The notes under the pieces were generated by a model. The model made no database searches, was not told the DNA's origin, and worked only from the letters and a program-made list of their open reading frames with translations. From assembly GCA_005808665.1 (NCBI GenBank), contig SYLG01000016.1, positions 1-38,857 of the forward strand: a stretch of DNA of 38,857 bases. Direction: 5' to 3'. Made by a program: the position numbers and the translations under genes. Positions 1 to 38,857 of the stretch are shown here, piece by piece (the first letter of the stretch is position 1; each line of letters opens with the position of its first letter). Origin of the DNA: Planctomycetia bacterium (lineage in GTDB: Bacteria > Planctomycetota > Planctomycetia > Gemmatales > Gemmataceae).

Positions 1-194
1 AAATCGTCCATGGCTGACAAATCCTTTTGTCTGGATGCGAAGTTAGGCAACCCAGGCAAGAATCATGACAGCTGGCATTACGAAAGGAAAGACCGAAAAC
101 AGCGTTTTCCCCCGGGAAAATCAACCGGCCGGGAATTGCTGCAGTTCCAGCCACATTTCTCGTTGACAACCTCCTCAATGCCGGGATCGGTTCC

Positions 195-3100
195 TTGCGT
201 CAGGCAATACTAGATGCAAACACCTTGACTGGGGCGGATTCGATCCTCTTTTCCGTTTCGGGAACCATCAACCTGTTGAGTGCCCTTCCTGCGATCGTTG
301 ATACCGTGGAAATCAACGCTCTTTCGACGCAAAGTCCACCGACCCCAACGGTTGGCATCCAGGCATCCGGTTTTGCGGGTCTGGTTTTTGATCCTGGTTC
401 TACCCATTCCCGCCTTGCCGGGTTGTCGGTGGCAGGAGCCAGTGGAGATGGCATTACCCTGAATGATTCCAATATTAAAATCCAGAATTGCTACATTGGC
501 CTTGGCCTTGACGGCACCACCGTCCTTGGCAACGGGGCCGATGGAATCCGGATCAATGCCAATACGAGGGAAAACCTGATCGGTAGGGTAGATCCAGTCG
601 AGGGGATAGACTATTACACGCCCTCCAACCCGGTTTCCTTTTGGCAGGGGATCCGTGGATCGGATACACCGGGAGCCTATCTCCTTTCGGGAACCTTGGG
701 CGACAATGGCATGCTTTTTGAGGGAACGATCGACGGTGTAGGTACCTACACTACCATCAATTATCCTGGGGCGGCCACCACAAGCATCTATGGACCGAAC
801 CAGCTTGCCAATGGAGAAGTACAACTGGTTGGTTGCTACAAGAATCCGAACGCCTCCTCAGAATCTGTGGTGGTCAATGGTTTCCTTTATCATGGACCAA
901 AGGACGGAACCGGTGTCTTTACCACCGTGAATTATCCAGATAGCGCTTTCAATTTCATCCACAGCACCATGGGTGGACTTGCCGTGGGCAATGGCACCTT
1001 TGGTAGCCAGAATGGGCTACCAGTAGGTGCGGGAAAGGCGTTTCTTTATGATATTGGGACCAAGTCGTTCACTGATATTGTGTTTCCCGATTCCATTAGC
1101 AACACAGCCTATGGAATCTGGCACAACGGGAGAACCAGCTATACCATTGTTGGGGGATTCAGTTCCAATCCGGTGAACAATTTATTGGATCCCAATACTC
1201 CCATTGGTCAGGCATTTATGGTGGACTATGACTCGTTGACCAAGCAGTTTTCCCATTGGACGGAATTCAATTACCGGAACGATGGGTTACAGGTCGATAT
1301 TGTCACCCATTTTGAAGGAATCAGCGGTGTTGAAAATGGACTTTACACCCTAAATGCAAATTCGGCACAGATCAATTCGGCAGAATTTTCCAATCAGGGG
1401 TCATTTGTTACGGTGAGGCGTAATCCCGGTGGCGAGTTTTCCAATGCCACTTGGGTCGACCTTGATTTTACCCCCCCTGTCGAGGGCCAAAACATTACCA
1501 GTTCCAACTCGGTTTATGGCAACCAGGTCGTCGGCCAGGTCTTTTCAGAAGAGGGCAGCTTTCCGTTCCAGGCCACAATTACCAGTACTTTTCAACTTTC
1601 CAATGTCATCAGTGGCAATGCAGGAAATGGCATTGGCATTTATGGAGCCAATGACAACCATATTGCCATGAATTACATCGGCACCGATGTGACTGGCAAT
1701 ATAGACCTGGGCAATGGTCAAAATGGCATTTTGATTACCGATGCGGCCCCGAGAAATGTTATTGGTGGTCAGGCGACCGGTGGCAACGACCCTACCGGGG
1801 ATGTATTTTATCGGCCACCCATGGGCAACCTGATTTCAGGTAATGAAGCCAATGGTGTGCTTATCAACGACCTGTCCACTCTTAATTTTTTGAGCGGCAA
1901 CTTCATCGGGACGACCAGTTCCGGAAATGAGGCCCTTGGCAATGGGCTAGATGGTATTGCGATTGAAAACGCCGACCGAAATGAAATCATTGGTTGCACA
2001 CTCAACCAGAATCCCTTTGTTTTTTACAATGTTTCCAGTGGAAACGGGGGCAATGGCATTCGGATCAAGGATTCGGACGACATCATCGTTCATGCCAACT
2101 TTCTTGGGGCAGGGGCCAACAATGCGACGATGGTGCCCAACGCCCTGAATGGAATCCTTGTCGAAGGAAATTCACAAAATACCCAAGTGGGCGGGGTAAT
2201 TCCCTTGGGCAATGTCTGCGCTGGCAATGTGGGAAATGGCATCGAAGTCAAAGACCAGGTAAGCGGGTTTGTCTCATTCAATACTTTTGCCGGGCTTTTT
2301 GCCTTTGGTATCGCGGCACCAAACGGGGCGGATGGGATATTGGTAACCTCCACCGGGGGAAATAATACCCTTCGCACCAATGTCGCCTCGGGTAACCTTG
2401 GCAACGGCATCCACATTTCTGGCGAAGCTCAAGGGGTTTTGGTCGATCCCAACATGGTTGGCCTCAACACCGATGGATCAAGTCCAATGCCCAATGGGCG
2501 TAACGGAATTTTGATAGATGGCAACGCCCACCATAACACTATTGGGGGCACCTATCAATCGGTGATTTCCCAAAACACATTTTCTGGAAACACCGAAGCA
2601 GGAATTTCTTTTCAGGGTACTGCGCACAGTAATATCGTTTACAACGCTGTAGTTGGCCTAAGCGATACCAAAACCTCCCTTCTGGGTAACACTCTTGGCG
2701 GAATCATCCTCGGGCCCGGAACTTATGAAAATGTCATTGGTTCGACAGCCGATCAACCTCCCAATTACATTGGCGGCAATGGCGGGGAAGGGATTCTCAT
2801 TGATGGGTCCAATAACAACCTGATTAGAAATACCATTTTGGGAATTACGGATAGGCTTCCCTTCGCACCCAATGAAGGCAACGGAATTCTGGTCCGAAAT
2901 GGCAACCAAAACCAGATTGGGGATAATGGTTCGCCCAACACTATTGCTTTTCAGCGGCAAAATGGGATTGAATTTGAATCGGGTTCCCAAAACAGGATCC
3001 TGGGCAATTCGATCTATGGCAATACTGAATTGGGAATATCGCTACTTCCCGGTGCCAACAATGATCAGGTTGCTCCCTTCCTTTCTGCGGCCCACGCCCC

Positions 3101-4334
3101 CAATCCAACTACCTTAACGATCGAGGGGGGGATCCATGCGGATCCCAATTCGGTTTACCTGATCCAGATTTATGGTAATCCGCATTATCCAGCATCATTT
3201 GAAGGTAAAAACCCCCTTGGTACCTTGTTAACCACCACGGATTCTACCGGGACCGGGCTTTTCACCTATAACAAGATCCGACAACCCGGAGAGGGTTTGG
3301 TTTATACCGCCATTGCTTCGGACAGGACAGGAAATACTTCGGAGTTTTCCAACCCCATTATCCTTGCGGAAAGCAAGATTTACGCAGTAGGAGCGGGCCC
3401 GGGAGGGGCTCCAGTGATCAATATTTATAACGCATTGACCAACAAGTTTGTTCGGAACTTTTTGGCTTATGATGCGGGTTTCACGGGTGGGGTAAGGGTA
3501 ACGCTGGGCGATCTGACGGGGGATGAGATTCCGGAAATCATTGCAACCCCAGGGGCGGGTGGTGGGCCAAATGTGCGTGTGTTTGATAGCATTACCGGCC
3601 GGAGGTTACCAGGCCCCCTGGGTAGTTTCATGGCTTTTTCCGAAGGATTTACTGGAGGCGTGTTTGCGGCTGTTGGTGATTTGAACGAGGATGGTCAAAC
3701 TGAAATTATTTGCGGAGCAGGCGCAGGCGGTGGTCCCAATGTGCGCGTGTTTAGTGGAACCAACGCTTCGTTAATCAAAAGCTTTTACGCATTTGATTCC
3801 AGATTCACCGGGGGGGTATCCGTTGCTGGCCTGGATGTAGGGGGGGGTGACTCCATGGATATTATTTGCGGGGCCGGTGAGGGAGGCGGGCCCAATGTCA
3901 GGATTTTTGACGGGTATACCAACGCCCTTATCAGTAGCTTTTTCGCTTTTGATCCGGAATTTTCAGGAGGGGTGTTTGTTGCCGCCGGTGATGTGGATGG
4001 AAATGGGTTTGCCGATGTGATTGTTGGCGCTGGTACGGGTGGTCCACCTGAGGTGGTTGTCTTCAACGGTGGAAATTTTGGCTTCACAAAAATAGGTTCC
4101 TTCAATGCGTATGATCCAGGGTTCAAAGGGGGTGTAAGGGTTGGTGCCGTTTCTTCGGGTTCTGGTGAGGAGGTAAACATTTTGACCGGACCAGGGCCGG
4201 GGGGTGGCCCGGAGGTTCGGATTTTTGAGGGTGCCACATTCAAGAATCTTGATGATTTTTTTGCCTTTGACCAGGGCTTTTTGGGTGGCGTTTTTGTAGG
4301 CGGTTTTGAACCATTTAGGCAACACATTAGGTAA
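195..4334 (+). CDS. Secreted parallel beta-helix protein with C-terminal FG-GAP-like repeats; 5' end uncertain
   Basis: This is a large extracellular repeat protein; its biological role is unknown and no enzyme motif is visible. The N-terminus carries the 'GSLRQAILDAN' motif that opens many planctomycete surface proteins. Residues ~60-130 and ~465-1000 are right-handed parallel beta-helix rungs of the type 'GNGxxGIxIxxxxxNxIxxN'. Residues ~135-460 are a non-helix insert with 'TTINYPGA'/'TTVNYPDS' repeats. Residues ~1061-1379 hold about six FG-GAP-like repeats. The listed start is a TTG inside the GSLRQAI motif. The same frame is open from 69 and encodes the convincing upstream stretch VPATFLVDNLLNAGIGS, but it contains no ATG, GTG or TTG and is closed by TGA at 66-68. 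The true start is therefore either a rare codon (CTG at 72) or hidden by an indel. The gene ends just before a strong terminator. The coding frame is certain; the start is not. Confidence 0.85.
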   Translation: MRQAILDANTLTGADSILFSVSGTINLLSALPAIVDTVEINALSTQSPPTPTVGIQASGFAGLVFDPGSTHSRLAGLSVAGASGDGITLNDSNIKIQNCYIGLGLDGTTVLGNGADGIRINANTRENLIGRVDPVEGIDYYTPSNPVSFWQGIRGSDTPGAYLLSGTLGDNGMLFEGTIDGVGTYTTINYPGAATTSIYGPNQLANGEVQLVGCYKNPNASSESVVVNGFLYHGPKDGTGVFTTVNYPDSAFNFIHSTMGGLAVGNGTFGSQNGLPVGAGKAFLYDIGTKSFTDIVFPDSISNTAYGIWHNGRTSYTIVGGFSSNPVNNLLDPNTPIGQAFMVDYDSLTKQFSHWTEFNYRNDGLQVDIVTHFEGISGVENGLYTLNANSAQINSAEFSNQGSFVTVRRNPGGEFSNATWVDLDFTPPVEGQNITSSNSVYGNQVVGQVFSEEGSFPFQATITSTFQLSNVISGNAGNGIGIYGANDNHIAMNYIGTDVTGNIDLGNGQNGILITDAAPRNVIGGQATGGNDPTGDVFYRPPMGNLISGNEANGVLINDLSTLNFLSGNFIGTTSSGNEALGNGLDGIAIENADRNEIIGCTLNQNPFVFYNVSSGNGGNGIRIKDSDDIIVHANFLGAGANNATMVPNALNGILVEGNSQNTQVGGVIPLGNVCAGNVGNGIEVKDQVSGFVSFNTFAGLFAFGIAAPNGADGILVTSTGGNNTLRTNVASGNLGNGIHISGEAQGVLVDPNMVGLNTDGSSPMPNGRNGILIDGNAHHNTIGGTYQSVISQNTFSGNTEAGISFQGTAHSNIVYNAVVGLSDTKTSLLGNTLGGIILGPGTYENVIGSTADQPPNYIGGNGGEGILIDGSNNNLIRNTILGITDRLPFAPNEGNGILVRNGNQNQIGDNGSPNTIAFQRQNGIEFESGSQNRILGNSIYGNTELGISLLPGANNDQVAPFLSAAHAPNPTTLTIEGGIHADPNSVYLIQIYGNPHYPASFEGKNPLGTLLTTTDSTGTGLFTYNKIRQPGEGLVYTAIASDRTGNTSEFSNPIILAESKIYAVGAGPGGAPVINIYNALTNKFVRNFLAYDAGFTGGVRVTLGDLTGDEIPEIIATPGAGGGPNVRVFDSITGRRLPGPLGSFMAFSEGFTGGVFAAVGDLNEDGQTEIICGAGAGGGPNVRVFSGTNASLIKSFYAFDSRFTGGVSVAGLDVGGGDSMDIICGAGEGGGPNVRIFDGYTNALISSFFAFDPEFSGGVFVAAGDVDGNGFADVIVGAGTGGPPEVVVFNGGNFGFTKIGSFNAYDPGFKGGVRVGAVSSGSGEEVNILTGPGPGGGPEVRIFEGATFKNLDDFFAFDQGFLGGVFVGGFEPFRQHIR
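3375..4334 (+). repeat. Six tandem FG-GAP-like repeats of ~52-56 residues inside the beta-helix protein
   Basis: Six in-frame units follow the pattern GAGxGGxPxVRVFD, then FxAFDxxFxGGVxV, then GDxxGDxxxDII. The units begin near residues 1061, 1119, 1175, 1227, 1279 and 1333, and the last is cut short by the stop codon. The Asp/Gly-rich 'GDLTGDEIPEI' and 'GDVDGNGFADVI' loops resemble calcium-binding FG-GAP/VCBS propeller blades. A C-terminal propeller-like module is inferred from this. Confidence 0.75.
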
Positions 4335-4360
4335 ATCAATGGTTTCTTTGTATTGCATGG

Positions 4361-4390
4361 AAAAACGGGGGAATCATCCCCCGTTTTTTT
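4361..4390 (+). terminator. Rho-independent terminator after the beta-helix gene
   Basis: A perfect hairpin has arms AAAACGGGGG (4362-4371) and CCCCCGTTTT (4378-4387), a 6-nt loop and a T-tract running to 4390. It sits 27 bp after the beta-helix stop codon and before the next start at 4504, so it separates the two transcription units. Confidence 0.85.
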
Positions 4391-4503
4391 GTCAATCGAT
4401 AACAAATCGAAGCCGCCATTCCAATCCTTGGTGGGACCACTTCTTGGCAGCAATAGGATATTATCAATTCCCAATATTGCCGCCGGTTCCTGGAGTCCAA
4501 CCC

Positions 4504-7500
4504 ATGTCGTTATCCCTTGCCACACTACTGGTTAGTCTTTCCCTTTTCGGACAAAGTGAAGTTGCACAGTCGGTGGGCCTGGCAAAGATCGACATTACCC
4601 CCGCCTTTCCTGTCCGCCTGTCAGGTTTTGGTTTTCGGCGGAGCGAATCCGAAGGGGTCAACCAGCGGATTTGGGCCAAGGCAATGGCCATTGGGGACAA
4701 AGACCCAGCCATTATCATTACGGTGGATAACCTTGGGGTAAGTGCCTCGCTGCATTCGTTTTTACAAAAGAGATTGGACCTTTCCCCTGGCCGGTTGGTG
4801 ATTGCCGCCTCGCACACGCATACGGCGCCCATGCTTTCGGGTGTTTGTCCAACCCTTTTTGGAGAACCGATCCCAGCGGATCATCAGGTTCACATTCAAC
4901 AATACACCGATCTCTTTTTGGTACAATTGGAAAAGTTGGCCCGAGCAGCCCTTTCCGACCGAAAAAAGGCGATCCTTCAGTGGGGTATCGGAACCTCTTT
5001 TCTGGCCAAAAACCGGCGCAATCCGGATGGTCCGGTCGATCACGACCTGCCCGTAATGGCGATAAAGTCACCGGATGGAAAGATACGCGGGGTTTGGGCC
5101 AATTATGCCTGCCATGCGGTGACCCTATCGCACAACAAAATCGGGGGTGACTGGCCGGGATTTGCTCAACAAGCGATTGAGGACTCTCATCCCGGAATCA
5201 TTGCCCTTTTTTCCATCGGATGTGGTGCCGATAGCAACCCGGTTTCGGGGGTGGTTGGGGACAAGGTGGATTTGGCAAGTCGCCAAGGATTGGCAATGGC
5301 CCAATCGGTGGAGGCTGTCCTTCAGGCACCAATGAAACCAATAAATGGCTCTCTTTCAACCAACCAAAAGACCATCGATCTGGCCCTTGGGGATCATCCA
5401 TCGCGAGCGAGGTGGATAGAACTAGCCAAGAAAACCGATGCCATCGGCCATCATGCCCGGGTGAATATTTCACGGTTGGACAAGGGCGAACCCCTTCCCC
5501 GGTCGGTCCCTTATGGCATTACTACCTGGACCTTTGGGGATAGTCTTTCGATGGTGTTTTTGCCGGGTGAAGTTGTCGTTGACTATTCCCATCGCCTTAA
5601 GAGGGAATTGGACAAATCCAAATTGTGGGTTACCGCCTATGCCAACGATTCTCCCTGTTACATTCCCTCGGAACGCATCCTCCGCGAAGGGGGATATGAG
5701 GGGGGTGGGGCCATGGTCTATTACGATCTACCCGTCCCCTTTCGTGCTGGTCTTGAGGATAAAATCCTTGCGGAGGTTAGGGCCCAACTCCCAAAGCTGA
5801 TCGTCTCAGAACCGCCGGTTTCCGGGGCCATTTCCCCCTTGGAAAGCTTGGCAAAAATACAAGTTCGCCCGGGAATGAAAGCCGAAATTGTTGCTGCGGA
5901 ACCGATGGTTCAAAGCCCCGTGGCGATCGATTTTGGTCACGATGGTTCTCTTTGGGTAGCCGAAATGTTCGACTATCCCATGGGTCCCAAGGGAAATTAT
6001 GAACCGGCGGGCCGGGTCCGTCTGCTGGATCAAATGAATGAACGAGGTATCCCCAAACGGTCCCGGGTGTTTCTGGATGGAATCCCCTTTCCCACCGGGA
6101 TTACGGTATGGCGAAAAGGGGTTTTGATCTGTGCCGCACCGGACATCCTTTATGCCGAGGACACCGACGGTGATGGCAAGGCGGACATTGTCGAAAAGAG
6201 ATTCAGTAACTTTAACACGGGCAATTTTCACGCCCGGGTCAATAGCCTTGTTCCAGGACTGGACGGGTGGATCCATGGGTCGTGTGGGCTTTTGGGGGGG
6301 CAGATTTTAAGCCACAAGACAGGAAAAATCCTTGCCTTGGGTGGTCGGGACTTTCGCATAAAACCGGACACGGGGGAGATGGAACCCGCCACGGGCCAAA
6401 CCCAACAGGGACGCATTCGGAATGACTTTGGACAATGGTTTGGGTGTGATAATACCACATTAGCAACGCATTTGGTGGTTGCCGATGAAGCTCTCAGGCG
6501 CAATCCGTTTGCAGTGTATCCAAGTGTGGTCGCCCGAATTGCCACCAGCCCCTCGGTTACCCGTTTACATCCGGTTGGTCCGGTGCAGATGTTTCAACTG
6601 TCCGGGGCACCAAATTCCGCCACGGCTGCTACAGGCATAGGCGTATACCGTGACAACTTATTGGGTCAAAGCCTTCGCGGTGACCTGTTTACTTGTGAAT
6701 CGGTCAACCTCCTGGTCCACCGGATGAAGCTTGTTCCCAAAGGCAGCACCTTTGAGGCGATTATCCCACCCGGCGAGGAAAAGGCTGAGTTTATCGCCTC
6801 AGGCGACCCGTGGTTTCGGCCTGTCCAAATGCGGACCGGGCCCGATGGTGCGATCTGGATTGTGGATATGCACAGGGCCGTGATTGAACATCCTCGTTGG
6901 ATTCCCCAAGTGGAGTTGGACCGGGTGGATACCCGTGCCGGGGCGGAAATGGGCCGCATTCTGAGAATCGTCCCTACGGATAAACCGCTTCGCACTATCC
7001 CTAAATTGCCCCAACTTGATCCAGGGGATTTGGCCCAAGCGATGGATACCCCAAACGGTACGCTTCGTGACATGGTGATGCAAGAGATTCTCTTTCGCCC
7101 TGTGAGGGTGCGTGCCTTGGTTGCCTCCCATCTCAAAACCCTTGATTTTAAAGATCCGGCGGTTCGTATCCAGGCATTGGCAACATTGGAAGTGCTCGAC
7201 TCGAATGCCGTTACTTCTCGTCTTTCCAAATCCCTCCAGGATCATGATCCGGGGGTCCAAGCCATGGCCCTTCGCCTTGCCGGTCCCCGAATGAACGACC
7301 CGAAAACCCTTTCTCTTGTTGTGGATTTATCCACCAACCCGGATCCAAGGGTAAGGCTGGAAGCGGCCATCGCTTTGGGAAATAGCGATACCCCCCAAGC
7401 CGTCGAGGCCCTTCGCAAGCTATGGAACCTTGCCGAGGGAGACCCGTATTTGGTTGCTGCCATTCAAAGCAGTATCCGGCCAACAACCGTTGGGGCATTG

Positions 7501-9873
7501 ATTCGGTCCTTTATCCAATCCTCAAATCCCCCTGGTGGATCGCTTAGCTCTCTTTTCGCCATGGCATCTGCCCAAAAGAACTTTTCTGTTTTGGAGGAAT
7601 CGCTTCTTTTGTATTTGGAAGAGGACCCGGCAAAGGGAAAAATGGCAAGCGTTGGCCTCCTTCTTGGATTTGGGGTGGCCCCACAACAAAAAGCAGGTGT
7701 CGAACGGCTTGAAATCTGGAAACAACTCGCCCGCGCAATAGTGGCGGACCCGTTGAAACCCTTAGACCAAAGGGTTGCGGCGATTGGCCTTTTGGGATAT
7801 AGCGGCAAGGATGATCCATTATTGGCCGGACTATTAAACCCTCAACACCCCCCCCAAATTCAAATCGCCGCCATGGATCGGTTGGAGAAAATGCCTACCG
7901 CCACCGTAACCCTGATGAAGGCACTTGTTGGGTTGTCACCGTCCTTTCGTAATGCTGCCTTGGAAAGGATTCTAGGCCGACAGGGAGGTGACCTGGCCCT
8001 TGTAAAGGCACTGGAGCAAAAAGTTATTTCCCAATCGATTTTGGATGCCGGGATGAGGCAAAGGCTCCTGATGACCAGGGACGATGGTTTACGCAAACGG
8101 GCCCAGGCCGTTTTGGAAACCTCTTTGGAGGGTGGGCGTGGGTTGGTTATTGCCCAATATCCCAAAATATCCACCAAGGGAGATCCCATAAAGGGCAGGG
8201 AACATTTCAAAAAGGAATGTGCCGGTTGTCACCGGTTGGACGGCATGGGATTTGAGGTAGGACCGGACCTTGCCATGGTTACCGGCAAGGGCTACGATTG
8301 GCTCATCCAGGAAATCCTGGATCCAAGCCGGAACATGGATGGCCGGTATGCCCAAATCGTAATCGCCACCAAAAAGGGACAAATCCTTTCAGGGTTGGTG
8401 GCTTCGGAAAACGCCTCGAGCATTTCACTGAAAATGCAGGAGGGGAGAATGCAAAGCATCTTGCGTTCCGAGATCGAGGAAATGGCAACCTATGGAAAAT
8501 CCCTTATGCCAGAGGGACTGGAAAAACACCTGAACCCTGCCGCAATGATGGACCTGATTGCCTATCTCCAAACCCAAATCACCCCTCCCAAGGTGTTTGT
8601 TGGAAACTCCCCCCAAGCGGTTTCAATCGGGCCCAAACATACAAACTTAAAAGCAAAAAATGCTGCCATTTATGGAGGGGATATCGCCTTTGAAACCGAA
8701 TTCGAAAACATCGGTATGTGGCATGGGCTCCAGGATCATATTTCATGGACCGTCCTTGGCAGCAAACCAACCCAATGGGATGTGTGGCTGGATTTCAGTT
8801 GCGATGATGCATCGGCCGGAAACACATTGATCATGGAAACCGCTTCAGGTTCCTTGCGTATCAAGGTCGAACCAACCGGTTCATGGGCCCGCTATCGACT
8901 CATGTTTGGCGGTACCATCACCCTTGGGGCCGGTGAAGACCGCATTGTAGTCCGCCCGGCCGGACCTCTTCGCAGCGCTTTGATTGACCTAAAGGGCATT
9001 CACCTGGTGGTTCCTGGTGGGGTTCCCGTGGGAAGCACCATCGAGGGAACCAATGCGGATCCCGGTCATACCGCTGGAATTGCCAGGATCCTCCTTGATC
9101 CCAAGGAGAGTGAAGAGCGCAAACAGCGCCTTATCGAGAGAAACCTTCCTATGGCAGCCGCCCTTATTTCGGCACTAACCGAAGACCGTTCCATGAATGA
9201 GGAAGAGGAATATCGAAGAATTCCAACAATTTGGCGAATCGCCATTCATGCCGCAAAATCCACCAACAAAGCCGTGATTGCTGAAATTCTTGCAGTATCC
9301 TTGCCTAAAAACAACCAACCCTTGCGCGATTGGCAGGCGGTTGTTGTCGGAGGAGGGATCATCAATGGCCTTACCCTTGCCAACCAATGGCCCATCCCCT
9401 GGCTCGAAGCTCTACTTGTCCCTAACCCGGACCTGCAGCGTCGTTATCAAAGGGCTTTGGAATTGGCAGCAACCATGACGGATAATGTTAGGATCAAAAC
9501 CGGCACCAGGTATGATGCCCTTCGGATGATTGCCATGGACGGATTTAACAAAAGGGGGGCCCAATTGCAAAAATACCTTGCACCGGGGACCGATGATGAA
9601 TTGGTAATGGGGGCTATCAGTGGCCTTTCGGATATTCCCGGGGAAATGGTGGCGGGCATTATGGTCAATGTCCTGCCACGACTTAACCAGGAGAATCGCA
9701 ATTTGGCTATCGGAGGTTTGGTTCGTAATGTTCAAAGAGCCTTAGTGTTGCTTGATGCCCTGGAAACGGGAAAGGCCAAGGTGGATTGGGTCAAAGGCCC
9801 CCATGCCAAAATCCTAAGGGAACTTGGGGATCCATCCCTTCGGGAACGAACGGAAAAACTCCTTGGAAAATGA
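4504..9873 (+). CDS. Ceramidase-like / PVC-type membrane-bound dehydrogenase / cytochrome c fusion protein
   Basis: This is a very large secreted multidomain protein (1789 aa). ATG 4504 is chosen because a signal peptide (MSLSLATLLVSLSLFG) follows and GGAG lies 8 nt upstream; the frame is open further upstream but that stretch is not protein-like. Residues ~20-440 resemble the N-terminal domain of neutral/alkaline non-lysosomal ceramidases, with metal-site-like HTHTAP (His104), NYACHAV, GDWPG and GCGADSNP. Residues ~446-840 match the planctomycete/verrucomicrobial membrane-bound dehydrogenase domain, ending in 'GPDGAIWIVDMHRAVIEHP'. Residues ~840-1215 are HEAT-like. CAGCH at 1239-1243 (8218-8232) is a c-type haem site. 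Residues ~1386-1505 look like a carbohydrate-binding beta-sandwich, and the rest is helical. It is probably periplasmic or surface-bound; the substrate is unknown. Domain calls follow family patterns and were not searched. Confidence 0.85.
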   Translation: MSLSLATLLVSLSLFGQSEVAQSVGLAKIDITPAFPVRLSGFGFRRSESEGVNQRIWAKAMAIGDKDPAIIITVDNLGVSASLHSFLQKRLDLSPGRLVIAASHTHTAPMLSGVCPTLFGEPIPADHQVHIQQYTDLFLVQLEKLARAALSDRKKAILQWGIGTSFLAKNRRNPDGPVDHDLPVMAIKSPDGKIRGVWANYACHAVTLSHNKIGGDWPGFAQQAIEDSHPGIIALFSIGCGADSNPVSGVVGDKVDLASRQGLAMAQSVEAVLQAPMKPINGSLSTNQKTIDLALGDHPSRARWIELAKKTDAIGHHARVNISRLDKGEPLPRSVPYGITTWTFGDSLSMVFLPGEVVVDYSHRLKRELDKSKLWVTAYANDSPCYIPSERILREGGYEGGGAMVYYDLPVPFRAGLEDKILAEVRAQLPKLIVSEPPVSGAISPLESLAKIQVRPGMKAEIVAAEPMVQSPVAIDFGHDGSLWVAEMFDYPMGPKGNYEPAGRVRLLDQMNERGIPKRSRVFLDGIPFPTGITVWRKGVLICAAPDILYAEDTDGDGKADIVEKRFSNFNTGNFHARVNSLVPGLDGWIHGSCGLLGGQILSHKTGKILALGGRDFRIKPDTGEMEPATGQTQQGRIRNDFGQWFGCDNTTLATHLVVADEALRRNPFAVYPSVVARIATSPSVTRLHPVGPVQMFQLSGAPNSATAATGIGVYRDNLLGQSLRGDLFTCESVNLLVHRMKLVPKGSTFEAIIPPGEEKAEFIASGDPWFRPVQMRTGPDGAIWIVDMHRAVIEHPRWIPQVELDRVDTRAGAEMGRILRIVPTDKPLRTIPKLPQLDPGDLAQAMDTPNGTLRDMVMQEILFRPVRVRALVASHLKTLDFKDPAVRIQALATLEVLDSNAVTSRLSKSLQDHDPGVQAMALRLAGPRMNDPKTLSLVVDLSTNPDPRVRLEAAIALGNSDTPQAVEALRKLWNLAEGDPYLVAAIQSSIRPTTVGALIRSFIQSSNPPGGSLSSLFAMASAQKNFSVLEESLLLYLEEDPAKGKMASVGLLLGFGVAPQQKAGVERLEIWKQLARAIVADPLKPLDQRVAAIGLLGYSGKDDPLLAGLLNPQHPPQIQIAAMDRLEKMPTATVTLMKALVGLSPSFRNAALERILGRQGGDLALVKALEQKVISQSILDAGMRQRLLMTRDDGLRKRAQAVLETSLEGGRGLVIAQYPKISTKGDPIKGREHFKKECAGCHRLDGMGFEVGPDLAMVTGKGYDWLIQEILDPSRNMDGRYAQIVIATKKGQILSGLVASENASSISLKMQEGRMQSILRSEIEEMATYGKSLMPEGLEKHLNPAAMMDLIAYLQTQITPPKVFVGNSPQAVSIGPKHTNLKAKNAAIYGGDIAFETEFENIGMWHGLQDHISWTVLGSKPTQWDVWLDFSCDDASAGNTLIMETASGSLRIKVEPTGSWARYRLMFGGTITLGAGEDRIVVRPAGPLRSALIDLKGIHLVVPGGVPVGSTIEGTNADPGHTAGIARILLDPKESEERKQRLIERNLPMAAALISALTEDRSMNEEEEYRRIPTIWRIAIHAAKSTNKAVIAEILAVSLPKNNQPLRDWQAVVVGGGIINGLTLANQWPIPWLEALLVPNPDLQRRYQRALELAATMTDNVRIKTGTRYDALRMIAMDGFNKRGAQLQKYLAPGTDDELVMGAISGLSDIPGEMVAGIMVNVLPRLNQENRNLAIGGLVRNVQRALVLLDALETGKAKVDWVKGPHAKILRELGDPSLRERTEKLLGK

Positions 9874-10017
9874 AAATACCCCGTTTCATTGAGGCCTATT
9901 TCAAGGAGATATTCATCATGTCAATTACAAAAATGGGTTAATTGGAGCGAAACTTGGATTGCACCATTCTTTCAATAACATAATAGGCGTAGCAAGGTCC
10001 ACCTTTTTTAGGTTTTC

Positions 10018-13000
10018 ATGGTTATGAAAGAATCGTGTTTAAAAGATGGTGAGATTGCTCAATGGGTCCATTGGCCATCGGAAATGTCTACGCACCCCAA
10101 ATGGGTGCATGTTCGGTCATGTACTTTTTGTGCAGAGGCCATTAACCAGCATCGAAACGGGCCAGTAGCCCATTTTGAGGTGGACACATATTCCACCCAA
10201 GGGATTGCGAAAACCAAAGAATTTCTGCCCCCCCTATCCATTCCCAAAACGGTCGAAGGCTACCGTTTGGATCGCTTTCTTGGCCTTGGATCGAGCGGGC
10301 AGGTTTGGCTTGCCGAAGAATTGGGTGTCGGCCGCCAGGTTGCCATCAAATACCTGAACCAATTTGGCCTTATGGAAAACCGGACAAGGCTCCTCCGTGA
10401 GGCGCGCATTCTATCCTCAGTCAATCACCCTTCCCTCCTTCGCATTTTTGGTTCAGGATCCGATGATTCTTCAGCATGGCTGATTCTGGAATATTGTCCT
10501 GGAGGTAGCCTGGGTGATCTCCTTCGGAATCGCATGAAGTTTTCTCCCGGGGAAGCAGCAAGCCTATTGGTACAAATCGCCGAGGGGCTTGTTTTGGTTC
10601 ACGAGAAAGGGATTATTCATCGGGACATCAAACCGGATAATATCCTTTTTAGTCACGATGGCAAACCTCGTTTGGCGGATTTTGGTTTGGCAAAGCTGAT
10701 TGATGCCACCAGCAGTCTTACCACCAAAGGCGATGTCCTGGGCACCCCGGCGTATATTTCTCCGGAACAGGTCCGTGGAGGAAAAATTGGTCCTCCTGCG
10801 GATATTCATGCTTTGGGGGGGGTGCTTTATCACCTCCTGACCGGCTCCCCTCCCTTTAAAGCTGCGAGTGCCTTTCAGGCGATGGCTTTGGCGGATTCGG
10901 TTCGACCCATTTCCCCCTTAATTACGGACCCCACCCTGCCGGTGGATCTGGTCAATGTTTGCCTTAAATGCCTTCAAAAAAACCCTCGCGACCGGTATCA
11001 TTCGGTTGCGGATTTCGTAACAGATCTCCGCAAATTCCTTGCCGGCCAAAAAGTAATAGCACGACCCTTGGGAATGGTAACGGAAATCATCCGATGGAGC
11101 GCTAAAAATCGCCTGCTTTCCCTATCGATTCTTGCCACCCTTGTGACCATGATTGCCGCCACTTTCATTAGCATGGCTTTTGCGGTAAGGGCCGTAGCCG
11201 AAAAAAATATCGCCGACATTTCCACAACCCGGGCGGAAAACCAATACTACAACTCGCAAATGCGCAGCATACAAAATGCGGTTGACCAAGGGAGCATAAC
11301 CCTGGCCAGAAGAAAATTGGTGGGTTTGGAACCAAACGAAACCGGAAGGGATTATCGGGGTTTTGAATGGTATTATTGGAATCGTCAACTCAAAAAAACC
11401 CCCGAGGAGTTCTCGCTGAATGTCAAATTTGTTCGTCGTGCAACCATTTCGCCCAAGGGAAGCCTACTTCTGTTGGACAGTGTCAACCAATTGCACTCCA
11501 GGGATAATTTAACTGGCTTGACTCATCGGTTGTCCACACCACCAGATTCCAAGTTGGGTGATTTGGATCCCAAAGGACTCTTTGCCCTCATTACCAATGC
11601 CATGGGTAAAGGCCTGCTTCTGGATTCCCGAAGCAACATTTCTCAACCGGTGGGCCCCATGAGTGCCCAGGCTATTTCATCTTTTCTCCTTGGACCTGAT
11701 GGCAAGGAAGCGGTTGTTTTTCCCATGTCCAGAAAGGATCCGATCTACCTTTGGGACCTGTCCAAAAACCAACGCAGCCGGGAAGTGGGTTTGGTTCCAC
11801 CCTTTATTGGTACACCCCTTTTGGACCCAGCGGGGAAAAAAGTAGCCTTTATTTTGAAAGATAATCAGCTTGGGATATTGGACTTGGCAAATGGAAAAAT
11901 GTTGGTTAGCCCAGCCATGGAAGTGGCAATTCTTAGAAAAGTTCGCTGGAATCCCGAGGGGACGGCTCTTGCCGCCATTGGTGTCGATGGCTCGGGATAT
12001 GGTCAATTATTGCGCTGGATTCCCGGAAACGAGCCCATCCTCATGCCTTTTCCTGATGGAAGGCAACCTATCCAATTGGCTGTTTTGGATAAGGAGCATT
12101 TAGCCGTAGTCGATTTTCATAGTACGATTCATTTCTTCAACCCAAAACTGAATCGAACCGACAGCAAAGCAGGCTCGGGCAATGTGCCAACCGCCATTTG
12201 GCATAACGAAACCAAAGTGGGCGTGGTCGATGATTTTGGGAATGCCCAGGAGTTTCATTCCCCATCAGTTGCCAATTCGATGGCACCCAAAAACAAGGAA
12301 ATCCTGTCGGAATTGGCCTGGTTTTGCCCGGACAAACTTTTATTTACAGGTATTTATAACAAGGCGGAATTAAGGGCATTTCCCTTTAACCGGGCGAATC
12401 CCCTGACCCTGGAAAATGGGACCAAACCAATCCACTGTGCCGCCGATCGAAAAGGCCGGGTTTTCGTTGCCATGGGTGATAAAATCCAGAGGATAGATCA
12501 CGATGGCAATGTCCTTTATAGTAGCAAAACCCCCAAACCCGTGCGTTCGCTTGGAGCGGAGGGCGACCGGATATTGGTTTCTCAATCCGATGGGACGGAT
12601 ATCCTTTTGGATGCGGAAAGTTTGGCATTACAATTAACCTTGCCTGGGCCATCAAAAGCGGTAGCCCTTTCACCATCAGATGATAAAGTAGTTTTAATAA
12701 CTCCAACCGGGACCATCAAAATCATTCGAACCCTGGACGGATCCGAGTTGGAAGAATTTGATCCTCAGGGCACCCAGCCCACAGGGGTGACCATTTCCAC
12801 AAATGGCATCGTTTATGTTAGTTATATGGGTGGATTGATTCGGGCCTTTGAACCTGGGAAACGGCATATCCCCAAAGATTTCCAAGGTCACAGTTCCCCG
12901 ATTGCCACACTGGATCTTTCACCCGATAACAAACGGTTGGCCTCGGGAAGTATTGACGGTCAGATTCGGATTTGGGACCTTTCCAGTGGGGAAGATTTAT

Positions 13001-13119
13001 TGGTTCTGAACTCGAAACAAATCAAAAGTGTTTTGCGGTTGCGTTTTAGCCCGGATGGTCAGAAATTGGGCTGCACCACCACTAGTAACCAACCGGACAT
13101 TTTTGATGCAAGACCTTGA
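10018..13119 (+). CDS. Transmembrane Ser/Thr protein kinase with ZAS-like N-terminus and WD40-type C-terminus
   Basis: Hanks-type kinase of 1033 aa. Residues ~79-340 form a complete catalytic domain: glycine loop GLGSSGQV, VAIK lysine K111, HRDIKPDN with D203, DFG with D221, and SPEQ in the activation segment. A hydrophobic helix follows at ~365-385 (LSILATLVTMIAATFI). The C-terminal ~600 residues carry degenerate WD40-like beta-propeller repeats, clearest in 'SPDNKRLASGSIDGQIRIWD', and the RGFEWYYW motif common in planctomycete WD40 kinases. The N-terminus carries H31-x3-C35-x2-C38, the pattern of anti-sigma zinc-binding (ZAS) domains. The likely role is membrane signalling with an external sensing propeller; the target is unknown. 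The start is uncertain between ATG 10018 and ATG 10024, since neither has a good ribosome site. It converges on the following minus-strand gene. Confidence 0.9.
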   Translation: MVMKESCLKDGEIAQWVHWPSEMSTHPKWVHVRSCTFCAEAINQHRNGPVAHFEVDTYSTQGIAKTKEFLPPLSIPKTVEGYRLDRFLGLGSSGQVWLAEELGVGRQVAIKYLNQFGLMENRTRLLREARILSSVNHPSLLRIFGSGSDDSSAWLILEYCPGGSLGDLLRNRMKFSPGEAASLLVQIAEGLVLVHEKGIIHRDIKPDNILFSHDGKPRLADFGLAKLIDATSSLTTKGDVLGTPAYISPEQVRGGKIGPPADIHALGGVLYHLLTGSPPFKAASAFQAMALADSVRPISPLITDPTLPVDLVNVCLKCLQKNPRDRYHSVADFVTDLRKFLAGQKVIARPLGMVTEIIRWSAKNRLLSLSILATLVTMIAATFISMAFAVRAVAEKNIADISTTRAENQYYNSQMRSIQNAVDQGSITLARRKLVGLEPNETGRDYRGFEWYYWNRQLKKTPEEFSLNVKFVRRATISPKGSLLLLDSVNQLHSRDNLTGLTHRLSTPPDSKLGDLDPKGLFALITNAMGKGLLLDSRSNISQPVGPMSAQAISSFLLGPDGKEAVVFPMSRKDPIYLWDLSKNQRSREVGLVPPFIGTPLLDPAGKKVAFILKDNQLGILDLANGKMLVSPAMEVAILRKVRWNPEGTALAAIGVDGSGYGQLLRWIPGNEPILMPFPDGRQPIQLAVLDKEHLAVVDFHSTIHFFNPKLNRTDSKAGSGNVPTAIWHNETKVGVVDDFGNAQEFHSPSVANSMAPKNKEILSELAWFCPDKLLFTGIYNKAELRAFPFNRANPLTLENGTKPIHCAADRKGRVFVAMGDKIQRIDHDGNVLYSSKTPKPVRSLGAEGDRILVSQSDGTDILLDAESLALQLTLPGPSKAVALSPSDDKVVLITPTGTIKIIRTLDGSELEEFDPQGTQPTGVTISTNGIVYVSYMGGLIRAFEPGKRHIPKDFQGHSSPIATLDLSPDNKRLASGSIDGQIRIWDLSSGEDLLVLNSKQIKSVLRLRFSPDGQKLGCTTTSNQPDIFDARP

Positions 13120-13160
13120 ATGGACTGAAAGGGAAGCCTTCGGATCCCATCCCGAAAGAA

Positions 13161-14555
13161 CTATTTGGGGGCCATGGCCGGGACCAATAGTCCACCAATG
13201 AGATTCAAATCCCTGGCTCCCAGTTTTTCCACCAACCGTGGTGTCATGGTGAAAGTCACAACCACTTGTTCGCCGGTGGCCGAGGCAACCAAATAAAAAT
13301 GTTGAATCACCTCGGACCCATCCATTTTACCCTGGGCGGCAATCCGGTAAATGAATCGTCCTTCGGTTCCGGGAATCTCGTCCGCCAGCAGCTCCTTCTC
13401 CGGTCGCCATCCTGGCGTTTTGTTCATGGCAGCCCGGAAATCCTCGGGAGCCATATGGTTTCCTTTGAGGGCCTTGTCCCATGGCGTCACCACACACTGG
13501 GCAATGAAATCCCCACGGTCCAAAAGCCTTAATACCATATGGTCGTTTGTTTCCGCAACAATCTGCCAATTCCGGCCATGAACCAATTCATAGCGACCTT
13601 TGGCATCCTTGTGTTCAATGGCCAAAAGATGAAGCGGAATATCCTCCTTTTCGCCAGGTAATTCTTCCATAACCTTGTCCGATAACGATGCTGGAGTTTT
13701 GATTCGTATCCGTTTCAGTGTAAGAGTGCTGGAAAGTGTTCCTGCAGGGTTTACCGGGCCGGCATCCCGTTCTTCGGTTTGTTTCCAAAGGAGGTCCGTT
13801 ATGGTTTTGGTGGGAAAATCAAAGGTTCCGGCAGCTTCCACAACCGCCTTAACCTGGGCTCCCTGATCAATTCCCGAGGCTTTGCCTACCACCCGAAATT
13901 GGGCTTTTTCTCCGGATACCTTTTCCATGGTTCCCTTGAGGTCTTGTTCGATAAGGCCTTCGAAATGGCAAAGTTTCTGAACCGTGGCATTTGGTATTTT
14001 CCACGGGTCGCCCGATTTTTGTTTGTTTCCGGGTAACAAGCCCGAAACCGCCAGGGTGTCAAATTGATCGGTGGTCAGTTCCTGTTCCGAACGGGTCAAC
14101 GGACCTTCCGGACAAAAAGTAACGAATTCTTCCTTGGTCCTTTGGATAAGGAAAATCCGCCTGGTATCCCGAAGGGACCTCTCTGTTTTTTCCCCGGCGG
14201 CAACCACCAACGCCTGGGCTTTGTCGTAGTACCTGGCCACTCGTGACGGGCCGGTGCTGTGTGGGGTATCCCCCAGGTTAAGCATCCGTTCAAAATAATG
14301 ATGGTGCCCCTTGGCCTCGGTTGGCAATTTTTCCATCCCCTTGGCTGTATTCAGGCGCAATTCCCCCTTGAGGTCGAGTTTTATGTCCACCTCAAATACC
14401 TGGTCTACGGCAAGGTCTTCCAAAAGAAGGGGTTGGGGCACCTCTGGCGGATCCTTGGCCAAACCAACCCATCCACCAATGAACACAAATGCCAGCCACA
14501 AAAACCATTGCAATCCGGTTTGGGGAGTCGGATTGCCCAGGCTGGCCCTTAACAT
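13161..14555 (-). CDS. Secreted conserved hypothetical protein
   Basis: I do not recognise a named family. From ATG 14555 the product is 464 aa. This start is preferred over upstream in-frame ATGs at 14615 and 14582 because GGGGAG lies ~8 nt before it and a signal-peptide-like helix follows (LQWFLWLAFVFIGGWVGLA). After the predicted cleavage the protein is soluble and rich in beta-type sequence. The C-terminal ~130 residues ('GRNWQIVAETNDHMVLRL' to 'VVTFTMTPRLVEKLG') have the feel of a small PsbP/Mog1-like lipid- or protein-binding fold, but that is a weak guess. It is transcribed divergently from the phosphoesterase gene across a 130-bp gap holding an inverted repeat, and convergently with the kinase gene. 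It is exported; function unknown. Confidence 0.75.
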   Translation of the reverse strand: MLRASLGNPTPQTGLQWFLWLAFVFIGGWVGLAKDPPEVPQPLLLEDLAVDQVFEVDIKLDLKGELRLNTAKGMEKLPTEAKGHHHYFERMLNLGDTPHSTGPSRVARYYDKAQALVVAAGEKTERSLRDTRRIFLIQRTKEEFVTFCPEGPLTRSEQELTTDQFDTLAVSGLLPGNKQKSGDPWKIPNATVQKLCHFEGLIEQDLKGTMEKVSGEKAQFRVVGKASGIDQGAQVKAVVEAAGTFDFPTKTITDLLWKQTEERDAGPVNPAGTLSSTLTLKRIRIKTPASLSDKVMEELPGEKEDIPLHLLAIEHKDAKGRYELVHGRNWQIVAETNDHMVLRLLDRGDFIAQCVVTPWDKALKGNHMAPEDFRAAMNKTPGWRPEKELLADEIPGTEGRFIYRIAAQGKMDGSEVIQHFYLVASATGEQVVVTFTMTPRLVEKLGARDLNLIGGLLVPAMAPK

Positions 14556-14588
14556 TATCGTTCTCCCCAAACAAGATACCATGGTTCC

Positions 14589-14633
14589 AAACGGGCCTGT
14601 ACCCCAAAATTTCATGGAAAAGCAAGCCCGTTT
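14589..14633. promoter_or_regulatory. 8-bp perfect inverted repeat in a divergent intergenic region
   Basis: AAACGGGC (14589-14596) and GCCCGTTT (14626-14633) are perfect inverted copies separated by 29 nt, centred between the divergent starts at 14555 and 14686. The spacing suits a dimeric or looped operator, but no known regulator motif is recognised and chance cannot be excluded. Confidence 0.3.
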
Positions 14634-14685
14634 CGGGAAAATGACCTCATGGTCGTTTGGGCAGGAAAGGTTGCGGTATCATTCC

Positions 14686-16560
14686 ATGAAAAACCCCCTT
14701 CTCTTTATTTCCATCACTTTATTTGTTGCTTTGCTGATTTACTACCAAAAAGAGGTTGGCGATTCGGATGACCATTCCAACGGCCCACCCAGACCAATAG
14801 CAGCATGGGTGTTGGAAGCCTCCCGGTTGACCAAAGGTACGATTTCATCGACCGTGGGCAATTGGCCCATCACTCTCCATGCACAGCCTCAAACCATTAA
14901 GGCTCCGGTCGATGCCCTCTATTTCGGTGGTGGACTTACAGGCGGATCTGTCCTTTCCCAAAAAAACAAACCCACCCCTGCTCCCAAAGAGGCGATCAGC
15001 CTTCTTTCTTGGGTTCGGCTGGATGCAGGGGCGCGCAAAGGGGGCATTATCGGCCGGATCGAAGACAACCGCTATGGAGCCGGCGGAACCTATTTGGGTT
15101 ACGACGAAACGCATTGGATCTTTGGCCTCACTCCAGGTGGCCCCGGGATTGGCGAGGGGAGATTGCAAATCCTTCGATCCGCAAAACCAATGGAAAAAGG
15201 AAAATGGTCGCTTGTCGTAGCCACTTACGATGGGAAAGAAATGCGCCTATTCGTCAATGGGGAACTTGCCGCCGAATCCCGTGCCGCCTTGGGCCCAATC
15301 AATTGGTATCGGACCGACAGGTGGAGCATAGGTCAATTTAGCGACGAAAATGAGAAGGTGCCTATGATTGGTGCCCTTCGGGAGGTGGAAATCTATGACA
15401 AAGCCCTAACCCAAGAAACCATTCGGACCAGGTTTATCAGCCAATTGGCGCGTGTCCAAACGGAATCGGTTGGCTCCCCCCTCCACTTTGTCATTGCTCC
15501 TTACCTGCAATTTCCCGACACCCACAGTTTTCGGGTTTGCATGGAAACTTCCCAACCCGTAACCGCCACGATTGAATATGGACCTGAAGCCCCATTTAAC
15601 CTGAAGACGACCTCCAAAGGGCTGGAAACTTTCCACGAAATCCCCATTGGGGGACTCCAGCCTGGAAGCATGGGTTATTACAGGGTGATATGTACGGGGC
15701 CAGCAGGGGAACATTTGGAAACGACTATTCTTCCCTGGCAAACGGCCCCAATAGATAGTGTTCCCTTCAGCTTTGCCATCATTGGCGATACCCAGGGAAA
15801 TGCGCCTGCCACAGGCAAAGTGGCCAACATCATGAAGGAACTTCGGCCTCATTTTGCCTTGCATTTGGGAGATGTGGTAAATGAGGGCCATGACAAACGC
15901 CAATGGGTGGAAGAATTGTTCCGGCCCAGCCAGGAACTTTTTGGTCAGGTTCCCCTTTTTCCAACCATGGGCAATCACGAGAAGAACCATCCCAATTATT
16001 ACAAGTACTTTTCCCTGCCTTCCCCGGAGTACCGCTATTCGTACACATGGGGGGATGCCGCTTTCTTCGTTCTTGATAGCAACAAGCCCATGGCAAGGGG
16101 AACCGAACAATACAATTGGCTTGACGATGCCCTTGGAAAATCCCAAGCCAGGTGGAAGTTTTGCTACCACCACCATCCTGTCTATTCCAGTGATAACAAC
16201 GACTTCGGCGACACTTTCGCGGGGAAACGATCCTTGTACGGCGATCCGAAGCTGCGACCCCTTGCTCCTCTTTATGAAAAACACAAGGTAGACATGGTCT
16301 TCTGCGGCCATGTGCACCTATATGAACGAACCCATCCCATCAAAAATGGCAAACTCGATGAGACAGGTGGGGTGGTGTATGTCACCTCCGGTGGGGGTGG
16401 TGGCAGTCTGGAAAACTTCACACCAACGCCTGAATGGTTCAAGGCGGCCAATCGGGTGGACTATCACACGACCTTTGTCAATATCCGGAACAACACCCTC
16501 GAACTGCGGGCTTTTGACAAAGAAGGTATCCTCTTTGATCAGTATTTGAAAACGAAATAA
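14686..16560 (+). CDS. Membrane-anchored LamG / purple acid phosphatase-like metallophosphoesterase
   Basis: The protein has 624 aa from ATG 14686; the frame is open further upstream but that region is shadowed by the divergent gene and carries no signal. An N-terminal anchor (LLFISITLFVALLIYY) is followed at ~55-255 by a LamG/concanavalin-like domain ('WSLVVATYDGKEMRLFVNG'). A purple-acid-phosphatase fibronectin-type domain follows from ~268, then a calcineurin-like metallophosphoesterase domain. All metal ligand motifs are visible: GDTQ (D368), GDVVN (D396, N399), GNHE (N430, H431), HHHP (495-498) and GHVH (H542, H544). It probably hydrolyses phosphoesters at the cell surface, with LamG perhaps tethering it to glycans; the substrate is not shown. 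AGGAAAGG lies ~15 nt before the start, which is long spacing. It converges on the permease gene. Confidence 0.88.
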   Translation: MKNPLLFISITLFVALLIYYQKEVGDSDDHSNGPPRPIAAWVLEASRLTKGTISSTVGNWPITLHAQPQTIKAPVDALYFGGGLTGGSVLSQKNKPTPAPKEAISLLSWVRLDAGARKGGIIGRIEDNRYGAGGTYLGYDETHWIFGLTPGGPGIGEGRLQILRSAKPMEKGKWSLVVATYDGKEMRLFVNGELAAESRAALGPINWYRTDRWSIGQFSDENEKVPMIGALREVEIYDKALTQETIRTRFISQLARVQTESVGSPLHFVIAPYLQFPDTHSFRVCMETSQPVTATIEYGPEAPFNLKTTSKGLETFHEIPIGGLQPGSMGYYRVICTGPAGEHLETTILPWQTAPIDSVPFSFAIIGDTQGNAPATGKVANIMKELRPHFALHLGDVVNEGHDKRQWVEELFRPSQELFGQVPLFPTMGNHEKNHPNYYKYFSLPSPEYRYSYTWGDAAFFVLDSNKPMARGTEQYNWLDDALGKSQARWKFCYHHHPVYSSDNNDFGDTFAGKRSLYGDPKLRPLAPLYEKHKVDMVFCGHVHLYERTHPIKNGKLDETGGVVYVTSGGGGGSLENFTPTPEWFKAANRVDYHTTFVNIRNNTLELRAFDKEGILFDQYLKTK

Positions 16561-16628
16561 GGATGGGACTTACCTCCTTTTTTCAAATACCAATTGCCAG
16601 TCCAATGTCAGGTTGTTGACACAAAACA

Positions 16629-19262
16629 CTATTCATAAGCCAAGGCGTCGGCTAATCCGATTTTCGTGGCCCACAAGGCAGGAGCGATAGCCGCAAGGGT
16701 TGCCACCAAGGGACCACTAATCATTACCAACCCCAACATCGACCATGGAACCACCAGGGGAAACGCCATTCCTGCTTCCTCGCCCATCAACAATTCGACC
16801 GCATACCATTCCAAAGCCAAGCCCAAGACAATTCCAGCGAAAGCCCCGGCCAATCCCATGAGAAAACCTTCCACCAATACGGTGGTAAAGATCTGTTGCC
16901 GCATTGCTCCCACGGCCCTTAAAAGCCCCAATTCCCTTCTTCTTTGAAGGACAGAAACAAAAAGTGCACTCACCACTCCAAGGAGTGCCACCAAACCAAG
17001 TATTCCCTGTTGGGCATAGGCCAGATTGTATACCGACCGAAGGTTTCGACCGACTTCCGCCAACAAGGTAGCCTGATCAATCACAAAAAGGCCTTCCCGT
17101 TTGGCAAATCGGGTTTCAAGGATATGCCGGATGGCGTCCGATTCCCCGGGCACCTCAGGATGTGCCAAAAAAAGATCTATAATATCGATCTCGGGATCCT
17201 GAAACCGTTGCTTGTACCATTGCCGATTGGTTAGGATGACCCCCCTACTCCAGGTGTAATCCAACACCGTACCAAGAATTTCCAGTTGAACCGGGCCCCC
17301 GGGACCGGCTAGTTCGATCCGGTCCCCCACTTTAACCTTGTGCAGGTTTGCAAAATTTTCAGAAACAAGAGCTGTTCCCGGTTCGGATAATCGGGGAAAG
17401 CGGTTTAAGGTCTTGGCAAATTCCAGGCTTTCCAGCCGTTTGGATTTTGCAAACCCCTGGGTGTCCACCGCAATCATATAAACGACCTGTTTGTTGTAAT
17501 CAAACCGGACAAGCCTTGCACCAAGGGCGGTGTCCAGCCGATCGCCAAGGTCATTGCGGATTTCGGCAAGCAACGGTTCACGAATGGAAACCGAACGGAT
17601 GTATTGGGTAAAACCCGAACCCGAGGTGAGAAAAAGGTCTGCCCCAACCTTTTCCCTTACCCAATTAAACACCGCCGTTTCACTCGACACAATAAAACCA
17701 GCCGTTTGAATCGAAAGGGCCGCAGTAGCCGCCAATGCCGCCACCACCAGGCCGGTTCGCGAAGGTTCGGCAATCAGGTTGTCCGCCGCCATACGCCCTT
17801 CAATCCCAAGGATCCTGCGTAAAAAGGGGGCAAGGAGGGAACTCATTCCAAAGGCAAAAAGGGGGGTGGCGACCAGGCCACCAAAAAGGAAAACCACCAA
17901 ACCACCAAAAGCCCCTATCCGCACGGGTAACTGTTCCCGAAGGAGGATGATGCCCACTCCGGCGGCCATAAACAGCATGGCAACCACCCCCAAACGAAAC
18001 ATGCCACCCACCGTTGCCGACCTTGGTCCACGCCTAACGGCATCGGCCGGAGGCTCATTTGCGGCAGATAGGGCAGGTGCCAAGCCGGCAAGCATGGCAG
18101 TAAGGGTTCCAGCCACCATGGAGTAGCCCATTAAACCGGGGCTCACCACCACAGAACCCTCGCCCATATTCCTCCCAAGGACTTCTGCCAAGGCACCTCC
18201 AAAAGGCCCCTCCACCAATCGCGCAATGGCCCAACCGATGGGAATCCCTAATAACGATCCTATAAATCCACACAAGGCAGCCTCCCCAAGAAACATGGCC
18301 GCAATTTGCCCCTTGGTCCCCCCTGTCGACCGAAGCACACCTATCTCATGCCTCCTTTCCACCACCGCCACCGACAACCCGTTATAGACCAAAAACAGCC
18401 CAATCACAAGGGCCCCCACCCCACCAAGGGAAAACCCAAGTTCCATGGCTGCCGTTACCTCTCCAACCATCCTCTCTTCTTCGATGACCGGGCGAACCTC
18501 ACCCCTTTGATCTACCAACGCTTGCAGGGATTCAATCGCTTTTTTTGCATCTCCGTTACTTTGTACCACCACAACGGTTGCGTGTTCCGGTCGTTCAGGA
18601 TAAATAAACCGTCCAGCCACGGCGGCGTCCAAAAACAGGTGGCCACCAAAAAGGGAATGACCACCTTCAAGGTGGAGTATCCCCATGGGGACCAAAAGCA
18701 GTTTCTGGCCACCGGAGGAAACCTCAATGAGGACAGGGACCTTTCCCCCTTCAAAATCTTTGGCGAGATCCGCTCCAATCAAGCAAGGCGACCCCTTAAT
18801 GAGCGCCAACAATCGCGCAGGATCGTGAAGTGGTTCCATCCTGCCAGGAAGGGGAGTGGAATCCTGCGGGCCATTGGGATAAATATCCACTCCCAATAGG
18901 GGGATATTGCGCCGGTTTCCACCCACTTCCCCCAATGCATTACCGATGACCAATGCCCGGCTGGCAAGTATGCCTTCAGGTGGATGGCCACGAATTTCTC
19001 GGGCGATTTGCCTGGGTACTCCAGACCTTCCCCCCACAACGAGAAGATCAAAGCCTTGATAGAGTGGGTTTTTCCGGGAGGATTCCAGCCCTTTCCCCAA
19101 GGCCTGCGTCCCTACCAAAGTCGCAACCCCAAGGGCGATGGACAATACCAACAACGCCATTCGGTGGGGCTTGGCCCTATATTGGGCCAAGCCCAGCGAT
19201 CGCCAAAGGGAAATGACCGAAATTACAAACGATAAACGATTATGGTTTTTTCCCCGGGGCAT
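16629..19262 (-). CDS. ABC transporter permease with two FtsX-type domains
   Basis: 877-aa integral membrane permease of the MacB/LolCE type. The first membrane helix is at ~36-56 (LLVLSIALGVATLVGT), followed by a large periplasmic domain. A first FtsX block follows a 'VVERRHEIGVLRSTGG' coupling loop, a second periplasmic region follows, and a second FtsX block follows 'LQRRRELGLLRAVGA' near the C-terminus. This duplicated FtsX layout in one chain suggests a single large permease rather than a LolC/LolE pair. ATG 19262 lies one base after the stop codon of the upstream ATPase gene, and GGGAGG sits immediately before it, so the two are translationally linked. Likely substrates are lipoproteins, lipids or peptides exported outward; the sequence does not say which. 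Confidence 0.9.
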   Translation of the reverse strand: MPRGKNHNRLSFVISVISLWRSLGLAQYRAKPHRMALLVLSIALGVATLVGTQALGKGLESSRKNPLYQGFDLLVVGGRSGVPRQIAREIRGHPPEGILASRALVIGNALGEVGGNRRNIPLLGVDIYPNGPQDSTPLPGRMEPLHDPARLLALIKGSPCLIGADLAKDFEGGKVPVLIEVSSGGQKLLLVPMGILHLEGGHSLFGGHLFLDAAVAGRFIYPERPEHATVVVVQSNGDAKKAIESLQALVDQRGEVRPVIEEERMVGEVTAAMELGFSLGGVGALVIGLFLVYNGLSVAVVERRHEIGVLRSTGGTKGQIAAMFLGEAALCGFIGSLLGIPIGWAIARLVEGPFGGALAEVLGRNMGEGSVVVSPGLMGYSMVAGTLTAMLAGLAPALSAANEPPADAVRRGPRSATVGGMFRLGVVAMLFMAAGVGIILLREQLPVRIGAFGGLVVFLFGGLVATPLFAFGMSSLLAPFLRRILGIEGRMAADNLIAEPSRTGLVVAALAATAALSIQTAGFIVSSETAVFNWVREKVGADLFLTSGSGFTQYIRSVSIREPLLAEIRNDLGDRLDTALGARLVRFDYNKQVVYMIAVDTQGFAKSKRLESLEFAKTLNRFPRLSEPGTALVSENFANLHKVKVGDRIELAGPGGPVQLEILGTVLDYTWSRGVILTNRQWYKQRFQDPEIDIIDLFLAHPEVPGESDAIRHILETRFAKREGLFVIDQATLLAEVGRNLRSVYNLAYAQQGILGLVALLGVVSALFVSVLQRRRELGLLRAVGAMRQQIFTTVLVEGFLMGLAGAFAGIVLGLALEWYAVELLMGEEAGMAFPLVVPWSMLGLVMISGPLVATLAAIAPALWATKIGLADALAYE

Positions 19263-19263
19263 A

Positions 19264-19983
19264 TTAACCTCCCGGAGCTTTCGAGGGTGGTTTGGATTCT
19301 ATCAAGCCATCACATACTTTAATGATCCGATCGGCCATGGCCCCAGCGGAACCGTCATGGGTAACCATGACGACGCTTGCCCCCGCATGGTTATTTTTAC
19401 CGGTTCCAGGCAAACTCCTTAAAAGATCGAGAATGATTTTGGCGTTGGCGGTATCCAAATTCCCTGTAGGTTCATCGCACAGAATGGCCCTTGGGTTGGG
19501 AGCGAGGGCCCTGGCTACCGCCACCCGTTGCATTTCTCCACCTGAAAGTTCATCCGGCAAGTGGGTTGCCCGATGGCTCAATCCAACCCGGTCCAAACAT
19601 TCGGCGGCACGAAATAAAGCAGGTTTTCGCCTTAATCCCGCCAGAAATAGGGGCAATGCAACATTTTCTACCGCCCGCAAATTGGGTAGCAAATTAAAAA
19701 ACTGGAAGATGAACCCTATCCGGTCCCGCCTTAATCTTGACCGGTCGCTATCACTCAAAAGGGCCAAATCCTGATTCTCAAAGAGGGCCCGTCCCTCCGT
19801 CGGGGTGTCGAGGGCCCCAAGCAGGTGCATAATGGTTGACTTGCCCGATCCCGAGGGACCCATGATGCTGACAAATTCACCGGCTTCGATGGATAGACTG
19901 ACGCCGCACACTGCCTCCACTTTGCGGACAGAAGCTCCCGACCCTTGGGAATAGGTTTTTCGTACAGACTCAAGACGCATCAT
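19264..19983 (-). CDS. ABC transporter ATP-binding protein (LolD/MacB type)
   Basis: 239-aa cytoplasmic ATPase that partners the following FtsX permease. Motifs are complete: Walker A GPSGSGKST, Q-loop FQFFNLLPNL, signature LSGGEMQRVAVARAL, Walker B AILCDEPTGNLD and the H-loop MVTHD. The LLPNLRAVENVALPL stretch is characteristic of the LolD/MacB/FtsE branch. The stop codon TAA (19264-19266) is followed after one base by the permease ATG. The start is ambiguous between ATG 19983 and ATG 19980, with no clear ribosome site. It lies 54 bp downstream of ettA and may share its transcript. Confidence 0.92.
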   Translation of the reverse strand: MMRLESVRKTYSQGSGASVRKVEAVCGVSLSIEAGEFVSIMGPSGSGKSTIMHLLGALDTPTEGRALFENQDLALLSDSDRSRLRRDRIGFIFQFFNLLPNLRAVENVALPLFLAGLRRKPALFRAAECLDRVGLSHRATHLPDELSGGEMQRVAVARALAPNPRAILCDEPTGNLDTANAKIILDLLRSLPGTGKNNHAGASVVMVTHDGSAGAMADRIIKVCDGLIESKPPSKAPGG

Positions 19984-20037
19984 GATGGATTATTACCAAC
20001 CATCGTGGACACCCTAGGAAAGGAATCAAAAGTCATT

Positions 20038-21708
20038 TCAGGATTTTAGTTTGCGATACTTGAGGCGTCGTGGTTGATCCGCCTCGATGCCAAGCCGTTG
20101 TCGTTTGGCTTCCTCATAACTTTGGAAATTACCCTCGTGCCAAACCACTTTGCTATCCCCCTCAAAGGCAAGGATGTGGGTGGCGATCCGATCCAAAAAC
20201 CAACGGTCGTGGGTAATGATCACGGCACAGCCTCCAAAGTTCAACAGTGCTTCCTCCAGGGCCCGCAAGGTGTCCACATCCAGATCATTTGTCGGTTCAT
20301 CAAGGAGAAGTACATTTCCCCCAGTCCGTAATAATTTGGCAAGGTGAACGCGGTTACGCTCGCCTCCTGATAATTCGCCCACTTTTCGTTGTTGATCGGG
20401 ACCTTTGAAATTGAAATAGCTCACATAGGCACGGCTTGGCACCTTGCGTTTGCCCAAAAGGATGTGGTCCGCCCCATCGGTAATTTCTTCAAAAACGGTT
20501 TTTACAGGATCAAGGGTGTCACGATTCTGATCGACATAGGAAAACACAACCGAATCGCCGACCCGTAAGCTTCCACTATCCGGTTTCTCCTGGCCTACCA
20601 TCATCCGAAAAAGGGTTGTTTTTCCCGCACCATTTGGGCCAATCACGCCGACAATACCTCCCCGGGGCAGGTCAAAGGAAAGTTCATCGTAAAGGAGGTT
20701 ATCACCATAACCCTTGGCTACATTTTCCGCCCGGACCACCAGGTCACCCAAATGAGGCCCAGGGGGGATTTGCATGGTGAGTTCTTCGGAATTGGCCTCC
20801 ACTTCCTGGCTGGCAAGTTTTTCATAAGCGGTCAATCGTGCCTTGCTCTTGGCCATTCGTCCCCGCGGGGCCAGGCGAACCCACTCCAATTCGCGGTCCA
20901 ATTGCTTTTGGCGGGCATCTTGCGACCTTTCCTCTCTTCTTAGGCGCTCTTGCTTTTGTTCAAGCCAACCGGTGTAGTTGCCCTTGTAGGGATGTCCTAC
21001 TCCCTTTTCCAACTCCAGGATCCATTGAGCCACATTGTCCAGAAAATACCTGTCGTGGGTAATGGCTACAATCGTCCCGGGGAACTCCTGAAGTGTTCGC
21101 TCAAGCCAAGCGACCGATTCCGCAGCAAGATGGTTGGTGGGCTCATCCAGCAACAGCATATCGGGTCGTTCAAGCAAAACCTTGCATAAGGCAACCCTTC
21201 GCCTTTCCCCACCTGACAAGTTGCTTGGCAGGGCTTCCCCCGGAGGCAGTCTCATTGCATCCATGGCAACCTCGATTCGACGATCAAGATTATACGCATC
21301 GGTGATGGCGATTTGGTCCTGAATGGTGTTGAGGTCCTCCATGAGCTTGTCAAATTCTTCGGGGGAGGCATCCGCCATTTTGGTGCCGATTTCCTCCTCT
21401 TTTGATAACAAAGTACGAATCCCGGCAACCGCCAGTTCCAGGTTTCCACGAACATCGGTCGATTCATCAAGCCTTGGTTCCTGGGGAACATGGCCAATAC
21501 GGATGTTCGGGGCGGGGCGGGCTGTCCCCATAAAATCCTTGTCCACCCCTGACATGACCCGCATGAGGGTCGATTTTCCCGCACCATTTCCCCCGATAAC
21601 ACCTATTTTCGCACCCGGATAAAACGATAACCAGATGTTTTTGAGGACCTCTTTCTTGTTGTAAATTTTGGTGAGTTGCTCAATTGTGAAAATGTATTGT
21701 TCGCCCAT
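20038..21708 (-). CDS. ettA: Energy-dependent translational throttle protein EttA (ABC-F)
   Basis: 556-aa ABC-F protein, close to the ~555 aa usual for EttA. It binds the ribosomal E site and couples early elongation to ATP level. Two ATPase cassettes are present: Walker A GGNGAGKST and GPNGAGKTT, signatures LSGGERRRV and LSGGERNRV, and catalytic glutamates in LLLDEPTNH and LLLDEPTND. The interdomain linker is charged and helical (QKQERLRREERSQDARQKQ). There are no membrane helices. ATG 21708 is chosen because EttA proteins begin 'M-EQYIFT' and GGAAG lies just upstream; ATG 21744 would add 12 unusual residues. It is unlikely to share a function with the adjacent exporter genes; it is a housekeeping gene inserted in the run. 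Confidence 0.95.
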   Translation of the reverse strand: MGEQYIFTIEQLTKIYNKKEVLKNIWLSFYPGAKIGVIGGNGAGKSTLMRVMSGVDKDFMGTARPAPNIRIGHVPQEPRLDESTDVRGNLELAVAGIRTLLSKEEEIGTKMADASPEEFDKLMEDLNTIQDQIAITDAYNLDRRIEVAMDAMRLPPGEALPSNLSGGERRRVALCKVLLERPDMLLLDEPTNHLAAESVAWLERTLQEFPGTIVAITHDRYFLDNVAQWILELEKGVGHPYKGNYTGWLEQKQERLRREERSQDARQKQLDRELEWVRLAPRGRMAKSKARLTAYEKLASQEVEANSEELTMQIPPGPHLGDLVVRAENVAKGYGDNLLYDELSFDLPRGGIVGVIGPNGAGKTTLFRMMVGQEKPDSGSLRVGDSVVFSYVDQNRDTLDPVKTVFEEITDGADHILLGKRKVPSRAYVSYFNFKGPDQQRKVGELSGGERNRVHLAKLLRTGGNVLLLDEPTNDLDVDTLRALEEALLNFGGCAVIITHDRWFLDRIATHILAFEGDSKVVWHEGNFQSYEEAKRQRLGIEADQPRRLKYRKLKS

Positions 21709-21830
21709 GGGTCTTCCGCAGATTTGTTGCAGTTCAGGTATCAAACCTCATTATAGGATGAACCGCAAGGGATGAAACCGCCGAAGGCAATTCCTTACCC
21801 GAGGGTGTATCCTCTACGCCAAAAACCCTC

Positions 21831-21853
21831 AATTCCCCTTTATTTGGGGGATT
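21831..21853 (-). terminator. Possible terminator overlapping the M16 peptidase stop
   Basis: The arms AATTCCCC (21831-21838) and GGGGGATT (21846-21853) form an 8-bp stem with one G-U pair and a 7-nt loop. On the minus strand the stem is followed by GAGGG and then TTTTT rather than directly by a T-tract. The hairpin includes the peptidase stop codon. It may partly separate the peptidase gene from ettA, but it is weaker than the terminator at 4361. Confidence 0.3.
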
Positions 21854-24566
21854 TGAGTAACTTTCCGGTTGAGTCGAGCGGTCCCGCCGCAATCAGGATG
21901 AGGGCATCGGGGTGGAGGTGTTTTTTCGCCACTCGTAATACCTCCTCGGGAGTGATTTTCGCCACTTCGGTTCGGAGCTTCCCAGGCGTGTCCAGGGGCA
22001 ATTGATTGCGGGCAAGGGCAAGTAATTTTCCGGCAAGCCCAGAGGCCGTCTCATAGGCAAAGGGCATACTGCCCAGGATGTAACTCTTGGCATCCTCAAC
22101 CTCGTCCTTTGTAGCAAGGGTTTGGCGAATCTTTCCGATTTCCTCGCGCATTTCGTCGTTGACCCGTTTCAGGTTAACGGGTGAAGTGCCAATGTAGGCG
22201 GCGAACATCCCTGTTTCGTTATCGGCCGTCATGCTAATCGAGGCGTTAACAGTATAGGCCAGGCCTTCCCGGTCACGAAGCCTTGCGGAGAGGCGGTCGG
22301 TAAAACCTGGGCCGGTTCCCAGAACATGGTCCATCACCAAAAGTGCGGCATAGTCGGGATCGTTTCGTTTGATCCCTGCGTGGGCCAGATAAAACTGGAG
22401 TTGAACCGCCTCTGGGAAACTAAGATAGAGAGGAGGGGTTTTGTCTTTCATGACAGGATCTTTTGGTGAAATTTTGGGACTCATCGGTCCCGTCCAATCC
22501 CTGGTTAAACTCTCAAGAAGGGATTGCATGGCAGTGGGTTTAAAATCTCCCACCACCGCCAGCCTGATATTGTGGGGAGAATAGGGTATCTTGTGATAGG
22601 CCTTGAGTTTGGCAGCATCAAGGGATTTGACCGATTCCGCCGTTCCCAACGGGTTTTGACCTTTGGGCAGGTCTCCGTAAATGGCCCGTCGCAACGCCAG
22701 CCTTGCCTGCTCCTGGGGCTGAGATGCCTGATCCTCCAAAGCGGATAACATTCGGGCCTTTTCCCGTTCAATGGCATCGGGAGGAAAATCGGGTTTCGAC
22801 AAACAGGACAAGAATAGCTCCATTGCCTTGGGGGCATCGGAACTTAGTACCTGGAGAGATCCACCTCCGGGACCGAATTGCATGGTTGCCCCCATATCTT
22901 CGATGGTTTGAGCAATTTGTCTCCCGGTTTTCCCCGCGGCTCCCTCATCCAGCACCGACCCGGTCAATAGGGCAATACCCCCTTTGTCGAGGGGTTGTAG
23001 CCAACCGAAATGTTTCAATTCTGCCTGGGCTACCAGCAGGGGCAAACCTGGTTTGGACAAAAGCCAAACCTCGAGTCCGTTTTTGAGAAACACCTTTTTT
23101 GTTCCGACGAATGGGTCAAAAGCCGCTGGGGATGGGGTGCTATCCGGCCGCCGGGAAAGGCGACCGGGCTTGTCTACCTTTTTTTCTTCTGGGGAAGGTG
23201 GGCCAGGCCCGGCCTTGGGGGCTTTGGCCGGGAGAGAAATGACCGTTGCGCTCCGATCGGCCCCCAAATATTTCGCCGCAACCCGGGTTATGTCCGACCT
23301 GGTAACCGCACTGATCCGGTCCGGCTCCTCCATGAGTCGCTTAAGGCCTCCCTGAGCCAATGCCACAGAAATGGTCTGGCAGCGGTTGTGGACTTTTTCG
23401 GAACCAAGAATCTTTCCTGCCAGCATGGAACGAATGACCCTCTTCAATTCGGTTTCATCAATTCCCTTGTGAACGACCTTTTCGATTTCCTCCCGCAGGA
23501 TGGCCTCGGCCTTTTCGATGGACCTATCGGCAAGGAGTTCAACCTGAAGCGAAAACCAACCGGGATAGCGACCCGGGCTATGAGAGGCCCCAACCTCCGT
23601 GGCAATGGCCTCATCCTCGACCATCCGCCGATAAAGCCGACCGGTCTTTCCGCCCGCCAAAACAAGAGCAAGCAAATCCAGCGGGGCTTCGTCGGCATCA
23701 TCCACCACCACGGTAGGAAAGCCAAGGAGAATCCGTGGTACTTCAAATTTGCTGGGAATCGTTTTTCGTACGGGAAGGGTGGGGAAAGGGGTGGTGGCCT
23801 TGCGCGGGGGAAGTCGTCCGGCTGGGATACTTCCCAGGGCTTTTTCGATTTTGGCAAGAGCCTCATCAGGGTTGATGGCCCCTGCAACCACCACCAAGGC
23901 ATTGTTAGGGTGGTACCACCGTTTGTAATAGTCAAGGATCACCGATGCGGTTGCCCCCCGGACATGGGATTCCATGCCGATGACCGGGTGCCCATAGGGA
24001 GATTTAGGCCCAAAAAGGATCGGCAAAAGGGTTTTTGATTCCAGCTCCCATGGTTGGTCTTCATTGCGCTTGAGTTCCTCAATAACGGCTCCCTTCTCCT
24101 GTTCAAATTCGTGTTTGGAATCGATGCGCAGGTTAGCCATCCGGTCGGCCTCGATCCTGAGGGCCGTTTCCCAGCGGTCCGCTGCAAAATCAAAATGATA
24201 GCAGGTCAAATCCTCGTTGGTCCAGGCATTGTTGGAACCACCGTTTTTCAAGGTCGCCCTATCAATGTCCCCCGGAACCAGGCGATCCGTACCCTTGAAC
24301 ATCAGGTGTTCAAGATAATGGGACAGGCCGGTGGTTGCCTTGTCTTCATCACAGGAACCAACCGTGTAGGTAACCATCATGGTTACGGTGGAGGAAGCCC
24401 GCATGGGCAAAAAGACGACTCGCAATCCGTTGGCCAGTTTGTGTTCCCTGATTCCTGCATAAAGCCCCTTGACCTGGCTGCCAAGGGAATCGTCAGCAGC
24501 TTGCACATTTCCGGTGGCTACCACCAACCCAAAAACCAATCCTGTTGCCAACAAATGCCTGATCAT
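21840..24566 (-). CDS. Secreted M16-family zinc metallopeptidase (pitrilysin/insulinase type)
   Basis: 908-aa two-lobed peptidase. A signal peptide (LLATGLVFGLVVATGNVQA) is cleaved near residue 23. The N-terminal catalytic lobe has the inverted zinc motif HxxEH (H83, E86, H87) and E164, at the family's usual spacing of 76 residues. Around residues 455-475 a Pro/Lys-rich linker leads to a second, catalytically inactive M16 lobe (residues ~480-900), as expected for single-chain family members. It probably degrades peptides in the periplasm or outside the cell. The ATG overlaps the stop of the upstream small membrane protein gene (ATGA), so the two are translationally coupled. It lies 131 bp upstream of ettA with a possible terminator in between. 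Confidence 0.93.
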   Translation of the reverse strand: MIRHLLATGLVFGLVVATGNVQAADDSLGSQVKGLYAGIREHKLANGLRVVFLPMRASSTVTMMVTYTVGSCDEDKATTGLSHYLEHLMFKGTDRLVPGDIDRATLKNGGSNNAWTNEDLTCYHFDFAADRWETALRIEADRMANLRIDSKHEFEQEKGAVIEELKRNEDQPWELESKTLLPILFGPKSPYGHPVIGMESHVRGATASVILDYYKRWYHPNNALVVVAGAINPDEALAKIEKALGSIPAGRLPPRKATTPFPTLPVRKTIPSKFEVPRILLGFPTVVVDDADEAPLDLLALVLAGGKTGRLYRRMVEDEAIATEVGASHSPGRYPGWFSLQVELLADRSIEKAEAILREEIEKVVHKGIDETELKRVIRSMLAGKILGSEKVHNRCQTISVALAQGGLKRLMEEPDRISAVTRSDITRVAAKYLGADRSATVISLPAKAPKAGPGPPSPEEKKVDKPGRLSRRPDSTPSPAAFDPFVGTKKVFLKNGLEVWLLSKPGLPLLVAQAELKHFGWLQPLDKGGIALLTGSVLDEGAAGKTGRQIAQTIEDMGATMQFGPGGGSLQVLSSDAPKAMELFLSCLSKPDFPPDAIEREKARMLSALEDQASQPQEQARLALRRAIYGDLPKGQNPLGTAESVKSLDAAKLKAYHKIPYSPHNIRLAVVGDFKPTAMQSLLESLTRDWTGPMSPKISPKDPVMKDKTPPLYLSFPEAVQLQFYLAHAGIKRNDPDYAALLVMDHVLGTGPGFTDRLSARLRDREGLAYTVNASISMTADNETGMFAAYIGTSPVNLKRVNDEMREEIGKIRQTLATKDEVEDAKSYILGSMPFAYETASGLAGKLLALARNQLPLDTPGKLRTEVAKITPEEVLRVAKKHLHPDALILIAAGPLDSTGKLLKSPK

Positions 24567-24826
24567 CGAAACTCCTTTGCTTCCTCTATTTCGGATTTCT
24601 GGGAAAGTTGGAGGCGCTCACGGCGCATCCTCTCCACTTCGCGGTTTCTTCGCTCCACCTGTTCCTTGGCCCCGGGTACCACCGTCCACCAAAAATAACC
24701 CCCAAGGCCTAGCATAACCAAAACCTCATAGCCCAATATCCAGTACAGATACCGATAATGGGATTTGGTTGTCGGCTTTCGGTAAAACCGGGGATGAAAT
24801 TGCCAGAACCCCATTTTGGTGGACAT
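24563..24826 (-). CDS. Small membrane protein with coiled-coil tail, coupled to the M16 peptidase
   Basis: 87 aa from ATG 24826, which has AAGG about 8 nt upstream; an in-frame TTG at 24832 and ATG at 24814 are alternatives. No named family is recognised. One hydrophobic helix (YWILGYEVLVMLGLGGYFWW, about residues 27-46) is followed by a strongly charged, probably coiled-coil tail rich in Arg and Glu (VERRNREVERMRRERLQL). The N-terminal 'FWQFHPRFYRKP' precedes the membrane segment. The stop codon TGA overlaps the ATG of the M16 peptidase in ATGA, which argues that this is a real gene and a possible membrane partner or anchor for the peptidase. That role is inference only. Confidence 0.7.
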   Translation of the reverse strand: MSTKMGFWQFHPRFYRKPTTKSHYRYLYWILGYEVLVMLGLGGYFWWTVVPGAKEQVERRNREVERMRRERLQLSQKSEIEEAKEFR

Positions 24827-25179
24827 GGACAAGCCTTGGCTGGCAAAAAAGCAACCTTGCCGGAAATAAACAGCTCTCCCTTTATCCTAGTTGAACTTCC
24901 TTCAAGGTTCTCATCCATTGTTAGCTCGCTTCACTGGCCCCTAATGTACAAGTGCCCCAAAAGGGGGCGATTGATGCCTAATTTGTAGCTACCCCTTGGG
25001 TTTCACCCCTTTTTCTTCTGTGGCCAATGTGCCTTAGCCAAAGCACTTTTTGCATTTTTCAAGGTTTGGTTAGGGGATTGGCATCAAATGTGCCCTGACT
25101 AGGTTTGGTCGTAATCATGAGGCCATCCTGTGGGATTTCATCCCCGGTACATAGGACCTGTTAACATGAAGAGGAAACC
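24827..25179. other. 353-bp divergent intergenic region between the peptidase operon and nirB
   Basis: No convincing ORF is seen. The region must hold promoters for both directions. Visible elements are a GCCCC/GGGGC hairpin with an AAAA loop near 24954-24968 (no T-tract), two copies of AATGTGCC each preceded by TGGC (at 25022-25033 and 25079-25094, 61 bp apart), and a sigma-54-like element overlapping the second copy. GAGGAAA at 25171-25177 is the nirB ribosome site. Confidence 0.6.
25079..25094 (+). promoter_or_regulatory. Candidate sigma-54 (-24/-12) promoter for the nitrate operon
   Basis: TGGCATCAAATGTGCC keeps the invariant GG (25080-25081) and GC (25092-25093) with exactly 10 nt between them, and TGGCA matches the -24 consensus. 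Two positions of the -24 element and one of the -12 element deviate. A start near 25105 would give a ~75-nt leader to nirB. Sigma-54 with an NtrC-type activator controls nitrate assimilation in several proteobacteria; its use here is inference. Confidence 0.35.
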
Positions 25180-27639
25180 ATGACTTTCATGGCCAACGGA
25201 ACGCTTCCCAAACGACCACGACTCATCATCCTTGGAAACGGTATGGCGGGGGCGAGATTGGCCGAGGACATCCTGGTTTTGGATCGGGAAAAATTTGAGA
25301 TTGTGATGTTTGGCGAGGAACCCCACGGAAACTACAACCGCATTTTGCTATCAAATGTCCTGAACGGCTCGCAGGACATGGGCGAGATCGAGATCAACAG
25401 CCTTCCCTGGTACAAGGAAAATGGCATTACCCTCCACGCAGGGAAAAAAGTAACCCGGATTGATCCAGCTTGCAAAAAAGTTTTCGCCGACGGAGTGGTG
25501 GAATCCTACGACCAGCTCGTAATCGCAACGGGATCAATCCCTTTTGTCCCTCCCCTGCCAGGAACAGACCTGGAGGGGGTCTTTGTATTCAGGACCGTGG
25601 ATGACTGCAAGAACATAGCCCAATATGCAAAGGGTTGCAAAAAAGCGGTTGTCATTGGTGGTGGACTCCTTGGCCTTGAGGCGGCCAAGGGCCTAATGAC
25701 CCACAACCTCGAGGTTACTGTTGTCGAATACAACAAGTGGCTTATGAGTGTCCAGCTGGATGAAACGGGTGGAGAGATATTAGGGAAAACGGTGGCCGGT
25801 CTTGGCATCCGGGTGAGAACCCAAGCCTCCACCCAAGCCCTTGTTGGCAATGGAAAAGTCCAGTCGGTTCACTATAAGGACGGAACCGAAGACGAAGCTG
25901 ATATGGTGGTAATTTCGGCGGGAATTCGACCAAATATCAGCCTGGCAAAAAGTTGTGGTCTTGGCTGCAACCGGGCCATTTTGGTGGACGACAAATTGGC
26001 CACCTCCGATCCCTCGATTTTTGCCGTGGGGGAATGTGTCGAACATCGGGGTATGGTTTATGGTTTGGTGGCACCGCTTTGGGAGCAGACCAAAGCCCTT
26101 GCGGCACACTTGACCGGAACCGATCCGGACCGAATCTATGCGGGTTCGAAATTGGCCACAAAGCTCAAGGTTATGGGGGTCGAGTTGGCCGCCATGGGAA
26201 TGATTTCTGATGTCCGCCAGGGCGATGAAGTGGTTCAATACTCCGAACCTGCCAAGGGGATTTACGCCAAAGCCATTATCCGGGACGGCAAGGTTTCGGC
26301 CGCCTGCTTGGTAGGGGACCTTGGCCCGGCGGAAACTTTACTAGGCCATTTCCACAAGGATACCCCGGTACCAACCCGCCGAATGGACCTGTTTGGGGGG
26401 CCATTGCCCCAGAAGTTGGAATTGTCCCTGGCGGATTTGCCAGACGCCCATCCGGTTTGCGATTGCAACGGAATATCCAAGGGAGCGATTTGCAATGCAA
26501 TCCAGGCCGGGCATTGCACCGTGGCCTCGGTGGGCAAGGCCACCCGGGCGGGAACCGGATGTGGCTCTTGCAAAAAAATGGTGAAAGGCCTTATCGAGGC
26601 TGTGGCAGGGGCCATCAAAGTGGACCCAACCGAATCGTACTATGTGTCTGCCGTCCCGATGGAAAAAGCCATCCTGGTAGCCCAAATTCGCAAACACAAG
26701 CTCAAAAGCGTTTCGGCTGTGCTTGCCCAATTTGGCACCAGTGAAGACGAAAAAAGCAAGAACGGACTGGCTTCGCTTTTGAAGTCCATGTGGAACAAGG
26801 AATATGTGGATGAACGGGACGCCCGGTTTGTCAATGACAGGGTTCACGCCAATATCCAGAAAGACGGCACCTTCTCGGTGGTTCCCCGGATGTATGGGGG
26901 GGTTACAACTCCCCAGGAATTGATCCGGATTGGCGAGGCCGCCATCAAATACAACATTCCCATGGTCAAGGTTACCGGCGGCCAGCGCATTGACCTATTG
27001 GGGGTCGCCAAGGAAGATTTGCCAGGGGTTTGGGCCGACATCGGGATGCCAAGCGGTCACGCCTATACCAAAGCATTTCGCACTTGCAAGACCTGTGTAG
27101 GGATCGAATTTTGCCGCTATGGAACGAACGATTCCACCGGATTGGGCATAGATATTGAAAAGAAGTTCCAGGGAATCGAGTTTCCTGCCAAACTTAAAAT
27201 GGCGGTTTCGGGGTGTCCCAGGAACTGTGCCGAAAGCACCGTCAAAGACATTGGCATTATTGCCACAGAAGGGGGGGATTGGGAAATCAGTGTGGGGGGA
27301 GGAGCCGGGGCCCATGTGAAAAAAACCGAGGTCCTCTGCCGTGTCCAAAGCAAGGGGGAAGCACTCAAAATAGTGGGACGCTTCATGCAATACTACCGGG
27401 AACATGGCAAATACCTCGAACGGACCTATGATTTTGTCCCACGCATTGGCATCGAAACACTTCAGGAGATAATCGTTAACGACAGTCTTGGGATTGCCGA
27501 ACACCTTGACCAGGGAATCGAAGAGGCTGTCAAGGGGTTTGTGGATCCGTGGCTTGAAAGGGAACAACCGGTCTATCCCGGGCAATTTTCCGAACCCATT
27601 CAGGTAGGGCCTATGTATTTGGCAGGGACTACGGCCTAG
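25180..27639 (+). CDS. nirB: Assimilatory nitrite reductase [NAD(P)H], large subunit NirB
   Basis: 819-aa cytoplasmic enzyme that reduces nitrite to ammonium with NirD. Residues ~13-320 are a FAD/NAD(P)H oxidoreductase domain (IILGNGMAGARL; NAD site VVIGGGLLGLEAAKG). Residues 427-464 hold a BFD-like [2Fe-2S] site with C427, C429, C461 and C464. The C-terminal sirohaem/[4Fe-4S] domain has C639-x5-C645 and C679-x3-C683 (TCVGIEFC and GCPRNC), the complete coupled cofactor ligand set. The length is at the usual family value. GAGGAAA lies 3 nt before ATG 25180, supporting this start over ATG 25189. It is the first gene of the nitrate run and the only one preceded by a long regulatory gap. The sirohaem need fits the downstream hemD. 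Confidence 0.96.
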   Translation: MTFMANGTLPKRPRLIILGNGMAGARLAEDILVLDREKFEIVMFGEEPHGNYNRILLSNVLNGSQDMGEIEINSLPWYKENGITLHAGKKVTRIDPACKKVFADGVVESYDQLVIATGSIPFVPPLPGTDLEGVFVFRTVDDCKNIAQYAKGCKKAVVIGGGLLGLEAAKGLMTHNLEVTVVEYNKWLMSVQLDETGGEILGKTVAGLGIRVRTQASTQALVGNGKVQSVHYKDGTEDEADMVVISAGIRPNISLAKSCGLGCNRAILVDDKLATSDPSIFAVGECVEHRGMVYGLVAPLWEQTKALAAHLTGTDPDRIYAGSKLATKLKVMGVELAAMGMISDVRQGDEVVQYSEPAKGIYAKAIIRDGKVSAACLVGDLGPAETLLGHFHKDTPVPTRRMDLFGGPLPQKLELSLADLPDAHPVCDCNGISKGAICNAIQAGHCTVASVGKATRAGTGCGSCKKMVKGLIEAVAGAIKVDPTESYYVSAVPMEKAILVAQIRKHKLKSVSAVLAQFGTSEDEKSKNGLASLLKSMWNKEYVDERDARFVNDRVHANIQKDGTFSVVPRMYGGVTTPQELIRIGEAAIKYNIPMVKVTGGQRIDLLGVAKEDLPGVWADIGMPSGHAYTKAFRTCKTCVGIEFCRYGTNDSTGLGIDIEKKFQGIEFPAKLKMAVSGCPRNCAESTVKDIGIIATEGGDWEISVGGGAGAHVKKTEVLCRVQSKGEALKIVGRFMQYYREHGKYLERTYDFVPRIGIETLQEIIVNDSLGIAEHLDQGIEEAVKGFVDPWLEREQPVYPGQFSEPIQVGPMYLAGTTA

Positions 27640-27656
27640 TGCGGGGCCCCGTTTGG

Positions 27657-27672
27657 TTTTTTCCTGAAAAAA
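27657..27672. repeat. 16-nt perfect palindrome between nirB and nirD
   Basis: TTTTTTCCTGAAAAAA pairs 7 bp on each side of CT, within the 53-nt nirB-nirD spacer. A second palindrome, CGGGGCCCCG (27642-27651), lies immediately upstream. Together they could form RNA structures that tune nirB against nirD expression or affect mRNA decay. The loops are too short for a classical terminator. Confidence 0.35.
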
Positions 27673-27692
27673 TTCGGCAAAGGAGCTAGCTA

Positions 27693-28052
27693 ATGTCGTC
27701 TATCGCCCCTGCGGTTTGTTTTGTGGATGTGTGCCCTCTGGATAATCTACCCTTGGGAATGGGGCGGGCTTTCGTCATTGGTGGAAGGTCTGTTGCTTTG
27801 TTTCACCGAAGAGGCGGCAACCTGTTTGCCATGGATAATGCCTGCCCACACAAGGGAGGACCACTTGCCGAAGGGATGCTTGCCGAAGGGCGGGTGGTTT
27901 GCCCCATGCACGCAAGGCGCTATGACGGAATCACCGGGGAATGCGACCAACCCGGTGAATGTCCTGTCAGAGTCCATCCGGTTGCCATTACCAATGGAAT
28001 GGTCCGGGTGGGTATTCCCGGAGACGGCCTAGCCTCCGAAGGTGCTGGTTAA
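27693..28052 (+). CDS. nirD: Nitrite reductase small subunit NirD (Rieske-type)
   Basis: 119-aa Rieske-fold partner of NirB. The [2Fe-2S] ligand motifs are intact: C51-P-H53 in CPHKGGPL and C70-P-M-H73 in CPMHARRYD. Many NirD proteins of enterobacteria have lost these ligands, so this one probably binds a cluster, as in other Rieske-containing NirD proteins. AAAGGAG lies 7 nt before ATG 27693. The stop codon TAA overlaps the ATG of nasA (TAATG), coupling translation of the two reductases. The gene sits 53 nt after nirB. Confidence 0.93.
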   Translation: MSSIAPAVCFVDVCPLDNLPLGMGRAFVIGGRSVALFHRRGGNLFAMDNACPHKGGPLAEGMLAEGRVVCPMHARRYDGITGECDQPGECPVRVHPVAITNGMVRVGIPGDGLASEGAG

Positions 28053-30172
28053 TGTTTGCTTTGCCCCAATTGCAACCCGTCCGCACCCATTGTCCATTTT
28101 GTGCATTTCAGTGTGGAACGGTCGTTTCGCCCGAGGGGAATCAAATTCGCATCGAGGGTGATGAATCTTTTCCCATCAATCAGGGCAGAATGTGCATCAA
28201 GGGATTCCGGGCAAGCGAACTTCACAACCGCCCTGACCGACTTTTAACACCCCTCATCCGCAATGCTTCTGGAAAGTTGTGCCAAGCATCCTGGGAGGAG
28301 GCCCTTGATCTTGTGGCGAACCGGTTTCGTCAATTGCGAGCCAATCATGGGCCCGAGGCGGTTGCTGTTTTTGGATCCGGGGCCCTCACCAACGAGAAAG
28401 CCTATTACCTGGCCAAGTTTGCAAGGGTTGCCCTTAAAACCGCCAATATTGACTACAACGGCCGGTTTTGCATGTCCAGTGGGGCAGCAGGAAACAACCT
28501 CGCTTTTGGCCTGGACCGGGGAATGCCGTTTCCCATGGAAGACCTGCCACTTGCCGGAACCATCCTCCTGGTAGGATCCAATCCGGTAGAAACGCTACCC
28601 CCCATGACCCATTGGCTCCAAACCCAACGCCAATCGGGTGGCAAACTCATCGTTATTGATCCAAGGCAAAGTGCCACGGCCCTCATGGCGGATCTGCACC
28701 TGGCACCGGTACCTGGTACCGATCTTGCTTTGCTTAATGGTTTGCTCCATTTGATCATTGAGACAGAAAAGGTGGATCAAAAATTCATTGCCGTAAGAAC
28801 CAGTGGTTTTGAAGCGGCCAAGGCCAACGCCCTTGGACATCATCCCGCTATGGTGGAACAGATCACTGGCGTTTCCGAGTCGCAAATGCGCCTTGCCGTT
28901 GATTGGTTGGGCGATGCCCGGCCCGCCATGGTGCTCAGCGGTCGGGGGCCCGAACAGCAGAGCAAAGGCGTGGCTACGGTGTTGGCCTGTGCCAATTTGG
29001 TTCTGGCATTGGGCAAATCGGGCAAACCGGGATGCGGGTATGGGTGTTTGACCGGCCAGGCAAATGGTCAAGGCGGTCGTGAACATGGTCAAAAAGCGGA
29101 CCAACTTCCCGGTTATCGATCGATTACCGATCCGGATCACCGATCCCACATTGCTTCGATATGGGGGGTATCACCAGAGGACCTGCCGACCAAGGGACTA
29201 AGTGCTTTTGAGCTGTTAGACGCATTAGGACAACCTGGAGGCCCCAAAGGCCTTCTGGTGGTCGGGTCCAATGTTGTTGTGGCATCGCCTGATGTGGATC
29301 GCATCAGGCAACGACTGGGGGCCCTGGACTGCCTGGTGGTTTTGGACGCATTTGCCAATGAAACCTCCGAAGGTGCGGATGTCATACTTCCCGTGACGCA
29401 GTGGATGGAAGAAACCGGAACAACCACCAACCTCGAGGGTCGGGTCATCCTCAGGCGAAAGGTCACGGATGCTCCCGGACAGGCGATGTCAGATATTTGG
29501 ATTCTACGCGAGTTGGCAAAGCGTTTGGGTGTCGGTGACAAATTTACTGCACAAGACCCTGAGGATGTTTTTGCCGAATTGGCGAAGGCAACGGCCGGGG
29601 GGAAGGCGGATTACTCGGGAATTACCTGGCAGCGCATTGACCAGGAAAAGGGAGTATTTTGGCCCTGTCCCCATTCCAATCATCCTGGCACAAAAAGGCT
29701 TTTCCTCGACCGGTTCGGTCATCCGGATGGTCGGGCGCGATTCCACGCCACACCTTATACCCAAGCCGCTGAGGAACCGGATCGGGAGTATCCTTTGTAT
29801 TTTACAACTGGTCGGAATTTGGAACATTACAACTCTGGGTCCCAAACGCGTCGCATGGAATCCCTGGTCCTTGCCAACCCGGAGCCGGTGTTGAAAATCC
29901 ACCCGGAATTGGCGATGCTTCATGGGATCAACGAGGGTGAAATTGTGGAAGTAGAAAGCCGTCGTGGTGCCGCCCGATTTGTCGCAGGAATCAGTCCTGA
30001 TATCCGTCCTGACACCCTTTTTGCCCCCTTTCATTGGGGAGGAATGGGTGCAGCAAATCTACTAACCAATCCGGCCCTTGATCCTATCAGCAGGATGCCC
30101 GAGTTCAAAGTTTGCGCAAGCCGGATCAAATCCAGAACGAATCCCGATTTGTGTTTGGGGGAGGGGAGATGA
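28052..30172 (+). CDS. nasA: Assimilatory nitrate reductase, molybdopterin catalytic subunit
   Basis: 706-aa cytoplasmic Mo-bisMGD enzyme reducing nitrate to nitrite. The N-terminal [4Fe-4S] ligands are C14-x2-C17-x3-C21 and C48 (THCPFCAFQC and MCIKGF). The molybdopterin oxidoreductase domain follows (residues ~60-550), with YNGRFCMSSGA, the region where the active-site Cys-type ligand is expected. A molydopterin dinucleotide-binding domain occupies ~590-690 (FTTGRNLEHYNSGSQTRR). There is no C-terminal [2Fe-2S] domain, unlike longer NasA proteins, so electrons are probably delivered by the next gene. ATG 28052 overlaps the nirD stop; an in-frame upstream start at 27959 would lie inside nirD and was rejected. 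The stop overlaps the next ATG (ATGA). Confidence 0.95.
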   Translation: MFALPQLQPVRTHCPFCAFQCGTVVSPEGNQIRIEGDESFPINQGRMCIKGFRASELHNRPDRLLTPLIRNASGKLCQASWEEALDLVANRFRQLRANHGPEAVAVFGSGALTNEKAYYLAKFARVALKTANIDYNGRFCMSSGAAGNNLAFGLDRGMPFPMEDLPLAGTILLVGSNPVETLPPMTHWLQTQRQSGGKLIVIDPRQSATALMADLHLAPVPGTDLALLNGLLHLIIETEKVDQKFIAVRTSGFEAAKANALGHHPAMVEQITGVSESQMRLAVDWLGDARPAMVLSGRGPEQQSKGVATVLACANLVLALGKSGKPGCGYGCLTGQANGQGGREHGQKADQLPGYRSITDPDHRSHIASIWGVSPEDLPTKGLSAFELLDALGQPGGPKGLLVVGSNVVVASPDVDRIRQRLGALDCLVVLDAFANETSEGADVILPVTQWMEETGTTTNLEGRVILRRKVTDAPGQAMSDIWILRELAKRLGVGDKFTAQDPEDVFAELAKATAGGKADYSGITWQRIDQEKGVFWPCPHSNHPGTKRLFLDRFGHPDGRARFHATPYTQAAEEPDREYPLYFTTGRNLEHYNSGSQTRRMESLVLANPEPVLKIHPELAMLHGINEGEIVEVESRRGAARFVAGISPDIRPDTLFAPFHWGGMGAANLLTNPALDPISRMPEFKVCASRIKSRTNPDLCLGEGR

Positions 30173-31602
30173 AACGGATCAAGCTCGCCATCATTGGCAA
30201 TGGCATGGCAACCAGCAAGCTTCTCGAGGAACTGGATCGAAAACACGCTTTTTCCAAAATGGATGTCTCGGTATTCGGAGAAGAACCCCATGGTGCTTAC
30301 AACCGTATCCTCCTTGACCGGATACTAAAGGGGGGTAATGTAGGAGACATCCTGCTCAAGCCAGAAGGATGGCACCAGGACCGAAGTATCATGGTGCACA
30401 AAAAGGCAAAGGTCACCATGGTTTCCCCGGCAGCAAAAAGACTTTGGACCGAAGACGGTACGGAACACCTTTTTGACAAACTTGTATTTGCAACCGGAAG
30501 CAAGCCTCGCCTCCCCCAGATGGAAGGTCTGAAGGATCCCCAAGGGAATCTGGTTCCTGGGGTTTGTGCATTTCGAGATGTTTCCGATTGCCAAAAAATG
30601 AAGGAGTATGCGTCCAAAGGTAGAAATGCCGTGGTGATCGGTGGTGGCCTTTTGGGATTGGAGGCGGCCAAAGGCCTTTCGGATTTGGGGATGAGTGTCA
30701 ACCTTGCCCATATTTTCGAAACACTCATGAACCGCCAACTCGACCGGATGGGGGGACTCATGCTAGGTCGGGCCATGGAGCGGCTTGGAATTGGAATTCG
30801 GACCGGGGTATTGACCAAAGGAATCGTTTTCGGACCCAAAAACAAAGTGATTGGAGTCCGCCTTGCGGATGGGGAAATCCTGGAGGCGGACATGGTCGTC
30901 CTGGCCATTGGCATTCAACCAAGGGTTAGTTTGGCAAGGGAATCCGACATCCCGGTCAATGCAGGGATTTTGGTGAACGACCAACTTTGGACTGGCATCG
31001 AGGGTGTGTTTGCTTTGGGGGAATGTGCGGAACACAGGGGAATTACCCATGGTACCATTCAGCCCATTTACGAACAATGTTCTGTTCTTGCGGAGGTGTT
31101 ATCGGGCAATCCAACCGGGGCGGCATACCAGGAATCCAAAACCTACACAAAACTCAAAGTGGCCGGCGTGGAGGTTGCCTCCATGGGGATCAACGAACCA
31201 GCCGACAGGGACGATGAGGTTGTCCAGGTGGTCGAAGAAAAACGGTGTATCTATCGCAAGCTCATCATCAGGAATGGGAGATTGGCAGGAGCCGTTTTGG
31301 TGGGAGATGCCGGTTGTGCTCCCGCTTTGGCCAGACGATTCGAGCGCCAGGACCTGATGCCCGCCAACAGACTTGATGCGCTGGCTACGCCATTTCGGTC
31401 GGCAGAAAGGGGAGGTGTGATTTGTCATTGTAATCGGGTAACAGAAGAAGTTGTCCTGAATCACATCCGGGTCGGCTGCCGGACTTTGCAAGAGATAACG
31501 GCAAAGACCGGAGCTGGATCGGGATGTGGAAGTTGTCGTGGTCAGTTGGCATCCCTTTTGCTGAGAAACACAACAGAAAAGTCGGTTGCTGTTTCGGTCT
31601 GA
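30169..31602 (+). CDS. NirB-like FAD/[2Fe-2S] electron-transfer flavoprotein for nitrate reductase
   Basis: 477-aa flavoprotein corresponding to the N-terminal half of NirB without the sirohaem domain. The FAD site is IIGNGMATSKL and the NAD site VVIGGGLLGLEAAKG. The EEPHGAYNRILL segment closely matches EEPHGNYNRILL of NirB in this window. A C-terminal BFD-like [2Fe-2S] site has C419, C421, C453 and C456. It most likely passes NAD(P)H electrons to the upstream NasA, as NasB/NasC-type subunits do in Bacillus and Klebsiella. ATG 30169 overlaps the nasA stop by 4 nt and a purine-rich GGGGGAGGGGAG ribosome site lies right before it. An in-frame start at 30112 would lie inside nasA and was rejected. 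A generic NirB-like NAD(P)H oxidoreductase is the alternative, but context makes this less likely. Confidence 0.88.
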   Translation: MKRIKLAIIGNGMATSKLLEELDRKHAFSKMDVSVFGEEPHGAYNRILLDRILKGGNVGDILLKPEGWHQDRSIMVHKKAKVTMVSPAAKRLWTEDGTEHLFDKLVFATGSKPRLPQMEGLKDPQGNLVPGVCAFRDVSDCQKMKEYASKGRNAVVIGGGLLGLEAAKGLSDLGMSVNLAHIFETLMNRQLDRMGGLMLGRAMERLGIGIRTGVLTKGIVFGPKNKVIGVRLADGEILEADMVVLAIGIQPRVSLARESDIPVNAGILVNDQLWTGIEGVFALGECAEHRGITHGTIQPIYEQCSVLAEVLSGNPTGAAYQESKTYTKLKVAGVEVASMGINEPADRDDEVVQVVEEKRCIYRKLIIRNGRLAGAVLVGDAGCAPALARRFERQDLMPANRLDALATPFRSAERGGVICHCNRVTEEVVLNHIRVGCRTLQEITAKTGAGSGCGSCRGQLASLLLRNTTEKSVAVSV

Positions 31603-31683
31603 CCGATTCTGTGCCTGACAGGCTCATCCCACTCTCCCGGGATAGGTCCGCCCTTGCCCACAAAGTAGATAACGGGAGTGTTC

Positions 31684-32964
31684 ATGCCATCCTCTGTTGC
31701 AAAGATTTCCACCTTACCAAATGCGCCATCCCGGGTCCTTTTGATTTCAACTGTCTCCTTTACGCTCCTTTTTGCCGTTTGGTTAATGCTTGGAATGCTT
31801 GGAATCCCTATCCGCCAAGAATTTAACCTCGGTTCACACCAGATGGAGTGGTTGCTTGCCACGGCACTTTTGTCCGGGTCTCTGCCAAGGCTTCATTTTG
31901 GCATATTAACCGATCGGCTGGGGGGCAGGTTGGTCATGACCTTGCTACTTGTTTGGGCATCTGTGCCCTGTTTCTGGCTTTCAAAGGCGGTACATGTTTG
32001 GGAATTTTTCGCCTGTGCGTTTCTGGCCGGTTTTGCAGGAAATTCTTTCTCGGTGGGCGTATCCTGGAACTCGGCATGGTCCCCATCAAACCGACTTGGG
32101 ACGGCCCTTGGGGTATTTGGGGCCGGCAATGTCGGGGCTTCGCTTACCAAGTTTTTAGCCCCTGTGGTTTTAGCTTTTATACCCACCGCCGGTCTTTTGG
32201 GGGGTTGGATTCCCGGAAGCTGGAGATTGATTCCCTTGGGCTATGCTGTTTTGTGTTTGCTTATGGCCGCTTGGGTCTGGTTTGGTTCACCCTCACCGGA
32301 CCATTGCCCAGGTAAGGGTCGAACGATAAGTGAAATGTTGGCCCCGTTGGGAAAAGCTCGAGTTTGGAGGTTTGGGCTTTATTATGTGGTTGTATTTGGG
32401 GCCTATGTGGCCTTGGCCGCCTGGTTGCCTTCGTATTATGTGGATCAATTTGGCCTCAACCTGAGTACGGCGGGAGTTTTAACCGCCGTGTTCATTTTTC
32501 CCGCCAGTCTGTTGCGCCCTTTGGGGGGATGGCTTGCGGACCTTTTTGGGGCCAGGTTGATTACCTATTCCGTGTTTTGGTTGATGGTGGCGGCTCTATT
32601 TCTTTTATGCCTGCCTCAAACCATCCTTTCCCTGAATGTGGCAACCTTTACCGTTTTGATTCTGGTGGTCGGTATTTGCATGGGAATCGGCAAGGCATCG
32701 GTATTCAAATATGTCCCGGTCTATTTCCCCAAGGATGTCGGTGCCGTGGGAGGGCTTGTCGGCCTGCTTGGGGCGTTGGGGGGATTTGCCCTGCCTCCCT
32801 TGTTTGGATGGGTTTCCCGAACGACAGGCCAACCCCAATTGGCCTTTTTGGTCCTTTTGGTCCTTACTCTGGTTTCCCTTGGGTGGCTCCATATCACCGT
32901 TCTTGGGATTCGGCGCCAACCCTGCCCCCCGACCTTGGATCTTGCACCTATAACCAGCTCTTAA
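31684..32964 (+). CDS. narK: Nitrate/nitrite transporter, NarK/NasA-type MFS
   Basis: 426-aa major facilitator with about twelve hydrophobic helices. Both nitrate-signature regions of the NNP family are visible: GAGNVGASLTKFLAP in the first half and 'MGIGKASVFKYVPVYFP' in the second, with the MFS loop GILTDRLGGR after helix 2. It probably imports nitrate (or exchanges nitrite) for the upstream reductases. ATG 31684 is preferred over GTG 31678 because GGGAG (31674-31678) is then at good spacing. It lies 81 bp after the flavoprotein gene and 99 bp before hemD, on the same strand. No second fused NarK domain is present. Confidence 0.92.
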   Translation: MPSSVAKISTLPNAPSRVLLISTVSFTLLFAVWLMLGMLGIPIRQEFNLGSHQMEWLLATALLSGSLPRLHFGILTDRLGGRLVMTLLLVWASVPCFWLSKAVHVWEFFACAFLAGFAGNSFSVGVSWNSAWSPSNRLGTALGVFGAGNVGASLTKFLAPVVLAFIPTAGLLGGWIPGSWRLIPLGYAVLCLLMAAWVWFGSPSPDHCPGKGRTISEMLAPLGKARVWRFGLYYVVVFGAYVALAAWLPSYYVDQFGLNLSTAGVLTAVFIFPASLLRPLGGWLADLFGARLITYSVFWLMVAALFLLCLPQTILSLNVATFTVLILVVGICMGIGKASVFKYVPVYFPKDVGAVGGLVGLLGALGGFALPPLFGWVSRTTGQPQLAFLVLLVLTLVSLGWLHITVLGIRRQPCPPTLDLAPITSS

Positions 32965-33063
32965 ACCAGTGGTTAATGACCGGCTGATCAACATTTTTCA
33001 TTGGTTGGATTCGTAAAACATTCCTAGGCCGGTAATTGACCCCGGAAAGAGGAATGGATCACG

Positions 33064-33894
33064 ATGCGTTCTCCCGAAGTGTTAGGCCCCATGGCGGGCC
33101 GGGTGGTTGCCCTTGCTGAAAACAGGTTTCTCGATGCATTGGCCAACCTGTTTGAAAAAGAGGGTGCCTCCGTGCTGCGGGTCCCCCTCGTTTTAATGCT
33201 CGATTCCGAAGACATGGCACCGGTCGATGTCTGGATCACCCAAGTTTCCGCTGGATTGATGGACCTGTTCGTGTTCATGACAGGTGAAGGAATCCGCCGC
33301 CTGGTAGCCCGAGCCGAAGGCCAAGGACAAAAAGAGGCCTTTGTGGAAGGGCTATCCAAGACCCGAATTCTAACCAGGGGCCCAAAACCCGTCGCTGCTC
33401 TTAGGGAAATTGGCCTTGTTCCCACGCTGCAAGCTCCCTCCCCAACCACCGAGGGACTGATCCGGGCCCTTGAAGCCGAGGACCTTCGGGGAAGGACGAT
33501 TGGAGTCCAACTGCATGGTAACGACAATACTCCCCTGATTGCTGCCATCGAAGGGGCGGGAGCCCGGGCCCTGGTCGTCCAGCCCTATCGGTATGCCCCC
33601 GCATCCGATGCCACCCGGGTGTGTGAGGTTATCCACCTCATGCGTAAAGGCGAGGTAGACCTCCTGGCCTTTACAAGCTCCCCACAAGTAGACCGGTTAT
33701 TTGATGTGGCCAGGGAAAACAATCTGGAGGATGACCTTCGCCTAGGGTTGAAACAGACCATGATCGCTTCCATTGGTCCAATCGCTTCCGGGACGCTCAT
33801 GCGGCTTGGCGTTCGGGTGGATGTCTGCCCTGAAGATGGCTTTGGCATGAAGCGTCTGGTTCAGGCCATCAGTCAAAGGATTACAAAGGCGTAA
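33064..33894 (+). CDS. hemD: Uroporphyrinogen-III synthase
   Basis: 276-aa HemD-type protein that closes hydroxymethylbilane to uroporphyrinogen III, the branch point for haem and sirohaem. The two-lobed alpha/beta pattern is recognisable: GRVVALAENRF at the start, TRGPKPVAALRE and GLVPTLQAPSPTTEGLI at the lobe crossover, GVQLHGNDN, VVQPYRYAP, LLAFTSSPQVDRLF, and MIASIGPIASGTLMRLG near the end. Sequence conservation in this family is low, so the call rests on motif order. No sirohaem methyltransferase (CobA/CysG) is fused or adjacent. Its place after nirB and narK fits sirohaem supply for nitrite reductase. AAAGAGGA lies ~10 nt before ATG 33064; an ATG at 33054 is out of frame. Confidence 0.85.
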   Translation: MRSPEVLGPMAGRVVALAENRFLDALANLFEKEGASVLRVPLVLMLDSEDMAPVDVWITQVSAGLMDLFVFMTGEGIRRLVARAEGQGQKEAFVEGLSKTRILTRGPKPVAALREIGLVPTLQAPSPTTEGLIRALEAEDLRGRTIGVQLHGNDNTPLIAAIEGAGARALVVQPYRYAPASDATRVCEVIHLMRKGEVDLLAFTSSPQVDRLFDVARENNLEDDLRLGLKQTMIASIGPIASGTLMRLGVRVDVCPEDGFGMKRLVQAISQRITKA

Positions 33895-33897
33895 AAC

Positions 33898-33917
33898 AAG
33901 GGGGCAAAAGTCCCCTT
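33898..33917 (+). terminator. Weak hairpin at the end of the nitrate operon
   Basis: AAGGGG (33898-33903) and CCCCTT (33912-33917) pair around an 8-nt loop, 4 bp after the hemD stop. Only three Ts follow, so termination would be incomplete and read-through into the regulator genes is possible. Confidence 0.35.
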
Positions 33918-33959
33918 TCCCGAGTACTCAGTTGGCCATGCTAGTTTGGAAGGAATTCC

Positions 33960-34628
33960 ATGAAACTGTTGGTAATCGAAGACAATCCGACAACCGGCAA
34001 ACATCTGGAAACCGGACTATGTGAGGCGGGTCATGAAGTCCTTTGGATCAAGGATGGCAAACGGGGATTGGATCAGGCCTTGACCAGGCAATTTGATGCC
34101 ATCATCCTTGACTTGATGCTGCCGGAACTTTCGGGAATGGAAATCCTGGGGAAAATAAGAATCAAAGGAGATCGTACGCCGATCCTGTTGTTGACTGCTT
34201 TGGGTTCGATTGAGGAAAGGGTGGCCGGGCTTCAAGCCGGGGCGGACGATTACCTGGTCAAGGCCTTTGCTTTTCCTGAACTGCTTGCCCGGCTTGAATC
34301 GATTACCAGGCGAACCGCCGCCCCGGCCATTGTCCACGAGATAGGCTTGATCAAGCTCGACCTGAGCAACCGGCGGGTGACCTCAGGGGTGACGGAACTC
34401 CAACTTACACCCACCGAATTCAGCATTTTGGAACTACTTATGCGCCAGAAGGGCCATGTCGTCACCCGCAAGATGCTTTGTGAACACCTTTGGGAAGCGG
34501 ACTGGGAAGGAACTACCAATGTAATCGAGGTTCATATCAACAGGTTGAGGTCAAAACTTGAAAAGGTAAGGGAGCCTACCATGATCCAAACCGTCCGGGG
34601 CAGAGGTTACACCCTTGGTCTCAACTGA
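33960..34628 (+). CDS. OmpR-family response regulator
   Basis: 222-aa two-component regulator. The receiver domain (1-~118) has acidic IEDN (E7, D8), phospho-acceptor D51 in DLMLPELSG, T79 in LLLTA, and K101. The DNA-binding winged helix (~128-222) shows LTPTEFSILELL and 'VHINRLRSKLEK', ending in TVRGRGYTLG. The nearly invariant Pro after the receiver lysine (KPF) is Ala here (KAF). The sequence is nearest the CusR/CopR/PcoR-like branch, but the signal is unknown. AAGGA lies 7 nt before the ATG. It overlaps the kinase gene by 14 nt and lies 65 bp downstream of hemD. Possible targets are the flanking nitrate operon or dabA, which is inference. Confidence 0.94.
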   Translation: MKLLVIEDNPTTGKHLETGLCEAGHEVLWIKDGKRGLDQALTRQFDAIILDLMLPELSGMEILGKIRIKGDRTPILLLTALGSIEERVAGLQAGADDYLVKAFAFPELLARLESITRRTAAPAIVHEIGLIKLDLSNRRVTSGVTELQLTPTEFSILELLMRQKGHVVTRKMLCEHLWEADWEGTTNVIEVHINRLRSKLEKVREPTMIQTVRGRGYTLGLN

Positions 34629-36015
34629 TTCCTGGTTTCGAAGCCTGAGGTTTCGCCTCACCTTTTGGAACTCCTTGGTCCTCCTTATCCTGGTTGGATT
34701 GACACTCCTTGGTTTGCGGGCCGGGATGTCCCTTGCCCTTGAGCACGAACTTGATCTTCTCATCAAGGAGGATGCCCGTGAGACAGCCATGTTTTGGGAA
34801 CGCTTTCATGCGACTCCCGAAGCCATTACAGAGGAACTAAGGCGCAAATCTTTGAGTCATGAGGAGCGGGGCTGGTTTGGCCAAATCATAGGTCCAAAGG
34901 GGGAGGTCCTTTTCCGGACTCCCAGCACCCCGATTTCCTTTCCCCAAGGGGCTTTGGATAGTAATGGCCCGGTTTCATTCGGGCGGTTTCGGGTGGTTGA
35001 GGTCTCCACAGAGAAACTTGGTCTGGGAGTTGGCCGGGTCGTGGTAGGATCAAGCATTGATTTTATCCAATCGGACATGGACCAATTTGATGATTTGATA
35101 CTTGTTGCATGGCTATTGATGGTAATCATTGCTCCGGGAACAGGGTATTGGCTTGCGGGTCGGGCTACACGACCAATAGGAGAAATTCTTCGCACCGCGG
35201 AAAAATTACAACCCGGGCGACTTTCCGAACGCCTTTCCTTGTCAGGTGCCGGGGACGAATTGGACAAACTTTGCCTGGTGATCAACAGTCTGCTCGACCG
35301 GTTGACTACCTATTTTGAACGGCAGAAGACTTTTTTGGCCAATGCGGCCCATGAACTTCGCTCGCCCATGGCGGCCATTCGCGCAGGGGTCGAGGTTGCC
35401 TTGCATCGGGACAGGACGGCACCGGAATACCGGGAAATCCTGGAAGATACTGCGGAAGAATGCGCAGGTCTTTCCATGCTTGTCAACCAGTTGCTCCTTT
35501 TGGCCGAAATGGAAGGCAAACTTTGGAATGAGGTGACACCTCCGGTGCGTTTGGACGATTTGGCACGCCAAACCATTTCCATGTTCCAAGGTGTGGCGGA
35601 ACAAAACCAAATCCAGCTTGTACCCAACCTCCTACCCGTATCCATTGGGGTAAATATCCACCACTTAAGGCCCATCCTGAATAACCTGCTTGACAACGCC
35701 CTCAAGTATTCCAACCCCGGGGCTACGGTTTTCTTTCATGTTGGCGTGGATCCCAATGGCAGTGATTCGGCGCTCCTTTCGATTCAGGATACCGGACCGG
35801 GAATATCCCCGGATGAGCTATCAAAGTTGTTTGACCGGTTTTACCGTACCGATATTGCCCGCTCAAAAGATGGTAATCGGACCGGCACGGGCCTTGGTCT
35901 CAGCATTTGCAAATCCCTTGTGGAGGGCCACAAGGGAACCATCACCATTGAAAGTGCATTGGGGAAAGGCACCTTGGTCCTTGTCAGGTTTCCCATAGCA
36001 ACCGAAGTCGGTTAG
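34615..36015 (+). CDS. Sensor histidine kinase (partner of the OmpR-type regulator)
   Basis: 466-aa membrane sensor kinase. Two membrane helices lie at ~16-38 (FWNSLVLLILVGLTLLGL) and ~162-182 (LVAWLLMVIIAPGTGYWL) and enclose a ~120-residue periplasmic sensor. A HAMP segment follows (GRATRPIGEILRTAEKL), then DHp with H246 in NAAHELRSP. The ATPase domain has the N box NNLLDNALKYS and G boxes DTGPGI and GTGLGLSICKS. It is a complete, apparently active kinase of the CusS/HeavyM-like type. The only suitable start is TTG 34615, with GAGG 8 nt upstream, inside the last codons of the regulator gene. This overlap implies translational coupling. Confidence 0.93.
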   Translation: MVSTDSWFRSLRFRLTFWNSLVLLILVGLTLLGLRAGMSLALEHELDLLIKEDARETAMFWERFHATPEAITEELRRKSLSHEERGWFGQIIGPKGEVLFRTPSTPISFPQGALDSNGPVSFGRFRVVEVSTEKLGLGVGRVVVGSSIDFIQSDMDQFDDLILVAWLLMVIIAPGTGYWLAGRATRPIGEILRTAEKLQPGRLSERLSLSGAGDELDKLCLVINSLLDRLTTYFERQKTFLANAAHELRSPMAAIRAGVEVALHRDRTAPEYREILEDTAEECAGLSMLVNQLLLLAEMEGKLWNEVTPPVRLDDLARQTISMFQGVAEQNQIQLVPNLLPVSIGVNIHHLRPILNNLLDNALKYSNPGATVFFHVGVDPNGSDSALLSIQDTGPGISPDELSKLFDRFYRTDIARSKDGNRTGTGLGLSICKSLVEGHKGTITIESALGKGTLVLVRFPIATEVG

Positions 36016-36047
36016 CTCCAAAAAGAATTCTGTTTCCTGTCGTTACC

Positions 36048-36080
36048 GAAAGCTTTTTGCCGCAAAGCTTTCTTTCTCTT
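36048..36080 (+). terminator. Terminator-like hairpin after the histidine kinase
   Basis: A perfect 9-bp stem, GAAAGCTTT (36048-36056) with AAAGCTTTC (36064-36072), surrounds the loop TTGCCGC and is followed by TTTCTCTT. It lies 32 bp after the kinase stop and ~140 bp before dabA, so dabA probably has its own promoter. The stem is AT-rich and the T-tract is interrupted. Confidence 0.5.
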
Positions 36081-36219
36081 AATAGTGCCGCTACCTTTCC
36101 CGTTTGTAATAAATCAATGTTTGCCTTGGTGGATTTTCCCACCGATTATGAACCTATCGCACTCGTGGCAATCGTCGCTTGGGCCGTCGCAATTGGGTTC
36201 AAGCCAAGGTGGTTGATAC

Positions 36220-38637
36220 ATGGATCGGTTGGATTTGGTACTGAATCAGGAACCTGCATTCAACATCTCCGAAACCGACGCAGATTGGATTGACACTTTG
36301 GTCAAGGAATGGGCGGCCATGCTCCCGGATCAGGCCCCACTGTCCTCCTTTGTTGCCCAAAACACAATTCAGGCACTCCAGAATCTTGATTTTCACAAGG
36401 CATGCAGGGAGGTTACCCAAATATGGGGTGCAAAACCTTACCTATCGTTACTGGAATACCAAAACCTTTTCCTCAATGGGGCCATTAAAAGGATTGATTT
36501 GCTGGAAGGAATCCGCCGCATTGGATGTGACTTTTGGGACACAAAATCCCCAAGCCGTTTAAACCATGCTTTGGCTTTGTTGGTGGCGAAAACACCAAAA
36601 ATTGCCCCTTCCAGTCGGGATTGGTATGTATCAAACCACCTTGCCGGTACACCCGATGACCGGCAACTTTGGGAAGAAATCAGGCGCATGGGGTGGCCGG
36701 TTTCACGAAACCCCGTTGAGGAGGATGCCTCTACACCCCTGATAGGACTTTTCCGCCAGGACTTTGGCGGCTTGCCCAGCCATGATGTAAGGCGTATTCT
36801 TTCCAGCCTGGCAGGGATGTTTCTTGACCGGGGAAGCTCATCAAGGTCAATGCCCGGAAGGGAGCGAGGGTTTGCCGTTTTTTCCTTTCACCTCCTTTCG
36901 GTCACACCACAAATTGAACCATGGCTTGCGGCGGTGGCTACCGAGGCCAGGCTTACCCTCAAGCAAAATAGGTCTTCGCTTGACATCGTCAAAGATCAGG
37001 TTCATTGGCAACAACCCGACCCTCGTTGTCAATCCCATATTGTTCAAAAAACGGTATTAGCCCACTGTGGTTGGGCCTCGATGTTTTGGCGATTGGAGCG
37101 GCATCCGGAGGAGAGGGCATCCCCAAATCTTCCGGTTCATTTGATAGACTATTTGGCGGTCCAATTGGTCATGGAAAAGCACCGATGCCTGGACGCCATT
37201 CCCGGAACTTTTGGCCATGCCCGTTCATGGGAAAGGCCCGGGGAATTGCGCCGGTTCATGGGAGATTGCTCTCCTCCGAGGCCTATTTCTGTTCCGGATG
37301 AGGCATGGGACCTTTTCTGGGCCCTGAAGCACCAAAGGTTTCACGCTGCCAGATTTGCCGCTCTTGATCCCAAGGAAAAGGAAAGCCTGATCGACCTGGT
37401 ATTTCAATTTGGCCGCAGCGACCGACTTGCAGTATGGCAGGAAGCCCATGAAGCGGCTTTCCGTAACCAGGTGTTACAATCTCTCGCCCAAGGTAACATG
37501 CAGAAAAGGGGACGAAATCATACTCCCAAATTTCAGGTGATGACCTGTTTGGATGATCGTGAAGAATCTTTCAGGAGAGCGATCGAGGAATCCAGCCCCG
37601 ATACGGAAACTTTTGGCGGCCCGGGATTCTTCGGATTGCCCATCCGGTTTCAGGGGTTGGGCCAGGTCGAATTCATTCCTTCGTGCCCGATCCATGTTGC
37701 CCCGCTCCATAATGTGAGCGAAATTCCTTCAAGCGATGTTCACCATTCCCGATTGCTTAGGCAACAAAGGGTTAGTCGGGTTATCCACCGCCTGGAATCG
37801 GAAGGGAGAGAAGGAGTTGGTGGACCTCTTTTATTGGGTATCCTCGGCTTGCTTGCCTACCCGGTGATGGTGGCGGGGTTGCTTTTTCCACTTTGGGGCT
37901 TGCGATTCAGGAGGTTTGCAACCCGATTCACCAAGCCAAGAGTTCGAACGGAATTCGAAATGAACGATATCAAAGGCAAACCACCACCTGCCGCCAGGGC
38001 ATTTGGCCTAAACGACCAGATTGCATGCATTGCCCAGCTTTTGGAAAATATCGGCCTCACCCATCACTTTGCCAAGGTGGTTGTGTTTTTGGGCCATGGT
38101 TCGATTAGTGTTAATAATCCCTACAAGTCGGCTTATGATTGTGGGGCCTGTGGGGGAAATGAAGGTCTTGCCAACGCCCGGATCTTTGCTCACCTGGGCA
38201 ATCGTCCCGATGTTCGCAAAGGCCTGGCAAACCGGGGCATTCACATCCCAAACGATACGATTTTTGTCGGCGGAATGCACGACACATGCACCGATGCCAT
38301 CACCCTGTCCGACCTCGACGATCTTCCCATACCCATTGCTGAAAGCGTTTGCGAGGTTCACAAAATCCTATTAAGAGCTGCCAGGGTCAACTCTTTGGAA
38401 AGGTGCCAAAAGTTTCATTCCGCCAAAGGGGTTTTGACCGTTCAAAAAGCTCTCAAACATGTCCAGGGAAGGGGTGAGGATCTTAGTCAACCGCGTCCTG
38501 AATATGGACACTGTACCAATGCGATGGTAGTATTTGGACCACGGATCCTGACTCGTGGCGTGTTCCTGGACCGCCGCTCCTTTTTGGTCTCCTATGGCCT
38601 ACCGCAAAAGTTCTGCAACACAACACCGGTAATATAA
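36220..38637 (+). CDS. dabA: DabA-like inorganic carbon accumulation protein (DUF2309), 3' end disrupted by an IS
   Basis: DabA is the beta-carbonic-anhydrase-like subunit of the DAB CO2/bicarbonate accumulation system, working with the membrane antiporter-like DabB. All predicted active-site residues are present: C443 and D445 in MTCLDDREES, H626 in FLGHGS, and C641 in SAYDCGACGG. The 15-residue His-Cys spacing equals that of the characterised Halothiobacillus protein (H524, C539). After the conserved 'LTRGVFLDRRSFLVSY' the frame enters IS sequence and ends 'FCNTTPVI', so roughly the last 14 codons are not dabA. Characterised homologues continue for well over 100 residues beyond this point. 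The product is therefore truncated and may be inactive. ATG 36220 has only a distant AAGG. No dabB precedes it; one could lie beyond the IS. Confidence 0.9.
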   Translation: MDRLDLVLNQEPAFNISETDADWIDTLVKEWAAMLPDQAPLSSFVAQNTIQALQNLDFHKACREVTQIWGAKPYLSLLEYQNLFLNGAIKRIDLLEGIRRIGCDFWDTKSPSRLNHALALLVAKTPKIAPSSRDWYVSNHLAGTPDDRQLWEEIRRMGWPVSRNPVEEDASTPLIGLFRQDFGGLPSHDVRRILSSLAGMFLDRGSSSRSMPGRERGFAVFSFHLLSVTPQIEPWLAAVATEARLTLKQNRSSLDIVKDQVHWQQPDPRCQSHIVQKTVLAHCGWASMFWRLERHPEERASPNLPVHLIDYLAVQLVMEKHRCLDAIPGTFGHARSWERPGELRRFMGDCSPPRPISVPDEAWDLFWALKHQRFHAARFAALDPKEKESLIDLVFQFGRSDRLAVWQEAHEAAFRNQVLQSLAQGNMQKRGRNHTPKFQVMTCLDDREESFRRAIEESSPDTETFGGPGFFGLPIRFQGLGQVEFIPSCPIHVAPLHNVSEIPSSDVHHSRLLRQQRVSRVIHRLESEGREGVGGPLLLGILGLLAYPVMVAGLLFPLWGLRFRRFATRFTKPRVRTEFEMNDIKGKPPPAARAFGLNDQIACIAQLLENIGLTHHFAKVVVFLGHGSISVNNPYKSAYDCGACGGNEGLANARIFAHLGNRPDVRKGLANRGIHIPNDTIFVGGMHDTCTDAITLSDLDDLPIPIAESVCEVHKILLRAARVNSLERCQKFHSAKGVLTVQKALKHVQGRGEDLSQPRPEYGHCTNAMVVFGPRILTRGVFLDRRSFLVSYGLPQKFCNTTPVI

Positions 38638-38857
38638 ACCCTGGAGAAGGTCCCGATTATCGCTCATGTTTTCCAGTTTCTTCTCGGTTAGGTCATAGAG
38701 TTCTTGTTTGTTTGTCGCCCTGTGTGCTTTGAGTTCGTGGTTCTTCAAATGATTCCACACTTTCTCGTCGGGATTCCAGTCCGGCGAATACGGCGGCAAA
38801 TAAAACACATGCAAGCGCGTTCTCGTCTCGATGAAAGCCTTTGTCATTTTCGATGTG
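38599..38857 (-). CDS. IS630-family transposase, C-terminal part (runs off window)
   Basis: The minus-strand frame is open from the window edge (…TSKMTKAFIE…) to a TAG at 38599-38601; the Met at 38847 is internal, not a start. The segment VFYLPPYSPDWNPDEKVWNH is the hallmark of the IS630/Tc1-mariner DDE domain and carries the final catalytic acidic residue in NPDEKVW. A charged helical tail follows (HLKNHELKAHRATNKQEL), ending in YYRCCVAELLR. The rest of the transposase, including the first two catalytic Asp residues, lies outside the window. The gene is antisense to dabA and overlaps its annotated end by 39 bp. Confidence 0.92.
   Translation of the reverse strand, partial: TSKMTKAFIETRTRLHVFYLPPYSPDWNPDEKVWNHLKNHELKAHRATNKQELYDLTEKKLENMSDNRDLLQGLYYRCCVAELLR
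38600..38857 (-). mobile_element. Left end of an IS630-family insertion inside dabA
   Basis: dabA homology stops at about 38590-38600. The first TA dinucleotide at the junction (38600-38601) is followed by CCGCAAAAGTTCTGCAACA, a plausible terminal inverted repeat. IS630 elements insert at TA and duplicate it. The exact end could instead be the TA at 38593-38594. The other end and the matching TA copy are beyond the window. Confidence 0.75.

Follow-up and report, generated by a model that had tools for sequence, protein, structure and literature searches.

In all probability, the dabA-dabB-sulP cluster of a Planctomycetia bacterium (Gemmataceae), intact in other respects, carries an IS630-family element at a TA within codon 792 of dabA, with recent inactivation of the DAB system and a loss that is probably tolerated. 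The window analysed here is the whole of contig C78 (38,857 nucleotides), which ends inside the element; the source genome (G000) comprises 4.48 Mb in 186 contigs.

Junctions and reconstruction of dabA

The features of the window that bear on the insertion are the following.

36220..38595, plus strand: 5' part of dabA, covering the first 792 native codons; its last base, the T at 38595, belongs both to the IS end and to the native codon TAT
37546..37560, plus strand: zinc and active-site residues C443, D445 and R447 (DabA2 C351, D353 and R355), by alignment
38095..38142, plus strand: zinc residues H626 and C641 (DabA2 H524 and C539) and the residues between them, by alignment
38593..38594, no strand: one of the two copies of the duplicated target TA, the other being at C120:12777-12778
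38595..38616, no strand: terminal inverted repeat of 22 bp, TGGCCTACCGCAAAAGTTCTGC, also present without a mismatch at the opposite end of the IS, on C120
38595..38857, minus strand: IS630-family element, side of the transposase 3' end, 263 bp to the contig end
38596..38637, plus strand: 13 IS-encoded residues, GLPQKFCNTTPVI, and a stop, the present end of the DabA frame
38599..38856, minus strand: last 85 aa of the IS630 transposase (end of DDE_3), open to the contig edge, with DDE_3 and NF033545 matches

The open reading frame at 36220-38637 encodes 805 aa and matches the Pfam DabA family PF10070 with an E value of 1.4e-148 over profile positions 2-633 of 747, the homology stopping at the end of the frame. 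The last native residue is Y792 (codon 38593-38595) and the residues that follow are those of the element, which lies antisense to dabA. A first-pass annotation of the same DNA had described an IS630-family element near the 3' end of dabA and an IS-encoded DabA C-terminus, both of which are borne out by the junctions. It had placed the junction TA at 38600-38601. The element begins at 38595 (TGGCC...) and these two bases are positions 6-7 of its terminal inverted repeat; the target TA is moved by 7 bp, to 38593-38594. The 85-aa minus-strand frame matched DDE_3 above the cut-off (E 7.9e-13) and the IS630 transposase model NF033545 at E 1.7e-12 (profile 236-296 of 299), the latter below the curated cut-off of 100 bits because the sequence is a fragment.

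Searching the whole genome with PF10070 returned only two pieces, the one on C78 (2-633) and C120:12446-12778 (632-747), which together cover the full profile. At the start of contig C120 lies the second end of the IS, followed by a second TA and, from 12778 downwards, by the in-frame DabA C-terminus, dabB and sulP; the first-pass annotation had named a second IS end, a duplicated TA and in-frame C-terminal sequence as support for insertion. When the two flanks were joined with one TA, an uninterrupted DabA of 941 residues was obtained, reading ...FLDRRSFLVSYEPGSDLDGAIIERL..., with neither a stop nor a frameshift in 941 codons; the empty site thus holds a single TA, in frame. On C120, dabB is an intact 729-aa frame (10147-12336, start at 12336) that is 78% identical to dabB of the congener G001. 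A SulP-family-like transporter gene (L011:8588-10147) comes directly after dabB, likewise in G001, which suggests that dabA-dabB-sulP is a conserved cluster; this neighbour might have bicarbonate transport as a putative additional role.

Only 263 bp (C78 end) and 139 bp (C120 end) of the element at dabA are assembled and its middle is absent from the assembly, C78 and C120 being linked through the empty site and synteny and not by a single contig. An uninterrupted allele was found in G001, where dabA is intact and stands in the same order (upstream genes, dabA, dabB, sulP). Its sequence at the place of insertion is FLDRRSFLISYEPETDPQGVIIERL and the reconstructed G000 protein is continuous with that of G001 (FLDRRSFLISYEP). 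This empty site and shared gene order are evidence, separate from the repeat, that C78 and C120 were adjacent until the element came in. The G001 dabA itself lies on two contigs; since these overlap exactly by 149 identical bases, a real break was rejected in favour of an assembly break.

Copies of the element and age of the insertion

G000 contains 31 occurrences of the junction sequence TATGGCCTACCGCAAARGTTCTGCWACA, nearly always at contig ends and with a different flank each time, and a pattern search in 40 relatives found none. Sorted by the base after the repeat, these ends fall into 12 of one side and 19 of the other, which implies at least 19 copies of the element. A TA precedes every end recovered with a probe from which TA had been left out. 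Among the remaining ends, most are of one common variant, to which the C78 end is about 95% and the C120 end about 86% identical; both are minor variants, consistent with their being the ends of one copy. Other ends lie inside long open frames (L017, L024, L027, L028, L030, L091, L097, L099), and the genes named by eye at such ends include an ABC-type permease-like (L028), a cytosine DNA methyltransferase-like (L097) and a protein kinase-like gene (L024). The element seems to have inserted into many genes. A degenerate copy, which seems to be cut short at about 630 bp, is found in L012 (C20) at about 990-1621.

The age of the insertion was approached by relative-rate counts using G001, whose DabA is 65% identical to that of G000, and nine outgroup sequences. 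With G023 as outgroup, unique changes numbered 64 in G000 vs 58 in G001 (p 0.65), split at the element into 55 vs 45 before it and 9 vs 13 after it. Over the nine outgroups there was no consistent G000 excess on either side; one comparison of the N part (G104) gave a nominal excess of 50 vs 30 (p 0.033, uncorrected). Where 22 other homologues are invariant, G000 deviated at 0/45 sites of the N part and 0/18 of the C part. Among the nine nearest sequences it deviated at 10/154 sites of the N part (others 0-9) and at 0/42 of the C part. The lack of consistent acceleration, of loss at invariant sites and of any stop or frameshift places the insertion late relative to the G000-G001 split, and an old pseudogene was rejected on the same grounds. 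From the absence of decay on either side and of the element from the 40 relatives searched, the insertion looks recent, in keeping with the recent loss proposed earlier.

A real insertion could also be polymorphic, with only part of the population carrying it and the assembly displaying the occupied allele; an intact allele may persist at low frequency. The named relatives are metagenome bins and G000 may be one too; the insertion looks recent; and many other contigs likewise stop about 140 bp inside the element, the pattern expected from short-read assembly. However, the assembly contains two pieces only, with no intact copy, and both contigs cross the junction cleanly and extend 139-263 bp beyond it within the element. 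We regard polymorphism as a possible but rather unlikely explanation.

Predicted consequences for the DAB system

A solved structure of DabA2 of Halothiobacillus neapolitanus is available (PDB 9rd0, PMC13144422). The catalytic core of DabA2 is made of two beta-CA-like domains, domain I (341-655) and domain II (281-336 and 656-827), and the active site lies close to where the two meet (PMC13144422). In our alignment, residues 407-789 of the query correspond to 314-683 of DabA2 and the C120 part to 691-808. The cut falls at about position 686 and removes 141/228 residues of domain II (about 62%), including the tunnel residues Val696, Ile700, Ala703 and Pro704 (DabA2 numbering). The predicted product consists of 792 native and 13 IS-encoded residues; it lacks the last 149 native residues, a sixth of the protein, and its second beta-CA-like domain is incomplete. 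The lost part carries 18 invariant sites, vs 45 in the 792 residues that remain. The Cys, His and Cys of the zinc site and the Asp-Arg dyad are all present upstream of the cut.

Retention of function, either by an 805-aa DabA working with DabB or by reassembly of this polypeptide with one of about 135 aa started at an internal TTG on C120, would fit the intact zinc residues, a 135-aa frame that spans most of the lost part and the lack of decay so far. It is nevertheless very unlikely, since the cut interrupts one of the two beta-CA-like domains of the core and takes 18 invariant sites with it. For the internal frame, neither an evident ribosome-binding site nor, over the stretch scanned, a promoter-like site on the same strand was seen, the promoter scan of the C120 junction giving nothing above chance, and the insertion is so young that selection for a split form could not yet be visible. 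We give hardly any credence to DabA being made as two working polypeptides flanking the element, or to the element acting as a switch for DAB through its own insertion and excision. The allele is most likely null, judging by structure and conservation. Four points of the first-pass annotation are supported: insertion of an IS630 element with duplication of the TA, a C-terminus encoded by the IS, intact zinc residues upstream and recent loss. Its alternative of a retained shortened form is not supported, and its TA is displaced by 7 bp.

We propose that an IS630-family transposon entered the TA of codon 792 in antisense orientation, and that the locus would now make a DabA of 805 residues that lacks most of its second beta-CA-like domain and from which the DAB catalytic core could not form. 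Because the dabB ATG overlaps the dabA stop by 11 nt, dabB would probably lose its translational coupling as well, and the DAB system of G000 would have been inactivated recently. Two beta-carbonic anhydrases were found in G000 and a search for the RuBisCO large subunit detected none, so the loss is probably tolerable for the cell. Two papers present MpsAB (DAB-type) and carbonic anhydrase as alternative suppliers of inorganic carbon in heterotrophs (PMC8552792, PMC6689103), which makes a loss without great cost plausible.

Attachment of an IS end to dabA by misassembly is extremely improbable. Contig ends in a repeat of at least 19 copies are prone to misjoining, but here each of the expected junctions lies on its own independent contig, the TA is the same in both and the flanks complement each other, both ends are minor variants of the element and not its commonest form, and the gene order is that of G001.

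dabA in relatives and comparison with known systems

A naturally shorter DabA family ending at the cut, as a Pfam match stopping at 633 of 747 might suggest, is ruled out for practical purposes: profile positions 632-747 are found on C120, and every aligned relative reaches at least residue 926 of 941, leaving no more than 15 residues to the end of the reconstructed protein.

In the family, a DabA match was obtained in 58/95 genomes; the distribution is patchy and some copies are broken. Copies with stops or split on one contig occur in G003, G027, G093, G062 and G113, hinting that dabA loss is recurrent in the family. The broken homologues with in-frame stops or split frames include G003:C1:2429625-2431703, G027:C98:84117-86929, G093:C53:3653-6250 and G062:C3:259273-262100. 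Two contigs, G103:C92 and G105:C506, each carry two dabA copies with dabB-like genes nearby. The congener G002 (79% complete) retains a dabA relic of about 33 codons at a contig end (L063:5060-5200, on G002:C1). This relic lies near a methionyl-tRNA-synthetase-like gene (named by eye), is preceded by a tandem 20-bp repeat, TTGGTGGCAGCCCAATTGTA, and is single-copy, which led us to reject its being a repeat itself. No other dabA and no close dabB match were found in this 79% complete genome, and G002 seems to have lost the operon independently.

A literature search on disruption of dabA by IS elements found nothing relevant. The disruption is ordinary in kind and is placed to the exact base. It shows DAB loss at an early stage, in a genus whose member G002 keeps only a relic of dabA, and an automatic call of DabA presence would wrongly credit this organism with DAB carbon uptake.

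The element resembles the IS630 family (IS630/Tc1/mariner group) in its DDE_3/IS630 transposase fragment, duplicated TA target, terminal inverted repeats and multiple copies; no difference was seen, the middle of the dabA copy being outside the assembly. The cluster resembles the DAB system (DabA/DabB; MpsAB in heterotrophs; PDB 9rd0, PMC13144422) in its equivalents of C351, D353, R355, H524 and C539 and in the dabB gene that follows dabA. It differs in the order dabA-dabB-sulP, in the overlap of the dabB start with the dabA stop and in the interruption of dabA.
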